A stretch of DNA of 64,000 nt from positions 1 to 64,000 of the forward strand of contig VGWJ01000004.1 of NCBI GenBank assembly GCA_016873635.1. Direction: 5' to 3'. The stretch is from Lentisphaerota bacterium (GTDB taxonomy: Bacteria > Verrucomicrobiota > Kiritimatiellia > UBA8416 > VGWJ01). The notes beneath the pieces are model-generated. The model did no database searches. It was not told the origin of the DNA and was given only the letters and a program-made list of their open reading frames with translations. Within the stretch, counting starts at the first letter, position 1, and every line of letters begins with the position of its first letter. A program made the translations under genes and the position numbers. Of this stretch, positions 1-64,000 are shown in pieces.

Positions 1-112
1 CGCCCCGGCCCGTCCCGGGCCGAGGGCGGGCGCTGCGCTGGCCCCGGGGACGGGGCCGCGCTACTGGCCGTTGTCTTCGGCCTCTCCCAGGTCTTGGCCT
101 ACGAGGTTCCCA

Positions 113-161
113 CGACAACCGACAACCTACCCCCTGCCCCCTGACTCCTGACTCCTGCCCC
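113..161. repeat. Heptamer tandem array
   Basis: Seven head-to-tail 7-base units are visible: CGACAAC twice, CTACCCC, CTGCCCC, CTGACTC twice, CTGCCCC. The array ends five bases from the stop codon of the relic at 166-276. Two GC-rich hairpins lie just to the left (arms 6-12/16-22 and 40-45/52-57). Related arrays occur at 6566-6614, 20882-20909, 27477-27504 and 55434-55461. No gene was recognised in 1-112. Confidence 0.75.
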
Positions 162-165
162 TGTC

Positions 166-276
166 CTACCGCAGCAGGAACAGCGTGCCCGACGGCGGCG
201 GTTCAGGGAACTCGTACGCGCCCATGTCCACGATCGGGTCGGCCTTGCTGCCGGCTATCTTGCCTATTTTTTGCGG
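166..276 (-). pseudogene. C-terminal relic of a beta-helix / choice-of-anchor surface protein
   Basis: On the minus strand the last 36 codons before the stop at 168..166 contain DPIVDMGAYEFPEPP. This matches the D-x-GAYE ending typical of right-handed beta-helix and choice-of-anchor proteins, which are abundant in Lentisphaerota and Kiritimatiellota. The frame stays open a little further upstream but turns into short tandem repeats (a GCTTGCGGCGG unit near 298-325) and then meets the gene starting at 426 on the other strand, so no full-length protein fits. I read it as a decayed 3' end. The peptide motif is seen directly; the family assignment is inference. Confidence 0.5.
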
Positions 277-359
277 ACGTCCGGCTGTCGCCGGACTTGC
301 GGCGGGCTTGCGGCGGGCTTGCGGCTGAAGTAGAGTGGCGTGGTTTTCAGGAAGCGGGG

Positions 360-406
360 ATCGATTGCTGTCGGCAGCAATCGATTGCTGCTGACTGCTA
401 TCGACA
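360..406. repeat. Upstream inverted-repeat block of the four-helix-bundle gene
   Basis: A perfect hairpin has 11-bp arms, ATCGATTGCTG (360-370) and CAGCAATCGAT (375-385), with a TCGG loop. A second CGATTGCTG follows at 382-390. The opposite orientation of the same word, CAGCAATCG, occurs twice after the zinc-ribbon part of the gene (1179-1187 and 1209-1217), so the gene is bracketed by inverted copies. Confidence 0.7.
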
Positions 407-425
407 CAACGGGAGGAGAAAGACC

Positions 426-1238
426 ATGGAGCTTTTTCGCAAGTCGGCGGGGTATCGGTTCCTGGATGCCTTTGTGCTGGGCAACGTGGTGGAACTGGGC
501 ACGGGTCATTTCTGCGAGCGCTTCCTGAACCTGCAGAACGACCCCGGCGGACGCACCTACGGCCAGATGACGCACGCGGCGCGGTCGGGATGCCGGAACT
601 TCGCCGAGGGTTCGGAGCGCCTCATGACCTCCTACTCCACGGCCATCGAGCTGCTCGACGTGGCGCGCGCCAGCCTTTGCGAATTGCGGGACGACTACAA
701 CAAGTGGCTGATGATGCGCGGCCAGGCGCCGTGGCCCATGGCCGGCGCGGAGGCGCAGCGCATCTTCAGCCTGCGGCTCGACGCGCCGGACTACGGCGAC
801 GACATCAATCGCGGCTTCTGCCTGCACGTCCTGGCCCAATGCCGGAAGTTTGAGCCCGAACTGCTCGCCGACGACAGCCTCGTGCGGGCCAACACGCTCC
901 TGATCCTGATCTCCCGCACGCTCAACATGCTGGACAAGTACATCAAGAGCGTCGGGGACGAGTTTGTGGAGAAAGGCGGCTTTCGCGAACGCATGAGCGC
1001 GGTGCGCAGCGAAGCCCGCGTGCAACAGGATGGCGTTGCACAACCGGAAGAAGGCCCCAAGTGCCCCCAGTGCGGCGCGCCGACGCGGCTGCGCAAGACC
1101 CGCAAGGACAACAAGCCATTCTGGGGCTGCACCGGCTACCCCGCCTGCCGCGGGGTGGTGGACTACGAGAGGAATCGACAGCAATCGGCAGCGGCCGACA
1201 GCAACCGGCAGCAATCGAAATGCGGAGAAGAACTGTGA
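426..1238 (+). CDS. Four-helix-bundle (suffix-domain) protein with C-terminal zinc ribbon
   Basis: 270 aa. The first roughly 190 residues resemble the bacterial four-helix-bundle family related to 23S rRNA intervening-sequence proteins and the Avd protein of diversity-generating retroelements; AARSGCRNFAEGS is the characteristic helix-2 stretch. Residues about 212-242 form a topoisomerase-IA-like C4 zinc ribbon (CPQC ... CTGYPAC), suggesting nucleic-acid binding. The start at 426 is chosen for the strong site GGGAGGAG 6 bases upstream; an in-frame extension to 297 has no support. The C-terminal tail repeats NRQQS twice because the coding end runs through the downstream inverted-repeat block. 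The stop overlaps the GTG start of the GH2 stub (GTGA). The exact role of this family is unknown. Confidence 0.8.
   Translation: MELFRKSAGYRFLDAFVLGNVVELGTGHFCERFLNLQNDPGGRTYGQMTHAARSGCRNFAEGSERLMTSYSTAIELLDVARASLCELRDDYNKWLMMRGQAPWPMAGAEAQRIFSLRLDAPDYGDDINRGFCLHVLAQCRKFEPELLADDSLVRANTLLILISRTLNMLDKYIKSVGDEFVEKGGFRERMSAVRSEARVQQDGVAQPEEGPKCPQCGAPTRLRKTRKDNKPFWGCTGYPACRGVVDYERNRQQSAAADSNRQQSKCGEEL
1172..1219. repeat. Downstream inverted-repeat block of the four-helix-bundle gene
   Basis: Two CAGCAATCG words (1179-1187, 1209-1217) lie in a 48-bp stretch of related short units (GGCAGCGG, CCGACAGC, CCGGCAGC). It is the inverted counterpart of the block at 360-406. It lies inside the last codons of the gene and contains the region from which the next reading frame starts. 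Confidence 0.6.
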
Positions 1239-1831
1239 CCCTCGACCTCAACGGCACATGGTCCCTGCGCTGGCACGACGGCGACCGCGGCCCGCGGGAT
1301 GTGCAGGCGCTGGAAGATCCCGCCGACCAGCGGCGCGCCATCCCGGCCACGGTGCCGGGCGCCGTGCACCTCGACCTGCTCCGGGCCGGGCTCATCGAGG
1401 AGCCGAACGACGGGCTCAACGTGCTGCACTGCCGCTGGGTCGAGGAGCGCTTCTGGTACTACCGGCGCACGTTCCGGGCGCCGGCCCCGCGAAAGGGGCA
1501 AAAGGCGTTTCTCGTGTTCGAGGGGCTCGACCTCGCCGCGGAAATCCACCTCAACGGCAAGCAGGTCGGCTCGCACGCGAACTCGTTCTATCCCTGCCGC
1601 CTCGACGTCACCGCGGCGCTGGCGAAGGGCGAGAACGTGCTCGCGGTGAAGCTCGACAGCGGGCTTTTCCACGCGGCGAACCGGTCCAACGAAGGGTTCA
1701 ACGTCAACACGAGCGGCCAGCTCACGAAGAGGCCGTGGCTGCGCAAGCCGCAGCATTCCAGCGGCTGGGACCACGCGCCGCGCGTCCTGTTCGTCGGCAA
1801 TCCCCCCGGCCGGCGGGCGAAGCTTTGCTGA
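1235..1831 (+). pseudogene. Truncated GH2 (beta-mannosidase-like) N-terminal domain
   Basis: About 198 residues match the N-terminal sugar-binding jelly-roll of family GH2 enzymes: LDLNGTWSLRW, then IPATVPGAVHLDLL, then ERFWYYRRTF and GLDLAAEIHLNGKQVG. GH2 enzymes normally run 700-900 residues with immunoglobulin-like and TIM-barrel domains; here the frame stops right after QHSSGWDHAPRVL, where the next strand of the domain should follow. Nothing homologous was recognised in 1832-1987, so no catalytic domain exists. The GTG at 1235 has GGAGAAG five bases upstream and overlaps the preceding stop. An ATG at 1220 is also in frame. It is most likely a deletion remnant; a functional short carbohydrate-binding protein cannot be excluded. 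Confidence 0.7.
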
Positions 1832-1987
1832 GCCGACGCACGCAGCATGAAACACGTGCGGACGGTGCGCCGGGAAACGTCCGGGGCGTGAGTTTCGGGG
1901 CCTGCGCTTCGTTCTTGCGTTCCTGCCGCATGTCATGACAGTCTCGCGCTTCCAACATCACGGGTTTCCCAGGGAAAGGATAACGCC

Positions 1988-2731
1988 ATGGCTCTCGGTT
2001 ACGAAGACACCCCGCTGTTGCCCGGAGGGAAATGGACGGTTCACGACGGCCGCCGCCCGCAACCGCCGGTCATCGACCCCGGAACGGCCTCCACCGACGA
2101 CAAGGCCGGAAGGCCGCCTTCGGACGCCACGGTCGTCTTTGACGGCACCTCGCTCGACGCCTGGGAAACAAGCCGCGACAGCAGCCCCGCCAGGTGGAAA
2201 GTCGAGCACGGCTACATGGAAGTCGTGCCCGGCGCCGGCGACATCAGGACGCGGGAAGCGTTCGGCGACTGCCAGCTGCATCTGGAATGGGCCGCCCCGG
2301 CCGCAGTCAAGGGCGACGGCCAGGGACGCGGCAACAGCGGCGTGTTCCTGATGAGCGTCTACGAAGTGCAGGTGCTGGACTGCCACCGGAATCAAACCTA
2401 TCCCGACGGGACCACCGCGGCGCTCTACGGGCAGTACCCGCCGCTGGTCAACGCCTGCCGGAAGCCGGGCGAGTGGCAGTCTTACGACATCCTGTTTGTG
2501 GCTCCGCGCTTCGACGGCACCGACCTCGTGGCGCCGGCCCATATCACCGTCATCCAGAACGGCGTGGTTGTGCAGCATCACCGGGCGCTGCAGGGCCCCA
2601 CGTACCACCGGGCGCTTTCACGGTACGTTCCGCATCCGCCCAGGGCCCCGCTGAACCTGCAGGACCACGGAGACCTCGTGCGCTACCGGAACATCTGGAT
2701 CAGGCCGCTGAACTTCTACGCGGAAGCGTAA
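1988..2731 (+). CDS. DUF1080 / 3-keto-disaccharide hydrolase domain protein
   Basis: 247 aa. Residues about 50-240 fit the DUF1080 concanavalin-A-like fold: VVFDGTSLDAW, then WKVEHGYMEVVPGAGDI, GDCQLHLEW, GNSGVFLMSVYEVQVLDC and a final RYRNIWIRPL. The family was named from members hydrolysing 3-keto-glycosides and is very common in PVC bacteria; many members remain uncharacterised. No signal peptide is visible, unlike many family members. The start is supported by AGGGAAAGG 8 bases upstream. It is the first gene of a same-strand run with fucosidase, epimerase, UroD-like and GH30 genes, so a role in trimming modified glycosides is plausible but inferred. Confidence 0.85.
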   Translation: MALGYEDTPLLPGGKWTVHDGRRPQPPVIDPGTASTDDKAGRPPSDATVVFDGTSLDAWETSRDSSPARWKVEHGYMEVVPGAGDIRTREAFGDCQLHLEWAAPAAVKGDGQGRGNSGVFLMSVYEVQVLDCHRNQTYPDGTTAALYGQYPPLVNACRKPGEWQSYDILFVAPRFDGTDLVAPAHITVIQNGVVVQHHRALQGPTYHRALSRYVPHPPRAPLNLQDHGDLVRYRNIWIRPLNFYAEA

Positions 2732-2826
2732 TCCGGCCGGGCCGGGCCGCGAACAGCCGATGCGCGGCGCAGAACGTCTCACGACCGCGGGCGCAGGTCG
2801 CGCCCGCGACGATCAGGGAGCACACC

Positions 2827-4158
2827 ATGGCCAAGACCGCACCGTCCACCGCAGAATTGCCCAAAGGCGACACCCGCTGGTTCACGCATGACCGCTTCGG
2901 AATGTTCATCCACTGGGGCCTTTATTCGCAGGGCGCCCGCCACGAATGGCTCATGCACAACGAGCAGATCCCCGTCGAGGACTACGAGCGCCAGTATCTC
3001 AAGCGCTTCGATCCCGACCTGTACGACCCCGAAGCCTGGGCCGACGCCGCCGCCAACGCGGGCATGAAGTACTTCGTGATCACCACCAAGCACCACGAAG
3101 GCTTCTGCCTCTGGGACAGCCGGCACACGGACTACAAGGCCACGAACACCGCCGCGCGCCGCGACCTGCTGCGGCCGATGGTCGACGCCTTCCGCGCGCG
3201 GGGCGTGCGTGTCGGCTTCTACTACTCGCTTCTCGACTGGCATCATCCGCAGAACACGATCGACGACCGCATCGGGCCCTACCGCGCCAGATCCGAAGAA
3301 GAACGCGCCCGCATGAACAAGGGCCGCGCCCAGGCGAAGTACGCCAGGTACATGCGCGACCAGGTCACCGAGCTGCTCACCGGCTTCGGACAGGTCGACG
3401 TGATGTGGTTCGACTTCTCCTACCCCGACAAGGACCGCCCCGCGGACTTCACGAAGGGCAAGGGCCGGCTGGCCTGGGAATCGGAGAAGCTCTACAAGCT
3501 CGTGCGCAGGCTGCAGCCCTCGGTGATCGTGGACAACCGCCTCGACCTGCCGGGAGCCTGGGACGTCATGACGCCCGAGCAGTTCCAGCCGCGCGAGTGG
3601 GTGACCGTGGACGGCGAGCGGGTCGTGTGGGAAGCCTGCCAGACCTTCAGCGGCTCGTGGGGCTACCACCGCGGCGAGGCGGACTGGCGCGACACCGACC
3701 AGCTCATCCGCACCCTCATCGACTGCGTCAGCAAAGGGGGCAACCTGCTTCTCAACGTGGGCCCCACGGGGCGCGGCGAATTCGACGCCCGCGCGCTCGA
3801 CCGGCTGACCGGCATCGGCGCCTGGATGAAGCGCCACAACCGGTCGATCTACGGCTGCACCGAGGCCCCCGCCGGCGTGCGGACGCCCGAAGACTGCCGC
3901 CTGACGTACAACCCCGCAACCGGCCGCCTCTACGTCCACGTTTTCGCCTGGCCCTACATGCAGCTCTACATCGACGGCCTGGGCGGAAAAGTCGAATACG
4001 CGCAATTCCTCCACGATGCCTCGCAGCTCACGCTCGGGCTCGACGACTGGCGCTCGCACCAGGCCGGCGCAAGCAACAGGCCGGACACCCTCGTGGTCAA
4101 CCTGCCGCAGAAGCGGCCGGACGCGGCCGTGCCCGTGATCGAACTGTTTCTCAAGTAA
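2827..4158 (+). CDS. Alpha-L-fucosidase, family GH29
   Basis: 443 aa. Typical GH29 TIM-barrel features: WFTHDRFGMFIHWGLYS at the N-terminus, YFVITTKHHEGFCLWDS, and VDVMWFDFSYP, where the Asp at about residue 196 is the expected nucleophile. GGNLLLNVGPTGRGEFD closes the barrel, followed by a small beta domain. It would release L-fucose from fucosylated glycans. No signal peptide is seen, so it probably acts on imported oligosaccharides. Only 12 bp separate it from the epimerase gene, consistent with an operon. A second fucosidase of unrelated family GH95 is encoded at 11116-13455. Confidence 0.93.
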   Translation: MAKTAPSTAELPKGDTRWFTHDRFGMFIHWGLYSQGARHEWLMHNEQIPVEDYERQYLKRFDPDLYDPEAWADAAANAGMKYFVITTKHHEGFCLWDSRHTDYKATNTAARRDLLRPMVDAFRARGVRVGFYYSLLDWHHPQNTIDDRIGPYRARSEEERARMNKGRAQAKYARYMRDQVTELLTGFGQVDVMWFDFSYPDKDRPADFTKGKGRLAWESEKLYKLVRRLQPSVIVDNRLDLPGAWDVMTPEQFQPREWVTVDGERVVWEACQTFSGSWGYHRGEADWRDTDQLIRTLIDCVSKGGNLLLNVGPTGRGEFDARALDRLTGIGAWMKRHNRSIYGCTEAPAGVRTPEDCRLTYNPATGRLYVHVFAWPYMQLYIDGLGGKVEYAQFLHDASQLTLGLDDWRSHQAGASNRPDTLVVNLPQKRPDAAVPVIELFLK

Positions 4159-4170
4159 GGAGGCCGGACC

Positions 4171-5439
4171 ATGAAGGACACGGACAAGAGCGCGCTGCTC
4201 CGCGTGCGGAACGAAATGCGGCGCCACTTCTACGAAGAGCTTATCCCTTTCTGGGCCGAACACGGCATCGACCGCAGGCACGGCGGGTACCTGACGTGCT
4301 TCGACGACCAGGCGCGGCTGCTCGAGGACGACACCGACAAGTACATCGTCACCCAGACGCGCATGATCTGGGGCATGTCCGTCTTCGCCGAACTGCTGCC
4401 CGACGCCCCCGAATACGCGGAGCACGCCAGGCAGGGCGCCGAATTCTTTATCCGGCATTTCTGGGACGCCGGGCGCGGCGGATGGGCCTGGCGCGTGCGG
4501 CGCGACGGGACCATGGTCGACGACGGCAAGGTCGTGTACGGGCAGAGCTTCGGCATCTACGCGATGGCCCAGTACTACCTTTCCACGAAGGACCCGCGCG
4601 GTCTGGACTATGCTTCGCGGACCTTCGACCTGCTGCAGAAGTATTGCGCCGACACCCTGCGCGGCGGCTACTACGAGAACCTCGAGCCCGACTGGCGCGT
4701 CTCCGAACCCGGCTTCTGCGCGGGCGACCGGAAGTCGCTCGACATCCACATGCACCTGCTCGAGGCCTTCACGACCCTGGCGCAGGCGTCCGGGCTGGAG
4801 ATCCACCGCCGCAAGCTGCAGGAGGTGATCGACCTGATCCTCAAGCACATGATCGACACCGCGAACGGCTGCGGCCGCAACCAGTTCGACCTGTGGTTCA
4901 ACCCGCTGCCGCCGATCGCCATCCGCCGCACCTGGAACGCCGAGCGCAAGGGCGACGCCGTGTCCGACCCCATCGACACGACCTCCTACGGCCACAACCT
5001 CGAGCTCGGCTGGCTCCTCCTGCGCGCGGGAGAAATCCTGGGCCGGTCGCCCGCCCTGTATGCCGATACCATCCGCATGCTCGGCGAGCATGCGTTGAAG
5101 TTCGGAATCGACTGGGAGTACGGCGGCGTGTACCGCGACGGCCCCCACGACGGCCCCGCCCTGGTGCAGGACAAGGAATTCTGGCAGAACGCGGAAATCC
5201 TGGTCGGGCTGCTGGACTGTTACCTGACGCTCAACGACGAGCGCTACCTCAAGGCCTTTGTCATGGCCTGGGACTTCGTGAACCGGCACATGATCAACCA
5301 CGCGCACGGCGAGTGGCTCACGCTGGTGTCCCGCACCGGCGATCCGCTGTGGGCGAATCTCGGGAACCCATGGAAAGCCTGCTACCACTCCGGCCGCGCG
5401 CTGCACGAAGCGCTCAAGCGGCTGGATCGGATGGTGTAG
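4171..5439 (+). CDS. AGE-family sugar 2-epimerase (cellobiose/mannobiose 2-epimerase-like)
   Basis: 422 aa, the usual length for the N-acylglucosamine 2-epimerase (alpha/alpha)6-barrel family. Family motifs include IDRRHGGYLTCFD, QTRMIWGMSVFAELL, KVVYGQSFGIYAMAQYY, SYGHNLELGWLLLRA and NPWKACYHSGRALHE. The His in SYGHN and the His in KACYHSGR are positioned like the catalytic His pair of cellobiose 2-epimerases. That subgroup epimerises the reducing-end glucose of beta-linked disaccharides, which would fit with the cellobiose phosphorylase at 15980. Substrate cannot be fixed from sequence; N-acetylglucosamine or mannose are alternatives. AAGGAGG sits 7 bases before the ATG. Confidence 0.85.
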   Translation: MKDTDKSALLRVRNEMRRHFYEELIPFWAEHGIDRRHGGYLTCFDDQARLLEDDTDKYIVTQTRMIWGMSVFAELLPDAPEYAEHARQGAEFFIRHFWDAGRGGWAWRVRRDGTMVDDGKVVYGQSFGIYAMAQYYLSTKDPRGLDYASRTFDLLQKYCADTLRGGYYENLEPDWRVSEPGFCAGDRKSLDIHMHLLEAFTTLAQASGLEIHRRKLQEVIDLILKHMIDTANGCGRNQFDLWFNPLPPIAIRRTWNAERKGDAVSDPIDTTSYGHNLELGWLLLRAGEILGRSPALYADTIRMLGEHALKFGIDWEYGGVYRDGPHDGPALVQDKEFWQNAEILVGLLDCYLTLNDERYLKAFVMAWDFVNRHMINHAHGEWLTLVSRTGDPLWANLGNPWKACYHSGRALHEALKRLDRMV

Positions 5440-5462
5440 GCCCGGCATCCGCAAGCGCCGCC

Positions 5463-6551
5463 ATGACAACGGAAGCCACGGATCAGCGTCTCGCGCGCAA
5501 CAAGGCCCTGCACCGGACGCTCTTCTCGCGCGGGCCGTTCGCCCGGCACGCATTCATTGTCCAGGCGCCCATGAAACCGATCTTCGAGCTGGGCGACTAT
5601 ACGACCGCGGACAAGCCCGTCAGCCACTTCGTCCCGGCCTTTGTCGAGGACTATCGCCGCTGGGTCGCGCTCTCCGAGGCGGCCGGCGATGACGCGGTGC
5701 CGTTCCTGCGAATCCTTACCGGCACGCACATCTACGCGACCTGCTTTGGCGCCCGGCCGCATTTCTATCCCGACAGCAACCCCTATGCCGAGCCCTGCGT
5801 GGCGAGCGCCGCCGACGCGGACCGCATCCCGGAAGCGAAGCTCGAGAATTGCCGGCCGCTGATGCGCGTGCTGGAACTGGCGGCCGCCCTGCGGCGCGAG
5901 GTCGGACCGGATGTCGCCATCGGCCCTCCGGACATGCAGACCGGCTTCGACACGGCCTGCATTCTCTGGGACAAGACCGATCTGTTCTGTTCCATGGTCG
6001 AGTCTCCGGACGCGGTGAAGCGCCTGGCGGCCAAGTGCGCCGGGCTCCTGCGCCAATTCATCGCCGCCTATCGCCGCGAGTTTCCGAACACCACCTTCGG
6101 ACACTGTCCTTCCACGTGGACGCCGCCGGACATGGGCCCGTGGGTTTCCAACGACGAATGCGGCGCGATGAGTCCGGAGATGTTCGAGGAGTTCTGCCTG
6201 CCGGAGCTGACGGCGCTTTCGGCGGCTTTCGGCTCCATTGGAATGCACTGCTGCGCCAACGCCCGGCATCAGTTCCACCTGTTTCGCCGCATCCCCGGCT
6301 TTTACGCCTTCAACCGGGTTCCGACCGGCGTGACATGGGATGAGGACAGCGCTCACGCGGTGCTGGGCGGCCCCGAAGGGCCGGTCATGGTCCCCGGCTG
6401 GATTGCCGCGGAGGACGTGCCGGTTCTCTTGCGCCGGGCGCCGGCGGGCACGCGCTTCATCTTCAATTCCGGCGCCATGGAGCACGTCGGGGACGCCCGC
6501 CCGTGGCTTGACGCCGCCCGCGCCGGCGCCGAGCGCGCCGAGTCGCGGTGA
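5463..6551 (+). CDS. Uroporphyrinogen-decarboxylase-like (MtaA/CmuA-type) protein
   Basis: 362 aa. It belongs to the UroD-like TIM-barrel superfamily, shown by VGPDVAIGPPDMQTGFDTA, DLFCSMVESPDAVKRL, MSPEMFEEFCLPELTAL and GMHCCANARHQF. The H-x-C pattern in GMHCCA is the zinc-ligand signature of cobalamin-linked methyltransferases such as MtaA rather than of true HemE. True uroporphyrinogen decarboxylase is unlikely: no heme genes are nearby. Such genes recur within carbohydrate clusters of Lentisphaerota and Planctomycetota with unknown function. It sits between the epimerase and the GH30 gene on the same strand, suggesting a role in demethylating or otherwise processing a modified sugar; that is inference. 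Confidence 0.8.
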   Translation: MTTEATDQRLARNKALHRTLFSRGPFARHAFIVQAPMKPIFELGDYTTADKPVSHFVPAFVEDYRRWVALSEAAGDDAVPFLRILTGTHIYATCFGARPHFYPDSNPYAEPCVASAADADRIPEAKLENCRPLMRVLELAAALRREVGPDVAIGPPDMQTGFDTACILWDKTDLFCSMVESPDAVKRLAAKCAGLLRQFIAAYRREFPNTTFGHCPSTWTPPDMGPWVSNDECGAMSPEMFEEFCLPELTALSAAFGSIGMHCCANARHQFHLFRRIPGFYAFNRVPTGVTWDEDSAHAVLGGPEGPVMVPGWIAAEDVPVLLRRAPAGTRFIFNSGAMEHVGDARPWLDAARAGAERAESR

Positions 6552-6565
6552 GGGAGGGGGAAGGG

Positions 6566-6614
6566 TTCAGGAGGCAGGGGGCAGGAGGCAGGAGGCAGGT
6601 TTCAGGGGGCAGTC
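6566..6614. repeat. Heptamer tandem array upstream of GH30 gene
   Basis: Seven perfect-length units in a row: TTCAGGA, GGCAGGG, GGCAGGA, GGCAGGA, GGCAGGT, TTCAGGG, GGCAGTC. The array occupies nearly the whole gap after the UroD-like gene and ends two bases before the ATG at 6617. Its AGGGGGC unit may double as the ribosome-binding site. Confidence 0.85.
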
Positions 6615-6616
6615 GC

Positions 6617-7951
6617 ATGACCGATCACGTACCGTTGCCGCCGGCAATTACCCGCGAGTCCGTCAGGGGCGTGAGCTGGTGGAACCATGCAAACCAGCCG
6701 CTTCAGGACAGTCAGTCCGTGCGGGTCGAAATCTGTTCCAGGCAGGCCTTCCAGACATGGGAAGGGCTCGGCGGGGCAGTCAGCGAGCTGGGCGTGCAGG
6801 CGCTCGGCCGGCTGCCGTCCGGGCTCCGGAAACGTTTCTTCGACGCGGTCTTCGGCGCCAGGGGCGCGCGGCTTTCGTGGATCCGTCTGCCGGTCGGCGC
6901 CAGCGACTTCGCGCTGGGCGCCTACAGCTTCGCGGAAACCCCCGGCGACTATGCCATGGCCCGTTTCTCGATCGAGCGCGACCGGCAGTGTCTGATCCCT
7001 TATGTCCGGGCGGCCAAGGCCGTGAACCCGGGCCTGCGGGTGCACGCCAGCCCGTGGAGCCCGCCCGGCTGGATGAAGAAGAGCGGGCGCATGGACGGGG
7101 TCGAGAGCTGCGAACTGCGCGACGAGCCGCGCGTGCTCAAAGCCTATGCGCGGTACTTGCGCCTCTTTGTCCAGGCCTACGCCGGGGAAGGCGTCAGGAT
7201 CGACCGGCTCATGGTGCAGAACGAGATGGATTCGCCCGCGCCGTTCCCGAGCTGCCGCTGGACGCCGGAGCTTTTCGTGCGCTTCCACCTGAAGTACCTC
7301 AAGCCGGAGTTCGCCGCGCACCGGATCAGGACCGAGGTCTGGGCCGGCACCTTCCGGACCGTCAGCGGCCTCCAGGCGCACGACTGCTTCCGCGATCCCC
7401 GGTTCCGCGCCTTTGTCAAGGGCGCGGCCTTCCAGTACAGCTTTCCGCGGCCGATCGACGATCTCCGCCTGCTGTATCCCGGCGCCCGCGTCATGCACAC
7501 CGAGACCGTCTGCCACGGCGGCGCGAACAGCGAGGTCGAAGCCGCCGGCCTGTTCGACGACTTCCTGGGCTACGCGGCGGCGGGCGCGTCGGTGTTCACC
7601 TACTGGAATACGGTGCTGGGCGAGAACCCGGCCAGCACCTGGGGCTGGAGGCAGAACGCCATGTGCACGGCCCACGGCGCAAAACAGGAGCTGGCGCTCA
7701 ATCCGGACTACCGCGTCTTCCGCCTCCTGGGCGCGAACGTGAAGCCCGGCGCGGTCCGCGTGCGCAGCTTCAGCCAGTTGCTCGGCACGGCCTGCTTCCG
7801 CAACCCCGACGGCCGGTTCTGCCTGCTGCTCCGCAACCTCGAAGGGCCGCGCGCGGCCGAGATCACGCTCGACGGCGTGAAGCGCCGGATCGATCTTCCG
7901 GGCCGCGCCCTGTGCGCCGTGGCCCTCGGCAAGGGGCGCCGGAACCCGTGA
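6617..7951 (+). CDS. Family GH30 glycoside hydrolase
   Basis: 444 aa. GH30 pattern: QTWEGLGGAVSELGV near residue 35, LSWIRLPVGASDFALGAYSF, HASPWSPPGWMKKSG, VQNEMDSPAPFPSCRW (acid/base Glu at about 203) and MHTETVCHGG (nucleophile Glu at about 296), then a small beta domain from about 375. Family members are glucosylceramidases, beta-1,6-glucanases, beta-xylosidases and beta-fucosidases. No signal peptide is present. The ATG at 6617 is chosen because an in-frame GTG at 6548 would translate the heptamer array as low-complexity sequence. The gene closes the sugar operon; substrate is open. Confidence 0.88.
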   Translation: MTDHVPLPPAITRESVRGVSWWNHANQPLQDSQSVRVEICSRQAFQTWEGLGGAVSELGVQALGRLPSGLRKRFFDAVFGARGARLSWIRLPVGASDFALGAYSFAETPGDYAMARFSIERDRQCLIPYVRAAKAVNPGLRVHASPWSPPGWMKKSGRMDGVESCELRDEPRVLKAYARYLRLFVQAYAGEGVRIDRLMVQNEMDSPAPFPSCRWTPELFVRFHLKYLKPEFAAHRIRTEVWAGTFRTVSGLQAHDCFRDPRFRAFVKGAAFQYSFPRPIDDLRLLYPGARVMHTETVCHGGANSEVEAAGLFDDFLGYAAAGASVFTYWNTVLGENPASTWGWRQNAMCTAHGAKQELALNPDYRVFRLLGANVKPGAVRVRSFSQLLGTACFRNPDGRFCLLLRNLEGPRAAEITLDGVKRRIDLPGRALCAVALGKGRRNP

Positions 7952-8036
7952 AAAGACGCATGCTACACCGGAGGGGGCGGAAGCCCTGATGCGCGGGCCT
8001 CCCGGCGCCGGCGGAGGCGGGGAAGCGAGCGCAACG

Positions 8037-8066
8037 TTGACTCCCGGTCCAGGCCGGATGGATTCT
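8037..8066 (+). promoter_or_regulatory. Possible sigma70 promoter for the ABC exporter
   Basis: TTGACT at 8037-8042 and GATTCT at 8061-8066 with an 18-bp spacer. The -35 is good, the -10 weak. It lies in the 316-bp gap after the GH30 gene and is the only promoter-like signal seen there. Confidence 0.3.
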
Positions 8067-8070
8067 CGCC

Positions 8071-8271
8071 ATGCCAAGCGTCATCGTGTCGAAACCGGGC
8101 CGTTCGGCGTGGAAGAGCGCGCTTGAGATCGGGCAGGGCATCGCGTTTCCGATCGCGTGGGAACTTCACCGCCTCCCCGCCCCGCGCGGCGGCGCGGCCG
8201 AACGGCGCGCCGCGGCGCTGCGGATCCTGTTGCGCGCGGCGCCGCTTCCGCCCGAAGGAGCCCGGCCGTGA
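8071..8271 (+). CDS. Possible small hypothetical protein ahead of ABC exporter
   Basis: A 66-residue frame starts MPSVIVSKPGRSAW and its stop overlaps the exporter's GTG start (GTGA). That overlap is the only argument for translation. There is no recognisable domain, the second half is Arg/Ala/Pro-rich as expected of random GC-rich sequence, and no clear ribosome-binding site precedes it. It may simply be leader sequence. Confidence 0.2.
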   Translation: MPSVIVSKPGRSAWKSALEIGQGIAFPIAWELHRLPAPRGGAAERRAAALRILLRAAPLPPEGARP

Positions 8272-10100
8272 GCCGCACGGCGAATCCCTCGCACCGCGCC
8301 GGCGGCGACGCGCCTTCCGCGGGCGTGTGGGGCGTGATCGGCCCCCTGCTGCGGCCGTACCTCGGGCACCTTGCCGCCGCCACGACCCTGAACGCCCTGC
8401 ACGGCTTCGCCATCACCTTTCAGATCTTCGCCGCGGCCTGGCTGGTGGACTGGGTGCTGCGGCACGAGAAGGCGCCGTGGTTCCTCAGCCTGGCGATGCG
8501 CGCGTTGCGCCTCGAAGACGTGCTGCCGGCGCGGCTGGCCGTGCTGTCGACAGCCTACTTCCTGGTGTCGGTCTTCGGACGCATGCTCACCTGGCACGCC
8601 GGCTACCGCATCTTCACCTGGGTTCGCGAGCGGATGCTGACGGTCATGCGCGAGCAGTTCTTCCGCCGGGTCAACCACCTCTGCCTGCGCTTTCACATCA
8701 AGCGCTCCTCCGGCGAACTGTTCAGCTACCTGTTCGGCTCGCCGCTGGGCCAGGTCGTGCAGTTCTACCAGCACTGCTCGATGAACTTCGCCGGCGCCGT
8801 GGTCACGGTGTTCTCGGCGGTGGCCATCACGCTCGGCTGGGACTGGGTCCTGACCTGCGTGCTGGCGGTCATGGTGGCGGTAAAGGTCGCGCTGATGGAG
8901 CGCGCCCGGCGCCGCTACAGGGCCCTCCAGCGCGAATTCCAGCAGATCGAGGCCTCGGTGACGGGGTCGGTCGCCGACCTCCTGCGCGGCACCCGCGCGG
9001 TGAAGCTGCACGCCATGGAGGACAGCGCCTCGCGGGAGTTCGGCGCGCAGGTGCGCATGATCGCGACCAAGAGCTACGAGCGCGACGTCAAGTTCCACGT
9101 CGAATACATGAAGCAGGAAACCGTCGACTACCTGTTCTTCGCGGTGCTGATGACGGTCTGCGTCTGGCGGCACGCGGGCGGCCACATTACCGTCGGCGAG
9201 GTCACCGGCTTCCTGATGGCCTACTCCCAGCTGCAGGGGCCGTTCGTGATGCTCAGCCAGGCGTTCACGCTCTTCGGCGGCGCCCAGGCCTCGATCGAGC
9301 GCATCAGCGAAGTGATGCGCGCCGCCAGCACCACCCCCGACCCCGTCGGCACGGAGCTGCCCGTGCCCGCGGCCGGCGAAGTGGAGTTCCGGGGCGTGCA
9401 CTTCGCCTACGAGGAAAGAACGGTGCTCAACGGCATCGACGCGCGCATCCCCTACGGCCAGCGCGTGGCGCTGGTGGGCCCCTCGGGCGGGGGCAAGAGC
9501 ACCATGGCGATGCTCCTGCTGCGCATGTACGATCCTGACCGGGGCCGCGTCTCGATCGCGGGCGTGGACTTGCGCCACTGCGTGGGCGCCGAAGTCCGCC
9601 GCCGCTTCGGCGTGGTGCCGCAGGATCCGTTCATCTTCCGCACCACCCTGCGCCAGAACCTGAAGGTGGCCCGGATCGACGCCGATGACGCCCTGCTGGA
9701 GCGCGTCTGCCGGCAGGCCAACGCCTGGGAGTTCATCAGCCAGCTCCCGGAAGGGCTGGACACCAGGGTCGGCGAAGGCGGCGCGAATCTCTCCGGCGGA
9801 CAGCGCCAGCGCCTGGCAATCGCCCGCGCGATCCTGGCCGACGCGCCGTTCCTGCTGTTCGACGAAGCCACCAGCGCGCTGGATACGCTCAGCGAACGCC
9901 TCGTCCAGGAGACGATCGGCAAGATCTGCGCCGGGCGCACCGCGATTATCATCGCCCACCGCCTGGCCACGGTGAAGGACTGCGACCGCATCATCGTGAT
10001 CAAGGAGGGCCGCATCGTCCAGGACGGCGCCTACGCCGACCTTGCCGCCCGGCCCGGCCTGTTCCGCGACCTCGTCGAAGGGCAGCAGCTCATGGCGTAG
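8268..10100 (+). CDS. ABC exporter, fused transmembrane and ATPase domains (MsbA-like half transporter)
   Basis: 610 aa. Residues about 20-320 are a type-IV exporter membrane domain with hydrophobic helices, for example LRPYLGHLAAATTLNALHGF and FAGAVVTVFSAVAITLGWDW. Residues about 365-605 are the nucleotide-binding domain: Walker A GPSGGGKST, Q-loop VPQDPFIFR, signature LSGGQRQRL, Walker B FLLFDEATSALD and switch His in IIAHRLAT. It would work as a homodimer exporting a lipid, drug or peptide. The start is a GTG preceded by GAAGGAG at 8 bases; longer in-frame starts lack a binding site. It converges with the nitroreductase gene 7 bp downstream. Substrate cannot be inferred. Confidence 0.9.
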   Translation: MSRTANPSHRAGGDAPSAGVWGVIGPLLRPYLGHLAAATTLNALHGFAITFQIFAAAWLVDWVLRHEKAPWFLSLAMRALRLEDVLPARLAVLSTAYFLVSVFGRMLTWHAGYRIFTWVRERMLTVMREQFFRRVNHLCLRFHIKRSSGELFSYLFGSPLGQVVQFYQHCSMNFAGAVVTVFSAVAITLGWDWVLTCVLAVMVAVKVALMERARRRYRALQREFQQIEASVTGSVADLLRGTRAVKLHAMEDSASREFGAQVRMIATKSYERDVKFHVEYMKQETVDYLFFAVLMTVCVWRHAGGHITVGEVTGFLMAYSQLQGPFVMLSQAFTLFGGAQASIERISEVMRAASTTPDPVGTELPVPAAGEVEFRGVHFAYEERTVLNGIDARIPYGQRVALVGPSGGGKSTMAMLLLRMYDPDRGRVSIAGVDLRHCVGAEVRRRFGVVPQDPFIFRTTLRQNLKVARIDADDALLERVCRQANAWEFISQLPEGLDTRVGEGGANLSGGQRQRLAIARAILADAPFLLFDEATSALDTLSERLVQETIGKICAGRTAIIIAHRLATVKDCDRIIVIKEGRIVQDGAYADLAARPGLFRDLVEGQQLMA

Positions 10101-10107
10101 ATGACGC

Positions 10108-10677
10108 TCAGCCGACGATGATCTCGCCGAGCGAACGTTTGGGAACGTGATGCACGCCGGCGGCGTCGCGCCAGTACTTGATGCTTCCGTCCGCGGGGAT
10201 TTTGTCGATCCGGACTTCCTCGGCCGCCTTGCCCAGGGCCGCCACGAGCAGTATGTCGAAGTGCTCCGGTATGGCGAGCGCACTGCGCAGGGCCTCCCGC
10301 TTGATCGAGCCCAACAGGCACCCGCGCAGGCCCTTGGCGGTGGCGCCCAGCAGGATCGTCTGCGCGGCTATCCCGTGATCGCACCCCGGAGCGGCTGATA
10401 TGCGCTTGTCGCACAGAATGACGATATACGCCGCCGGCCGCTCGCCTTCGGCGGGCCCGTCCCAGTCCTTGAGGTAGGCGGCCCAGGCCAGATGCGGAAA
10501 GATCGCGGCGTTCCTGGCGGAGTCGCAGGACAGGATGTACTTGAGCGGCTGAAGGTTTCCGCCCGAGGCGGAAAGCCTGGCCAGGTCCACGAGCTCCTCG
10601 AGCGTTCCACGGTCGATCGCGGTCCTGCCGTCAAACCGACGGTGGCTCCGCGTGCTGACGACAAGGTCTCTGAACAT
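10108..10677 (-). CDS. Nitroreductase-family flavoprotein
   Basis: 189 aa. The N-terminus RSHRRFDGRTAIDRGTLEEL and SASGGNLQPLKYILSC is the FMN-phosphate-binding region of small nitroreductases; GIAAQTILLGATAKGLRGC is the central helix and LLVAALGKAAEEVR the typical late strand. Members use FMN and NAD(P)H and act on nitro compounds, quinones or, in some cases, thiazole rings. It is a single gene, convergent with the ABC exporter. Physiological substrate unknown. Confidence 0.85.
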   Translation of the reverse strand: MFRDLVVSTRSHRRFDGRTAIDRGTLEELVDLARLSASGGNLQPLKYILSCDSARNAAIFPHLAWAAYLKDWDGPAEGERPAAYIVILCDKRISAAPGCDHGIAAQTILLGATAKGLRGCLLGSIKREALRSALAIPEHFDILLVAALGKAAEEVRIDKIPADGSIKYWRDAAGVHHVPKRSLGEIIVG

Positions 10678-11115
10678 CCCGCTTCCTCCGGTCAGTCGGC
10701 GTTCCCCATCCTGCCCGCGCGGGAGACGCGCAATCCTCCCGGCCGGCCGGTCTCCGCCCCGTTCACGCTTTACCCCTGGAAACGGCCGTCAGGCTATCCG
10801 GGGTCGCGGCCGAAATCAAGGCGGGAAAACGGCAAGGCCTCGGTGAAGCAGGGGGGAGCAACGGTAGGGCGGACCGTCCCGGTCCGCCACGGCGGGGCCG
10901 GCCTGCCCGCCAGAGCCCGAAGGGCGACGGCGGGAGGCCCCGCCCTATTGCGGTTTCCCACCGTGTGACTGAGGCATCACGGAGAACGCCGCAATTCCCT
11001 TGCCCCCGCGCGGCGGTTCGTGGCAGTGTCTGCGCCTCCGAACGGAATCGAGATCCGCATGACCGGCCGCGACATTGCCCCGGCGCAGATCCGGGATGAG
11101 GATTAACCGACAACC
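10678..11115. other. 438-bp intergenic region
   Basis: It holds the palindromic element at 10865-10947 described separately. No complete gene was seen. A short plus-strand frame ends at 11106 with SAPPNGIEIRMTGRD, which may be the decayed end of an older gene; it has no start signal and no recognisable family. Confidence 0.5.
10865..10947. repeat. Composite palindromic element (REP/MITE-like)
   Basis: Nested inverted repeats: outer ends TAGGGCG (10865-10871) and CGCCCTA (10941-10947); a hairpin GGCGGACC/GGTCCGCC (10868-10875/10881-10888); and a larger hairpin with outer arms GGCGGGGCC/GGCCCCGCC (10891-10899/10936-10944), inner arms CCCGCC/GGCGGG and tip GCCC-GAA-GGGC. About 170 bp upstream of the GH95 gene. 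Only one copy was found here. Confidence 0.6.
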
Positions 11116-13455
11116 ATGCAAACACCCGCTGTGTCTTCGCCCGTTCGCCTGCTGTATCGGACTCACGCCTGGGAGTGGAATCATGCCCTGCCGCTCGGCA
11201 ACGGCCGCCTCGGCGCCATGGTCTTCGGCCGCGTGGCGCGCGAGGCGATCCAGGTCAACGAGGAATCCCTGTGGGAAGGCCGGCGTTTCGACCGGTGCAA
11301 TCCGCGGGCCAGGCAGGAGTTGCCGCGGATACGCGAGCTGCTCTTCGCCGGCCGGAATGCCGAGGCCTACGCGCTGGCGGAGCAAGCGCTGCTTTCGCCC
11401 GAGCGCAACATCGATTCCTACCAGAGCGCTGGCGAGCTGGTGATCGACTGGGCCGGCGGCAAGGTCCGCCCCAGCCACGAGATGGGGTTCTTCAACCCCA
11501 AGCCCGGCGGCCCGTGGTGGGAAGTCGTCTATGCCGTCCACGACTACGAGCGCGACCTCGACCTCTCCACCGGCATCGCCACCACGCGGTTCAACTGCCG
11601 CAACGTCCGGCAGCGGCGGGAGCACTTCTGCTCGAAGCCGGATGATCTGATTTGCACGCGCATCGTCTTCGACCCCGGCAAGGGCGATGTGGATCTGAAC
11701 CTGCAGCGCGCACAGGACGTGCGCTCGCGCGAAGCCTCGTCGGACGGCCGCCTGCTGCTGACCGGCCGCCTGACGCGCGGCGGCATGCGCTTTGCGATGC
11801 TTCTGCACGCCCGCGCGACCGGCGGGACGCTCGCCGCCGACGAGGACTGCCTGCGCGTGCGCGGCGCCGACGCCGTGGAGCTGCGGCTGGCGGCCGCGAC
11901 CTCCTACGTGGCGCCCGGCGATCTGTCGGCCGATCCCGTGGCGAAGTGCCGCGCCGCGATGGCCGCCGCCGCGGGCAAGAGCTGGGAGCGCCTGCGCGCC
12001 GATCACGTCGCGGCGCACCGCCGGCTCTTCGAGCGCGTCAGGCTCGAACTGCCCGCCTCGCCCGGCGACGAGCTGCCGACCGACGAGCGCCTCGACCGCG
12101 TGAAGAATGGCGCGGAAGACCCCGGCCTGGAGGCGCTCTACTTTCACTACGGACGCTACCTGCTCATGAGCTGCAGCCGCCCCGGCTCGCTGCCGGCCAA
12201 CCTGCAGGGCGTGTGGTGTCAGCACATGGCGGCCCCGTGGGACAGCGACTATCACACCAACATCAACATGCAGATGAACTACTGGCCCGCGGGTCCGGCG
12301 AACCTGATCGAATGCCAGGAGCCGCTGTTCCGCTGGATGAGCCTGATCGAACCGGCGGGCCGCGAGGCCGCCCGCAAGCTGTACGACTGCGGCGGCTGGG
12401 TGGCGCACCACGTCTGCGACGTTCACGGCTGCGTGGAGCCGATGGACGGCGCGTGCGGCATCTGGCCGATGGGCGCGATCTGGCTGGCGACGCACTGCAT
12501 GGAACACTACCGTTTCAGCGGCGACCGGCGGCTGCTGGCGGAGCGCCTCTGGCCGCTGATGCGCGGCGCGGTCGCCTTCGCCTGCGACTTCCTGATCGAA
12601 GCGCCGGCCGGCTCCGCCTGCCCCGGCCGGCTGGTCACCAGCCCCAGCCATTCGCCGGAGAACGTGTTCGTCGCGGCCGACGGCTCGCACAGCATGTTCA
12701 CCTACGGGGCCACCATGGACCTGTCGCTCATCGCGCAGCTCGTCGACGACTGCCGGGAGGCCATGGATCTGCTGGGAATCGACGATCCCGCCTTCGCGGC
12801 GCGGCTGCGCGACGTCAAGGCGCGGCTGGCGCCGGTCGTGGTCAGCCCGCGGCTGGGCATCGTGCAGGAATGGATCGAGGACTACGAGGAGTGCGAGCCG
12901 GGACACCGGCACATCTCGTCGCTCATCGGCCTTCAGCCGCTGGCGCAGATCACGCGGGGGCGGACGCCGGAGCTGTTCGCCGCGGCGCGCGCCACGGTGG
13001 ACCGGCGTCTGGCGCACGGCGGCGGGCACACGGGCTGGAGCAAGGCGTGGCTGATCAACTTCCTGGCGCGGCTCGGCGACGGCGCCGCGGCCCGCGCGCA
13101 CATCCTGGGCCTGCTGCGCGAGAAAACGCTCCGGAACCTGTTCGACGACCATCCGCCGTTTCAGATCGACGGCAACTTCGGCGCCACGGCCGGCATGGCG
13201 GAGATGCTTCTGCAGAGCCACGACAGCGTCATCGACCTGCTCCCGGCTTTGCCGCCGGGATGGCCCCATGGAGCGGTGAAGGGCTTGCGCGCCCGCGGCG
13301 GCGTGACCGTGGATCTGACCTGGCGGGACGGCCGGCTGACCGCGGCCTGCCTGACCGCCGATCGCCCCGGCGCGTACCGCGTGCGTCTGCCGGGCGGCGC
13401 CATCCGGGAAATCGAACTGAAAGCGTCCGAGCGCACGCCCCTGCAGACGAGTTGA
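11116..13455 (+). CDS. Alpha-L-fucosidase, family GH95
   Basis: 779 aa, the expected size for GH95. N-terminal beta domain: HALPLGNGRLGAMVFG and IQVNEESLWEG. The (alpha/alpha)6 barrel has LPANLQGVWC, the paired Asn residues of TNINMQMNYWPA, TSPSHSPEN with the conserved Glu, and PFQIDGNFGATAGMAEML with the conserved Asp. GH95 enzymes invert alpha-1,2-linked fucose (some act on alpha-L-galactose). No signal peptide is evident. It stands alone on the plus strand, away from the GH29 gene, and ends 13 bp from a Sel1 relic reading towards it. Together with GH29 it points to fucosylated glycan use. Confidence 0.93.
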   Translation: MQTPAVSSPVRLLYRTHAWEWNHALPLGNGRLGAMVFGRVAREAIQVNEESLWEGRRFDRCNPRARQELPRIRELLFAGRNAEAYALAEQALLSPERNIDSYQSAGELVIDWAGGKVRPSHEMGFFNPKPGGPWWEVVYAVHDYERDLDLSTGIATTRFNCRNVRQRREHFCSKPDDLICTRIVFDPGKGDVDLNLQRAQDVRSREASSDGRLLLTGRLTRGGMRFAMLLHARATGGTLAADEDCLRVRGADAVELRLAAATSYVAPGDLSADPVAKCRAAMAAAAGKSWERLRADHVAAHRRLFERVRLELPASPGDELPTDERLDRVKNGAEDPGLEALYFHYGRYLLMSCSRPGSLPANLQGVWCQHMAAPWDSDYHTNINMQMNYWPAGPANLIECQEPLFRWMSLIEPAGREAARKLYDCGGWVAHHVCDVHGCVEPMDGACGIWPMGAIWLATHCMEHYRFSGDRRLLAERLWPLMRGAVAFACDFLIEAPAGSACPGRLVTSPSHSPENVFVAADGSHSMFTYGATMDLSLIAQLVDDCREAMDLLGIDDPAFAARLRDVKARLAPVVVSPRLGIVQEWIEDYEECEPGHRHISSLIGLQPLAQITRGRTPELFAAARATVDRRLAHGGGHTGWSKAWLINFLARLGDGAAARAHILGLLREKTLRNLFDDHPPFQIDGNFGATAGMAEMLLQSHDSVIDLLPALPPGWPHGAVKGLRARGGVTVDLTWRDGRLTAACLTADRPGAYRVRLPGGAIREIELKASERTPLQTS

Positions 13456-13468
13456 AGGCCGCGGCCGT

Positions 13469-13552
13469 TCAGTCCGCCGCCCCCATTTCCCGCAGCGCGT
13501 CCGCGGCGGGCTCACAGCCCTGCGCGGCCGCCTTGCGGTACCACGGCTCTCC
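13469..13552 (-). pseudogene. C-terminal relic of a Sel1-repeat protein
   Basis: The minus strand reads GEPWYRKAAAQG followed by 15 more residues to a stop at 13471..13469. WYRKAAxQG is the hallmark of Sel1-like tetratricopeptide repeats. The frame is cut exactly where the inverted repeat of the RAYT element begins at 13553. No continuation of the protein was recognised beyond the element at 14649. It is the tail of a gene lost on or before insertion. Confidence 0.6.
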
Positions 13553-14648
13553 AGGGTCAGACCGAGAAAATAGAAATTACCCTTCAGCCAGTTTCTTCCG
13601 CAGCCGCGTCAGTTGGCGGCGCAGGGCTTCGTCGCCGGCCATCAGTTCCCTGAGCTTCGCGCGCTGCTTGCCCACTGCCCCGTTGCCCTTGTAGCCGAAG
13701 CTCCGGCCGACCTCCCGCTGACTCTTGCCGCAGAGCCGGCAACACAGCTCGATGGCGATCATCTTCGCCACCCCGGCGCGCCGCCCGTGCCTCCGCAGTT
13801 CCTGCACGTCCGCACCCAGTTCGCCGGCGACCGTCTGTGTGACCACGTCCATGTCCGGCTCCCGCTCCAGCGGCCAGGCGATATCGCCGTACGCGCCTTT
13901 GTTCAGCCTCACCTCCCGCAGCTCCCCATGGACCTGCGCCCGGAATTCCCCGTCGCCGATCGCGTAGCAGCTCGCACCCATCGCCTCCTTCAGTACGGGG
14001 TCTTCGCCGTCGACCATCGACTCCACGTAGGCCCGGTAGGCGATCCTCGACCGTCCCGGCGTACTCCGATCCATCAGACGCAGCCAGCGGTAGTTGACAA
14101 TCTCTTCAATTCTCTTGCCGTCGACATAGCCGCCGTAGCTGCTCCAGGGGTAGTCGTTGAGACAGGCAGTCTTCTCGCTCGCACTTGCCGCCTCCATGCG
14201 CTTGATCCTGACCGGGTTGAGGTGGATGTAGCGGCTTACGCGCAAAATGTACTCATCGCCCCCGACCAGCTTCGCCCCGTAGCGCCCCTGAAAACAGTGC
14301 CCGGGCCGATTACGCTTGTAGCGACGGTACATGCCGTAGGCCGTATTGAGCCGTTGCATGAACCGATGGATATTGCCCAGCGGCGTCTCGACCAGCAGGT
14401 GTCCGTGGTTCGGCAGCAGACAGTAGGCGTACAGCACGACTTCGTCGCGCTCCAGCGCCGACGTCAGTTGCTCCATGAAACGCCGGTAGTCGCTCTGCGC
14501 GTGGTAGATCGTCTGCCGCGCGTTGCCACGCACGGTCACATGGTACTTCGCCCCCGGGAAACGAATCCTCCATGGCCTCGGCATCCGCCCAACGTCCCAC
14601 CGCGCCGTCCCAGCGTCAAGCTATTTTCTATTTTCTCGGTCTGACCCT
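13553..14648. mobile_element. RAYT (REP-associated tyrosine transposase) element with 24-bp inverted repeats
   Basis: The element is bounded by a perfect 24-bp inverted repeat (13553-13576 and 14625-14648). Each outer end begins AGGGTCAGACC read inward, which itself contains the small hairpin GGTC-A-GACC. The single gene inside is an HUH Y1 transposase. RAYT genes are normally flanked by inverted REP sequences, which fits. Just outside the right end TGAGTGTTT is repeated twice (14647-14669). Confidence 0.8.
13577..14584 (-). CDS. REP-associated tyrosine transposase (HUH/Y1 family)
   Basis: 335 aa. MPRPWRIRFPGAKYHVTVRG is the standard start of Y1_Tnp RAYT proteins. The HUH metal-binding motif is NHGHLLVE (about residues 60-67) and the catalytic Tyr lies in TAYGMYRRYKRN about 30 residues later. 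WSSYGGY and YIHLNPVR are family motifs. The last 100 residues carry a DnaA/TrpR-like helix-turn-helix (KSQREVGRSFGY). It nicks and rejoins single-stranded REP DNA. Its stop codon abuts the left inverted repeat. The frame is intact. Confidence 0.9.
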   Translation of the reverse strand: MPRPWRIRFPGAKYHVTVRGNARQTIYHAQSDYRRFMEQLTSALERDEVVLYAYCLLPNHGHLLVETPLGNIHRFMQRLNTAYGMYRRYKRNRPGHCFQGRYGAKLVGGDEYILRVSRYIHLNPVRIKRMEAASASEKTACLNDYPWSSYGGYVDGKRIEEIVNYRWLRLMDRSTPGRSRIAYRAYVESMVDGEDPVLKEAMGASCYAIGDGEFRAQVHGELREVRLNKGAYGDIAWPLEREPDMDVVTQTVAGELGADVQELRRHGRRAGVAKMIAIELCCRLCGKSQREVGRSFGYKGNGAVGKQRAKLRELMAGDEALRRQLTRLRKKLAEG

Positions 14649-14754
14649 GAGTGTTTCTGACTGAGTGTTTATTTGGCTTGTCACGCCGGGGAACCGCGTT
14701 ACACTTTGGCGCAGGGGAGGACGGATTGCGTCCCTCCCCGGAAAGGAGGGCGCC

Positions 14755-15216
14755 ATGCCTGTCCAGAATCTCAGAGCCTTTCTCGACGGCAACGGTGTGA
14801 AGTACGTGGTCATCAGCCACTCGAAGGCCTACACGGCGCAGGAGATCGCCGCCAGCGCCGAAGTGCCGGGGAAAGAGCTGGCCAAGACCGTAATGGTCAA
14901 GGCCGACGGCCGGATGGCCATGGCCGTGCTCCCGGCCTCCCGCCAGGTCGACTTCGACCGGCTGGCGCGGGGCATCGGCGTCAAGCGGGCCGAACTGGCT
15001 CAGGAGAAGGAATTCACGGACCTGTTCCCAGGCTGTGAACCCGGCGCCATGCCCCCGTTCGGGAACCTGTACGGCGTGGACGTGTACGTGGAGACCGAAC
15101 TGACACGCGATGCGCAGATCGCCTTCAATGCCGGTTCGCATACGGAGCTGGTCAAGCTCGCCTACGGCGACTTTGCGCGGCTGGTCAAGCCGCGGGTGCT
15201 CGATTTTGCCCGCTGA
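14755..15216 (+). CDS. YbaK/prolyl-tRNA-editing-domain deacylase
   Basis: 153 aa, a single YbaK/EbsC fold. MPVQNLRAFLDGNGVKY, HSKAYTAQEIAASAEVPGKELAKTV and MPPFGNLYGVDVYVE followed by FNAGSHTELVKL are characteristic; the Lys in ELAKTVMVK is the conserved catalytic-site lysine. Such proteins hydrolyse mischarged aminoacyl-tRNA (Cys- or Ala-tRNAPro) in the cytoplasm; some lineages use the fold for other substrates. AAAGGAGG is 6 bases upstream. A BCAM0308-family gene follows 32 bp downstream. Confidence 0.85.
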   Translation: MPVQNLRAFLDGNGVKYVVISHSKAYTAQEIAASAEVPGKELAKTVMVKADGRMAMAVLPASRQVDFDRLARGIGVKRAELAQEKEFTDLFPGCEPGAMPPFGNLYGVDVYVETELTRDAQIAFNAGSHTELVKLAYGDFARLVKPRVLDFAR

Positions 15217-15248
15217 TTCGTCCGGCCTCCGGCCGAAAGGAGCGTGAT

Positions 15249-15731
15249 ATGGACAGAGGCGCGCACGGAAGGAAAGACCGTTATATCAAGGAGAAGCGAC
15301 ACGACGTATACCAGGAACGCGGCAAGTGGCCCGAGCCGACCGTGTGCACGGAGTGCGCGGCGGTCTTCGCGGGAGGACGATGGTGCTGGCGGGAACGGCC
15401 GGAGGGCAGCCAGGAGACCGTCTGCCCGGCCTGCCGCCGCGCGGCCGAACGCATGCCGGCGGGCCACGTGCATCTCAAGGGCGATTTCTTCAGGGAACAC
15501 CGCGAGGAACTGCTGAGCCTCGCCCGCCACGTCGAGGAGCAGGAGAAGGCCCAGCATCCTCTGGAGCGCCTGATCGAGATCAAGGAGGCGAACAGTCACG
15601 CCCTGATCACGACCACCGGCATTCACGTGGCGCGGCGGATCGGCGAAGCCGTTTCGCGCGCCTACAAAGGCGAGCTGGACGTGCAATACCCCGACGGCGA
15701 CAAGTCGGTCCGCATCACCTGGGAGCGCTGA
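15249..15731 (+). CDS. BCAM0308-family zinc-binding protein
   Basis: 160 aa. Recognised from RGAHGRKDRYIKEKRHDVY at the start, CTEC ... CPACRR as a two-CxxC zinc knuckle (about residues 33-62), GHVHLKGDFFREHREEL in the middle and ITTTGIHVARRIGEAVSRAYKGEL at the end. The family has no assigned biochemical role; it is found widely in Proteobacteria and PVC genomes and resembles zinc-ribbon proteins of ribosome-associated function, but that is a guess. AAAGGAG lies 5 bases upstream of the ATG. Confidence 0.8.
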   Translation: MDRGAHGRKDRYIKEKRHDVYQERGKWPEPTVCTECAAVFAGGRWCWRERPEGSQETVCPACRRAAERMPAGHVHLKGDFFREHREELLSLARHVEEQEKAQHPLERLIEIKEANSHALITTTGIHVARRIGEAVSRAYKGELDVQYPDGDKSVRITWER

Positions 15732-15860
15732 AGCCGGCGCGCTTCCGCGGAAATCCGACGGCCATGTCCTTCGGCGTCGCCGCCCGTCGGGTCGGGCTCC
15801 GCTTCGCGGCGCACTCCATGCTTGACGCAGGCGTCCGATTTTCGCCACTTTTCCCGCCCG

Positions 15861-15880
15861 TGACAACGCTTTCCCGGAAA
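15861..15880. promoter_or_regulatory. LacI-family operator-like palindrome upstream of cellobiose phosphorylase
   Basis: TGACAACGCTTTCC at 15861-15874 matches 12 of 14 positions of the cre/LacI-type consensus, and overlaps the palindrome GCTTTCCCGGAAAGC (15869-15883). It lies about 100 bp upstream of the phosphorylase start. No LacI-family gene is in the window. Suggestive only. Confidence 0.3.
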
Positions 15881-15979
15881 GCTTCGAACGGGCGCGTGCC
15901 CTTTGCCTCCGGGAGGCGCTTGCCCGTCGCCGCCGGCCGGCATGCGTTTGCCGGCATCGCCGGCTGAAAGGAGCTGCCC

Positions 15980-18442
15980 GTGAAGTACGGCCATTTCGAC
16001 CGGTCCAGGCGCGAATACGTGATCCGGAACCCCGCCACCCCCCTGCCCTGGATCAACTACCTGGGCACGCAGGAGTTCTTCGGCATGATCTCCAATTCGG
16101 GCGGCGGCTACTGCTTCATGATCGACGCCCGCAAACGCCGCATCACCCGCTACCGCTACAACAATGTCCCCATGGATTCGGGCGGGCGCTACCTGTACGT
16201 CAGGGACGAGCGGACGCGCAAGTTCTGGGCGCCGGGCTGGATGCCGGTCAAGGCCGATCTCGATTTCTACGAATGCCGTCACGGATTGGGCTACACCGTC
16301 ATAACCGGCGAGAAGGACGGCATCCGGGTCGCGACGCGCTACTTCGTTCCCTTCAACGAAAGCTGCGAAATCTGGGAAACCGACGTAACGAATACCGGCC
16401 GCGGGACGAGAACCTTCACCCTGTTCAGCTTTGTCGAGTTCTGCCTCTGGGAGGCCCTCAACGACGCCACCAACCTCCAGCGCACCCTCAACCTCGGCGA
16501 GGTCGAGATCGACGGCAGCACCATTTACCACGTGACGGAATACCGCGAACGGCGCAGCCACTTCGCGTACTTCGCCGCAAGCGAGAAGATCGACGGCTAC
16601 GACACCGATTCCGAGGCCTTTCTCGGCAGGTACAACGGCTTCCACGAGCCCCGCGCCGTGGCCGAAGGCCGGAGCGGAAACTCCGTCGCCTGCGGATGGA
16701 ATCCCTGCGGCTCGCACTCCATCCGCATGACGCTCAAGCCGGGCGAAACGAAGAAGCTGAACTTCCTGCTGGGCTACGCGGAGAATCCCGAAGACGAGAA
16801 GTTCAGCGCGCCCGGCGTGCTGAACAAGAAACGCGTCAGGGCCACGATCGGGAAGTACCTCAAGCGGCGCAATTCGGAGCAGGCTTTCAGGGCCCTGGCC
16901 AGGGAATGGGACGACCTTACCGGACGCTTCCAGGCGGAAACGCCGTACGAGAACCTGAACATGATGGTCAACACCTGGAACCAGTACCAGTGCGTCACGA
17001 CCTACAACATGGCCCGCTCGACCTCCTACTACGAGACGGGAATCGGGCGCGGCATCGGCTACCGCGACGCCTGCCAGGATCTCTACGGCGCGGTGCACAT
17101 CATGCCGCCGGAGCGGTCGCGGCAGCGGATTCTCGATCTCGCGGCGATCCAGTGGCGGAACGGGGCGACGTACCACCAGTACCAGCCGCTCGACAAGAAG
17201 GGCAACGCCACCATCGGCGTGGGGTTCAACGACGACCCGCTGTGGCTGATCCTGGGAACGGCCACCTACATCAAGGAAACGGGCGACTGGTCGATCCTGG
17301 ACGAGCAGGCCCAGTTCGACAACAACCCGGACGAAACCGCCACGCTCTACGAGCACCTGATCATCTCGGTCAGGCACATCATGAGGAACCGCGGCCCGCA
17401 CGGCCTGCCGCTCATCGGGCGCGCGGACTGGAACGACTGCCTGAACCTGATCATGACCGGCATCAAGCCCGGCGACACCTTCCAGGGCGACGCCACGCAC
17501 GCCAGCCTGAACGACGAGATCGGCAGCGTGCCCGAAAGCCTGATGATCGCCGGGCAGTTTGTCTGGGCGGCGAGCGAGTTCATGCGCATGGCCGAGCACA
17601 GGAAGGACGCGAAAAACGCCCGGATGGCCGCCCGGGCCGCGCAGGCGATGCGGGACGCGATCGTCAGGCACGCCTGGGACGGCGAATGGTTCGTGCGCGC
17701 TTTCGACCGGTTCGGAAAGAAGATCGGTTCGCGGCACAACGCGGAAGGGCAGATCTTCGCGGAATCGCACGGCTGGATCGGCATGGCCGAGGTGGGCAAG
17801 GAGAACGGCATGCTCGCCCGGGCCCTGGACGCCGTCAAAGAGCGCCTTTTCTCGCGCCACGGCATAGTCCTGCAGCAGCCCGCCTACACCGCGTACAACT
17901 TCTACTGGGGCGAGATGACCTCCTACCCGCCGGGAGTGAAGGAAAACGCCGGCATCTTCTGCCAGCCCACGGGATGGCTGACCATCTCGGAGTGCAACGT
18001 GGGCCGCGGCGACCGGGCCATGGAATACTACAGGTCCATCTGCCCGGCGGAGCGCGAGGAGATCAGCGACGTCCACCGCTGCGAGCCGTACGTCTACGCC
18101 CAGATGATCGCGGGGCCGGATTCCGCGCGCTTCGGCGAGGCCAAGAACTCCTGGCTCACCGGAACGGCCGCGTCGTCCTTCCTCGCGGTCTCGCAGTACA
18201 TCCTCGGAATCAAGCCCGGCTACGACGGCCTGCTGATCGACCCCTGCATCCCGAAGGAGTGGGACGGGTTCAAGGTGCGGCGCAGGTTCCGCAACGCCGT
18301 CTACCGGATCGAGGTGACCAATCCCTCGCACGTGAGCAAGGGCGTGCGCAGCGTCGCGGTTGACGGCCGGAAAATCGAGGGCCGCACGCTGCCCGACTTC
18401 CGCGACGGCAAGACCCACAAGGTCGAAGTCGTGATGGGATGA
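15980..18442 (+). CDS. Cellobiose phosphorylase, family GH94
   Basis: 820 aa. The start MKYGHFDRSRREYVI and TPLPWINYLGTQEFFGMIS, the segment RYRYNNVPMDSGGRYLYV, and the catalytic-domain motifs YRDACQDLYGAV, GRADWNDCLNL (general acid Asp at 486) and GEMTSYPPGVKENAGIF align closely with cellobiose phosphorylases rather than the chitobiose enzyme. It would convert cellobiose plus phosphate to glucose-1-phosphate and glucose in the cytoplasm. The GTG at 15980 has AAAGGAG 7 bases upstream and is the only plausible start for the conserved N-terminus. It may work with the AGE epimerase at 4171. An operator-like palindrome lies upstream. Confidence 0.92.
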   Translation: MKYGHFDRSRREYVIRNPATPLPWINYLGTQEFFGMISNSGGGYCFMIDARKRRITRYRYNNVPMDSGGRYLYVRDERTRKFWAPGWMPVKADLDFYECRHGLGYTVITGEKDGIRVATRYFVPFNESCEIWETDVTNTGRGTRTFTLFSFVEFCLWEALNDATNLQRTLNLGEVEIDGSTIYHVTEYRERRSHFAYFAASEKIDGYDTDSEAFLGRYNGFHEPRAVAEGRSGNSVACGWNPCGSHSIRMTLKPGETKKLNFLLGYAENPEDEKFSAPGVLNKKRVRATIGKYLKRRNSEQAFRALAREWDDLTGRFQAETPYENLNMMVNTWNQYQCVTTYNMARSTSYYETGIGRGIGYRDACQDLYGAVHIMPPERSRQRILDLAAIQWRNGATYHQYQPLDKKGNATIGVGFNDDPLWLILGTATYIKETGDWSILDEQAQFDNNPDETATLYEHLIISVRHIMRNRGPHGLPLIGRADWNDCLNLIMTGIKPGDTFQGDATHASLNDEIGSVPESLMIAGQFVWAASEFMRMAEHRKDAKNARMAARAAQAMRDAIVRHAWDGEWFVRAFDRFGKKIGSRHNAEGQIFAESHGWIGMAEVGKENGMLARALDAVKERLFSRHGIVLQQPAYTAYNFYWGEMTSYPPGVKENAGIFCQPTGWLTISECNVGRGDRAMEYYRSICPAEREEISDVHRCEPYVYAQMIAGPDSARFGEAKNSWLTGTAASSFLAVSQYILGIKPGYDGLLIDPCIPKEWDGFKVRRRFRNAVYRIEVTNPSHVSKGVRSVAVDGRKIEGRTLPDFRDGKTHKVEVVMG

Positions 18443-18552
18443 CGGGCGCGGGAGGGACGTCCGCCCGCCGCGGCGTGAGGCCCCCGCCGGGCCGCCGCGA
18501 ACGGCAGGCGAACCGGCGCGAGCCTGTCGGAACGCGCGGGCGGAGGCGCGCT

Positions 18553-19662
18553 CTACGGGTCCAGCGCGCCCCTGGCCAGGCCGGCCGGGAGGGCCGGCGG
18601 CCGCGCGCAGGAACTCCCGAGCATGACGTGCCGCCCCTTCAGCGAAGCTTCGTGCACGGCGTGCATGATGTCCAGAACGTGAAACGCCAGCGCGCCGCTC
18701 GCGCGGTGCGGACGGCCCGGCCGAAGCAGCGCGCAGGCCATGTCGGCCACGCCCGTGCCGCGGTTGATGTCGGCGACGTGCGTCAGCGCCACCTCCTTCC
18801 ACTCCCTCTCGCCCTGCAGGCGCATTTTCACCGGGCCTCCGAAACCGTTCGGATCCGGAACCTGCAGCGAGCCCTTGCTGCCGTACACCTGTATGCAGGG
18901 CAGGTCATGCGCCCACACGTCGAAGCTGGTGACGAGCGTGCCGATCGCGCCGTTCGCGAAATCCATCACCGCGGCGACATGCGTCGGAACCTCCACCGGG
19001 ACGACTTTGCCGTGCTTCTTCGCGCTCGTGATCGTGCGCGTCGGAAAGCTGATCCGGGCGGATCCCGTCACCCGCCTGACCGGTCCCAGCAGGTTCACCA
19101 GGGCCGTCAGGTAGTACGGCCCCATGTCGAACATCGGTCCCCCGCCCTTCTCGTAGTAGAACTCCGGGTCGGGGTGCCAGCTCTCGTGGCCGTGGCACAT
19201 CATGAAAGCCGTGGCCCCCACGGGGTCGCCGATCAGGCCGTCGTCGATCAGCTTCCGGCAGGTCTGGATGCCGCCGCCCATGAACGTGTCCGGCGCGTTG
19301 CCCACCAGCAGGTTCTTCTCCTTCGCCAGCGCCAGAAGGCGCCGCCCCTGCGCGCGCGTGACGGTCAGCGGCTTCTCGCCGTACACGTGCTTGCCGGCTT
19401 TCAGCGCCTTCATGGCCACGGCGTAATGCGCCTTGGGGATCGTCAGGTTCACCACGATCCTGATCCCGGGATCCTTCAGCAGTTTCCCGACCGTCATGGC
19501 CTTGACGCCGGGGTTCTCCGCGGCCTTCGCCCGGGCGCGCTGCGGGTCGAGGTCCGCGCAGGCGGCGAGGTCGAGAATGTGGCCGTAGACTTCCCGCATC
19601 ATCCTGAAGTAAATCCCGCTGATATTGCCGCAGCCGACGATGCCGACCTTGATTCCGTCCAC
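18553..19662 (-). CDS. Gfo/Idh/MocA-family NAD(P)-dependent oxidoreductase
   Basis: 369 aa. Rossmann fold at the N-terminus with [16 protein letters not shown], then [11 protein letters not shown], and the sugar-dehydrogenase motif [16 protein letters not shown] (catalytic-site Lys in EKP). The C-terminal beta-sheet domain includes [22 protein letters not shown], whose [11 protein letters not shown] is typical of sugar dehydrogenases or scyllo-inositol-type enzymes. The GTG start is chosen for the AAGGAG 5 bases upstream. A long same-frame extension exists but lacks a binding site. It converges with the GH94 gene and lies downstream of prfB. Substrate unknown, probably a sugar or cyclitol. 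Confidence 0.88.
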
Positions 19663-19750
19663 GTTTTCTCCTTCTTGAACCGCGGTTGAGCGGGCAATTG
19701 CCGCCAATAACCGGCCCGCGCGCAGCGCGAGGGAACTGCTCTTTCTAGGC

Positions 19751-20864
19751 TTATTTCTTCTCCGCCGTCCGGCGCAGGTACGCTTCGATGAACGGCGCCA
19801 GCGCGCCGTCCAGGACCGCGTTGACGTTCGACGTCTCGCAGCCCGTGCGGTGGTCCTTGACCAGCGTGTAAGGCTGCAGCACGTACGAGCGGATCTGGCT
19901 GCCCCACGCGATCTCGCCCTTCTCGCCGTACATCTTCTCCATGTCGCGCCGCTTCTGGTCCTGCATCAGCTCGTACAGCCGCGCCCGCAGCATCTTCATG
20001 GCCCTGGAACGGTTCTTGTGCTGCGAGCGCTCGGCCTGGCAGGCCACCTGGATGCCGGTGGGCAGGTGCGTGAGGCGCACCGCGGAATCGGTGGTGTTCA
20101 CGTGCTGCCCGCCTTTCCCGCTGGAGCGGTAGGTATCCACGCGCAGATCGTCTTCGCTGATCTCGACCTCGATGTCATCGCCCACGTCGGCCACCACGTC
20201 CAGGGCCGCGAACGAAGTATGCCGCCGCTTGTTGGCGTCGAAAGGGCTGATGCGCACCAGGCGGTGAACCCCGCGCTCGGCCTTCATGCGGCCGTACGCG
20301 GAAGGCCCCGTGACGGCGAAAGTCACGCTGCGGATGCCCACTTCGTCGCCGGGCTGGTAGTCCAGCACCTCGACCGCGTAGTCCTGCTCCTGGCAGTAGC
20401 GCCGGTACATGCGGAACAGCATGTCGGCCCAGTCGCAGGAGTCCGTCCCGCCGGCGCCGGCGTGCAGGGTCAGGAACGCGTCGTGCCCGTCGAGCTCGCC
20501 CCCCAGCAGGCACTGCGTTTCGAGCGCGCCGCGCAGCCGCTCGGCACGCCCCAGGGCCGCCTCGACCTCGCCCGCGGCTTCCCGGCGATGCGCCTCGTCG
20601 CTCTCGCTCTCCGCGAGCTCGATCAGGACGGCCACGTCGTCGAGGGCCGACTTCAGTTCCGCGAGGGGCTTGAGCGCGGCGCGGTGGCGGTTGGCCTCCT
20701 CGACGGACGCGCGCGCGGACGCCTGGTCGTTCCAGAAATCGGGGCGGGCCGCGCGCTCCTCCAGTTCCGCGAGCTGCTTCTCGCGCCGCTCCGCGTCAAA
20801 GATACCCCCTGATCCGGGCCAGTTTCCGCCCCAGATCCGCCAGTCTTGTCTTCAGTTCTTCCAT
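19751..20864 (-). CDS. prfB: Peptide chain release factor 2, with programmed +1 frameshift
   Basis: 370 aa after frameshifting. It recognises UGA and UAA stops. The first frame runs 22 codons (start MEELKTRL) from the ATG at 20864 to CTT-TGA at 20801-20796; a +1 shift at CTT then reads GAC at 20797 and continues to 19751. The decoding tripeptide SPF (in [15 protein letters not shown]) and the GGQ motif ([16 protein letters not shown]) are both present. Binding site upstream of the ATG is weak. It is the last gene of the long minus-strand run that starts near ispF. A heptamer array lies at 20882-20909 just upstream. Confidence 0.95.
20796..20810 (-). promoter_or_regulatory. prfB frameshift site
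   Basis: The minus strand reads AGGGGGTATCTTTGA: an internal Shine-Dalgarno-like AGGGGG (20810-20805), spacer TAT, slippery CTT and the in-frame stop TGA. This is identical to the Escherichia coli RF2 autoregulatory site, where low RF2 allows ribosomes to slip +1. Confidence 0.95.
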
Positions 20865-20881
20865 GCCTGGATCTTTCCCGC

Positions 20882-20909
20882 TTTCCGGTTTTCGGTGTTC
20901 GGTTGTCGG
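20882..20909. repeat. Heptamer array between lnt and prfB
   Basis: Four consecutive units TTTCCGG, TTTTCGG, TGTTCGG, TTGTCGG. Located 18 bp upstream of the prfB start (which lies on the minus strand) in the 111-bp gap after lnt. Confidence 0.8.
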
Positions 20910-20975
20910 AGCCCGCGGCGGGAAGCGTCGTTTTCCGGACGCCGGACACCGGGTACCCGTCCGCGGAGGCGCCGC

Positions 20976-22682
20976 TTACGTCCCGCGATCGGGGGAGGCT
21001 ACCACATCCCGCCCCCCTTTGAAGACCGAAAAGATGGCTGCGCCCAGTAGCGCGGCCGTGACCGCCGCGCAGGGAATGGCGAAACCCCAGTCGCCCACCC
21101 GGGTGTAGAAGGTCGGCGCCGCCCCGGGCGGCCGCGCCCGGACCTCGGAGGTTTTGCCGGCCATGGCCGCCAGCGCGTAGTCGTCCGCGGCGATGGTCTC
21201 CACCCTGCCCGCCGCGTCGATCATGCAGGTTACGCCGGTGTTGGCGGCGCGCACGGCGTCCACGCGGTTCTCCACGCACCGCAGCACGCAGTGGCTCAGG
21301 TGCTGCACCGGACCGGGCGTGCGGTCGAACCAGGCGTCGTTGGTCTGCACCACCAGGAAGCCCGCGCCGTTGAGCACCGACCGCCGCGCCAGCCGGGCCA
21401 CCGTATCCTCGAAGCAGATCAGCGTGGAGAAGGTGACCGGCGGCGACGCCAGCCGGAACACGGTGCTGGTGGCGCCGGCCGCGCAACTGAAGCCCAGCGG
21501 CGCGACCCGTTTGAGCGCGGGAATCGCGTCGTCGAACGGAATGTATTCGCCGAACGGCACGAGGTGCCGCTTGCGGTAGACCTGCGAGGCGACGCCGCCG
21601 GCCTCGAAGAGGATCGCGCTGTTGAACCACAGCTCGCGGCCGCCGGCGAAGACCACGTCCATGGTCCCCGCCAGGATCGGCGGCCCCGCCTCGGCCAGCT
21701 CGCGCGCGAGCCGTCCGCTCTCGTCGTCGGGCAGCGCGGCAAACCCCGGCACGGCCGTCTCGGGCCAGACAATCAGGTCCGGCCGCGTGCCCTGCGCCAC
21801 CAGCTCGGTCAGATACCTCAGGCGCGCGTGGATCTCCTCCGCGTAGCCGGCGGGCCACTTGCGTTCCTGCGCGATGCCGGGCTGGATCGCCGCCACCCGC
21901 ACCGCCGCGCCCCGCGCGCGTTCCGCGCGCGCGCGCGGCGCCGCGCGCATGCCGTGCATCCAGCACAGCGCGGCGGCCAGCAGACCCGCCATCAGCTCGA
22001 AGTGCGCGCGGCGCGGGCGGTTTTCGCGGTACACCGCGATCAGACGCAGAACCGTCAGCGCCAGCGCCGCGTTCAGCGCCATGACCACCGCCGACACCGC
22101 ATATACCCCGCCCCACTCCGCGACCTGGATCACCGCCAGGTTGCGGAACTGGCTTACGCCGAGCTGGTTCCAGGGAAAGCCCGTACAGAGCTCCGCGCGG
22201 CCGTACTCCAGTCCGACCCACAGCACGGGCAGCAGCAGGACCAGCCCGACGTTGCGCGCGCGGTTCTCCAGGCCGGTCAGGCCGAAGATCCAGGCGGCCA
22301 GCATGGCGAAGGCCCCCGTGTACAGCGCGCAGTAGGCCGCCAGCGCCAGCCAGCCCAGCGCCACGGCCGGCGCCGCCGCGACGGGCATCTGGCCGGTCTG
22401 CCACAAACGCAAAAGCCAGGACAGCGTAAGCAGCCAGAACGTCAGCCCGCTCAGGAAACCCCACCGGAAGGCCTCCCGCGGCCGTGTAAAGCGCGCCATC
22501 ACCAGCAGCGGCACGAAGGCCAGCCAGGCCGACTCGCCGCTCCTGAAAGGGGGATAGGCGCCGGCCAGCAGCAGGCCCGACGCCGACGCCGCCAGCGCCC
22601 GCAGCGCCGTCCCCCTGCCCGGGGGGAAGCGTGACGCACGGCACGCGGGCCGTCGCTGCGCGGTGTCCGGATCCGTATTCAT
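20976..22682 (-). CDS. lnt: Apolipoprotein N-acyltransferase
   Basis: 568 aa. An N-terminal set of hydrophobic helices (SGLLLAGAYPPFRSG, WLAFVPLLVMARF and following) leads into the nitrilase-like domain from about residue 265. The catalytic triad is visible as Glu in LIVWPETAVPGF, Lys in VYRKRHLVPFGEYIP and Cys in STLICFEDTVARL. It transfers the third acyl chain to the N-terminal Cys of lipoproteins on the periplasmic side of the inner membrane, so the organism is probably diderm. lspA lies at 32309. The start MNTDPD is chosen; an in-frame GTG five codons upstream is an alternative. Confidence 0.93.
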   Translation of the reverse strand: MNTDPDTAQRRPACRASRFPPGRGTALRALAASASGLLLAGAYPPFRSGESAWLAFVPLLVMARFTRPREAFRWGFLSGLTFWLLTLSWLLRLWQTGQMPVAAAPAVALGWLALAAYCALYTGAFAMLAAWIFGLTGLENRARNVGLVLLLPVLWVGLEYGRAELCTGFPWNQLGVSQFRNLAVIQVAEWGGVYAVSAVVMALNAALALTVLRLIAVYRENRPRRAHFELMAGLLAAALCWMHGMRAAPRARAERARGAAVRVAAIQPGIAQERKWPAGYAEEIHARLRYLTELVAQGTRPDLIVWPETAVPGFAALPDDESGRLARELAEAGPPILAGTMDVVFAGGRELWFNSAILFEAGGVASQVYRKRHLVPFGEYIPFDDAIPALKRVAPLGFSCAAGATSTVFRLASPPVTFSTLICFEDTVARLARRSVLNGAGFLVVQTNDAWFDRTPGPVQHLSHCVLRCVENRVDAVRAANTGVTCMIDAAGRVETIAADDYALAAMAGKTSEVRARPPGAAPTFYTRVGDWGFAIPCAAVTAALLGAAIFSVFKGGRDVVASPDRGT

Positions 22683-22867
22683 GCCGCCTCGCCGCACTGC
22701 CTGTTTTTCCTCACGCTGCCGCGCGGGCTGGCATCGTTGCGGCCCGCCCCGCCCATCATCGCCGCGATCGCGTCGAACGTGCCGCCCGGTCGCGGCACAA
22801 GCGGCCGCCGCGGCGCAGGTTGCAGCCGGCCCGGGCCGGTTCGTGCCGGAAGGCCGAACGGTGGCAT
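22679..22867 (-). CDS. Possible small protein between pfkB and lnt
   Basis: A 62-residue frame begins MPPFGLPARTGPG ten bases after the pfkB stop and its stop overlaps the lnt start (ATGA), as expected for translational coupling within an operon. There is no recognised domain; the middle GGTFDAIAAMMGGAG is the only segment unlike random GC-rich sequence. It fills the only large gap (196 bp) in this gene run. Weak. Confidence 0.25.
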   Translation of the reverse strand: MPPFGLPARTGPGRLQPAPRRPLVPRPGGTFDAIAAMMGGAGRNDASPRGSVRKNRQCGEAA

Positions 22868-22877
22868 GGCTCTGCGC

Positions 22878-23801
22878 TCATTGCCAGGCGAGCATCCTGG
22901 TCAATTCGCCGACGCGGCGCTCAATGTCTTCGCCCGCGAGGTTGGCCAGCCCGTCCAGCCCGAAGGCCTCCACCCCGAACGATCCAGTCACGCTGCCGAA
23001 CAGCAGCGCCTCCCTGACCGCGGCGTCGGTGATCTTGCTGGCCGCCGACAACCGGCCCATGAAACCGCCCGCGAAACAGTCGCCCGCGCCCGTGGGGTCG
23101 ACGACCTCTTCGACCGGGTAAGCCGGCACGATGAAAATGGCGGTTTTCGAGAAGAGGACGGCGCCGTGCTCGCCCTTCTTGATGACCACGTAGCGCGGCC
23201 CGCGCTCGAGCACGGCCGCGGCGCACTTGCGCAGGCTGTGCTCCCCCGTGAGCAGGCGCGCTTCGGCGTCGTTCAGCGTCAGCATGTGCACGCGCGCGAT
23301 GACCTCATCCAGCGCGGGGCGGGCCGTGGCGATCCAGAGATCCATCGTATCCGCCATGACGAACCGCGCCTGGAGCGTCTGTTCCAGAACGTGCAGCTGC
23401 AGTTCCGGCGAAATGTTGCCCAGCAGCAGCATCGGGGCGCGGCGGTAGGCCGCCGGAAGATCCGGACGGAAGTCCGCGAACACGTTCAGCTCGGTGGCCA
23501 GCGTGCGGCGGTTGATCATGTCCGGCTCGTACACGCCCGACCAGCGGAAGGTGCGGCCCGGCGCGTGCCGGAGCCCGGCCAGGTCGATTCCGAAGCCCTT
23601 GTACAGCGCGATGGACTCGGCGGGGAAGTCCGCGCCGACCACGCCGACCATGCCCACGCCGGTGAAGAACGACGCCGCCGCGCAGGCGTAGCTCGCCGAC
23701 CCGCCCAGCGCGTCCGCGCGCCGCCGCGCCGGCGTTTCGATCGTATCGATGCCGATCGAGCCGACCACCACGAGCCGCACGTCCGTTCCGTTCTCCGGCA
23801 T
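22878..23801 (-). CDS. PfkB-family carbohydrate/nucleoside kinase
   Basis: 307 aa. Begins VRLVVVGSIGIDTIETP and LGGSASYACAAASFF (PfkB signature 1 region), and near the C-terminus EEVVDPTGAGDCFAGGFMG is PfkB signature 2 with the catalytic Asp. Members phosphorylate ribose, adenosine, fructose or similar. The overall layout resembles adenosine-kinase/ribokinase-like proteins conserved next to housekeeping genes in PVC bacteria; the substrate is not determinable. GGAAGGAG precedes the ATG by 8 bases. The ThiE-like gene ends two bases before it, so they are co-transcribed. Confidence 0.88.
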   Translation of the reverse strand: MPENGTDVRLVVVGSIGIDTIETPARRRADALGGSASYACAAASFFTGVGMVGVVGADFPAESIALYKGFGIDLAGLRHAPGRTFRWSGVYEPDMINRRTLATELNVFADFRPDLPAAYRRAPMLLLGNISPELQLHVLEQTLQARFVMADTMDLWIATARPALDEVIARVHMLTLNDAEARLLTGEHSLRKCAAAVLERGPRYVVIKKGEHGAVLFSKTAIFIVPAYPVEEVVDPTGAGDCFAGGFMGRLSAASKITDAAVREALLFGSVTGSFGVEAFGLDGLANLAGEDIERRVGELTRMLAWQ

Positions 23802-23803
23802 GC

Positions 23804-24397
23804 TCAGAAGCTCCTTCCCAGCAGCCGCGAGTACGCCGCCACCTGGCGCGTCAGGTCGCCGGCCGGGTCGAGGCGGCCCGCGTCCAGGCACAGCCGCAGC
23901 AGACCCGCTTCGACCATGCGCCCCGCCTCCTCGACGCCCGCGATGCCGCCCGCGAACAGCGGAATGCCGGCCCGCGCGCCGAGATCGGCGAAGTCCGAGC
24001 GGCACCGCACGCCGGCCTCGTGCACGAGGTAATCGGCGCCCACGGCCACCGCCAGGCGCGCCTCGTCGCGCGTGCGCGACGACAGGCCCACCATCCCGCC
24101 TTCGCCCAGCAGGCTGCGCGCCTCGGCGATCGCGGCGTCCGCCGCGTCAAGGTGAAGGCCGTCCGCCCCCACCTCCCGCGCCAGGGCGGCGTCGCCGCCG
24201 ATCACCAGCAGCGCGTCGTCCCGCCGGCAAACCGTCACGGCGCGCGCCACCGCCTCGCGCCCGGCCGCGGCCGCGCCGCGCAGCCGCAGCATGTCCGCGC
24301 CCCCGGCGATGGCCGCGGCGCACAGATCGGGCACGCCGTCCGCCGGGACCGCCGCGACGTCCAGGACCAGGCAAAGGAAAGCGTCCTCCAGTCTCAC
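23804..24397 (-). CDS. ThiE-like thiamine-phosphate-synthase-fold protein
   Basis: 197 aa TIM-barrel. GADMLRLRG, DALLVIGGDAALAREVGADGLHLDAAD and GIPLFAGGI follow the order of ThiE (substrate phosphate site, GADG-x-H-L, GGI). The usual Q-x-R-x-K segment after the second strand is degenerate: LRLRGAAAAGREA has no Lys at the expected place, and no other thiamine gene is nearby. It may be a divergent ThiE or a TenI-like regulator of different function. GTG start 12 bases after the amaP stop. Confidence 0.7.
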   Translation of the reverse strand: MRLEDAFLCLVLDVAAVPADGVPDLCAAAIAGGADMLRLRGAAAAGREAVARAVTVCRRDDALLVIGGDAALAREVGADGLHLDAADAAIAEARSLLGEGGMVGLSSRTRDEARLAVAVGADYLVHEAGVRCRSDFADLGARAGIPLFAGGIAGVEEAGRMVEAGLLRLCLDAGRLDPAGDLTRQVAAYSRLLGRSF

Positions 24398-24409
24398 CTC
24401 AGGGGCGCC

Positions 24410-24934
24410 TCACTGCGGCTTGTGCTCCGACACGACTTCGCTCACGCTGACGACGACGCGCCGGATCTCCCCGATGCCGAGCCCGTTGGTGACGCTTTCG
24501 CGGACGCGGCGCTGCAGCAGCTCGCAGACCTCGTGTATCTGGGGCCCCGCCTTGACGCGCACGTCGACGTTGATGTCCAGCGCGCGGCGCAGCGGCACGA
24601 TTTCCGGACGCATCCTGACCACGGAAGGGAACTCCGCGGCCAGCTTGGCCACGTAGTCGGCGATGGCCTCGGTGCTCATGCGCACCTTGCCGCCCTCGGC
24701 GTCGAACGTCAGGTAGCGCGGCCGCCGCGTCCGGACCGCGGTGAGCACGAAAAGCGCCACCAGGCACAGCAGGAACAGGCCCGCGCTCACGGCCTTGACG
24801 CGGCCCAGCCCGGTGAGGCCGACCTTCAACAGATCCCAACGCGCGCCCGAGAAAGGCGCCGTCAGCAGAAGCGCCCCCACGAAAGCCAGCAGCGCCAGGA
24901 TCAGCAACTGAACGATGACATTGATCAGCTTCAT
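24410..24934 (-). CDS. amaP: AmaP-like Asp23 membrane-anchor protein
   Basis: 174 aa. Two hydrophobic helices at about residues 5-27 (LINVIVQLLILALLAFVGAL) and 45-66 (AVSAGLFLLCLVALFVLTAV), then a cytoplasmic Asp23-like domain (MSTEAIADYVAKLAAEFPSV ... LDINVDVRVKAGPQIHEV ... VVVSVSEV). In Gram-positive bacteria AmaP anchors the Asp23 alkaline-shock/cell-envelope stress protein to the membrane; in PVC bacteria the role is not established. No separate Asp23 gene is adjacent here. It sits between ricT and the ThiE-like gene with 12-14 bp gaps. Confidence 0.8.
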   Translation of the reverse strand: MKLINVIVQLLILALLAFVGALLLTAPFSGARWDLLKVGLTGLGRVKAVSAGLFLLCLVALFVLTAVRTRRPRYLTFDAEGGKVRMSTEAIADYVAKLAAEFPSVVRMRPEIVPLRRALDINVDVRVKAGPQIHEVCELLQRRVRESVTNGLGIGEIRRVVVSVSEVVSEHKPQ

Positions 24935-24948
24935 GGTTCTTCCTCCGC

Positions 24949-25809
24949 TCAGCCCACGACCCTGTCGTCATCCTCCTCGCCGGCATGCTCTTCGTCCGCG
25001 CGGGGCCCCTGGGCCGCGCCGACCTCACGCACCTCCGACGCCCCGTACTGCACCGTGCGCTGGTCTTCCAGCCGGATCCTGACCTTCTGCGCGAGCACGT
25101 TGAGGTCCAGGACCCGGCCGCACCCGGCCGGACACTCCACCGCGGCGCCGTCGCGCGGAAGCTGCCGCGCCATCTCGCGGTAGCAGTCGTACTCGTACCG
25201 CAGGCAGCATTTCAGCCGCCCGCACAATCCGCCGATGCTCAGCGGGTTCAGCGAGACGTGCTGAACCTTGGCCATGCGCAGGTTGACCGACGCGAAGTTG
25301 CGGAGCCAGGAGCAGCAGCACAGCGCTCTCCCGCAGGGCCCCATGCCGCCGACGATGCCGGCCTGGTCGCGCACGCCGATCTGGTGCATCTCCACCCGCG
25401 CGCGCAGGTCCCCCGAGAGCTCTTTGACCATCTCGCGGAAGTCGGGGCGCTCGTCGGACGTGTACAGGACCATGAGCACGCCGCCGTCAAAGCTGAAGCG
25501 CACGCGCACCAGGTCGATCTTGAGGCTGTACTTCGCGGCGCGGTCCGCCACGGTTTCCGCCGCCATCTTGCTGCGCACGGCGCTCTCGTGCGCCCTGGCC
25601 TGGTCCTGCAGCGTGGCGCGCCGGACGATGCGCGGCAGGGCGGGGTCGGCCGGCACGGCCGTCTCCTCGATGTCCGCCAGCCGGCCCATTTCCAGAACCC
25701 GGTCCGCTTCCAGGACGCACTGGTCGCCTTCGTGAATGGCCAGTCCTTCGGGAATCCGGCACCTCATCCGGGGCCCGCCCTCCACCTCCACGTATGCCGT
25801 CCGGTCCAT
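24949..25809 (-). CDS. ricT: RicT/PSP1-domain protein (YaaT family)
   Basis: 286 aa. The PSP1 C-terminal domain is clear: LRARVEMHQIGVRDQAGIVG, GMGPCGRALCCCSWL, then GGLCGRLKCCLRYEYDCY. The clustered cysteines match the [4Fe-4S] ligands of Bacillus subtilis RicT, part of the RicA/F/T complex that modulates RNase Y mRNA cleavage. The C-terminal tail is acidic (ADEEHAGEEDDD). It follows holB by 26 bp, the same neighbourhood as in many bacteria (tmk-holB-ricT), which supports the assignment. Confidence 0.92.
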   Translation of the reverse strand: MDRTAYVEVEGGPRMRCRIPEGLAIHEGDQCVLEADRVLEMGRLADIEETAVPADPALPRIVRRATLQDQARAHESAVRSKMAAETVADRAAKYSLKIDLVRVRFSFDGGVLMVLYTSDERPDFREMVKELSGDLRARVEMHQIGVRDQAGIVGGMGPCGRALCCCSWLRNFASVNLRMAKVQHVSLNPLSIGGLCGRLKCCLRYEYDCYREMARQLPRDGAAVECPAGCGRVLDLNVLAQKVRIRLEDQRTVQYGASEVREVGAAQGPRADEEHAGEEDDDRVVG

Positions 25810-25835
25810 GGTTTCACTTCACCCCAACCGCAATT

Positions 25836-26792
25836 CTAGCATTGCATCCGGCAGAAGCCAAGCGCCAGGACTTGCGCTTCCGGCATGTTGCGCTCGAGCC
25901 GGCGGTTCATCTCTTCGACCAGGCGCAGCCGGCGCAGCGCCCCCGCGTAGCCCACGGCCGCGGCCTGGCGGCGCGTATCCGCGGCCCGCGAGGGCTCGGC
26001 CAGGTCGACGTCCCCCGCCCCGGCGGTCAGAAGCAACACGTCGCGATGCCACGTCTCCACGACCCGCATCACCGCGCCGCGCAGGGCCCGGTAGCGCGCG
26101 CTGATGCGCGCCTCGAGCACTTCGTCCTCCGTTTCGACGGCCTCGTCGGCGAGGCTTTCCTTCTCGGCGTCCGCGACGGCCTTCTTCATGGCCGACAGCA
26201 GCCGCGCCAGTTCGTCGCCCCTGGCCAGCCCGCCCAGCACGCCGCCGGGCGCGTCCCGCGCCAGAATCGCCGCGATCCGCGCGCGCGTCTCGTCCGGGAG
26301 GCCGACGCCCGCGTCCGACAGGCCGATCCGCTGGCAGCGCGACAGGATCGTGGGCAGCAGGGCCTGGGGGCTGTCGGTGACAAGGAAGAACACGCAGCGC
26401 GGCGGAGGCTCCTCCAGCGTCTTCAGGAAAGCGTTGGCCGCCTCCGCGGTCAGCCGGTCGGCCGCGGACACCACGCAGGCCTTCCATCCGCCGGCGTAGG
26501 AAGTCTTGAACACGTCGCCGCTCAGCGCGCGGATCTGCTCGATGGAAATGCGGCGCGAAGTCTTTTCCGGCTCCACCCGGAAGACGTCCGGATGGGTGCC
26601 CTGCCTCACGAGCCGGCAGGCCCGGCAGCGGCCGCAGGGCGGCGCGGCGCCGGTGCAGAGCACCATCTCCAGGAAGCGCGCGATCAGGTCCGCGGCGCCC
26701 GCCGCGTCGGCGCTGTCCAGGAGATAGGCCTGCGCCAGGCGCTGCTCCGCGAACGCGCCCTTGAGGCGTTCGAGTGCCTCCGCGGCCGTCAT
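25836..26792 (-). CDS. holB: DNA polymerase III delta-prime subunit
   Basis: 318 aa. Clamp-loader AAA+ fold: QRLAQAYLLDSA at the N-terminus, zinc knuckle CGRCRAC near residue 53, ISIEQIRALSGDVF, AADRLTAEAANAFLKTLEEPP and sensor-1 region VFFLVTDSPQALLPTILSRCQRI (SRC motif). The P-loop is degenerate, as is usual for delta-prime. It acts in loading the beta clamp at replication forks. Overlaps the tmk stop by four bases (ATGA), so the two are coupled. Confidence 0.9.
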   Translation of the reverse strand: MTAAEALERLKGAFAEQRLAQAYLLDSADAAGAADLIARFLEMVLCTGAAPPCGRCRACRLVRQGTHPDVFRVEPEKTSRRISIEQIRALSGDVFKTSYAGGWKACVVSAADRLTAEAANAFLKTLEEPPPRCVFFLVTDSPQALLPTILSRCQRIGLSDAGVGLPDETRARIAAILARDAPGGVLGGLARGDELARLLSAMKKAVADAEKESLADEAVETEDEVLEARISARYRALRGAVMRVVETWHRDVLLLTAGAGDVDLAEPSRAADTRRQAAAVGYAGALRRLRLVEEMNRRLERNMPEAQVLALGFCRMQC

Positions 26793-27469
26793 GCGCCCGC
26801 TCCGTCCGCGACGCCCCGCGGGCCGAGGCGGGCCGCGACCAGCGCGCGCGCCTGCTCCCAGATCTCTCCGGCGGCGCGGTCTTCTTCCCGGCCGGTGTCC
26901 ACCACGCGGAAGCGCCGCGGATCGCGCGCGGCCAGCGCGAGATAGCCCTCGCGGACCCGCTCGTGAAAGGCCTCGCTCTCCTGCTCGAACCGGTCCCGCC
27001 CGCCGCCCAGCGCCGCATTGCGCCGCCGCACCCGTTCGGCGCCTTCCCGCACCGGGACGTCCAGCAGGAACGTCAGGTCCGGCACGGCCTCGCCCACGGC
27101 AAAAGCGTTGATCTCCAGCATGTGCCGCACGTCGAAGCCGCGACCGTAGCCCTGGTAGGCCACGGTGGAATCCGCAAAGCGGTCGGACACCACGCAGGCG
27201 CCCCGCCGCAGGGCCGGCAGGATCACCGCGTTGACCAACTGCGCCCGGCTGGCCGCGAAAAGGAGCGCTTCCGCTTCCGGATAGAGCGCTTCCGCGGCGG
27301 CATCGTGCTGCAGGATCGCGCGGATGGCTTCGCCGGTGCGCGTGCCGCCCGGCTCGCGCGTGGCGACGACCTCGCAGCCGGCGGCGCGCAGGCGCTCCGC
27401 CAGGCGCCGCGCCTGCGTGGTCTTGCCGCTGCCCTCCGGGCCCTCGAACGTTATGAACAAGCCGCGCAT
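26789..27469 (-). CDS. tmk: Thymidylate kinase
   Basis: 226 aa. P-loop FEGPEGSGKTTQARRL, TREPGGTRTGEAIR with the DR(E/P)-type thymidine site, VVSDRFADSTVAYQGYGRG (conserved DRY-like F-Q segment) and the lid RRRNAALGGGRDRFE are all present. It phosphorylates dTMP to dTDP. The last residues overlap holB. Upstream, a heptamer array occupies the short gap to cysS. Confidence 0.95.
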   Translation of the reverse strand: MRGLFITFEGPEGSGKTTQARRLAERLRAAGCEVVATREPGGTRTGEAIRAILQHDAAAEALYPEAEALLFAASRAQLVNAVILPALRRGACVVSDRFADSTVAYQGYGRGFDVRHMLEINAFAVGEAVPDLTFLLDVPVREGAERVRRRNAALGGGRDRFEQESEAFHERVREGYLALAARDPRRFRVVDTGREEDRAAGEIWEQARALVAARLGPRGVADGAGA

Positions 27470-27476
27470 GCGTGGG

Positions 27477-27504
27477 TTCTCGATTGCCGGTTGCCGGTCG
27501 TCAG
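27477..27504. repeat. Heptamer array between cysS and tmk
   Basis: Four units TTCTCGA, TTGCCGG, TTGCCGG, TCGTCAG fill the 31-bp gap and touch the cysS stop codon. It starts 8 bases before the tmk initiation codon (minus strand). Confidence 0.7.
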
Positions 27505-28892
27505 CCGCGCCGCGTCACCTTCTGTCCGTCCGCCGTGTCCCGCACTTCCCAGCCCGCCGCGGCCAGCCGCGCGCGCACGCGGTCGGCCTCCGCCCAGTCC
27601 TTGCGTTCGCGCGCCGCGCGCCGCCGCGCGAGCAGGCCCTCGACTTCGGCGTCCGCGTCGGCCCGCGCGCCCGCGCCCAGCCCCAGCACGCCGTCGAGAC
27701 AGCCCAGCAGTTCCCGCAGGGCTTCCGCGCCGGGGCACGCGCCGCCGGCGGCGTCCATGGCGCGATGCCCGGCGCGCACCATGTCGAACAGCGCCGCCAG
27801 GGCCTCGGGCATGTTCAGATCCTGCCGCAGCGCGCCGTCAAAGCGCGCCCGGCACGCGGCGGCCCATTCCGGAAGGACGCCCGGCGCGGGACCCGCCGCC
27901 CCCTCGACGCGCTGACGGAACTCGTCCAGCCGGCCCAGCGCGGCCCGCGCCGCGTCCAGCGCCGCGAAAGTGAAGTTCAGCGGCTGCCGGTAGTGCGCGG
28001 CCAGCAGGACGTACCTGATCTCCCGCCCGCTGTAGCCCCGTTCGAGCACGTCGCGCAGCGTATGGAAGTTGCCCAGCGACTTGGACATCTTCTGGCCTTC
28101 GACGATCAGGTGCGCGCAGTGCATCCAGTACTTGACGAAAGGCTTGCCGGTAGCCGCCTCGCTCTGGGCGATCTCGTCCTCGTGATGCGGGAAGATGTTG
28201 TCCACCCCGCCGGTATGCAGGTCGAAGCTCTCGCCCAGGTATTTCATGCTCATGGCCGAGCACTCGACGTGCCAGCCCGGACGGCCGCGGCCCCAGGGCG
28301 CGTCCCAGGCGACGTCGCCGTCCTCCGGGCTCCAGGCCTTCCACAGCGCGAAATCCGCGGCGTTGTCCTTTTCGTACTCGTCCTGCGCCACGCGCGCGCC
28401 CGGCCGCAGCCCCTCCCGGTCCAGGTGCGCGAGCTTGCCGTATTCCGGGAAAGCCGCGATCCGGAAGTAGACCGAGCCGTCGTCGGAGCGGTAGGCATAC
28501 CCGCGCTCCAGCAGCGCGGAGACCAGCGCGATCATCTCCGGCACGTGCGCGGTGGCCTCGGGGTAGTGCTCGGCCGGCTCGACATTCAGCGTCTTCAGGT
28601 CGGCGAAGAAGGCGTGCTTGTAGCGGCGCGTGTATTCGGACAGCGGGACGCCCGCCGCCTTCGCGCCGCGGATGGTCTTGTCGTCCACGTCGGTCAGGTT
28701 CATGACCTGCGTCACGGCCCAGCCGAAGTGCTTGAGGGTGCGGCGCAGGACGTCCTCGAACACGTAGGCGCGGTAGTTGCCGATGTGGGCGTAGTCGTAG
28801 ACCGTCGGGCCGCACGTGTAGAAGCGGACCCGGCCCGCCTCGAGGGGCGCGAACTCCTCCATGCGGCGGCTGAGCGTGTTGTAGATCTGCAT
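27501..28892 (-). CDS. cysS: Cysteinyl-tRNA synthetase
   Basis: 463 aa. Class I synthetase: FYTCGPTVYDYAHIGNYRAY (HIGH equivalent HIGN, zinc ligand Cys), WHVECSAMSMKYLG, DLHTGGVDNIFPHHEDEIAQ and the KMSKSLGNF signature. The C-terminal DALR-type helical domain (residues about 340-400) and the final coil are present. It charges tRNACys in the cytoplasm. ispF ends 9 bases upstream. Confidence 0.96.
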   Translation of the reverse strand: MQIYNTLSRRMEEFAPLEAGRVRFYTCGPTVYDYAHIGNYRAYVFEDVLRRTLKHFGWAVTQVMNLTDVDDKTIRGAKAAGVPLSEYTRRYKHAFFADLKTLNVEPAEHYPEATAHVPEMIALVSALLERGYAYRSDDGSVYFRIAAFPEYGKLAHLDREGLRPGARVAQDEYEKDNAADFALWKAWSPEDGDVAWDAPWGRGRPGWHVECSAMSMKYLGESFDLHTGGVDNIFPHHEDEIAQSEAATGKPFVKYWMHCAHLIVEGQKMSKSLGNFHTLRDVLERGYSGREIRYVLLAAHYRQPLNFTFAALDAARAALGRLDEFRQRVEGAAGPAPGVLPEWAAACRARFDGALRQDLNMPEALAALFDMVRAGHRAMDAAGGACPGAEALRELLGCLDGVLGLGAGARADADAEVEGLLARRRAARERKDWAEADRVRARLAAAGWEVRDTADGQKVTRRG

Positions 28893-28901
28893 GGCGGCGC
28901 C

Positions 28902-29396
28902 CTATTCCCCCGCTTGTTCCTCCGCCACCGCGGCGGCGGCCAGCGCGGCGATTCCCTCCTCGCGGCCCAGCGCGCCCATCTTCTCCACGGTGGTGGCCTT
29001 GACCGACACGCGCCCGACGGGAATATCCATCGCGGCCGCCAGGTTGCGGCGCATGGCCTCCGCGTGCGGCGCCAGGCGCGGCCGCTCGGCGAGCACGGTG
29101 ACGTCCACGTTGACCGGGCGCGCGCCCCGCTCGCGCAGCAGCGCGGCCACGCGCTTCAGCAGGTCGAGGCTGTCGGCGTCCTTCCAGCGCGGATCGGTGT
29201 CGGGAAAATGCTGCCCGATGTCGCCCGCGGCCACCGCGCCCAGCAGCGCGTCGGCCACGGCGTGGCACAGCACGTCCGCGTCCGAGTGCCCCTCCAGGCC
29301 GCGCTCGTGCGGGATCGTCACCCCGCCCAGCACCAGCCGCCGGCCGGCGGCGAAGCGGTGCGCGTCGAACCCGATGCCCGTCCGCGTCAATTCCAT
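28902..29396 (-). CDS. ispF: 2-C-methyl-D-erythritol 2,4-cyclodiphosphate synthase
   Basis: 164 aa. [18 protein letters not shown] carries the zinc ligands D-x-[22 protein letters not shown] the third His, and [18 protein letters not shown] the substrate loop; [19 protein letters not shown] is the C-terminal motif. It acts in the non-mevalonate isoprenoid pathway. Twelve extra upstream codons are open in frame but MELTRTGIG is the usual family start. It is the first gene of the minus-strand run; its promoter must lie in 29397-29539, where none was clear. Confidence 0.94.
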
Positions 29397-29539
29397 GCCG
29401 GCGACTCTATCGGAGCCCCCGCGCGGGAACAACCGATTTCTTGGCGCGAAGCCGCGCGCACCGTTCCGGGCGCGCGCCGCACGGAAGGTCGGGGTGCGCG
29501 CCCGATGCAGTGCGGGTCGGCACAGTGCGGGTCGGCTTC

Positions 29540-29568
29540 TTGACTTGCGGCGGAGCCGCCGCTAAGAT
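29540..29568 (+). promoter_or_regulatory. Sigma70 promoter of the MBL hydrolase gene
   Basis: TTGACT (29540-29545), 17-bp spacer, TAAGAT (29563-29568). The spacer is almost entirely the palindrome GCGGCGG-AG-CCGCCGC, a possible operator. Transcription from this site would begin near 29575, only about five bases before the ATG at 29580, so the message would be leaderless or nearly so. Confidence 0.7.
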
Positions 29569-29579
29569 CGGGCCTTGAG

Positions 29580-30473
<894 letters not shown>

Positions 30474-30530
30474 GGCGTCACTCCCACGGGAACTTCCAGC
30501 AGGCGAGTTTCTCCCCGTCCCGCATCGCCC

Positions 30531-31328
30531 TCACTTTCCGAATTGCACGAGGCCCTCTTCGCGCAGGCTGACGAAGGCGGGCCTGCCCTCCGCGCCGGGG
30601 CGGCTGAGGATGACGTGGTCCAGGACGGTGATGTCCAGCACCCGGCCGGATTCCACGATCTGGCGCGTGACCCGCAGATCCTCCGCCGAAGGCGTCGGAT
30701 CGCCCGAGGGATGGTTGTGGGCCAGCAGCACGGCCTTGGTCATGGTCCGCACGGCCTCCCTGAAGACCTCGCGCGGGTGCACGAGGCTTCCGTCCAGCAG
30801 CCCGCGCGTGACTTCGCGGGGCTGTCCCCGCAAGCCGTTCTTCGCGTCCAGGTGCAGGACCCAGAACGCCTCGGTGTCCAGCCGCCGGACTTCGTCGGCC
30901 AGCACGCGCTCCACGTCCGCGGGGGTGCGGATGACCACCCGCCTGGGCATGGCCTCGCGCGTCATGCGCCGCCCGATCTCCAGCGCGGCGTGCAGGCATT
31001 GCGAGCGCACCGGGCCCAGGCCCTGGTAGCGCTTGTTCCCGGCCAGCTCCCCGACGGAGCAGCGCGCCAGCGCCGTGAGCGAGCCGTGGTCGGTCAGCAG
31101 GCGTTGGGCCAGTTCGACGGCGCTGCAGCCCCGGGCGCCGCCGCGCATGATGATCGCCAGCAGGCCGGCCTCGGACATGTTCTCGGCGCCGATCCGGGCC
31201 ATCTCTTCGCGCGGGCGGAGCTGCGGCGGCAGGTCCCGGACCCGCGGCGCGGCGGACGGGATGCGGTACTCCCCGGCGCCCCGCGCGCCGGGTCGGTCTT
31301 CAGTCACGTGCGATTCGGGCGAGTCCAT
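30531..31328 (-). CDS. radC: RadC-family JAB-domain protein
   Basis: 265 aa. N-terminal helix-hairpin-helix-like half: IRDLPPQLRPREEMARIG is the RadC family opening, read here as VRDLPPQLRP; GLGPVRSQCLHAALEIGRR follows. The C-terminal MPN+/JAB domain has the metal motif AHNHPSGDPTPSAEDLRVT and VLDHVILSR. Biochemical role is uncertain; the E. coli DNA repair assignment has been withdrawn. The ATG at 31328 overlaps the miaA end by 29 bases; a GTG at 31307 is an alternative start. Last gene of the dksA-like/lspA/miaA unit. Confidence 0.9.
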   Translation of the reverse strand: MDSPESHVTEDRPGARGAGEYRIPSAAPRVRDLPPQLRPREEMARIGAENMSEAGLLAIIMRGGARGCSAVELAQRLLTDHGSLTALARCSVGELAGNKRYQGLGPVRSQCLHAALEIGRRMTREAMPRRVVIRTPADVERVLADEVRRLDTEAFWVLHLDAKNGLRGQPREVTRGLLDGSLVHPREVFREAVRTMTKAVLLAHNHPSGDPTPSAEDLRVTRQIVESGRVLDITVLDHVILSRPGAEGRPAFVSLREEGLVQFGK

Positions 31329-32241
31329 GCTTTTCCCAGTGCGCCAGCGCCCTGCGCGCCGTTTCCGGCACGCTCCCGGCGCCGGCCGCGTCGATCCACC
31401 GCACCGCCATCTGGTGCCTGAACCAGGTCCGCTGCCGCTTGGCCAGCCGGCGCGTGCGGAGAATCGTGCGCGCCCGCGCTTCCGCCGCGCTGCACTCCCC
31501 GCGCAGCGCCGCCGCGGCCTCGGCGTAGCCGATGGCCTGCATGGCCGAAGACGAAAGCGTTCCGTAGCGCGCGAGCAGGCCGCGAACCTCCTCGATAATG
31601 CCGGCAGCGTACATGGCTTCCACGCGGCGCTCAATCGCGGAATTGAGTTCCGGGCCCGGCAGGATCAGGCCCGCCGCGGGCGGCGCCGGCGCGGCGCCGC
31701 GCCACGTCCGCGGCGCGGCGGGCGGGCCCGCCTCGGCCTGTTCGAGGGCGCGGATCACGCGGCGCGGATTGCGCGGATCGGAGAGGGCCGCGTGCAGGCC
31801 CGGCGCCCGCGCCCGGAGCAGGTCCGCCAGCGCCTCGACTCCCTCGCGCGCCAGCAGTTCTTCCCACGCGCGCCGCCGCTCCGGGCGCGGGGGCGCCGCC
31901 TGCAGGCCGCCGAGCAGGGCCTTCACGTACAGGCCGCTGCCCCCCGCGACGATGGCCTTGCGGCCGCGGGCGCGGATTCCCGGCAGCGCTTCCAGAACGC
32001 GCGCGCGGTATTCGGCCGCGCTGAACTCGCGATCCGGATTCACCAGGTCCAGACCGTGGTAGCGAACCGCGGCCCGCTCCGCGGCCGAGGGCTTCGCGGT
32101 GCCGATGTCCATGCCGCGGTAGACCAGCATGGAGTCGGCCGAGACGATCTCGTAGGGCCCGCGCTCGGCAATCCATTGCGCGACCGCGGTTTTGCCCACG
32201 CCCGTGGGGCCGACAAGAAAGCAGGCCTCGAACTCGTTCAC
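31300..32241 (-). CDS. miaA: tRNA dimethylallyltransferase
   Basis: 313 aa. CFLVGPTGVGKTAVAQWIAE (P-loop), EIVSADSMLVYRGMDIGTAKPS, YHGLDLVNPDREFSAAEY and IVAGGSGLYVKALLGG are the canonical MiaA motifs; TRRLAKRQRTWFRHQ is the C-terminal signature. It prenylates A37 of tRNAs reading UNN codons. The GTG start at 32241 has GAGGTG just upstream; the longer frame to 32289 crosses a hairpin and adds unconserved residues. Confidence 0.94.
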   Translation of the reverse strand: MNEFEACFLVGPTGVGKTAVAQWIAERGPYEIVSADSMLVYRGMDIGTAKPSAAERAAVRYHGLDLVNPDREFSAAEYRARVLEALPGIRARGRKAIVAGGSGLYVKALLGGLQAAPPRPERRRAWEELLAREGVEALADLLRARAPGLHAALSDPRNPRRVIRALEQAEAGPPAAPRTWRGAAPAPPAAGLILPGPELNSAIERRVEAMYAAGIIEEVRGLLARYGTLSSSAMQAIGYAEAAAALRGECSAAEARARTILRTRRLAKRQRTWFRHQMAVRWIDAAGAGSVPETARRALAHWEKHGLARIARD

Positions 32242-32255
32242 AGCACCTCGACGCG

Positions 32256-32277
32256 CCGCGAAGCTCCGGCTTCGCGG
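32256..32277. other. Hairpin in lspA-miaA gap
   Basis: Perfect 9-bp stem CCGCGAAGC/GCTTCGCGG with a TCCG loop, 15 bp upstream of miaA. No T-run follows on the minus strand, so it is not a standard terminator; it might affect processing or translation. Confidence 0.5.
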
Positions 32278-32308
32278 CCGTGAAACCACGCGGGAGCTTC
32301 GTGCCGCG

Positions 32309-32842
32309 TCAGGTTTCCGACGTGGTTGCCGGCAGCTTCTTCTCCTCCGGCGCGTGCCCGAAGAACTGCGTGAACAGGTACAGCCCGACCCCCACGCAGA
32401 TCGCGGCGTCGGCGACGTTGAAGGCCGGGAAATGCCGCCCCCGGAGATGGAAGTCGAGGAAGTCCACGACGTAGCCCAGGCGCAGGCGGTCGGTCAGGTT
32501 GCCGACGATCCCGCCCAGCATCAGCCCCGTCGCCAGGCGGTGCGTCAAGGTGTCGATCAGCAGCGAGCGGCGGAAGATCACGATCAGGGCCAGCATCACG
32601 AACGAGAGGCCCACCAGCCAGTCGTTGAGCCCCTCGAGCATGCCCCAGGCGGCGCCCGTGTTCTGGACGTAGCGCAGGGAAAAGAAGCCCCTGATGACGC
32701 GCAGCGGATCGCCGGGGAGGCGCGCGCGGACGATCACCTTCGTCGCCTGGTCAAGCAGGGCGACGGCGAAACTGACGCAGAGAATGAGCATTGCGGGCCG
32801 GCCCGCGCGGCGCCACAGGCGGAACTGCTGGCCGTGCAACAC
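32309..32842 (-). CDS. lspA: Lipoprotein signal peptidase (signal peptidase II)
   Basis: 177 aa, four transmembrane helices (first about residues 18-35, LILCVSFAVALLDQATKVIV). Catalytic Asp pair: GIVGNLTDRLRLGYVVDFLDF and FPAFNVADAAICVGVGLYL. RYVQNTGAAWGML is the other conserved block. It removes signal peptides of prolipoproteins after diacylglycerylation, upstream of Lnt in the pathway. The start is a GTG with weak AGGC; an ATG at 32791 is possible but would cut into the first helix region. It follows the dksA-like gene by 22 bp. Confidence 0.94.
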   Translation of the reverse strand: MLHGQQFRLWRRAGRPAMLILCVSFAVALLDQATKVIVRARLPGDPLRVIRGFFSLRYVQNTGAAWGMLEGLNDWLVGLSFVMLALIVIFRRSLLIDTLTHRLATGLMLGGIVGNLTDRLRLGYVVDFLDFHLRGRHFPAFNVADAAICVGVGLYLFTQFFGHAPEEKKLPATTSET

Positions 32843-32864
32843 GCCTGGCGCGAACGGGCCGTTC

Positions 32865-33383
32865 CTACATCGCGCGCCGTTTGGCGAGCCCCGTCTTCTC
32901 CAGTCGCGACTGACACGACACGCAGGTGGTCACGAACGGCAGGGCATGCAGCCGCGGTTTCTCGATCGGGCCGGAGCATTCGCAGCACACGCCGTAGCTG
33001 CCTTCCGCCAGCCGCCGCAGGGCCTCGTCGATGGCGTAGAGCGAGTCCTGCTCCGAACTGGCAATGGTCAGCCAGAACTGCCGCTCGAAAGCGTCCGTGC
33101 CGTCTTCCTCCGTGTTGACGCGGTCATTCCGCCGCAGAGAGTCGTCGCGCAGCGCGACCACCCGGCCGTTGATCCGTTCCCGCAAGTCCAGCAGCGCGTC
33201 TTTCAGGCGCTCCCGGTCGCGGGCCGCCAGCGCGGATGCTTCCTCCTTGCGGACGGCGGAAGTTTTGCGCGCCGCGGCTTTCTTCCCTGCCGGCGCCGCC
33301 CGCTTGGAGGGCTTCTTCCCGGCGGTGATTGCGGACTTTTTCTTCCTGATGGCGGGCTTCCCGGTCTTCTTCTTGGCAACCAT
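32865..33383 (-). CDS. DksA/TraR-family zinc-finger protein with Lys-rich N-terminus
   Basis: 172 aa. Residues 1-45 are a Lys/Ala/Arg-rich tail (KKKTGKPAIRKKKSA...) and residues about 50-165 are the DksA/TraR coiled coil plus C4 zinc finger: DALRRLAEGSYGVCCECSGP and VTTCVSCQSRLE. Family members bind the RNA polymerase secondary channel; basic-tail variants are common in PVC and Planctomycetes and might also bind nucleic acid. GGAGGAGAG lies just upstream of the ATG. Its promoter overlaps the end of greA, another secondary-channel factor. Confidence 0.88.
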   Translation of the reverse strand: MVAKKKTGKPAIRKKKSAITAGKKPSKRAAPAGKKAAARKTSAVRKEEASALAARDRERLKDALLDLRERINGRVVALRDDSLRRNDRVNTEEDGTDAFERQFWLTIASSEQDSLYAIDEALRRLAEGSYGVCCECSGPIEKPRLHALPFVTTCVSCQSRLEKTGLAKRRAM

Positions 33384-33414
33384 GTTCTCTCCTCCAGGCG
33401 AATTAAGGTCGAAC

Positions 33415-33443
33415 AACCTAGCACACGGCCGCAACCGTGTCAA
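33415..33443 (-). promoter_or_regulatory. Sigma70 promoter of the dksA-like/lspA/miaA/radC unit
   Basis: On the minus strand TTGACA (33443-33438), 17-bp spacer, TAGGTT (33420-33415). Its -35 element contains the greA stop codon. The best consensus promoter in the window. Confidence 0.75.
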
Positions 33444-35626
33444 CGCCGCGGCTCTTCCGCGGCCCAGGCCCGTATCTCGTCGGAAAGCGGCGCCACCGCG
33501 GCGATGCGGCAGGTTTCCTCGCCGGATTCCGACGGCAGCGTCACTTCGTCCCCGGCGGCGCGCCCGGCCAGGGCTTCGGCCACCCGGCTCCGGCACGAGA
33601 TCACGCGGCGCGGCGGATCGTTGTCCCATTCGCCCAGGATATTGACCTCATCGCGCACGCCCCCCGGGCGTTCCAGGACCACGCGCGTCCCGATTCCCGC
33701 CCGCTCCGCGGGCAGCCCCGTGAAATCGGTCTCGCGCACCTCGCGCAAGTCCCTTTCCCAGTCGCGCTGGCGCTGCATGAGCACCTTCTGGTGGTCTTTC
33801 GCCGCCTGGTATTCGAAGTTCTCGCTCAGGTCGCCGTAGCCCCGCGCGTGTCCGATCTCGCGGCTGTTCGCGGGAATCAGCTCCTCCAGAAGCTCGCGCA
33901 GCTGGTCCTGCCGCCGCCGGTAAGTCCTTCGGGAAGTGAGCCGCGCGGCCGCGGGCGGCGGCGAGGCGGATTCGGGCGCGGCGGCGGAAGCGGCGTTCAG
34001 GTCCGGATACAGCCTGATCATCCGGCCCATGATTGTGCGGCGCCGGCCCTCGTCCCAGCCGTGCGACGCGCTGACGCGCATGAAAAGCGTCCGCCTCTGC
34101 TCCGCCGTCATCGCCCCCATTCCGGCGGCCAGCCACGCCCGGTCCTCGAACAGGGCGCGGATCTGGTTCAGGGTGCGCAGGCGGTCTTCGCGCCGCGGGC
34201 CTTCGAGCACGTCGATGGCCTGGCCCATCAGGCCGGCCGCGTCGCCCACGTCCCACGCCTGCCGGATGTCGCCGCGGCGGCAGACCCACAGCATCAGTTC
34301 CGCGGGCGCCGTCCGGGACCGCACCGTGTCCCGCACGAGCGCCGCGGCCCGGTCGCCGGCGCCTTCCGCGGCCAGGAAAGACGTGGCTTCGTTCAGCACG
34401 GCCGCCGGCAGCCGGACGAGCACGTCAGCCACGAGCCCGACCGTCGCCGGCCGGTCGCACTCGGCCAGCAGCGCCAGCAGCGCCTCGAACTCGCGCACGC
34501 CCAGTCCTTCCGCGGCCGCCGTGACGGTCTCCGGCGTCCGCAGCGGGGCGGCGGACGCGCAGATATCCATCGCTTCGGGCGGCACGGCGAAGCGCCGCGC
34601 GACCATGACGGCGCGCGCCAGGATCACCGGGTCGGTGCCCCGCGCCCCCAGCGCCGCGAACGCCAGGCGCGCGCCGAGCGCGGCCAGTTGCTCGCGCGAG
34701 AGCGACGCGGCGCCCGCCTCGCGCTCCAGCTCCTGCGCCATGCGCAGAATCGTCGCCAGGTCGCGCTCGCCGGCCAGCGCGTCGAACCACCCGGCGCCGT
34801 ACTCCTTCTCGCGCGCCAGCAGGCGCAGCGGCTCGTTCCGCCGCGCGGGCACGTCCACCAGGGCGTCGGCTTTGAGGCCCTTGCGCGCGGCTTCCCAGAA
34901 AGGCTTCCAGGGACGATCCCCGAGCGCCTCCCTGGTCAGGAGGTCCTGCAGCTCGGGCGCCGTCAGCGGGCCGTAGCTGCGCAGGGCAATCCGGACCAGT
35001 TCGGCCGGATCGCTTTCAATCAGCTCCGCCAGCGCCTCCGGGTCGCGGTGCCGGCGCGCGAGGAGGTGATCTTCGCCCACCGGCTCCAGCGTCTGCGCCG
35101 CGTAGGCGAAGGACATCGGGTGGCCGGGCTTGCGGACGAAATCGACGGTGATCTTCCGGTAGAAAGGGTCGACGCGCTTGACGACGCCGAAGCCCCAGGT
35201 CTTGTCGTGGCACAGCGCGCCGGCAGCCAGCGACACCAGCGTTTCCAGGCGGGCCAGGCACGCTTCAGGGGGCTCGTCGGTCTCGAAGCCGCAGACCTTG
35301 AGGAACTCGGCGCCCTCGCGGTCGGCGAAGGCCGACGCCAGCGCCGCGCGGCAGGCCGGCGCGAACCGCGCGCCCCCGGGTTTCCGGGCAGCCCAGAAGC
35401 GCAGCAGGCGCACCAGCTCCCGGCGCGCGCCGCTGCGCGCCAGCAGGCCGGCGGACAGCTCCGCGCAATCGTCCAGGCGCGCGGCGTCGCTCGCGGCCGC
35501 CTTCATCACCATGCGCAGGACGCGGTCCGGCGGCGGCGGCACGGCCGCGTCGGCCGCCTCCAGCAGCCAGGCCTCGATCGCGGCGGGGCTTTTGTCTTCC
35601 TGTTCCGGCATAGGCTCGGCTATCAT
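33440..35626 (-). CDS. greA: Transcription elongation factor GreA, long PVC-type form
   Basis: 728 aa. The last 160 residues are an ordinary GreA: the coiled-coil tip GHARGYGDLSENFEYQAAKD with the catalytic acidic pair, then the FKBP-like C-terminal domain (ERAGIGTRVVLERPGG ... GDEVTLPSESGEE). The preceding 560 residues form an alpha-helical extension with no assigned function (it includes ALCHDKTWGFGVVKRVDPFY, a Tudor/KOW-like strand set). Chlamydia GreA has a comparable long form of about 715 residues, which supports PVC affiliation. The ATG at 35626 lies 13 bp from the divergent start of the pseudouridine synthase gene. Confidence 0.9.
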   Translation of the reverse strand: MIAEPMPEQEDKSPAAIEAWLLEAADAAVPPPPDRVLRMVMKAAASDAARLDDCAELSAGLLARSGARRELVRLLRFWAARKPGGARFAPACRAALASAFADREGAEFLKVCGFETDEPPEACLARLETLVSLAAGALCHDKTWGFGVVKRVDPFYRKITVDFVRKPGHPMSFAYAAQTLEPVGEDHLLARRHRDPEALAELIESDPAELVRIALRSYGPLTAPELQDLLTREALGDRPWKPFWEAARKGLKADALVDVPARRNEPLRLLAREKEYGAGWFDALAGERDLATILRMAQELEREAGAASLSREQLAALGARLAFAALGARGTDPVILARAVMVARRFAVPPEAMDICASAAPLRTPETVTAAAEGLGVREFEALLALLAECDRPATVGLVADVLVRLPAAVLNEATSFLAAEGAGDRAAALVRDTVRSRTAPAELMLWVCRRGDIRQAWDVGDAAGLMGQAIDVLEGPRREDRLRTLNQIRALFEDRAWLAAGMGAMTAEQRRTLFMRVSASHGWDEGRRRTIMGRMIRLYPDLNAASAAAPESASPPPAAARLTSRRTYRRRQDQLRELLEELIPANSREIGHARGYGDLSENFEYQAAKDHQKVLMQRQRDWERDLREVRETDFTGLPAERAGIGTRVVLERPGGVRDEVNILGEWDNDPPRRVISCRSRVAEALAGRAAGDEVTLPSESGEETCRIAAVAPLSDEIRAWAAEEPRR

Positions 35627-35639
35627 TTGCGCAGGACCC

Positions 35640-36464
35640 GTGAAAACTACGCGTCTGATCGTCAATCACAAGGAAAAAAACACGCCGCTGCGCGACTTCC
35701 TGGCGGCGCGCCTGAACGTTTCGGGCCGCGAAGCCAAGCGCCTGCTCGACGAGCGGCGCGTCTTCGTCAACCGCCGGCGCGTGTGGATGGCCCGCCACGC
35801 GCTTGCCGAGCGCGACGCCGTCGAGATCGAACGCCCGCCCGCCGTTCCGCCGGGACGCCTGCCCGTGCTCTACGAGGACGCGGACTACGTCATCGTGGAC
35901 AAGCCGCCCGGCATCCTCTCCGAAGGTCCCGGCAGCGTGGAAACGCGCCTGCGCCGCGCGGGCCGTCCGGAAATGCGCGCCGTGCACCGGCTCGACCGCG
36001 ACACTTCCGGATGCCTCTGGCTCGCCGCGGGCGAGCCCGCGCGCCAGGCCGCGGTGGAACTTTTCCGCACGCGCGGCGTGCGGAAGACGTATCACGCCGT
36101 CGCGGCCGGTCGCGTGACGGAGGCCACCGGCCGGATCAGCGCGCCCGTGGACGGCGAGAGCGCGGTGACGGAATTCCGCGTGCTGGACGCGAACGGCGAC
36201 GCCACCCACCTGGCCCTGCGCATCGAAACCGGACGCACGCACCAGATCCGCAAGCACCTGGCCGGGATGGGGCATCCCGTTCTGGGCGACCGGACCTACT
36301 GGGGCCGGCACCCCCAGACGCCGGCCGGCATGCGCGTCGCCCGGCAAATGCTGCACGCGCGGCGGCTGGATTTCATTCGTCCGCGCGGCGGCGCGCGCGT
36401 CACGGCGGCGGCGCCGCTGCCGCGCGATTTCCGGGCGTGCCTGGCCCTGTTCCGTCTGACGTAG
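35640..36464 (+). CDS. RluA-family 23S rRNA/tRNA pseudouridine synthase with S4 domain
   Basis: 274 aa. N-terminal S4 RNA-binding domain: TPLRDFLAARLNVSGREAKR and LLDERRVFVNRRRV. Catalytic domain: YVIVDKPPGILSEG, MRAVHRLDRDTSGCLWLA (catalytic Asp in HRLDRDTSG), RKTYHAVAAGRV and IETGRTHQIRKHLAGMGHP. This is the RluC/RluD layout; the exact uridine target is unknown. GTG start with AGGA four bases upstream. Its promoter must lie inside greA. Confidence 0.92.
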   Translation: MKTTRLIVNHKEKNTPLRDFLAARLNVSGREAKRLLDERRVFVNRRRVWMARHALAERDAVEIERPPAVPPGRLPVLYEDADYVIVDKPPGILSEGPGSVETRLRRAGRPEMRAVHRLDRDTSGCLWLAAGEPARQAAVELFRTRGVRKTYHAVAAGRVTEATGRISAPVDGESAVTEFRVLDANGDATHLALRIETGRTHQIRKHLAGMGHPVLGDRTYWGRHPQTPAGMRVARQMLHARRLDFIRPRGGARVTAAAPLPRDFRACLALFRLT

Positions 36465-36570
36465 CGTCCCGCTCCGGAAACGCCGGAACACCAGCGACCC
36501 GCCGAGAACGAGGACGGCGGCGGGAACGGGCGACGGGACCGGTCAGGACATCCTTGAGGGCGGGCGCTTC

Positions 36571-36792
36571 TCACTCCCGGTGGCGGTAGGTGATGCGGCC
36601 CTTGCTCAGGTCGTAGGGCGAAATCTGGACGGTCACGCGGTCGCCCGTGGTGATCTTGATGAAATGCTTGCGCATCTTGCCCGAGATGTGCGCAAGCAGC
36701 TCGTGACCGTTTTCCAGGCGCACCGTGTACATGGTGGCCGGAAGCACTTTCACGACCGTACCCGTGACTTCTATGGCATCCTCTCGCGGCAT
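36571..36792 (-). CDS. infA: Translation initiation factor IF-1
   Basis: 73 aa OB-fold. [40 protein letters not shown] and the terminal [21 protein letters not shown] are the conserved IF-1 segments. It binds the ribosomal A site during initiation. It follows the Dph6-like gene by 10 bp. Longer in-frame extension upstream is not conserved. The 106-bp gap to its left contains a possible PEP-CTERM relic (see findings). Confidence 0.96.
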
Positions 36793-36802
36793 CGGGCAGC
36801 GA

Positions 36803-37501
36803 CTATAATCCACCCCCTTCCGCCCGCGCAAGGCCCAATTGCGGCACAATGTCCGCGTAGGCGAAGCCGTCGCGCACCACGATCTCGCCGCGCGCAACCG
36901 GCAGCCGTCTCGCGAACATGGGGCCGTCGACGACCACGGTGTGAATCTCGCCGTTCTCCCCGCAGGGGTCGCAGCCCGCGGGAAAGCGCGCGATCAGGTC
37001 GCGCGACCATCTCTCCCCGGCGAAGTCCGCCGGGAGCTTCTTGAGATCGACGCTGCTGACGTAGGCTTCCACGCCGGCCGCGAGCATCTCCGCCGCCAGT
37101 TCGTCCGTGCGCCTGCCCCACAGCGGAAAGACCGGATCGAGCCCCGTTCCCCGCAGCTGCCGCTCGCGGTACCCGCGCACGTCCTCGAGGAAGAGATCCC
37201 CGAAGGCCATGCACCGGACGCCCCGCGCCACGGCCCCGGCCACGAATCGCCGCATGACCGCCTCGTACTCGCCGTTGGTGCACGGATCGGGCAGGTACAG
37301 CGTCTCCAGCGGCGCGCCCGCGGCGCGGGCCTGCTCCTCAACCAGCGCCCGCCGCGTCGCGTGCATGGAAACGCGGTCGTATTTCACGTTCAGCACCGCC
37401 ACCAGGCCGACCACTTCCACGTCCGGGTCGCGGCGCAGCGCGTGCAGCGCCCACGCGGCGTCCTTCCCGCTGCTCCAGCTCAACAGGGTCTTTGCACTCA
37501 C
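36803..37501 (-). CDS. Dph6-like adenine-nucleotide alpha-hydrolase (ATP pyrophosphatase)
   Basis: 232 aa. PP-loop motif [17 protein letters not shown] at the N-terminus and [85 protein letters not shown]. The [11 protein letters not shown]-type motif is the signature of the diphthamide-synthetase-related (Dph6/YP_00) family; bacteria lack diphthamide, so the substrate here is unknown. The GTG at 37501 is preceded by GGGGGAG; a longer frame starts at 37561. Co-transcription with infA is likely. Confidence 0.85.
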
Positions 37502-37608
37502 TTTGGGCGACTCCCCCGTTGGCGCAGGCGCGGCCCGCGATACCGCGCTTGGACCGGTCACGTAACGGCAGCCGGATCGACTTCGAATGCGCTGATCAGA
37601 AGGAACGC

Positions 37609-38415
37609 CTATCCGTTGCCCTGTAGAGTCTTCTGATACGCAGCCAGGTCGTCAGGAGTGATTTGATCAGGCGGCGCCAAGCGGTAATGCTTCTCGCCCG
37701 AAAGACGTATGCCTTTCGGCCCACCTTGAAACTCAAAGAGGGCGATAAGATCACGTTCAATAAACTGCGCTCCCACCGGACGGCAGACAAGAGATGGGAA
37801 CTTCTCAGCACACATGGCCATGTCTTGTTCGATCTGCACAACGTTCAGCCGGTCCTTCGCTGACTTGGCTTGCAGGGGGATGCAGTAATGGACACCGCGG
37901 CGGTCTATTCCTACGTAGAGTTCGTCGGTCTCTACTTGGCCGAACTGTTTCGCGGTGGTCCGGAGGTGGTTCTGAAGAGAATAGCAGGCAACTCCCGTGA
38001 AGATATCAAGGAGCCGATTGTAGCGGAGTTTCGCCAAGAGGGCTTGCTCGTCTGAGAGGGCGTACATACTAACGACCCCGGGCGTCGCGTCCGGGACTTT
38101 CGTCTCGGCCATGATTCGATTCGGCAGAATCTCCACCTCCGTGATTGGACGAAGACGAAACCGATAGATTCCCCGACCAGCCAATTCAATAGTCCACCGT
38201 TTTCCAGACGGCGCTGTCGACTGAATTGACACAGGTAGCTGCGAACGGAACCTGAAAGTGTAGAGCAGGTCGCCGACATTCTTTGGCAGATCGACACCTG
38301 CGGCCTTGGCCGCACTGACAAGATCCTCTCGTCTGAAGGGGACCTCCGACGCGCCCGCGGTATGTCTCTTGCGGAAAACCCGCTCAACAATTTGAACGTA
38401 TCGATTGAATGTCAT
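37609..38415 (-). CDS. Type II restriction endonuclease (putative)
   Basis: 268 aa. Assigned mainly by position: it overlaps the end of a DNA methyltransferase gene by 32 bases and shares its unusually low GC content. The stretch QVETDELYVGIDRRGVHYC followed by IPLQAKSAKD fits a PD-(D/E)xK nuclease core (Glu/Asp, then Q-A-K). It then has LNVVQIEQDMAMCAEKFPSL and ends TPDDLAAYQKTLQGNG. No standard named family was recognised. ATG chosen for the strong AGGAAAGGG upstream. The recognition site cannot be inferred. Confidence 0.7.
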   Translation of the reverse strand: MTFNRYVQIVERVFRKRHTAGASEVPFRREDLVSAAKAAGVDLPKNVGDLLYTFRFRSQLPVSIQSTAPSGKRWTIELAGRGIYRFRLRPITEVEILPNRIMAETKVPDATPGVVSMYALSDEQALLAKLRYNRLLDIFTGVACYSLQNHLRTTAKQFGQVETDELYVGIDRRGVHYCIPLQAKSAKDRLNVVQIEQDMAMCAEKFPSLVCRPVGAQFIERDLIALFEFQGGPKGIRLSGEKHYRLAPPDQITPDDLAAYQKTLQGNG

Positions 38416-39814
38416 TGTGCCCTTTCCTGAACGGACCATTTCGCGTTGTCGCTCCCGGCCACCTTAGAACTACGACCTCTTCCCGCAATTGTTCCCGGGT
38501 CGCTGTAGCCAATCTCGTTCTAAACAAGTCAATCGAAACGACCTGGTATCCGAGGGAGTCTGCGATGTCGGCGAGGATTTGTCCCGTCCGTATCATGACA
38601 CGCAAGTACGAAGCCTGATCACCGACAACATAGGCAAGCTGCGCGCCAGGTCGTAGAACGCACCGGAGTTCTGCCAAGTGCCGCGCCATCCCCCCAAAGT
38701 ACAGTTTCGCCACCCTGGCGTAGAGACGCTCAAAACCACTTGTCTTCCCCATTTCGATTCGCCTCTTCTCAATGTCGGCCGCAATTCGGTTGATTTCTGT
38801 GTTGGAAGCGACAAGTTGGTCGTCATCGTCGGCCTTGTACACGCCACGGGTGTTTGATCGAACCAAGGTCCGTTTGAGAGCCCGCATCTCCTGCTTCGTG
38901 CGCACAAAACCAAGCAGAACAGATTCAAGTCGGGTAGTGCGTGTGTAGTCCTTCTCGTTAGGGTAAGGCGGCGAAGTGATTACGGCGTCAACCGATGAAC
39001 GTGAGAGCAGGCTAGCCGGATCACGCGCGTCACCGCGGTGGACAGTGCATTCTGTGTTTTCCACTCCCTTGAGACAACGCAAGTCTTCACTCATCGCCAT
39101 AACGGCGTCAAGCCACGGCTGGATCACAGGTGCGTCGGTCTTGATCTCCTGCACGCCGACTTCAGGGCCGAAATGAAGATTGCTGGCGGACTCAACGATA
39201 GTCTTGGCAAACGCCAGGAGTTCATGACGGTGGTAACGTCTGCCTTTCTCTTCATTGATGACGTCGCGAAGAAGGATTGACTTGTGTAGCGGCAGGGGGC
39301 TGATGGAATTCGTGAGAAGCAAACGGGATTCCTCGTGGTTCAGCGTCTTGAGGATCGGCTGTCTGCCATAGGGTGCTCTCTCTTCACACAGATAGGGGGC
39401 GTACGTCTCTCGGAGTCCTTGCGCTTTGAGTTTCCCGAAAACCGTCTCGCCGATTCTCTCGGCATGACCAATCAGCCTGTCGGGATTGGGACTCCAATCG
39501 ATCTTGACCGACGTGGCAAAATGCGACATCGGATGGGCTTCGATGCCCATGGCAGGAATGCCGCACTTCTTGCACTCGACAAGTGTTGTTCCAGTTCCGC
39601 AGAAAGGATCAAGTACACGATGGGAGGGGTTCAAGCCAAAACGCTGAATGTAGTGAACGACCAAGTGCGGGGGAAACGAGAGCACGAAACGATACCAGTT
39701 GTGAACTGCCTGGTCCTTCACCATCAGACGATTCCTCTGCCCGTTGGCGAAGGAACGCAACGATTCTGTCTCCGGTTCGGGTTGAACCGCTTGGCTCTGA
39801 GATGACGACTTCAT
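38384..39814 (-). CDS. DNA methyltransferase (N4-cytosine/N6-adenine type) of an R-M system
   Basis: 476 aa. SAM-binding motif I HRVLDPFCGTGTTLVECKKCG near residues 65-85 and catalytic motif IV DAVITSPPYPNEKDYTR near 280 identify an amino-methyltransferase; SPPY favours N4-cytosine but N6-adenine is possible. RPGAQLAYVVGDQASYLR (motif with GDQ) follows. The gap between motifs I and IV, about 200 residues, houses the target-recognition region. GC content is well below neighbours, suggesting horizontal acquisition. A promoter lies immediately upstream (39836-39864). Confidence 0.85.
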   Translation of the reverse strand: MKSSSQSQAVQPEPETESLRSFANGQRNRLMVKDQAVHNWYRFVLSFPPHLVVHYIQRFGLNPSHRVLDPFCGTGTTLVECKKCGIPAMGIEAHPMSHFATSVKIDWSPNPDRLIGHAERIGETVFGKLKAQGLRETYAPYLCEERAPYGRQPILKTLNHEESRLLLTNSISPLPLHKSILLRDVINEEKGRRYHRHELLAFAKTIVESASNLHFGPEVGVQEIKTDAPVIQPWLDAVMAMSEDLRCLKGVENTECTVHRGDARDPASLLSRSSVDAVITSPPYPNEKDYTRTTRLESVLLGFVRTKQEMRALKRTLVRSNTRGVYKADDDDQLVASNTEINRIAADIEKRRIEMGKTSGFERLYARVAKLYFGGMARHLAELRCVLRPGAQLAYVVGDQASYLRVMIRTGQILADIADSLGYQVVSIDLFRTRLATATREQLREEVVVLRWPGATTRNGPFRKGHNDIQSIRSNC

Positions 39815-39835
39815 GGTTGGCAATCGGTTTGCGGC

Positions 39836-39864
39836 ACTATGACGCCTCTCTCCGTCGTGGTCAA
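39836..39864 (-). promoter_or_regulatory. Promoter of the restriction-modification genes
   Basis: Minus strand TTGACC (39864-39859), 17-bp spacer, CATAGT (39841-39836), 22 bp before the methyltransferase ATG. Farther upstream (39902-39931) TTGACT occurs twice 12 bp apart, possibly an operator; no controller-protein gene was found. Confidence 0.55.
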
Positions 39865-39985
39865 GATGCGCGGCAATGCAAACTCCTGCATGTCAGATAA
39901 GTCCAGTATCAGTCAAGTTACTAGTCAACCAAGCCGCCCGGTCTTCCGCGCCGCCCATCAGGAATCGCGAATCCTGCGCGCCCGC

Positions 39986-42070
39986 TCACGCCGGGGCAAA
40001 ATCAACCTGGCGCTTGTCGATGTCCACGCGGGCGACGATCACGGGGATGCGCCGGCCGATGGCGAAGGTGTCGCGGCCCGCGCGCAGGGCGCGGCGGCGC
40101 CGGCTGTAGCGCACGTAGTCGTCGGAAATGGCCGAGACGTGCACCAGGCCGCGGATCTGCAGGTCCGGCAGCTCCACGAACATGCCGAAGTTGAGCACGT
40201 CCACCACCACGCCCTCGCGCACCTCCGGCCTGCCCGCCTTCAGCTCCGCCGCGAGGAAGCGCAGCTTCATGATTTCGACCAGCGCCCGCTCGGCGTCGTC
40301 CGCCCGGCGCTCGGTGAGGGAGCAGCCCCTGGCGACGGCCCGCAGCCGCGCTCCGTCATAGGGCGGGGCGGCCGTCCCCTCCAGCGCCGCCGCCAGCAAA
40401 CGGTGCACGACCAGGTCGGGATAGCGCCGGATGGGCGATGTGAAATGACAGTAGTGGCGCTTGGCCAGCCCGAAATGGCCGATCGGCACTTCGGAGTATT
40501 CAGCCCGGTTCATGCTGCGCAGGACCGCCACCCGCACGTGCGCGGCCAGGGGATGCCCGCGCACCGACGCCAGCAGCGCCGCCAGGGCCTCGCGCCGGGA
40601 AAGATCGCCGTGCGCGATGCCCAGCACGCGAAGCTGCGCCGCCAGGTCGTCGAGCCTTTCGGCGGACGGCGCTTCGTGCACGCGCGAGATGAGCGGCCAG
40701 CGCCGGCCGCCGATTTCCCGCGCCACGGCCTCGTTGGCGGCCACCATGCATTCCTCGACCAGGTGATGCGACTCGTCGTTCGGCACCACGCGCAGACCGC
40801 TCAAGGCGCCGTCGGGACCGATTTCCACCTCGCATTCCGGCACGTCCAGGTCCAGGGCGTGGCGCGCAAAACGCCTGGCGCGCATCTGCCGCGCCAGGGC
40901 GTTCAGGTCCGCCAGCAGCGCCCCGCTTTCGCCGTCGGCCGCGCCTCCGTCGAGCGCTTTCTGCGCCTCTTCGTAGGTGAACCGCCGCCGGGAGCGGATG
41001 ACCGCGCGTTCGAATCGCGCCGCGACCGCGTGGCCCCGGTCGTCGACCGTCAGCAGCGCGCTGAACGTGAGCCGGTCGTCGTCCGGACTGAGGCTGCACA
41101 CGCCGTTGGAGAGCTGTTCGGGCAGCATGGGGATCACGCGGTCGGGCAGATAGGCGCTGTTGCCGCGGCGACGCGCCTCGTCGTCGAGGGCCGTGCCCGG
41201 CCGCACGAAATGGCTGACGTCGGCGATGTGCACGCCCAGCACGCGGCGGCCCTCCGCGTCCCGTTCCAGCGACAGGGCGTCGTCGAAATCGCGCGCCCGC
41301 TCGGGGTCGATGGTCACGACGAGCTGCCCGCGCCGGTCCGCGCGCGGGCCGGGCCGGTCCGCGTGCGCCGAGGCCGATTCCGCTTCCCGCCGCACGGCCG
41401 CGCTGAAGCGTTCCGGCAGCCCGTAGTGGCGCATGACCGCCACCGTGTCCACCGACGGCTTGTCCGCGGGGCCGAGGACTTCGACGATCTGCCCTTCGGG
41501 GTTGACGTGCCGGTTCGGCCAGTCGGCAAACCGCGCCACCACGCGCTGGCCGACTGTCGCGCCGCCGGCGTCCGGCACGTACAGGTCGCGGGAATACACG
41601 GGATCCAGCGGCACCACGTAGAGCAGGCGGCCGGTCGAGCGCAGGGTGCCCACGATGTCGCGGCGCGCCCGTTCCAGCACGCGCACCACGCTGCCCGCGG
41701 GCTTGCCGCGCGGCCCGGCCGCGAACGGATCCGGGCGCACGGCGACGGTGTCGCCGGGCAGCGCGGTGCCCTGCGCTTCGCCGCGCACGAAGACCTCGGC
41801 GCCGTCCTCGCGCGTCACCCAGCCGTCGCCCGAGCGCGCGACCTGCAGAACGCCCGTGACCAGCTCCACCTCGGCGGGCAGGGCGTAGCGGTCGCCGCGC
41901 ACCTTGACGACCCGTCCCTGGAAGGCGCATTCGTTCAGCCATTTCCGGACGTGTTTGCGCTCCTTGCCCTTGAGATGGAGCGTGGCGGCGATCTGCGAGG
42001 CGGAGAGGGGGCGGTTCCGGCTTTGCGCCAGAAGGGCCGTGAGCTGCGCCTGGAATTCCGCGGGCGTCAT
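39986..42070 (-). CDS. rnr: Ribonuclease R
   Basis: 694 aa. Order of domains: N-terminal helix-turn-helix (PLSASQIAATLHLKGKERKHV), cold-shock domains, the RNB catalytic domain with VVTIDPERARDFDDALSL (metal-binding Asp cluster) and YCHFTSPIRRYPDLVVHRLL, and a C-terminal S1 domain (VREGVVVDVLNFGMFVELPD). The basic tail found in E. coli RNase R is absent. It is a processive 3'-5' exoribonuclease for structured RNA. Overlaps the YkgJ-like gene by four bases. Confidence 0.94.
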   Translation of the reverse strand: MTPAEFQAQLTALLAQSRNRPLSASQIAATLHLKGKERKHVRKWLNECAFQGRVVKVRGDRYALPAEVELVTGVLQVARSGDGWVTREDGAEVFVRGEAQGTALPGDTVAVRPDPFAAGPRGKPAGSVVRVLERARRDIVGTLRSTGRLLYVVPLDPVYSRDLYVPDAGGATVGQRVVARFADWPNRHVNPEGQIVEVLGPADKPSVDTVAVMRHYGLPERFSAAVRREAESASAHADRPGPRADRRGQLVVTIDPERARDFDDALSLERDAEGRRVLGVHIADVSHFVRPGTALDDEARRRGNSAYLPDRVIPMLPEQLSNGVCSLSPDDDRLTFSALLTVDDRGHAVAARFERAVIRSRRRFTYEEAQKALDGGAADGESGALLADLNALARQMRARRFARHALDLDVPECEVEIGPDGALSGLRVVPNDESHHLVEECMVAANEAVAREIGGRRWPLISRVHEAPSAERLDDLAAQLRVLGIAHGDLSRREALAALLASVRGHPLAAHVRVAVLRSMNRAEYSEVPIGHFGLAKRHYCHFTSPIRRYPDLVVHRLLAAALEGTAAPPYDGARLRAVARGCSLTERRADDAERALVEIMKLRFLAAELKAGRPEVREGVVVDVLNFGMFVELPDLQIRGLVHVSAISDDYVRYSRRRRALRAGRDTFAIGRRIPVIVARVDIDKRQVDFAPA

Positions 42071-42405
42071 GTTCCCCGCCCGGCCGCCAGACAGGCCGCG
42101 GCGCAGTTTTCTTCAAGCAGGCGCGACCGCCAGCGGTAGGGGTAGTCGCGGCACTGCCGGGGTTTCACGTCGTGCACGCGGCACGTGTTGTCGGCCTGCA
42201 GGAAGATGCACGAGCCGGCGGGTTTCTCGATCAGGCTCGGCCGGCGCGTGTCGCGGGTCAGGCGGGCATAGCGGTCCAGGAACTCGGCCTCCGTCATGCC
42301 CAGGAACGCGGCGATGCGGGCGGTTTCGCCGGCGGCCAGAAAGACGTAGCCGCGGGGGCGGCAGCAGTTCCCGCAGCGCAGGCATTGGAACTCCGTCCCG
42401 CTCAC
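42067..42405 (-). CDS. YkgJ-family cysteine-cluster protein
   Basis: 112 aa. FQCLRCGNCCRPRG at the N-terminus and CRVHDVKPRQCRDYP carry the eight-cysteine pattern C-x2-C-x2-CC ... C ... C of the zinc/iron-chelating YkgJ family. Function unknown. It overlaps both thrC (four bases upstream) and rnr (four bases downstream), so all three are translationally coupled. Confidence 0.88.
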   Translation of the reverse strand: MSGTEFQCLRCGNCCRPRGYVFLAAGETARIAAFLGMTEAEFLDRYARLTRDTRRPSLIEKPAGSCIFLQADNTCRVHDVKPRQCRDYPYRWRSRLLEENCAAACLAAGRGT

Positions 42406-43802
42406 CGGCCGGTCTCCGTTTCGGGCACGTGATCCCGGATATACGCGCGGACCAGATCGGCGCGCGGGGGGAGCACCTCGCAGCGCGTGGGCATGCCCGC
42501 CAGCCCGTCGATCAGCGGGTGACGCGCGATATCCCTGCCCGTGGCTTTATTCACGGCTTCGCCGAACTTGGCCGGGTGCGCGGTGGCCAGGCAGATCATC
42601 GGTTCGGCCGCATCGGTGAAAAGCGACGCCACGCGCATGCCCACGGCCGTGTGCGGATCCGCCAGGTAGCCGTGGGCGGCGTGGGTCTCGCGGATCACGG
42701 CCAGGGCCTCCTCGTCGCCGGCCGCCCCCGCGGCGAAGAGCGGGTCCACCGGACGGCCGTCCGCGCAGGGAACCCTCAGGCTTCCCGTGGAGGCGAACTG
42801 CCGCATGGCGCGGCGCACGGCGGCCGCGTCCGCGCCGAAACGGTAGTAGAGGTAGCGCTCGAAGTTGCTGGCCACCTGTATGTCCATGGAAGGGCTCACG
42901 GTCCGGACGACGCCCCCGCGGCTGTAGACGCCGGTGTTGAAGAACCGGGCCAGGATATCGTTGGTATTCGTCGCAAGCACGAGCCGGGACACGGGCAGTC
43001 CCATGCGGGCCGCCATGTAGCCCGCGAATATGTCGCCGAAATTGCCGGTGGGCACCGCGAAACGCACGCGCGCGGCGCCGGTCCGCTCCGTGACCCGGAA
43101 GGCGGCATAGAAGTAGTAGACGATCTGCGCGGCCAGGCGCGCCCAGTTGATGGAGTTGACCGCGCCCAGCGCGTAGCGCCGTTTGAAGTCCGCGTCCGCG
43201 AAAATCTCCTTCATGACGGCCTGGCAGTCGTCGAAGCTGCCGTCCACGGCGAGGTTGAAGACGTTGTCGTCCAGCACGGACGTCATCTGCAATTCCTGGG
43301 TGCGGCTGACGCGGCCGCGCGGATGCATCACGAAGATGCGCATGCGTTCGCGGCCGCGCACGCCGTGAATGGCCGCGCTGCCCGTGTCGCCGCTGGTCGC
43401 GCCGAGAATGTTCAGCCGCCCGCCGCGCTGCCGCAGCGCGTATTCGAACAGGTTGCCCAGGAGCTGCAGGGCGATGTCCTTGAAGGCCAGGGTGGGACCG
43501 TGGAAAAGCTCCTGGACGTAGAGGTCCCCCACCCTGACGACCGGCGCGATCTCGGGGTGATCGAACGTGGCGTAGCCGCGTCGGATAATGCCGCGCAGGT
43601 CGTCCGCCGGCAGGTCCGCAAACAGCGCCAGGACCTCGAACGCCAGGTCCGCGTAGGAAAGCCCGCGCCACGCGTCCAGGCGGTCCGCGACCTCCGGCAC
43701 GCCTTCCGGCACCAGCAGGCCGCCGTCCGCGGCCATGCCCATGAGCACGGCCTCGCTGAACGACACCGCCTCAACGCCGCCCCTGGTGCTGACGTAACGC
43801 AT
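42402..43802 (-). CDS. thrC: Threonine synthase
   Basis: 466 aa. MRYVSTRGGVEAVSFSEAVL with GMAADGGLLVPEGVP is the start of the fungal/E. coli-type (class II) threonine synthases. The PLP lysine lies in HGPTLAFKDIALQLLG, the phosphate loop in ILGATSGDTGSAAIHG, and FAVPTGNFGDIFAGYMA, ATNTNDILARF are further family blocks. It converts O-phosphohomoserine to threonine. First gene of thrC-ykgJ-like-rnr with a good promoter at 43874-43902. Confidence 0.96.
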   Translation of the reverse strand: MRYVSTRGGVEAVSFSEAVLMGMAADGGLLVPEGVPEVADRLDAWRGLSYADLAFEVLALFADLPADDLRGIIRRGYATFDHPEIAPVVRVGDLYVQELFHGPTLAFKDIALQLLGNLFEYALRQRGGRLNILGATSGDTGSAAIHGVRGRERMRIFVMHPRGRVSRTQELQMTSVLDDNVFNLAVDGSFDDCQAVMKEIFADADFKRRYALGAVNSINWARLAAQIVYYFYAAFRVTERTGAARVRFAVPTGNFGDIFAGYMAARMGLPVSRLVLATNTNDILARFFNTGVYSRGGVVRTVSPSMDIQVASNFERYLYYRFGADAAAVRRAMRQFASTGSLRVPCADGRPVDPLFAAGAAGDEEALAVIRETHAAHGYLADPHTAVGMRVASLFTDAAEPMICLATAHPAKFGEAVNKATGRDIARHPLIDGLAGMPTRCEVLPPRADLVRAYIRDHVPETETGR

Positions 43803-43873
43803 AGCTTCTGTCTCGGGTGCAGCGGGTTCTCAGCCCGGCCGCCGCCGCTTGATCCCGCCGGCGAGGTCACGGC

Positions 43874-43902
43874 TGAATCTAGCAGCCGCGCGCGGGCCTG
43901 GC
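43874..43902 (-). promoter_or_regulatory. Sigma70 promoter of thrC operon
   Basis: Minus strand TTGCCA (43902-43897), 17-bp spacer, TAGATT (43879-43874), about 70 bp upstream of the thrC start. In the same 205-bp gap a weaker plus-strand pair TTGATC (43939) and CAGAGT (43963) may serve the phosphofructokinase gene. Confidence 0.65.
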
Positions 43903-44007
43903 AAGGCGAACGGACCGCGATACCACCGCATATTCCCCTTGATCGCGACGCGCGCGGCGTGGCAGAGTGCCTGCCCGTTGTCAACCGCATCGCACACAGG
44001 AGAAGCC

Positions 44008-45219
44008 ATGTCCCGAAGCAAGCAAGGCAACATGCTCATCGCGCAGAGCGGCGGCCCGTCCATGGTCATCAACCAGAGCCTGGTCGGCGCGGTGCTCGAG
44101 GCCGGAAAACACGCGTGCGTCAGGCGCATCTTCGGGTCGCTACACGGCATACGCGGCATACTCGAAGAGAAGCTTGTCGACCTGCGCAGGGAAAGCGCCG
44201 CGAACCTGGAAGCCGTGGCCGCCACGCCCTCCTCCGCGCTGGGCACGGTGCGCAGGAAACCGTCGCCCGAGGATTGCGCGCGCATCTTCGAGGTCCTGCG
44301 CAAGTACGACGTGCGCTATTTCTTCTACATCGGCGGCAACGACTCCGCCGAGACCGCGCACATCATCAGCGAGGCCGCGCGGCAAGCCGCCTACCCCATG
44401 CGCTGCTTCCACATCCCCAAGACGATCGACAACGACCTGCGCGAGAACGACCACACCCCCGGCTTCGGCAGCGCGGCGCGGTTCGTGGCGCAGGCCGTGA
44501 TGGGCGACGATCTCGACAACCGCGCGCTGCCCGGCGTGAAGATCGACGTGATCATGGGACGCCACGCGGGCTTCCTCACCGCCGCTTCCGCCCTGGCGCG
44601 CGTCGCGCCCGGCGACGGCCCCCACCTGGTCTACTGCCCCGAGCGCCCTTTCAGCATGGATGGCTTCGTCCGCGACGTGCAGGCCGTGTACAAGCGGCTG
44701 GGGCGCTGCGTGGTTGCCGTCTCGGAAGGCATCGCCGACGAGAACGGCGAGGCCGTCGCCACCAAGTTCAGCAGGGAAGTCGACTCGCACGGCAACGTCC
44801 AGCTCAGCGGCAGCGGCGCCCTGGGCGACCTGCTGGCGGCGGAAATCAAGGCGCGGGCCGGGATCTCCCGCGTGCGGGCCGACACCTTCGGCTACCTGCA
44901 GCGGTCCTTCCCCGGCTGCATTTCGGAGGTCGACGCCCGCGAGGCGCGCGCCGTGGGCGCCGCGGCCGTCCGCGCGGCGTGCGGCGGCGATGCCGACGGA
45001 TCCATCGTCATCCGGCGGCTGCCGGGAGGCAGGTACCGCGTGAGATACGAACGCGTGCCGCTGCGCAAGGTGGCCCGGGACACCCGTTCCATGCCCGCGA
45101 GCTACATTAACAAGGAAGGCAACAACGTGACGCGCGCGTTCCTGGACTACGCGCGTCCGCTGGTCGGCAGACTGCCGCGTCCCGGCCGCCTCAAGGCCGT
45201 TCCGGTCAAGACCGCCTGA
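44008..45219 (+). CDS. pfp: PPi-type 6-phosphofructokinase
   Basis: 403 aa. MLIAQSGGPSMVINQSL at the N-terminus, VRYFFYIGGNDSAETAHI, HIPKTIDNDLRENDHTPGFGSA and VDVIMGRHAGFLTAAS (read as IDVIMGRHAGF) identify a PfkA-superfamily enzyme. The Lys in PKTIDND, where ATP-dependent enzymes have Gly, marks pyrophosphate-dependent forms. The donor-site GGDGS/GGDDS is GGNDS here, an atypical Asn. It would interconvert fructose-6-phosphate and fructose-1,6-bisphosphate reversibly. The ATG at 44008 has CAGGAGA 5 bases upstream. Confidence 0.88.
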   Translation: MSRSKQGNMLIAQSGGPSMVINQSLVGAVLEAGKHACVRRIFGSLHGIRGILEEKLVDLRRESAANLEAVAATPSSALGTVRRKPSPEDCARIFEVLRKYDVRYFFYIGGNDSAETAHIISEAARQAAYPMRCFHIPKTIDNDLRENDHTPGFGSAARFVAQAVMGDDLDNRALPGVKIDVIMGRHAGFLTAASALARVAPGDGPHLVYCPERPFSMDGFVRDVQAVYKRLGRCVVAVSEGIADENGEAVATKFSREVDSHGNVQLSGSGALGDLLAAEIKARAGISRVRADTFGYLQRSFPGCISEVDAREARAVGAAAVRAACGGDADGSIVIRRLPGGRYRVRYERVPLRKVARDTRSMPASYINKEGNNVTRAFLDYARPLVGRLPRPGRLKAVPVKTA

Positions 45220-45297
45220 GCGCGTCGGTCGTGAACGCGTACGGAACGCGCCCGGAAGCGGAGGGATCCCTTCTCCGTCCGGCAGGCGTCTTCCGCC

Positions 45298-46980
45298 TCA
45301 GGGCACGGGAAAGCGCGCGGTCAGCTCGGCCACGACGCCGCGTACGCGATCCAGGATCTTCCCGTCGCCCGCGCTGTGCAGCACCTCGCGGATCAGCGCG
45401 CCGACGCGCAGCATCTCCGGCTCCTTCATGCCGCGCGTGGTGACCGCCGCCGTGCCGATACGGATGCCCGAGGCGGTCAGCGGGCCGCGCGCATCGAAGG
45501 GAATGGCGTTCTTGTTGACGATGATTCCGGCGCGCTCCAACATCGCCGCCGCGTCCGCGCCGCTGATGCCCAGGCCCGTCAGGTCCACCAGCGCGAGGTG
45601 GTTGTCCGTGCCGCCCGAGACCAGGCGCAGGCCGTCGCCCCGCATTGTGCCGGCCAGGGCGCGGGCGTTGGCCGTGACCTGCGCCGCGTAGGCGCGGAAC
45701 GACGGCTGCAGCGCTTCCCGCAGGCACGCGGCCTTGGCCGCAACGGTGTGCATTTCCGGTCCGCCCTGGATGCCCGGAAACACCTGGCGGTCGATGTCGT
45801 CCGCGAACCGGTCGCGGCACAGGATCATCCCGCTGCGCGGCCCGCGCAGGGTCTTGTGCGTGGTGGTGGTCACGAAGTCCGCGTACGGCACCGGGCTGGC
45901 ATGGCTGCCGCCCGCCACCAGGCCGGCGATGTGCGCCATGTCCACCATCAGCATCGCGCCGGCTTCGTCGGCGACCGCGCGGAACGCCGCGAAATCCAGC
46001 GCGCGCGGGTAGGCGCTGGCGCCCACCACGATCAGGCGGGGCTTGTGTTCGCGCGCCAGCGCGGCCAGGGCGCGCATGTCGATCCGTTCCGTGGCGCGGT
46101 CGACGCCGTAGCCGATTACGTTGAAGAGGCGTCCGGAGAAGTTGAGCTTGTGGCCGTGCGTCAGGTGTCCGCCGTGCGCGAGGCTCATGGCCAGGATCGT
46201 GTCCCCCGGCGACAGCGCCGCGAAGTACACCGCCATGTTGGCCGCGCTGCCGCAGTGCGGCTGGACGTTGGCGTGTTCCGCGCCGAACAGCGCGCGCGCG
46301 CGGGTCAGGGCCAGTTGCTCGGCCGCGTCGGCGAACTCGCAGCCGTGATACCATCGCCGGCCGGGGTAGCCCTCGGCGTACTTGTTTATGAGCGCCGAGC
46401 CCTGCGCCTCGCGCACGGCCCGGCTGGCATAGTTCTCGGAAGCGATCAGGTTCAGCGCGTCGCGCTGCCGCGCGATCTCACCGCAAAGGATTTCGCGCAG
46501 CTCGGGGTCGGCGCGCCGCAGCGCGCGCAGCTCGTCCTGGTCTTCGGCGTTGCTTTCGATCTTGGCCAGGCGCCGGGCGTGGCGCTCTTCGGCGGAGAAC
46601 GCGTTCTCCAGCCAGGCGCGGATCACGGCCTCGACGTGGCCGGCCGTCAGTCTCGCGGCGCCCAGAACCAGCACATTGGCGTTGTTGTGGGTGCGCGCCC
46701 GCGCCGCGTCGTCCGGCGTGGCGCACAGGGCCGCGCGCACGCCCCCGAAGCGGTTGGCCGCGATGGACATGCCGATGCCCGTGGAGCAGATCAGCACGCC
46801 TTCGTCCGCGCGCCCGTCGGCCACGCGCCGCGCGACCTCGCGCGCGTAGTCCGGGTAGTCCGCCGCGGCCGCGCTGTGCGCGCCGACATCTTCGACCGCG
46901 ATGCCCCTGCGGGACAGAAGCTCCACAACGGCCTGTTTCGTCGCGTAGCCCGCGTGATCCGCGCCGATCGCTATCTTCAT
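45298..46980 (-). CDS. rpiB-glyA: Ribose-5-phosphate isomerase B / serine hydroxymethyltransferase fusion
   Basis: 560 aa in one uninterrupted frame. Residues 1-145 are Rpi[38 protein letters not shown] (catalytic Cys) and [15 protein letters not shown]-like [15 protein letters not shown]. Residues about 150-560 are [75 protein letters not shown] and the PLP-Lys motif [15 protein letters not shown]. The join falls near [11 protein letters not shown]. Both activities look intact. They belong to different pathways (pentose phosphate; one-carbon), although purine genes upstream need both ribose-phosphate and folate units. Eight bases after the phosphatase gene's stop upstream. Confidence 0.92.
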
Positions 46981-46988
46981 GGATCAGC

Positions 46989-47450
46989 TCACCCGATCTG
47001 CAGCTTGTTTACGAAGGCGGCCAATTCCGGCATCGCCGCGGCCATCTCGTCGCGAATCCGGCGGTACACGTCCAGATCGAATCCCAGCGGATCCTCAATG
47101 TCGCCCCCGCCCGGGCGGAACGACGCCAGCAGGAAGATCTTCTGCGCGGCCGCCGGAAACATGATTTCCATGTGCTGCCTGTGAACCGTGGTCATTACCA
47201 CAGCCATCGCGGCCTCGTCAACCATGGCCGCCTCCACGGGGCGGCTGCGGTGCGCGCCGAGGTCCAGGCCGATCTCGGCCATTACCAGCGCCGCGCCGCG
47301 GCTGGCCGGCATGCCATGGACCGCCGCCGTGCCCGCCGAGGCCGTTTCCCAGGGCGATTCCGGACCGAGCGCGCGGCGCAGCATGTATTCCGCCATGGGG
47401 CTGCGGCAGACGTTCCCGGTGCACACGAAGAGAATCAGGCGGTTCGGCAT
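46989..47450 (-). CDS. Low-molecular-weight protein phosphatase (tyrosine or arginine)
   Basis: 153 aa. Active-site loop LFVCTGNVCRSPMAEYML (CX5R, Cys at about 10) and the general-acid region DIEDPLGFDLDVYRR match the LMW-PTP fold. The Thr after the Cys (C-T-G-N) is the residue that favours phosphoarginine in YwlE-type enzymes, so protein-arginine phosphatase is possible. In many bacteria this gene sits between a Sua5 gene and rpiB-glyA; here it directly precedes the rpiB-glyA fusion, matching that pattern. Start at MPNRLILFV. Confidence 0.9.
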   Translation of the reverse strand: MPNRLILFVCTGNVCRSPMAEYMLRRALGPESPWETASAGTAAVHGMPASRGAALVMAEIGLDLGAHRSRPVEAAMVDEAAMAVVMTTVHRQHMEIMFPAAAQKIFLLASFRPGGGDIEDPLGFDLDVYRRIRDEMAAAMPELAAFVNKLQIG

Positions 47451-47472
47451 GCCGTCTTGTTTCCGGTTCGGA

Positions 47473-48000
47473 TCAGCCTTTGCGGCCCGCGGCCAGATCC
47501 GCCTGGACGGCGGCATTGCCGCGTTTGACCTTCTTCTTCAGCGTCAGTTTGTGCCGCTGCAGTTTCGCCGCCAGGGCGGGCTGGCTCAGCGCCAGCATCT
47601 GCACCGCCAGCAGGGCCGCGTTCTCGGGCCCGGCGCTGCCCAGCGTCACCGTGGCCACGGGTATGCCCGCCGGCATCTGCACCATGGCCAAGAGGGCGTC
47701 CACGCCGTTCAGCGCGCCGCCCTTCACGGGAATGCCCACCACCGGCAGCGTCGTGTGCGCGGCCAGCACACCGGCCAGGTGGGCCGCCCCCCCGGCCGCG
47801 GCGATGATCACTTTCAGACCGCGCCGCGCCGCGCCGCGGGCGAACGCGGCCGCCTCGTCCGGCGTGCGATGCGCCGACAGCACGCGCACCTCCGCCCCCA
47901 CGCCGAAACCGTCCAGGGTCTCGGCTGCCTTGCGCACCAGCGCCCAATCCGAATCGCTGCCCATCACGATGCCTACCTGCGGCTTTGTCTTTACGGCCAT
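47473..48000 (-). CDS. purE: N5-carboxyaminoimidazole ribonucleotide mutase
   Basis: 175 aa. [57 protein letters not shown] and [20 protein letters not shown] are the class I PurE motifs. It rearranges N5-CAIR to CAIR in purine synthesis. No purK is visible in the window; it could be elsewhere or the organism may use the class II route. It follows purD by 152 bp. Confidence 0.95.
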
Positions 48001-48152
48001 TGGCGCGTCTCCCTCTCGCGGTTTGTGGTTACGGAAGCCTGACTGTCTGACCGATCATACATCACTGACTTGAGAGGCGGCACCCGTTTCCGCGCTCCCT
48101 CGAACGCCGCGCACCCGCCGCAACCGACCCGGCCCCGCCGCGCGCCGTGCCG

Positions 48153-49429
48153 CTACCGGCCCGGACCCGAAGCCCGCGCCGCGATATCGGTCCGATACTG
48201 GGCCTGTGCGAAGGCGATTCGCGAAACGGCGCGATACGCCCGCCGCGCGGCCAGCAGCGGCGTCTTGTCCAGCGCCGTGACCCCCGCACGCGGCCGCCGT
48301 CGGTGACGATCTGCCCGTCGCGACAGGTTGTCCCGGCGTGAAACACGATCACGTCCTCCATCGCCCCGGCGTCGGCCAGCCCTTCGATCGGCAGGCCCTT
48401 GCGGTATTCGCCCGGGTAGCCGCCGGACGCCATCACCACGCACGCGCAGGCTTCCGGCCGCCAGGTCAGCATGTCCGGCTTCAGACTCCCGTCCGCGCAC
48501 GCCTCCAGCGCCGGAAGAATGTCGCCGGCGATGCGCGGAAGAATCGCCTGCGTCTCGGGATCGCCGAAGCGGCAGTTGAACTCGAGAACCCGGGGCCCGG
48601 ACGCCGTGACCATCAGCCCGGCGTAGAGCACGCCGCGATAGACGATCCCGCGCCGGCGAAGCTCGGCCAGCGTCCGGTCGAAGACCTGCTCCCTGATCAC
48701 GGGCCACAGGGCGTCGGTAACGACCGGCGCCGGAGAATAGGCGCCCATGCCGCCGGTGTTGGGACCCTCGTCGCGGTTCAAGACGCGCTTGTGGTCCTGT
48801 GACGAGGCCAGCATGAGCAGGCTGGCGCCGTCGGTCAGCGCCAGGATCGAGGCCTCTTCGCCGCGCAGAGCTTCCTCAACCAGCACGCGCCGGCCCGCTT
48901 CGCCGAACAGGCCTTCGGTCAGCACGGAGCGCGCCGCCTGCTCCGCCTCCGTCACGGAACCGCAGACAAAGACCCCCTTGCCCGCGGCCAGGCCGTCGGC
49001 CTTCACGACCAGCGGCGCGCCCAGGCGCCGGATGGCCGCGCAGGCCGCGGCGGCGTCCTCAAAAACCTCCGCGCGCGCCGTGGGCACGCCGCCGGCCAGC
49101 ATCACTTCCTTGGCGAAGGCCTTGCTGCCTTCGAGGCGCGCCGCATCGCGGCCGGGGCCGAACACGCGCAGACCTTCGCGCGCCATCCCGTCGGCGACGC
49201 CCGCGCACAGCGGCGCCTCGGGCCCCACCACCACGAGATCCGGCCGGTTCTCCCGCGCCCAGCGCACGAGTCCGGCGACGTCTTCCGCGCGCAGGTCCAC
49301 GTTCCTGCCGAGCGCGGCGGTGCCGGCGTTGCCGGGCGCGCAGAACACCTCCGGACGGCGGCTGTCGCGCGCGATCTTCCATGCCAGGGCGTGCTCGCGC
49401 CCGCCGCCGCCTATCACCAGGACTTTCAT
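48153..49429 (-). CDS. purD: Phosphoribosylamine-glycine ligase, with apparent frameshift
   Basis: About 425 aa if corrected, the normal PurD length. MKVLVIGGGGREHALAWKI, LVVVGPEAPLCAGVADG, LVVKADGLAAGKGVFVCG, NRDEGPNTGGMGAYSPAP and LEFNCRFGDPETQAILPR define an ATP-grasp GARS. After IVTDGGRV the frame shifts: the conserved end (GVTALDKTPLLAARRAYRAV) is read in the next frame to a stop at 48155..48153. The break falls at a run of five G (minus strand; C5 at 48281-48285). Read as is, the protein acquires an unrelated Arg-rich tail ending at 48062. One missing G would restore it, so a sequencing or assembly error is the simplest view; a real recent mutation is possible. Confidence 0.85.
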
Positions 49430-49473
49430 GATGCCGCCGAAGATACCGGATCGGGCGCGTCAGTCAACACAAC

Positions 49474-50616
49474 TCATCCGCCGGCCTTGAGCGTCAGGGC
49501 GCGGGCGATGCGTTCGCCGGCTTCGCGGTATTGCTTCTGCGTGAGGACGCTTCCGCCGATCCTGCCGTAGGGCGTTTCGATGGCCAGCGCGCACAGGCCC
49601 AGCCTCTCCGCGCAGAAGGTTGTGAAGCTGGGCGTCTCACCGTCCGGAGCGTGCGCGGCCGCGCGTTTGAAATCGTGCGCGGCGTAGTCCGGCCCGAGCT
49701 CCTGGCAAATCAGGTTGGCCCACTTTTCGGCGGCTCGATGCGCGTCCGGAAACTTGTCCGGGGGCGGCAGGTGGCAGTAAATGCCGTCCGACTCCGCGGC
49801 GCCGGGAGCGTGGAAGTCGATGCCCAGCGCCGGCCGGCAGCGTTCGCTCCAGCGGGCCATGTCGCGCTGGTAGACCAGCGTTTCGTGCCGCATGGGCGGC
49901 GTGCCCCAGGCGCGGTTCAGATCGCAGGGAAAGGCGTCCTTGCCGCAATCGCCGCGGACGACGCCGTCGGCGTCGGCCAGCGGAACCGCCCAGACCAGGA
50001 ACGGGTCGCGGCGCTGCCGGGAAAGGTGTTGCAGCAGCCCGTCCAGGACCCAGGAACCCGGCGTTTCGCCGGCGTGCTGGCGGGCGACGAGGTACAGGCC
50101 GTGCCGTTTGCCGCCGGGCGCGCCGTAGTCGTTGGACAGGCGCAGCAGAGGGCGGCCCTCCCGGCTGAGCCCGATCTCGTCGGTTTTCCAGTAGCCCTTG
50201 GACTTGGCCAGCAGCGTGCGGACGTCGGACAGGTCATAAGGAAAACACAGCGCCACGTCCGTGGCCGGCGCCGGGTAGGGAATCGTCCAGGATGCGCTGA
50301 CCTGTCCGTCGGGCAGCACGACGGCCTGTCCGGACCCGGCGCGATGCCAGCCCTGGCCCTGCGGCCGATAGACCGGCACGCAGTCGGCGGGGCTGCCGGC
50401 GCCGAGCAGGTTGCCGTAGTGCTTGAGCGTCAGGCGCACCTTCGCCGGCGCGTTCTCTCCCGGCTGAAGCTCCTTGATGCGCAAGCAGAACCAGAGCGTC
50501 TCGTTTCCGCCTTGCGGCGCGGGAACGAAGGTGATTTCGGGGAACTCGCCGGCCGTTTCGACGGTGATGCCGCGCGCGTTGCCGCCGGGAATATCGGTGA
50601 ACACTCTCAGGGCCAT
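49474..50616 (-). CDS. M14-family zinc carboxypeptidase
   Basis: 380 aa. The first 140 residues form the beta-sandwich pre-domain of cytosolic-carboxypeptidase-like M14 enzymes (TDVALCFPYDLSDVRTLL). The catalytic domain has zinc ligands in LVARQHAGETPGSWVLDG (H-x2-E) and the third His in LGIDFHAPGAAESDGIYCH; the catalytic Glu is in ALAIETPYGRIGG. DLNRAWGTPP matches the substrate-binding N-R motif. No signal peptide is seen, so it is probably cytoplasmic. Start MALRVFTDIPGG chosen; the AGG 9 bases upstream is modest. purD follows 44 bp downstream. Confidence 0.88.
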   Translation of the reverse strand: MALRVFTDIPGGNARGITVETAGEFPEITFVPAPQGGNETLWFCLRIKELQPGENAPAKVRLTLKHYGNLLGAGSPADCVPVYRPQGQGWHRAGSGQAVVLPDGQVSASWTIPYPAPATDVALCFPYDLSDVRTLLAKSKGYWKTDEIGLSREGRPLLRLSNDYGAPGGKRHGLYLVARQHAGETPGSWVLDGLLQHLSRQRRDPFLVWAVPLADADGVVRGDCGKDAFPCDLNRAWGTPPMRHETLVYQRDMARWSERCRPALGIDFHAPGAAESDGIYCHLPPPDKFPDAHRAAEKWANLICQELGPDYAAHDFKRAAAHAPDGETPSFTTFCAERLGLCALAIETPYGRIGGSVLTQKQYREAGERIARALTLKAGG

Positions 50617-50799
50617 ATCAACCTCCGCTTGCCGCCCGGTCCCGCGACCAGAATGCCACAAACCCGCCTTCGAGCACGACAACAAACAGACCGCCGTCGG
50701 CGATGCTTGGCCGCGCACGGACCGCGGTATCAGGCTCACGGTATCGCGCGACAAGGAGGGCGCGCTCCTGACGCCTGACGGACTTCCGCGGGTTCACGC

Positions 50800-50828
50800 T
50801 TGGCAGGGGCCACGGAAGGTGCTAGGCT
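50800..50828 (+). promoter_or_regulatory. Sigma70 promoter of exeA-like gene
   Basis: TTGGCA (50800-50805), 17-bp spacer, TAGGCT (50823-50828), about 30 bp upstream of the TTG start at 50858. The same TAGGyT-type -10 occurs at the dksA-like promoter. The rest of the 241-bp gap 50617-50857 shows nothing else clear. Confidence 0.6.
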
Positions 50829-50857
50829 CCTGCCCGGATTTTCGGAAGGGAAGCCGC

Positions 50858-51667
50858 TTGTACCTCGAGTATTACAGCCTGCGCGAGAACCCCTTCAACA
50901 TCACGCCGGATCCGCGTTTTCTGTACTTCACCCCGCATCACCGCGAAGCCTACGACCACCTCATGTTCGGCATTCAGCAGCGCCGAGGCTTCATCGAGCT
51001 CACGGGCGAGGTGGGTTCCGGCAAGACCACCCTCTGCCGGGCGGTGCTGGCCAACCTGGGCAAGGACGTCGCCACCGCCCTGATCCTCAATCCCTGCCTG
51101 ACGGAAACGCAGCTCCTGCGCGCCATGTTGAACGACTTCGGGCTGGAGGCCCGCGGCCGGGACCGGCTGGCGTACATCGAGAAGCTGAACGAGTTTCTCC
51201 TGCAGATGAACCGCGAGGGCACGAACGTGGCGCTGGTCATAGACGAGGCGCAGGATCTTTCGCCGCAGGTCATGGAGCAGGTGCGCCTGCTTTCCAACCT
51301 GGAAACCGACCAGCACAAGCTGATCCAGATGGTGCTGTGCGGGCAGCCGGAGTTGCAGAAGCGCCTGGCCCGGCCGGATCTGCGGCAGCTGCGGCAGCGC
51401 ATCACGGTCCGCTACCACATCCCGCCGTTGACGGAAGACGACACGCTGCTGTACATCATGCACCGCCTGTGGGTCGCCGGTTCGGACGGCGGCGTGACGT
51501 TCGACCGCGGCGCGATACGCGAGATCCACCGCTACACGAAGGGCACGCCCCGCGTGATCAACGCGGTGTGCGACAACGCCCTGCTGGCGGGCTACGTCGC
51601 ACGCACGCGCGCCATAGACACGCGTTGCGTGCGGCGCGCCATAGAGCAGATCGAGGGGCCGCGATGA
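50858..51667 (+). CDS. ExeA/GspA-like AAA ATPase of a secretion/pilus locus
   Basis: 269 aa. YLEYYSLRENPFNITPDPRF is the hallmark opening of ExeA/GspA-type ATPases. Walker A TGEVGSGKTTLCRAVL at about 50-58, Walker B VALVIDEAQDLSPQ, sensor KLIQMVLCGQPELQKRL and arginine-finger region RQLRQRITVRYHIPPL follow. ExeA normally also carries a C-terminal peptidoglycan-binding domain across the membrane; it is absent here, so this is the short form. It probably energises assembly of the secretion apparatus with the GspB-like partner, whose ATG overlaps its stop. Start is TTG with GGAAGGGAAG upstream. Confidence 0.85.
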   Translation: MYLEYYSLRENPFNITPDPRFLYFTPHHREAYDHLMFGIQQRRGFIELTGEVGSGKTTLCRAVLANLGKDVATALILNPCLTETQLLRAMLNDFGLEARGRDRLAYIEKLNEFLLQMNREGTNVALVIDEAQDLSPQVMEQVRLLSNLETDQHKLIQMVLCGQPELQKRLARPDLRQLRQRITVRYHIPPLTEDDTLLYIMHRLWVAGSDGGVTFDRGAIREIHRYTKGTPRVINAVCDNALLAGYVARTRAIDTRCVRRAIEQIEGPR

Positions 51668-52497
51668 GTCTGATACAAGAAGCGTTGCGAAGACAGCAGG
51701 AAAGCGCGGGGGGCGCCCGTCCTTCGCCGTTCCGCACCAAGCCGCCGCTCCCGCGCGAAGCTCCGCGCGAGCCTCCGGCCAAGCCCGAAGCCGAAGCGGT
51801 CCCCGCGCCGCCGCCGCCCGCCGCGCCCCATCTGCCGCTGCGCGCCGCGGCGCGCCTGAAGCCTCCGCCCGTGCCCGCCGCGGCAAAGGAGCCGGAACCG
51901 GAAGAAGCCCAAACAGTGGAAGACGGCGGCGCGGAAAAACCGGCGCCGCCGCCTCAATCGCGGCCGCGCAGCCGGCCGCCGCGCACGGTTGTTCTCGTGG
52001 TTATCCTGCTGCTGCTGCTCGCCGCCGGATCGCTGTTGGCGATCTTCTACGGTTTCGGGACGATCATGGGAGGCAAACCGGAAGGCGCCGCGCCCCCCGG
52101 CCCCGGCACCGCCGTCACCCGGCCCCGGGGACCTGCCGCGCGTCCGCCCGCCCCGCCAGAGACGCCTGCCGTCGCCGTCAAGCCGCCGGTCGGACCGGCG
52201 GGCGGGGGCCCCGCGCCAGCCGGAACGGCCGGCCCCGGGCTCCGCGCGCCCGGCCGCCCGCAACCCCCAGACGCACAGCCGCCCCCGCCGGTTCCGGTCG
52301 CGGTGAGATGGCCGCCGCTGGCCCTGCGCGGAATCGTGGGCAGCGGTGCGAGCGGCGCCGCCGTGCTGAACGGCGAGGTTGTCGGCGTCGGCGAGCAGAT
52401 CCAGGGCGTGCGCGTCATCTCCATCGAGAGCCACGGCGTCAACCTTGAATACGAGGGCGAGAAGCGCTTCCTCAAGGTCGGCAACGTCATCCGCTAG
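51664..52497 (+). CDS. GspB/ExeB-like membrane protein
   Basis: 277 aa. MSLIQEALRRQQESAGG resembles the MSYILEALRKSE start of GspB/ExeB. A Pro/Ala-rich cytoplasmic stretch (20-105), one transmembrane helix at about 109-132 (TVVLVVILLLLLAAGSLLAI), a second Pro-rich stretch, and a C-terminal PilP/GspC-like beta domain (WPPLALRGIVGSGASGAAVL ... GVRVISIESHGVNLEYEG) are visible. It likely bridges inner membrane and periplasm as ExeA's partner. Its ATG overlaps the ExeA stop (ATGA). The mobile element downstream begins 5 bases after its stop. Confidence 0.8.
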   Translation: MSLIQEALRRQQESAGGARPSPFRTKPPLPREAPREPPAKPEAEAVPAPPPPAAPHLPLRAAARLKPPPVPAAAKEPEPEEAQTVEDGGAEKPAPPPQSRPRSRPPRTVVLVVILLLLLAAGSLLAIFYGFGTIMGGKPEGAAPPGPGTAVTRPRGPAARPPAPPETPAVAVKPPVGPAGGGPAPAGTAGPGLRAPGRPQPPDAQPPPPVPVAVRWPPLALRGIVGSGASGAAVLNGEVVGVGEQIQGVRVISIESHGVNLEYEGEKRFLKVGNVIR

Positions 52498-52501
52498 ACG
52501 C

Positions 52502-52673
52502 GAATGGCGCTAAGATAAGACAGCTCCGCATGACGTCCTTTGTCGCGAGCTTTGTCGCGAGCTTTGTCGCGAGCTTTGTCGAACCCGTTATGCGCGAACC
52601 CCTTGCGACTCCGACAAAGCTCGCGACAAAGCTCGCGACAAAGAGGGTGAAGAGGTGATCTTAGCGCCATTCT
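52502..52673. mobile_element. MITE-like element with perfect hairpin and 11-bp flanking duplication
   Basis: 172 bp. Terminal inverted repeats GAATGGCGCTAAGAT (52502-52516) and ATCTTAGCGCCATTC (52658-52672) are perfect over 15 bp. Directly outside, CCGCTAGACGC appears on both sides (52491-52501 and 52674-52684), as expected of a target duplication. Inside are 3.6 tandem copies of TTTGTCGCGAGC (52539-52581) and their inverted counterpart at 52612-52643, giving a perfect 32-bp stem (52550-52581/52612-52643) with a 30-nt loop. There is no coding frame. It lies between convergent genes. Confidence 0.85.
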
Positions 52674-52683
52674 CCGCTAGACG

Positions 52684-53529
52684 CTACTCTTCCGCGGCGG
52701 GCGCCGGCGCGGTCATCACGTCGGCCACCTTGTCCAGGGCCCGGTCGAATTCCGAGGGCAGCGTTGTAAAGTAGTGGCAGGCCCGCCCCACCAGCGCTTC
52801 CACGTCGCTGCGCAACGACTGATTGTAGGGATTCATCACCACCACGAGCGCGGCGTCCCCCAGGGTTTCGAAGACCATCGCGCCGCGCCGCAGCATGAAA
52901 TCCATGGGCAGCAACGAAAGCACCTGGTTCTGCAGCTCGAACGACGAGAGCCACACAAACGGCGTGCCGCACTCGCGCGATATGAAGTTCAGGATCTGGT
53001 CCATGCGCTTGTGGGCCCGCGCCTCCAGCACGTGGATCACGGAGACCGTCGCCAGCGCCTCGCCCGCGCACATTTCCGTGAGATCCTGCACCACGCTGGC
53101 GTACTCCTCCTGGTTCAGCTGGCCGGCCTGCAGAAGGTTCCATGCCAGGGACAGTTCCTCGGCCATGTTGAATTCGGTGCTGACCTGCACCGGCGCCGGC
53201 CCCGCGACGCGTTCGGCGCCGAGGCCCTGAATGCGTACGATCAGCTCCCGGGCCCGCGGATCATCCTCCGCATGGGGCTCGATCCGCTCCGCGAGCTCAC
53301 GTGCGCCTTCGACGTCCCCGTCGGATACCAGCACGTCGGCCAGGCGGAAGAGATAGTCCTTGGCCCTGTCCGGCTGCCCGATCTGCTCGTAGGCGTGCGC
53401 CAGGGCCTCCAGCGAAGCGCGATCGTCCGGCAAAGCTTCGAGGATCTTCTCGAACCCCGCCACCGCGCCGCGGATCTCCGCGCTCAAGTCATCGCGTTCC
53501 GGCGTGTCGTCCCTCTCAGGTCCGGCCAT
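52684..53529 (-). CDS. TPR protein with GspE-N/MshEN-like C-terminal domain
   Basis: 281 aa. Residues about 15-100 contain TPR-like helices (ALAHAYEQIGQPDRAKDYLFR, LADVLVSDGDVEGARELAER). Residues about 195-275 resemble the MshEN/GspE-II N-terminal domain that binds cyclic-di-GMP or the secretion platform: VLSLLPMDFMLRRGAMVFE, ALVVVMNPYNQSLRSDVEAL. A similar arrangement exists in the neighbouring GspE N-terminus. This is inference from pattern; the protein has no standard name. It is divergent from gspE/pilB, so it could regulate or scaffold that ATPase. GGGAGGG precedes the ATG. Confidence 0.65.
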   Translation of the reverse strand: MAGPERDDTPERDDLSAEIRGAVAGFEKILEALPDDRASLEALAHAYEQIGQPDRAKDYLFRLADVLVSDGDVEGARELAERIEPHAEDDPRARELIVRIQGLGAERVAGPAPVQVSTEFNMAEELSLAWNLLQAGQLNQEEYASVVQDLTEMCAGEALATVSVIHVLEARAHKRMDQILNFISRECGTPFVWLSSFELQNQVLSLLPMDFMLRRGAMVFETLGDAALVVVMNPYNQSLRSDVEALVGRACHYFTTLPSEFDRALDKVADVMTAPAPAAEE

Positions 53530-53614
53530 TGACACCCTCCCGACGGCCCAGGTTCACGGCGCGCATACTACCTCAGACGCGCGCCGCGCGCAAGGCATCC
53601 GGGGGCCGATTTTC

Positions 53615-53644
53615 TTGATGTCCCGCGCGGGGCGGTTGTGCTAT
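53615..53644 (+). promoter_or_regulatory. Possible promoter of gspE-gspF genes
   Basis: TTGATG (53615-53620), 18-bp spacer, TGCTAT (53639-53644), about 50 bp upstream of the ATG at 53696. Weaker than the other promoters in the window. Confidence 0.35.
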
Positions 53645-53695
53645 CGTCGTTGACGGTGTCGGGAGGCGGCCGCGGCAGGCCGCGCCAAAGCGACC

Positions 53696-55420
53696 ATGGC
53701 GAAGCGCAAAACGTCCAAGAGCGGCAACATCGCGGACATCCTGCTCGAGCGCAAGGCGATCAAAGCCGAGGCGCTTGAAGCGGCGTCCGCCGAGTCCAAG
53801 AGCAAAGGCGTCCGCCTGGAGCGCTTCCTTGTCGATAACAAGCTGGTGCGCCCCGAGGAGATGACGCTGGCGCTGTCCCGCTACCTCGGCATGCCGCCCA
53901 TTTCCCTGGCCCACTTCGCGCCCAATCCCACCCTACTGGAAAAAGTGCCGCGCGAGATGATGTCCAAGCGGCTGGTTATGCCCGTCGCGCTCGTCGGACG
54001 CGAATTGACGGTCGCGCTGGGGGACCCGTTCGACCTCATGGTGGTGGAGGAACTGGCCTCGCAGACCTCCCTGGACATCTGCCCCCTGGCGGCGTCCGAG
54101 GTCGAGATCAAGGCGGTGCTCGCCCGCATGTCGGCGCAGTCGTCGCAGACCCTGGACATGGAAGAGCTGATGAAGGACAGCGGCCACGACGTGGAAGTCG
54201 TGGAGGACGCCGAGACCGCGGAGCAGCAGAGCCTGGACGAGATGCTCCAGAGCGCCGAAGGCGCGCCCGTCATCCGCATGGTCAACCTCATCCTGGTTGA
54301 AGCCCTGCGCACCGGCGCCAGCGACATTCACATCGAGCCCATGGAGAAGAAGGTCCGCCTGCGCTATCGCATCGACGGCGCGCTGGTGGAGCGCGTGGGC
54401 CCGCCCAAGAACCTGCAGAACGCCGTCATTTCGCGCGTCAAGATCATGTCCGACCTGGACATCGCCGAGCGCCGTCTTCCGCAGGACGGCCGCTTCAACA
54501 TCAAGGCGCTGGGCAAGGAGGTCGACCTGCGCGTGAGCATCTTGCCGACGGTGCACGGCGAGAAGGTGGTCATGCGCACCCTGGACAGGTCGTCGCTGTC
54601 GCCCAGCCTGTCGGCGCTGGGCCTTGATCCCGTTTCCCTGGAGGCCATGGAATACGGCATCGCGCAGCCGCACGGCATCATTCTGGTCACGGGCCCCACC
54701 GGCAGCGGCAAGACCACCACGCTCTACTCCTGCCTGCAGGACCTCAACAAGCCGGATGTGAACATCATCACCTGCGAAGACCCCGTCGAATACCAGCTCG
54801 AAGGCATCAACCAGGTTGCGATCAACAGCGACGTCGGCCTCACCTTCGCGGCCGCCCTGCGTTCCATCCTGCGCCAGGACCCCGATATCGTGCTCGTCGG
54901 CGAGATCCGCGACGGCGAAACGGCGGAAATCGCGATCAAGGCGGCCCTGACCGGACACCTCGTGCTGAGCACGCTGCACACCAACGACGCCCCCGGCGCC
55001 GTCACGCGCCTGATCGACATGGGCGTGGAGCCTTTCATGCTGGGATCGTGCCTGATCCTGGCCCAGGCCCAGCGGCTCTACCGCAAGCTCTGCACCGCGT
55101 GCAAGAAGGTCGCCGCCGTGCCGGAGGAGATCCTGCGCCGCAACCACATTGACCCGGCGGCCCTGGAAGGCGCCAAGATCTACAAGGCCGTGGGTTGCCC
55201 GCGGTGCTCGGGAGGATACAAGGGGCGAGGCGCCGTGATGGAAGTGCTGCTCGTCAACGAGCACGTGCGCGACGCGATCCTGCGCGGGGCCAATACCTCG
55301 GAGATCCGCGACATGGGCAAGGCCAACGGCATGCTCACGCTCAAGGACGCCGGACTGGCCCGCGTCCGCGAAGGCATCACGAGCCTCGAGGCGGCCCTGG
55401 AAGTGACCGGAGCCGAGTAA
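53696..55420 (+). CDS. GspE/PilB-type secretion ATPase
   Basis: 574 aa. N-terminal MshEN domain (residues 10-150, RLERFLVDNKLVRPEEMTLA, SRYLGMPPISLAHF). The ATPase core has APVIRMVNLILVEALRTGAS, DIHIEPMEKKVRLRYRIDG, Walker A VTGPTGSGKTTTLYSCL, Asp box ITCEDPVEYQLEGINQV, Walker B RQDPDIVLVGEIRDGETAEI and His box TGHLVLSTLHTNDAPG. A zinc tetracysteine module lies near the end (CTACKK ... CPRCSGGYKGRG). It powers type II secretion or type IV pilus extension; with GspF and a prepilin nearby both fit. No retraction ATPase PilT is in the window. Confidence 0.92.
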   Translation: MAKRKTSKSGNIADILLERKAIKAEALEAASAESKSKGVRLERFLVDNKLVRPEEMTLALSRYLGMPPISLAHFAPNPTLLEKVPREMMSKRLVMPVALVGRELTVALGDPFDLMVVEELASQTSLDICPLAASEVEIKAVLARMSAQSSQTLDMEELMKDSGHDVEVVEDAETAEQQSLDEMLQSAEGAPVIRMVNLILVEALRTGASDIHIEPMEKKVRLRYRIDGALVERVGPPKNLQNAVISRVKIMSDLDIAERRLPQDGRFNIKALGKEVDLRVSILPTVHGEKVVMRTLDRSSLSPSLSALGLDPVSLEAMEYGIAQPHGIILVTGPTGSGKTTTLYSCLQDLNKPDVNIITCEDPVEYQLEGINQVAINSDVGLTFAAALRSILRQDPDIVLVGEIRDGETAEIAIKAALTGHLVLSTLHTNDAPGAVTRLIDMGVEPFMLGSCLILAQAQRLYRKLCTACKKVAAVPEEILRRNHIDPAALEGAKIYKAVGCPRCSGGYKGRGAVMEVLLVNEHVRDAILRGANTSEIRDMGKANGMLTLKDAGLARVREGITSLEAALEVTGAE

Positions 55421-55433
55421 GCGGCGCAAGGAG

Positions 55434-55461
55434 GTGTTCCGTGTCCGGAGTTCGATGTTCG
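55434..55461. repeat. Heptamer array between gspE and gspF
   Basis: Four units GTGTTCC, GTGTCCG, GAGTTCG, ATGTTCG lie in the 52-bp gap after gspE and end at the GGGAGGG ribosome-binding site of gspF. Confidence 0.7.
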
Positions 55462-55472
55462 GGAGGGACGCG

Positions 55473-56651
55473 ATGAGTCCGGTTGTCCGCACGGGCGGCG
55501 GAAAGGTCGCCGCCAAGGCCCAGGCCAGGGGGCGGGAAGAGACGCGGCCCGGCCAGGCCAAGGCAACGGCCCGCGCGGCTTCCGCGCGCTCCGGCCGCGT
55601 CGCCGGCGCGAAGAAGATCGTGTCCGAACACCTGCCCGGCTTCTCGCGCCAGCTCGCCGCAATGCTCTCCGCCGGCATGCCCATCGTCACCTCGCTGGAA
55701 GCGCTCGAAGACCAGACCGATAATCCGAACTTCAGGAACGTTATCAACCGGGTGAAGCGCGGCATCGAAAACGGCGCCGCGTTCTCAGAGGCGCTGCGCC
55801 AGTTCCCGCTCGTCTTCGACAGCCTCTACTGCAACATGGTCCGCGGAGGCGAAACCGGCGGGCAGCTCGCCGAGACCATGGCCCGCCTGGCCGGCTTTCT
55901 GGAGGCCTCGGCCAAGCTCAGACGCAAGGTCAAGTCGGCCATGATGTACCCGACCATCGTCCTGTGCCTCGCCCTGGCCATCGCCACGGCCATGATCGTC
56001 TTCGTGGTTCCGGTCTTCGGCGAGATGTTCGCCGATTTCGGCGCCAGCCTGCCGGGGCCCACGCTGTTCCTGCTCAAGGTGAGCCGCTTCCTCCGCAAGT
56101 GGGGCATCGTGGTGCTTCTGGTCGTCGTCGGCGGCGTGGTCCTGTTCAAGAGGTGGCGGGCCACTCCCGCCGGCGGCTACGCCTTCGACAAGTTCCTCCT
56201 CAAGGCGCCGATCTTCGGCGAACTCAACCGCAAAGTCGCCTCGGCCCGCTTCGGACGCACGCTCGGGCAAATGATCCGCAGCGGAGTCCCGATCATGGAA
56301 TCGCTGTCCATCGTCTCCGGCGCCGTGGGCAACAAGGTCGCGGCGCAGGTCGTCATGGGCGCGCGGGACGCCGTGGAGAAGGGCGAACGGCTGTCCTCCG
56401 CGATGGTCGATCAGACCGTGTTCCCCATCATGATGGTCCGCATGCTGCAGGCCGGAGAGAAAACCGGCAAGATCGACGACATGATGGACAACATCGCGCA
56501 GTTCTACGAGGACGAAGTCGATACCATGCTTGCCGGCCTGACATCCCTGCTCGAGCCGTTGCTGATGATCTTCCTCGGCGTGATCATCGGCGGCATCGTG
56601 CTCTGCATGTTCCTGCCGATCTTCAAGATGAGCGAAATCGTGGGCGGGTAA
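55473..56651 (+). CDS. GspF/PilC-type inner-membrane platform protein
   Basis: 392 aa. Two tandem GspF domains. First: FSRQLAAMLSAGMPIVTSLE, FSEALRQFPLVFDSLYCNMV, GGETGGQLAETMARLAGFLE; second: FGRTLGQMIRSGVPIMESLS, VFPIMMVRMLQAGEKTGKID. Three hydrophobic segments are seen (MYPTIVLCLALAIATAMIVF, WGIVVLLVVVGGVVLF, LLEPLLMIFLGVIIGGIVL). The first 50 residues are a basic, low-complexity tail (KAQARGREETRPGQAKATAR) not usual in the family. It forms the membrane platform on which GspE works. ATG chosen for GGGAGGG 6 bases upstream. Confidence 0.92.
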   Translation: MSPVVRTGGGKVAAKAQARGREETRPGQAKATARAASARSGRVAGAKKIVSEHLPGFSRQLAAMLSAGMPIVTSLEALEDQTDNPNFRNVINRVKRGIENGAAFSEALRQFPLVFDSLYCNMVRGGETGGQLAETMARLAGFLEASAKLRRKVKSAMMYPTIVLCLALAIATAMIVFVVPVFGEMFADFGASLPGPTLFLLKVSRFLRKWGIVVLLVVVGGVVLFKRWRATPAGGYAFDKFLLKAPIFGELNRKVASARFGRTLGQMIRSGVPIMESLSIVSGAVGNKVAAQVVMGARDAVEKGERLSSAMVDQTVFPIMMVRMLQAGEKTGKIDDMMDNIAQFYEDEVDTMLAGLTSLLEPLLMIFLGVIIGGIVLCMFLPIFKMSEIVGG

Positions 56652-56680
56652 TCGCAACACGCCGCCACGCCGTGTTGCGA
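56652..56680. other. Hairpin after gspF
   Basis: Perfect 10-bp stem TCGCAACACG/CGTGTTGCGA (56652-56661, 56671-56680), starting right at the gspF stop codon. Followed by an A-rich stretch (CTAAAAAACGATAAAA), not a T-run, so it is not a classical plus-strand terminator. Confidence 0.5.
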
Positions 56681-56704
56681 ATCCTAAAAAACGATAAAAG
56701 GCCC

Positions 56705-56733
56705 TTTACGCGGCCCCGCGGATATCCTAGAAT
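56705..56733 (+). promoter_or_regulatory. Sigma70 promoter of the NtrC-type regulator
   Basis: TTTACG (56705-56710), 17-bp spacer, TAGAAT (56728-56733), about 50 bp upstream of the regulator's ATG at 56784. Confidence 0.5.
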
Positions 56734-56783
56734 TCCCGCGTTCCGTGCAAAATCACTGTGCACGGCAGAAGAGAGCCCGGACT

Positions 56784-58145
56784 ATGGCGCGCATACTTCT
56801 CGTGGACGACGAGCCGAACCTTCTGAGCGTCCTGCGCACTCTCCTCAAGTCTGAGAATCATGACGTAACCTCGATACCCGACAGTCGAAAGGCCCAGGAG
56901 CTGGTGTCCTCCGAGGATTTCGACCTGATGGTTACGGATATCCGCATGACCCCGGTAAGCGGCATAGACCTGCTCCGACAGGCGCGCGCCGAGAAACCGT
57001 CCATGTCCGTCATCATCCTCACCGCATACGCTACGGTCGAGACCGCCATCGAAGCCATGAAACTCGGCGCGTTCGACTACGTCACCAAACCGTTCAAGCT
57101 CGATGAGTTCCTGATTACGGTGAAGCGCGCGCTGGAATACAACCAGGCGCTTGCCGAAAACGCCAACCTCAAGGCCCAGCTGGGCGCGCGCTACGAACTC
57201 GAAAGCATCGTCGCCGAAAGCGCCCCCATGCAGCACGTGTGCGAAATGATCAGGCGCGTGGCGCCCACCGACGCCACCGTGCTGATCTACGGCGAAAGCG
57301 GAACGGGCAAGGAACTCGTCGCCAAGGCCATACACAGGTGCAGCCGCCGCAAGGAAAAGGAGTTCCTGGCCGTCAACTGCGCGGCCCTGCCGGAACAGCT
57401 CCTCGAGTCCGAAATGTTCGGTCACGTGAGAGGCGCCTTCACCGGCGCCACCGCCGACAAGGCGGGCCTCTTCGAAGCCGCCGACGGCGGTACGATCTTC
57501 CTGGACGAAATCGGGTCCATGCCCGCCTCCATCCAGGCCAAGCTGCTGCGCGTCCTGCAGGAAAAGGAAATAAGGCGCGTCGGAAGCAACGACAACGTTT
57601 CCGTCAATACGCGCGTACTCGCGGCCACCAACACCAGCCTCGAGGACCTGATGAACCAGGGACGCTTCCGACAGGATCTCTACTACCGCCTGAGCGTTAT
57701 CCCCATCGAGATCAAGCCCCTGCGCGACCGCCGCGAGGACATCCTTCCGTTGGTGTACCACGTCATGCGGAAGGAAACGCCCGAAGACGTCACGCCGCCG
57801 GCCCTCGATGCCGAAGCCGCCGCCGTACTGGAGGCCTATGCCTGGCCCGGCAACGTGCGCGAATTGGAGAACGCCATCAAGCACGCCATGACCTTCGCCG
57901 GGGACGGGCGCATAGCGAAGAGCGTCCTGCCGGGAAGAATCGCCGCCACCAACGTGCTGATGCGCGAGACTGCCACTCCCCTCGACGCCAGCCGCTGCAA
58001 GTCGCTCAAAGCCTTCCTGCGATCCAAAGAGAAGGAATACCTCGGCCAGGTTCTGCAGAACGTCGGCGGCGACAAGGAAAAGGCAGCCAAGGCACTCCGC
58101 ATAAGCCTGGCAACGCTCTACCGCAAGATGCCGGACGCCGAGTAG
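56784..58145 (+). CDS. NtrC/PilR-type sigma54-dependent response regulator
   Basis: 453 aa. Receiver domain (1-120): ARILLVDDEPNLLSVLRTLL, phospho-Asp in FDLMVTDIRMTPVSG, Thr in IILTAYATVETA, Lys in YVTKPFKLDEF. AAA+ domain (140-375): Walker A GESGTGKELVAKAIH, the sigma54-contact loop GAFTGA in VRGAFTGATADK, Walker B GGTIFLDEIGSMP, WPGNVRELENAIKHA. C-terminal Fis-type helix-turn-helix (KEKAAKALRISLATLYRKM). No sensor kinase is adjacent. The prepilin gene lies directly downstream behind a sigma54 site, suggesting PilR-like regulation of it. Confidence 0.93.
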   Translation: MARILLVDDEPNLLSVLRTLLKSENHDVTSIPDSRKAQELVSSEDFDLMVTDIRMTPVSGIDLLRQARAEKPSMSVIILTAYATVETAIEAMKLGAFDYVTKPFKLDEFLITVKRALEYNQALAENANLKAQLGARYELESIVAESAPMQHVCEMIRRVAPTDATVLIYGESGTGKELVAKAIHRCSRRKEKEFLAVNCAALPEQLLESEMFGHVRGAFTGATADKAGLFEAADGGTIFLDEIGSMPASIQAKLLRVLQEKEIRRVGSNDNVSVNTRVLAATNTSLEDLMNQGRFRQDLYYRLSVIPIEIKPLRDRREDILPLVYHVMRKETPEDVTPPALDAEAAAVLEAYAWPGNVRELENAIKHAMTFAGDGRIAKSVLPGRIAATNVLMRETATPLDASRCKSLKAFLRSKEKEYLGQVLQNVGGDKEKAAKALRISLATLYRKMPDAE

Positions 58146-58282
58146 ACACCCCGTCCCAACGCGCTCTCGCACACTCTTGAACGTCTCGAAGCCCAGAATG
58201 TACAGGCTCCTGCAAGAAACCGGCGGATGGCCATGCCGCCGTCCCTCCCGGTCGACATAAACGCCCAACCTTGCTGATCGGG

Positions 58283-58306
58283 AGGGCCCACAGTCTCGCG
58301 GGCCTT
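58283..58306 (+). terminator. Possible terminator after the regulator gene
   Basis: Stem AGGGCCC/GGGCCTT with one G-T pair and a 10-nt loop (58283-58306), followed only by TGC rather than a long T-run. Weak candidate, about 140 bp after the stop. Confidence 0.3.
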
Positions 58307-58493
58307 TGCTATAAGGTGTTTTAGGAATATATGCATTCGGTTCTCGCTTATCAGAATCGCTTCTCGTTGTTGCAACCGCGAGAGCGCGTTCGCAATGCGC
58401 AATAAATGCGATAGTGACGCAGTTGATCGTTTTCACTGGCGTTTGCGGACGCAGGAGTCGCATTATTCTTCTCACGCCTGATGCCCGCACACG

Positions 58494-58510
58494 TTGGCAT
58501 GCAAACTGCA
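58494..58510 (+). promoter_or_regulatory. Sigma54 promoter upstream of prepilin
   Basis: TTGGCATGCAAACTGCA at 58494-58510 has the invariant GG (58496-58497) and GC (58508-58509) with exactly 10 bp between, and matches 11 of the 14 specified positions of YTGGCACGRNNNTTGCW. Transcription would start near 58521, giving a leader of about 70 nt before the prepilin start. The surrounding 447-bp gap is AT-richer than average; no other gene was seen in it. Confidence 0.7.
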
Positions 58511-58592
58511 TAACATTGCCCGTCAGCACAAAGACCGTTGGAGGTCAACGGCAGGGCAAGGACGCAGCCCGTAAACCGAAAGGAGGAATGCG

Positions 58593-58931
58593 GTGAGGAG
58601 AAAGATGGGTTTCACACTGGTGGAGATCATGATCGTGGTCGCCATCATCGGATTGCTCGCGGCGATCGCGATCCCTTCCTTCGTGAAGGCGCGCAACACG
58701 TCGCAGCAGAACGCATGCATCAACAACCTCCGCCAGATTGACTCCGGCAAGGAGCAAGCGGCACTGGCCAACGCCTGGGGCGACGGTGACGACGCCAATA
58801 CGGATACGGTCAACGAGTACATCAAGGGCGGCGCGCCGACCTGCCCGGCGAACGGCACCTACGACTACGGGGACGTCAGCACGGATCCCACGTGCGATTT
58901 CTCCGGCACGCTGGCTCACGTGCTGCCGTAG
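58593..58931 (+). CDS. Type IV prepilin / pseudopilin
   Basis: 112 aa. Short leader MRRKMG then FTLVEIMIVVAIIGLLAAIA: the prepilin peptidase site G/F with Glu at position +5 of the mature protein, followed by the hydrophobic assembly helix. IPSFVKARNTSQQNACINNL is the usual next stretch; two Cys near the C-terminus (TCPANG, DPTCDFS) could form a disulfide. The family resembles small pilins common in Verrucomicrobia and Lentisphaerota. GTG at 58593 is preferred (AGGAGG six bases upstream); an ATG at 58605 is also possible. A strong terminator follows. Confidence 0.93.
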   Translation: MRRKMGFTLVEIMIVVAIIGLLAAIAIPSFVKARNTSQQNACINNLRQIDSGKEQAALANAWGDGDDANTDTVNEYIKGGAPTCPANGTYDYGDVSTDPTCDFSGTLAHVLP

Positions 58932-58972
58932 CGAGACGTTGTCTGCGCCTGGCGCAGAGAAGGAATCGAACA

Positions 58973-59007
58973 GAGGAACGGCCCTTCGGGGCCGTTCCTC
59001 TTCGTTT
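58973..59007 (+). terminator. Rho-independent terminator of prepilin gene
   Basis: Perfect 12-bp stem GAGGAACGGCCC/GGGCCGTTCCTC (58973-58984, 58989-59000) with a TTCG tetraloop, followed by TTCGTTTT. It lies about 40 bp after the prepilin stop and close to the 3' end of the convergent TPR gene. Confidence 0.9.
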
Positions 59008-59014
59008 TCACGGG

Positions 59015-61090
59015 TCAGCGGTATGAATCGAGGGCCTTCTCGATTCTTCTGAGCGTCTTCTCATCGGGCCCGGCGGGCTCGCCGGTCCCCACGCCGGAGT
59101 CGACGGCCGGCGCCCCCCCTTCCCCACGGCGCGCGCCCCCCAGCCGCAGGGCCCGCGCCGCGGCGTCCGCCGCGGCCCCGCGATTCCCGTTCGCCGCATG
59201 GCACGCCGCCGCCACCTCTGACGCCCGCCAGCTTCCGTCGCGCACGCCTACCGGCAGCGCGTTCACCATGCGCAGGGCCCTGGCGGGATCGCGCAGCTCC
59301 TCCAGGGGGCACGTCGCCAGCAACCAGGCCATTTCCACGTGGGCGAAAAGCAGCCCCGGATTCAGGCGCAATGCCATTTCGAGATGCTCACGGGCCGGAC
59401 CGTAGGCGCCCGTTTCAGACAATACCGCCCCCAGCAGGGCGTGGGCCCGGTCCATGTCCGGATTGACCGCAAGCGCTCTTTCCAATTGCGCCGCCGCCTC
59501 CTCCGGTCTGTCCAGCGCCCTGAAGGCCAGCGCCGCATGCAGCCGATAGGCTGCCTCGCGGTCGTCGCCGCGGGAGGACGCCCGTTCGAAAGGCGGCAAC
59601 GCTTCCTCGGCCCTGCCCTGCCCCAGCAGCGCCAGCCCGATCCGATCATGCGCCGCCGGCCGGTAGTGCCACGGATTTCTGGCTGCCACGGCGTGTTTCA
59701 ATCCGGGTCGGGCCAGGACCGCCTCAATATCGCCGAGCAGCCGCGACGCCGCGGTCTCGGCTTCGGCAAAACGGCCTTCCTGGAGCAGACCGTCAACGAC
59801 GGCAAGCCCGACCCGGTAGTTGCCGGGACACCTTCGCAACGTCTCGGACCACGCCGCTTGCCTGGAATGGAACACCGTGTTGCGCCGACCCGTGGTCGCC
59901 GCCAGCGCCGCGAGCGCCAGCGCCGCGGCCAGGCGGAACACAAGGGACGCCGCGTTTCCGTCCGGCCCCCTGCGAACGGGCAGGCCGCGGCAAGCCCGGG
60001 CCGCGGCCAGAACCGCGGCGGCAACCACCGCGGTCAGCGGCAGATACATGCGATGCTCGAAGGCGTAGTCCGGTCGCGGCAGAAAGCTGGAAGTGGGCGC
60101 AAGCACCGCAAAGAAGAAGAAACCCGGGAAAGCCCGCCGCGGCGCAACGATCAGCCCCACGGCCGTCGCCGCCAGCAGGCCGCCGACGGCCAGTGCGCCG
60201 GGAATGATCTGCCCCGCGGTCTCGGCGCGCGGCCAGCCGTAGTCCAGGCACAGCGGATGCGGCCAGAATGAGAGCCGCAAGTAGTGCGTGATTACCCCCG
60301 CCTGCGTCAGCGCATACCGGACCATTCTCGTGAAGGGCGATTCCTGGTCGGCCGAGCTCAGCGTATCCGGCACGCCCGTTGCCAGAAGAACGCCGAGCAG
60401 AACCCAGGTGAGGGCCAGGCCGGCATACATGGCCCATCGCTGCCGGAACAGGCCGCGGAACGAGCCGGAGAGGAAGATGCGGTCATAGACCAGCGCGACC
60501 AGCGGGGCCGTGACCATTATCTCCTTGCTGGCCATGCCCAGGGCGCAGGCCGCGACCGCCAGCGCTTGCCAGCCCCGCCGTCCGCGCCCCTCCGCCGCCG
60601 CCGCGCGCGCCACGCCGTAGATGGTAAGCAGGTAGAACAGAGCCATCATGACCTCGTAGCGCTGACAGGTGTACGTCACCGCCGAGGTGGTCAGCGGGTG
60701 CGCGGCCCACAGGGCGGAAACGAAGAAAGCCAGCTCGGCGCGCCGCGACAACATCCAGTCCGGCGCGCCGGGGCGGCCCAGGGTGCGGCTCGCGAGCGTA
60801 TACAGGACAAGTGCCGCGGCCAGGTGCAGGGCAAGGTTGACAAGGTGATAGTCGGTGGGATTGTCGCCGCCCACGGCGTAGTTCAAGGCAAAGGTCGCGT
60901 CCACCACGAACCGTCGTTGCCGCCAGTCGTCGGGCGGCGGCCACAGCCGGCGGATGCGTGGGTTGTCCGTGATCGTTTTGTCGTCGTCAAAAACAAACAC
61001 GGCCCGGAAGCTGGTCGCATACGCCGCGACCACCACGAGGGCCAGCAGCAGCGGGAGAACAGGCAGGCGTCTGTTGCTCGCGAGTTTCAT
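59015..61090 (-). CDS. Multi-pass membrane protein with C-terminal TPRs (TMTC/GT-C-like)
   Basis: 691 aa. About ten hydrophobic helices in residues 10-410, beginning LPLLLALVVVAAYATSF, with FVFDDDKTITDNPRIR in the first extramembrane loop: the Asp pair is typical of GT-C glycosyltransferases of the TMTC/PMT type. Residues about 440-640 are TPRs (AHDRIGLALLGQGRAEEAL, ALLGAVLSETGAYGPAREH). Such proteins are frequent in PVC bacteria and are suspected protein O-glycosyltransferases; the activity here is not shown by the sequence. Seven bases separate its ATG from the ribE stop, so it is the last gene of the riboflavin operon. Confidence 0.8.
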   Translation of the reverse strand: MKLASNRRLPVLPLLLALVVVAAYATSFRAVFVFDDDKTITDNPRIRRLWPPPDDWRQRRFVVDATFALNYAVGGDNPTDYHLVNLALHLAAALVLYTLASRTLGRPGAPDWMLSRRAELAFFVSALWAAHPLTTSAVTYTCQRYEVMMALFYLLTIYGVARAAAAEGRGRRGWQALAVAACALGMASKEIMVTAPLVALVYDRIFLSGSFRGLFRQRWAMYAGLALTWVLLGVLLATGVPDTLSSADQESPFTRMVRYALTQAGVITHYLRLSFWPHPLCLDYGWPRAETAGQIIPGALAVGGLLAATAVGLIVAPRRAFPGFFFFAVLAPTSSFLPRPDYAFEHRMYLPLTAVVAAAVLAAARACRGLPVRRGPDGNAASLVFRLAAALALAALAATTGRRNTVFHSRQAAWSETLRRCPGNYRVGLAVVDGLLQEGRFAEAETAASRLLGDIEAVLARPGLKHAVAARNPWHYRPAAHDRIGLALLGQGRAEEALPPFERASSRGDDREAAYRLHAALAFRALDRPEEAAAQLERALAVNPDMDRAHALLGAVLSETGAYGPAREHLEMALRLNPGLLFAHVEMAWLLATCPLEELRDPARALRMVNALPVGVRDGSWRASEVAAACHAANGNRGAAADAAARALRLGGARRGEGGAPAVDSGVGTGEPAGPDEKTLRRIEKALDSYR

Positions 61091-61097
61091 CGTGCCA

Positions 61098-61742
61098 TTA
61101 CGCGAATCCGGCGCGGGCCAGGTCCGCGAGGCTGACGCCGCCGTCCGCGCCGGCCGCGCGCCCCAGGTACTGCCTTACGTACTTGCCGATCATGTCCAGC
61201 TCGATGTTCACCGCGTCGCCTTCGCGCGCCGCGCCCAGCGTCGTGTCGCGGCGCGTCACCGGAACGAGCCACACCTCGAAACCGTCCGCCTGCCTGGACG
61301 CGACCGTCAGGCTCACGCCGTCACAGGCCACGGAGCCTTTCCGCACAATGCCTTCAAGCAGGGCCGCGTCGCAGACCACGCGCAGAACCGTGTCGCGGCC
61401 GGCCGCGCGCACCGCGCCGATACGGCCCGCGCCGTCAATGTGGCCCGCGACCATGTGGCCGCCCAGCCTGTCCCCCAGGCGCAGGGCGCGCTCGAGGTTG
61501 ACGCGCCCGCCGACGGGCAGGGCGCCCAGGTTGCTGCGCGCCAGCGTTTCCGGCAGCGCGTCGCACGCGAAACTCCCGCGCTCCGCGCCGGCCACGGTCA
61601 GGCAGACGCCGTTGACCGCGACGCTTTCGCCGGGCGCCAGCGGCGTCTCCCACGGCGCGTGGCCGATGGCCAGGGAGACGCCGCCCGCCGCGCTGTTGCG
61701 CGCCGCCAACGTGCCGATCCGCTGGATGAGTCCGGTGAACAT
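61098..61742 (-). CDS. ribE: Riboflavin synthase, alpha subunit
   Basis: 214 aa. MFTGLIQRIGTLAARN is the standard start; two lumazine-binding repeats follow, with VNGVCLTVAGAERGSFACDA and SVACDGVSLTVASRQADGF, and GGHMVAGHIDGAGRI in the middle. It dismutates 6,7-dimethyl-8-ribityllumazine to riboflavin. It follows ribD by 8 bp. Confidence 0.95.
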   Translation of the reverse strand: MFTGLIQRIGTLAARNSAAGGVSLAIGHAPWETPLAPGESVAVNGVCLTVAGAERGSFACDALPETLARSNLGALPVGGRVNLERALRLGDRLGGHMVAGHIDGAGRIGAVRAAGRDTVLRVVCDAALLEGIVRKGSVACDGVSLTVASRQADGFEVWLVPVTRRDTTLGAAREGDAVNIELDMIGKYVRQYLGRAAGADGGVSLADLARAGFA

Positions 61743-61750
61743 GTGTTTTC

Positions 61751-62848
61751 TCAGCGCCGCACGGCGCGCACCATCACGTCCTCGCCCACCCGCCTGACTT
61801 CCGCCGTTGTGAACGCGGGCGCGGCCGCCAGGGGCCATCCCGGGCCGCGCAGCGCCGGCGCCCCTTCCGCGCCCAGCACGCGCGGCGCCACGAACCATAC
61901 CAGCTCGTCCGCCAGGCCGCCCGCGACAAGCGCATGCGCCAGCTCGCCGCCGCCCTCGCAGAGCACGCGCAGGAAACTCTCACGGCCGCAGCGCCGCAGC
62001 AGCGCCGGCAGCGAAACGCGGCCGCGCGCGGCGCGCACGCGCCACACGGTCGCCCCGGCCCGCTCGTACCGCCTCTGCGCGGCCGGCCCGCAGCGCCCGG
62101 TCACCGCCATGATCGTGCGCTGCGCCGCGCCGTCGGCGAGCACCCGCGCGCGCGCGGGCACGCGCCCCGCGGAATCGACGACCAGGCGCCACGGTCCCGG
62201 CGCCGCCGCGGCGGGCGCGCGCAGCGAAGGATCGTCCAGGCACGCGGTGCGGCGCCCCACCATGATCGCGTCGGCTTTGCGCCGCATTCGGCCCACCGTG
62301 CGCCGGGCGGCCGGGCCGCTGATCCACCGCGACCGTCCCGCCGCGTCGGCGATGCGGCCGTCCAGCGTCGCGGCCATCTTGAGTGTAACGTACGGCAGGC
62401 CGGTCGTCACCCATTTGGCGAAGGGCGCGATCAGCCTCTCGGCCGCCGGGGCGCAGCAGCCTTCGCTCACCGCGACGTCCGCGCGCCGCAGCGCCGCCAG
62501 GCCGCGGCCGTTGTGCCGCGGATTGGGATCGCGGACCGCCGCGACAACGCGCTTCACGCCCGCGCGGATAACGGCCTCCGTGCAGGGGCCCGTCCGGCCC
62601 GCGGTGCAGCACGGCTCCAGCGTGACGTACAGCGTGGCGCCGCGCGCCGCGGCGCCCGCGCGCCGCAGCGCCACGATCTCCGCGTGCGGCCCGCCGGCCC
62701 GCGCGTGATAGCCTTCCCCCACCGCCCGGCCGCGGACAACCAGCACGGCGCCGACCGGCGGATTGGGGCGGGTGCGGCCCTCGCCGCGCGCGGCCAGGGC
62801 CAGCGCGCGCCGCATCCAGCGCTCATCCCGCTTCCGTTCCGCGCTCAT
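61751..62848 (-). CDS. ribD: Riboflavin biosynthesis deaminase-reductase
   Basis: 365 aa. Deaminase domain (1-150): MRRALALAARGEGRTRPNPP, zinc site GGPHAEIVALRRAG and TLEPCCTAGRTGPCTEAVIR. Reductase domain (150-365): YVTLKMAATLDGRIADAAGR, SRWISGPAARR, IMVGRRTACLDDPSL and a late FLRVLCEGGGELAHALV. Both steps of the pathway are covered. It overlaps nusB by four bases. Confidence 0.95.
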   Translation of the reverse strand: MSAERKRDERWMRRALALAARGEGRTRPNPPVGAVLVVRGRAVGEGYHARAGGPHAEIVALRRAGAAARGATLYVTLEPCCTAGRTGPCTEAVIRAGVKRVVAAVRDPNPRHNGRGLAALRRADVAVSEGCCAPAAERLIAPFAKWVTTGLPYVTLKMAATLDGRIADAAGRSRWISGPAARRTVGRMRRKADAIMVGRRTACLDDPSLRAPAAAAPGPWRLVVDSAGRVPARARVLADGAAQRTIMAVTGRCGPAAQRRYERAGATVWRVRAARGRVSLPALLRRCGRESFLRVLCEGGGELAHALVAGGLADELVWFVAPRVLGAEGAPALRGPGWPLAAAPAFTTAEVRRVGEDVMVRAVRR

Positions 62849-63264
62849 TCGCGCACCGGGCGCCCGATCTCCTTGCGGGCCCGGTCGAGGATCCCGTTCA
62901 CGAAGCGGCCGGACTCGCTGCTGCTGAAATACTTGGCGATATCCACGGCTTCGTTGATCGACACCACGGCCGGTATGTCCCGTCGGAACAGCATTTCATA
63001 CAGCGCCAGCCGCAGCACGCTGCGCTCGACCGTGCCCATGCGCCCGATCTGCCAGTGCTCCGTGCAGCGCGTGAGCATTTCGTCCACCTGCGGCAGGTTC
63101 TGCAGCACGCCGCGCACCAGGTCTTCCGTGAACTGGCGCGCCTCGGGATCCGCGCGCCGCTCCGCCCAGAACGCCGGAAACGCCTTGTCAGGCTCGGCGG
63201 GATTCATGTCCAGCTGGAACAGCAGCTGCACGGCGCATTCCCGGTTCTGGCGGCGCGTGGTCAC
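62845..63264 (-). CDS. nusB: Transcription antitermination protein NusB
   Basis: 139 aa all-helical. TTRRQNRECAVQLLFQLDMN is the NusB opening; TEHWQIGRMGTVERSVLRLA (conserved W-x-I-x-R-x-x-x-V-D-R-like block), YEMLFRRDIPAVVSINEAVD and KYFSSSESGRFVNGILDRAR follow. It binds boxA RNA with NusE. Start is a GTG 8 bases after the ribH stop. In many genomes nusB follows ribH, but here it is inserted within the rib genes. Confidence 0.93.
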   Translation of the reverse strand: MTTRRQNRECAVQLLFQLDMNPAEPDKAFPAFWAERRADPEARQFTEDLVRGVLQNLPQVDEMLTRCTEHWQIGRMGTVERSVLRLALYEMLFRRDIPAVVSINEAVDIAKYFSSSESGRFVNGILDRARKEIGRPVRE

Positions 63265-63272
63265 CAACGGCC

Positions 63273-63740
63273 TCAGGCGCCGATGGCGCGGTAGAGGTTC
63301 ACCATCTCGATGGCGGCCAGCGCGGCCTGCCACCCCTTGTTCCCGGCCTTGGTGCCGCAGCGCTCGATGGCCTGTTCCAGCGTCGAAGCGCACACCACGC
63401 CGTTGATGACGGGTATGCCGCGGTCGGCGCCGAGGGCGGCCAGGGACCGCGATACCTGCGAGTTGATCAGCTCGGCGTGCGGCGTGGCGCCCTGCACCAC
63501 CGCGCCCAGCACGATTATCGCGTCGTAGCGGCCCGTCTCGGCCAGTTTCCGCGCCGCCAGCGGCGTCTCGTTGGCGCCCGGCGTCCGGGCCACGGCAATC
63601 GCGTCGTCGTCCGCGCCGTGCCGCACGAGGCAGTCAATCGCGCCGCTCAGCAGTTCCTTCGTCAGGAAATCGTTGAAACGGCTGACGACGATCCCGAACC
63701 TGAGCCCTTCCGCCTGCAACCTGCCTTCATACTCCTTCAT
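63273..63740 (-). CDS. ribH: 6,7-dimethyl-8-ribityllumazine synthase
   Basis: 155 aa. FGIVVSRFNDFLTKELLSGA, VARTPGANETPLAARKLAET, DAIIVLGAVVQGATPHAELI and IPVINGVVCASTLEQAIERC with KAGNKGWQAALAAIEM form the full lumazine synthase pattern, including the His in TPHAEL. GGAGG precedes the ATG. It makes the ribE substrate. Confidence 0.96.
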   Translation of the reverse strand: MKEYEGRLQAEGLRFGIVVSRFNDFLTKELLSGAIDCLVRHGADDDAIAVARTPGANETPLAARKLAETGRYDAIIVLGAVVQGATPHAELINSQVSRSLAALGADRGIPVINGVVCASTLEQAIERCGTKAGNKGWQAALAAIEMVNLYRAIGA

Positions 63741-63782
63741 GCCGCGCCTCCTTCCCGCATTGCCACCCGCCACTCGCCCCTT

Positions 63783-64000
63783 CTAGAGCAGATGCCCCAG
63801 CTTCTCCTTCTTCACCCTCAGGTATCGCGCGCTGTGTTCCGTCGTCTCGCCCAGGATCGGCACGCGTTCCACGATCTTGAGCCCGAAACCCTCCAGGCCG
63901 ACGATCTTGCGGGGATTGTTGGTCATCAGCCGTATGCTGTGCAAGCCCAGGTCCGAGAGAATCTGCGCGCCGACGCCGTAGTCGCGCAGGTCGGGCTCGA
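63783..64000 (-). CDS. ribA: GTP cyclohydrolase II (C-terminal part; probably RibBA), partial
   Basis: Only the last 72 residues are in the window; the gene continues past the right edge. The visible end reads [40 protein letters not shown] and terminates KEKLGHLL. These are the conserved C-terminal motifs of GTP cyclohydrolase II (L-T-N-N-P-x-K). In this context it is usually fused to 3,4-dihydroxybutanone-4-phosphate synthase (ribBA). It would be the first visible step of the operon, and any FMN riboswitch would lie outside the window. Confidence 0.9.

Follow-up and report, generated by a model that had tools for sequence, protein, structure and literature searches.

Anatomy of the element

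The window, a 64,000-nucleotide stretch of a Lentisphaerota bacterium contig, contains at 13552-14649 an element of ~1.1 kb in which a single gene, encoding a 335-aa HUH/Y1 transposase, is bracketed by perfect 25-bp inverted ends (TIRs). The inverted arms (13552-13579 and 14622-14649) are 28 nt each and 96% complementary, and the outermost 25 nt of both, CAGGGTCAGACCGAGAAAATAGAAA, pair perfectly. The TIR adjoining the 3' end of the gene occupies 13552-13576 on the plus strand, with its tip AGGGTCAGACC at 13553-13563; the TIR adjoining the 5' end occupies 14625-14649 on the minus strand, with its tip at 14638-14648. The tips (family form GGGGTCAGNCC) are the likely recognition sites. The transposase ORF (13577-14584, minus strand), a TIRYT gene by the assignment given below, is intact, and 0 nt separate its stop codon from the left arm. 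An earlier, sequence-only reading of this DNA had described exact 24-bp inverted ends and an intact HUH transposase whose stop codon touches the left end; both descriptions hold, the pairing being perfect over the outer 25 nt.

Left of the element lies a gene for a GH95-family glycoside hydrolase, identified by a domain match (11116-13455, plus strand). The right flank of the element is the region upstream of a gene for a YbaK-like aminoacyl-tRNA editing domain protein (14755-15216, plus strand; start codon picked by eye; tRNA_edit E 9.5e-30 for 14752-15216). No Rfam match reached its gathering score between 12500 and 16500.

The same anatomy recurs among relatives. TIRs scoring at least 14 were found at 64 of 78 loci and TIRs scoring at least 17 at 58 of 78, after 13 of 91 loci with too short a flank had been excluded; in the null of swapped pairs the 95% point is 13 and the 99% point 16, and 6 of the 64 loci, with scores of 14-16, fall within the latter. 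In 46 of 64 relatives, the 3' TIR is contiguous with the end of the gene or overlaps it.

A Y1 transposase with a DnaA-like C-terminus

The protein matches the Y1_Tnp profile (E 1.2e-12) and also NF047646, REP_Tyr_transpos, at 56.9 bits, under the cut-off of 80 for that model. A sequence search of the PDB gave no match for the transposase. Its AlphaFold2 model (pLDDT 88.6) has TnpAREP (4er8) as top PDB fold match, with a TM of 0.76 by target length, followed in rank by the IS608 and ISDra2 transposases.

The HUH motif is formed by H60-G61-H62 (14399-14407, minus strand), and H60 and H62 are invariant in 30 of 30 aligned proteins. Three further residues are invariant in all 30: Y112, Y119 (14228-14230, minus strand) and N123, which lies four residues past Y119. 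Y119 is the probable catalytic tyrosine, assigned by its spacing, which is that of E. coli TnpAREP, where Y115 (PMC8266576) and N119 (PMC6006769) have been named.

The C-terminal part of the protein (residues 246-299; 13688-13849, minus strand) is predicted to form a helix-turn-helix like that of DnaA domain IV. It matches Bac_DnaA_C with an E of 0.00095 and 19.6 bits, under the cut-off of 31.5, and a Foldseek search with the AlphaFold2 model as query matched DnaA domain IV (1j1v) with a TM of 0.87 by target length (E 1.8e-3). Bac_DnaA_C is detected at E <= 0.01 in 12 of 30 family members.

Copies, derivatives and mobility

The genome assembly that we searched comprises 3.24 Mb in 145 contigs and is 92% complete. 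It holds one full copy of the window element, two further full relatives with 37-38% identity, and one fragment; a scan of genome contigs returned one relative, and phage records gave a single weak match. The 24-mer core of the end, with at most three mismatches, occurs at 8 sites genome-wide (reversed control, 0). Solo copies of the end, anticipated in the earlier reading, do occur: six end copies beyond the element's own two lie at five other places. Four are one-ended remnants, on contigs C6, C9, C33 and C89, that retain 32-82 bp of the element, and C19 carries a pair of ends spanning 344 bp with an interior unlike the element. A repeat, CTTTGTCGCGAGCTTTGTC, lies inside this pair (L012 ~1687-1799) and is also seen on C37 and on C1, beside a AGGGTCAGNCCTGAATGGCGCC-like end (L012, L016, L019).

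The exact 11-nt tip is present at 13 sites in the genome. On C13, two tips placed back to back form a 34-bp perfect palindrome; the C130 copy sits in an apparently unrelated coding sequence, and the C37 copy belongs to a different repeat. With up to one mismatch the tip alone is weaker evidence, as 57 sites compare with 37 in the reversed control. At two other loci (L117 and L087), each TIR is itself a palindromic dimer with its tips back to back, resembling the C13 palindrome.

Both full relatives have derivatives of their own. The end of the C2 relative occurs at 4 sites and that of the C1 relative at 16; the latter include three MITEs of 148 bp that belong to the C1 TIRYT family (C22:173-320, C33:31519-31666 and C66:100-247; L173-L175). 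Several C1-family MITE sites are near contig ends, and the true copy number may be higher.

Two copies of a related element in genome G042 are 95.5% identical across 1018 bp, precisely from TIR to TIR, and their flanks are dissimilar; whole elements therefore transpose. No target-site duplication beyond chance was found in 64 elements, in which the matches between flanks were no longer than in swapped pairs, as is expected for Y1 chemistry. The earlier reading had also taken the long exact ends as a sign of recent activity. This finds no support in the copy itself, which is unique in its genome, and some support in the sister family, where one site exists in two array versions (see below).

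Assignment to the TIRYT family

The element is a complete TIRtron carrying a TIRYT gene, which encodes an HUH/Y1 nuclease with a predicted DnaA-like DNA-binding domain, and probably falls in TnpAREP subclass 2.1. We use this label because of the TIRs, the AGGGTCAG tip, the DnaA-like C-terminus and the lack of GTAG, which is absent from both strands of the 25-bp ends. TIRYTs and TIRtrons were named by Di Nocera et al. 2013 (PMC3733652) for RAYT-like genes flanked by TIRs; many of these TIRs have GGGGWSAS in common, and in some of the genomes TIR repeats form families of moderate size. Quentin et al. 2018 (PMC6006769) placed 20 of these 26 TIRYTs in subclass 2.1, whose members have a Bac_DnaA_C or HTH (HTH_23 / HTH_28) C-terminus and no REP-like sequences found near the gene; 291 of 292 RAYT group 1 sequences of Bertels et al. 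2017 map to the same subclass, according to that study. The window element shares with this family the Y1/HUH domain, the Bac_DnaA_C-type C-terminus, the flanking TIRs and the modest families of solo TIRs. It differs in its tip: AGGGTCAG departs by one base from GGGGWSAS, agreeing at 7 of 8 positions, and G occupies the first tip place in 88 of 115 related ends. The element thus belongs to a known but little-studied family, into which it fits except for this tip.

The earlier reading had instead seen a REP-type RAYT, of the kind that usually stays single-copy and drives the spread of REPs. Such an immobile element would share the enzyme fold of 4er8 and would, like this one, have further copies of its end sequence in the genome; as in REPtrons (GTAG REPs; E. 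coli 4ER8), the gene lies between inverted palindromic repeats. We nevertheless consider this identification extremely improbable and reject it on anatomy and copy number. The ends are long TIRs without GTAG, the protein has the extra DnaA-like C-terminal domain, whole units move in one relative, and the 8 end copies (at most three mismatches, 92% complete assembly) contrast with the more than 100 that are usual for REPs (PMC2817692).

The IS200/IS605 elements IS608 and ISDra2 resemble the window element in the Y1 fold and in the absence of target-site duplications. Their ends are distinct left and right subterminal hairpins, whereas the TIRs of the window element are symmetric and perfect.

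Genes cut short at the ends

The minus-strand frame entering the left flank from 13552 reads GEPWYRKAAAQGCEPAADALREMGAAD followed by a stop codon, and forms a 27-aa Sel1-like 3' tail (13469-13552, minus strand), recognized by a motif scan and by its alignment score. Its alignment to a Sel1 gene of contig C58 scores 44, against a maximum of 43 in 500 shuffles; Pfam gave no match for the tail, which is too short. That the Sel1-like sequence stops at the element edge, as previously described, is confirmed by this frame.

A clean insertion that split a Sel1 gene, as the earlier reading proposed, would explain why the frame terminates at the edge. It would also leave the rest of the gene beyond the other end, and there we find the upstream region of the YbaK-like gene; scanning the window with a simple Sel1 motif gave the tail as sole match and nothing past the element's other end. 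Moreover, three other end copies abut cut genes, namely an alpha-2-macroglobulin gene of which a bMG10 tail remains (C6), a gene for an FGE-sulfatase domain protein (C89) and a BrnT-like gene (C19), which fits deletions that start at the ends. Clean insertion is accordingly quite improbable. A coding sequence that we take to be wecB-like keeps its final residues in genome G028; in G023, a related element stands in their place. The simplest common account of the cut genes is deletion extending outward from the ends, and the Sel1 tail would then be the scar of such a deletion from the TIR. On C6 (L008 ~1481-1760), the end of a carB-like gene (identified by eye) and the 3' tail of the alpha-2-macroglobulin gene flank a 32-bp TIR remnant, an arrangement that a large deletion ending in the TIR would leave.

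A search of 18 genomes with concatenated flanks gave no clean empty site. The sole useful match was the site of element L039 in G028, where homology in the left flank extends to ~10 nt before the element and the right flank shows none; the others were self matches, paralogous matches and a weaker pair in G094 and G270. Direct copies of one flanking sequence, 84% alike over 734 bp, stand on both sides of the element at one locus (L093, G400:C130).

Repeat arrays outside the ends

Directly outside many ends, the flank is built of short tandem units. In 33 of 115 related ends it contains copies of a local tag of ~8 nt together with a truncated piece of the TIR tip, and in 82 of 115 the tag + prefix test detected no array. 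Three of the 33 (L065, L069 and L081) look like chance. When tags were swapped between ends, the mean number of positive ends was 1.26 and the maximum 5 (200 swaps, skipping pairs in which either end had no tip); with valid pairs only, the mean was 1.10 and the maximum 5 (300 swaps). For the tag, boundary and composition counts, 13 of 128 ends were set aside because they have no GGG[TA] tip.

A tandem score gives the same picture for 127 junctions, one of the 128 ends being left out. A score of at least 12 was reached at 29 of 127 outer junctions and at 4 of 127 on the inner mirror side, and all four of the latter are extra TIR copies. Ordinary flank windows reached it in 3 of 640 cases, one of which is itself a TIR array, and shuffled flanks in 0 of 1920. 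Swapping whole flanks between ends gave 5%, a figure inflated by the similarity of tips between elements.

Where an array has several units, they have the tag in common and differ in their TIR part. On C1 of the window's genome, TGACCTTC appears six times, followed by short and long TIR pieces, and C19 has a clean array in which a 24-nt unit, made of flank plus tip, occurs twice. Outside its 5' end, the window element has a repeat of this kind with a period of 14 (14647-14670, minus strand): CTGAGTGTTT lies at 14647-14656 and 14661-14670, and the CTGA between the two copies is the TIR tip minus two G. Among 200000 shuffled flanks, 18 contained an exact copy of this 10-mer. The repeat beside the window element is imperfect, having a 2-nt gap, and lies under the thresholds of the automatic tests.

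The possibility that the tag travels with the element had been suggested by the 148-bp MITE family, in which five 5' ends have (A/G)GGGTCTC or a near variant directly outside the tip. It was rejected, the flanks being different in the G042 pair and in the other copies of the window family.

A near-constant outer and a variable inner boundary

The outer boundary of the arrays is sharp and lies ~8 nt outside the G-run, and the inner boundary is variable. In 24 ends with a good repeat, aligned on the first base past the G-run, identity is 0.96-1.00 over positions -4 to -11 and falls to 0.79 at -12, 0.62 at -13 and 0.42 at -14. These ends were selected on -4 to -9, and the plateau is there by construction; the drop past -11 is not. 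For 25 unselected nearest tip-hexamer pairs, counted from the start of the G-run, identity is 0.96 at -7, 0.84 at -8 and 0.56 at -9, and a looser seed (35 ends) shows a similar, shallower fall. Over the 115 ends, bias in flank composition begins only at about -11 and continues inward. The left lengths of the repeats range from 9 to 18 and are mostly 11-14. No shared dinucleotide was seen by eye at the outer boundary. Unit starts are inexact: by hand count, the spacing between the TIR piece and the 8-nt tag that follows is 0-4 nt at 47 of 61 junctions and larger at 14. The inner boundary ranges from 0 nt up to 63 nt or beyond, 63 nt being as far as the scan reached.

The best explanation of this pattern, and probably the right one, is an autonomous TIRtron whose transposase cuts ~8 nt outside its ends and re-joins them after limited re-copying. 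The transposase would nick single-stranded DNA ~8 nt 5' of the G-run, the tyrosine holding the 5' end and a 3'-OH being left that points into the TIR. Extension of this 3'-OH back across the tag and some way into the TIR would sometimes precede the re-joining of the tyrosine-held end, and would then add one unit of tag plus TIR prefix; iteration of cut, copy and re-joining would produce the arrays. The cut, the re-copying and the role of the enzyme are inferred from the boundary pattern. TnpAREP enzymes are known to form a Tyr-5'P link, to leave a free 3'-OH, and to cut at C|T or C|A beside REPs (PMC8266576).

An alternative that does without re-copying has the enzyme cut at two places, one ~8 nt beyond the tip and the other within it, near GGGTC|A, with unequal joining of sister strands. 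By hand count, the inner boundary is at GGGTC, GGGTCA or GGGTCAG in 19 of 61 junctions, a clustering that this alternative predicts, and GGGTC|A is a CA step of the kind that a related TnpAREP cuts (PMC8266576). Yet the other 42 of 61 junctions end elsewhere, from 0 nt to past the TIR, and variable extension is the simpler account of them; we therefore regard two cuts as unlikely. Slightly less likely still is replication slippage without any transposase, in which a polymerase stalls in the hairpin-forming TIR and restarts upstream. The tips are indeed short palindromes and the inner ends cluster in the tip, but the restart would have to fall ~8 nt outside the tip in unrelated flanks, with no homology visible by eye between the stalled end and the restart point, and the inner mirror side, extra TIR copies aside, is without such units.

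Tandem repeats that include flanking sequence are known from REPIN clusters (PMC3116915) and have been described for REP clusters (Di Nocera et al. 2013, PMC3733652). There, whole REPINs or REPs are repeated with their flanks, whereas the units described here consist of an ~8-nt tag and a variable, often very short TIR prefix. A general process of repeat expansion, as in REPIN clusters (PMC3116915), could contribute to the arrays beside cutting and re-copying by the transposase.

Arrays in other phyla and possible change in place

Outside the window's phylum, tag + prefix arrays were detected at 5 of 9 plasmid TIRYT loci (6 of 15 testable ends, with tips chosen by hand), in Pseudomonas aeruginosa, Legionella adelaidensis, Skermanella rosea, S. 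mucosa and Acetoanaerobium noterae; none was found at L136, L155, L156 and L158. The set comprised ten records, the tenth of which, a second strain of one plasmid, was left out. The two Skermanella loci share their gene neighbourhood, and there are therefore at most four independent plasmid cases. As these arrays are in plasmid records and not in metagenome bins, they argue against an assembly artefact. At the Skermanella loci (L154 and L157) an array is present without a clear 3' TIR, and both the tag and the number of units differ. A MazE/PemK pair lies beside the TIRYT in both Skermanella plasmids.

In the window's genome, the starts of contigs C5 and C66 (L176 and L175) overlap at one MITE site, with 101 identical nt on one side and 99 on the other, and one version is longer by 70 nt of array whose units start with the same tag. 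We read the two versions as two alleles in the sampled population, apparently strain variants, because the overlap lengths resemble two branches of an assembly bubble. This suggests that an array can change in either direction with the element in place; the short version could derive from the long one through recombination between repeats. MITE array sites such as this one seem to break assembly.

Implications

The spread of REP-like repeats by TnpAREP-type enzymes has been called poorly understood (PMC8266576), and the available portions of PMC3733652 and PMC6006769 contain no TIRYT biochemistry. Nor do they describe arrays of tag plus truncated TIR with a fixed outer boundary, a structure that was not found in the available portions of the open-licence literature searched.

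TIRYT arrays stand, in our estimate, an even chance of being a readable record of enzyme action, in which repeated nicking, limited re-synthesis and re-joining take place while the element stays where it is. If true, this would make a transposase one origin of the short tandem repeats of bacterial genomes, with arrays seen in Proteobacteria and Firmicutes as well as in the phylum of the window. It would also make the cutting site of the TIRYT enzyme family readable from sequence alone, the arrays predicting both the position of the cut and a by-product that can be traced in ordinary genome data. The arrays also suggest how an autonomous element could give rise to MITEs, minimal palindromes and flank repeats, each of which occurs in this one genome.
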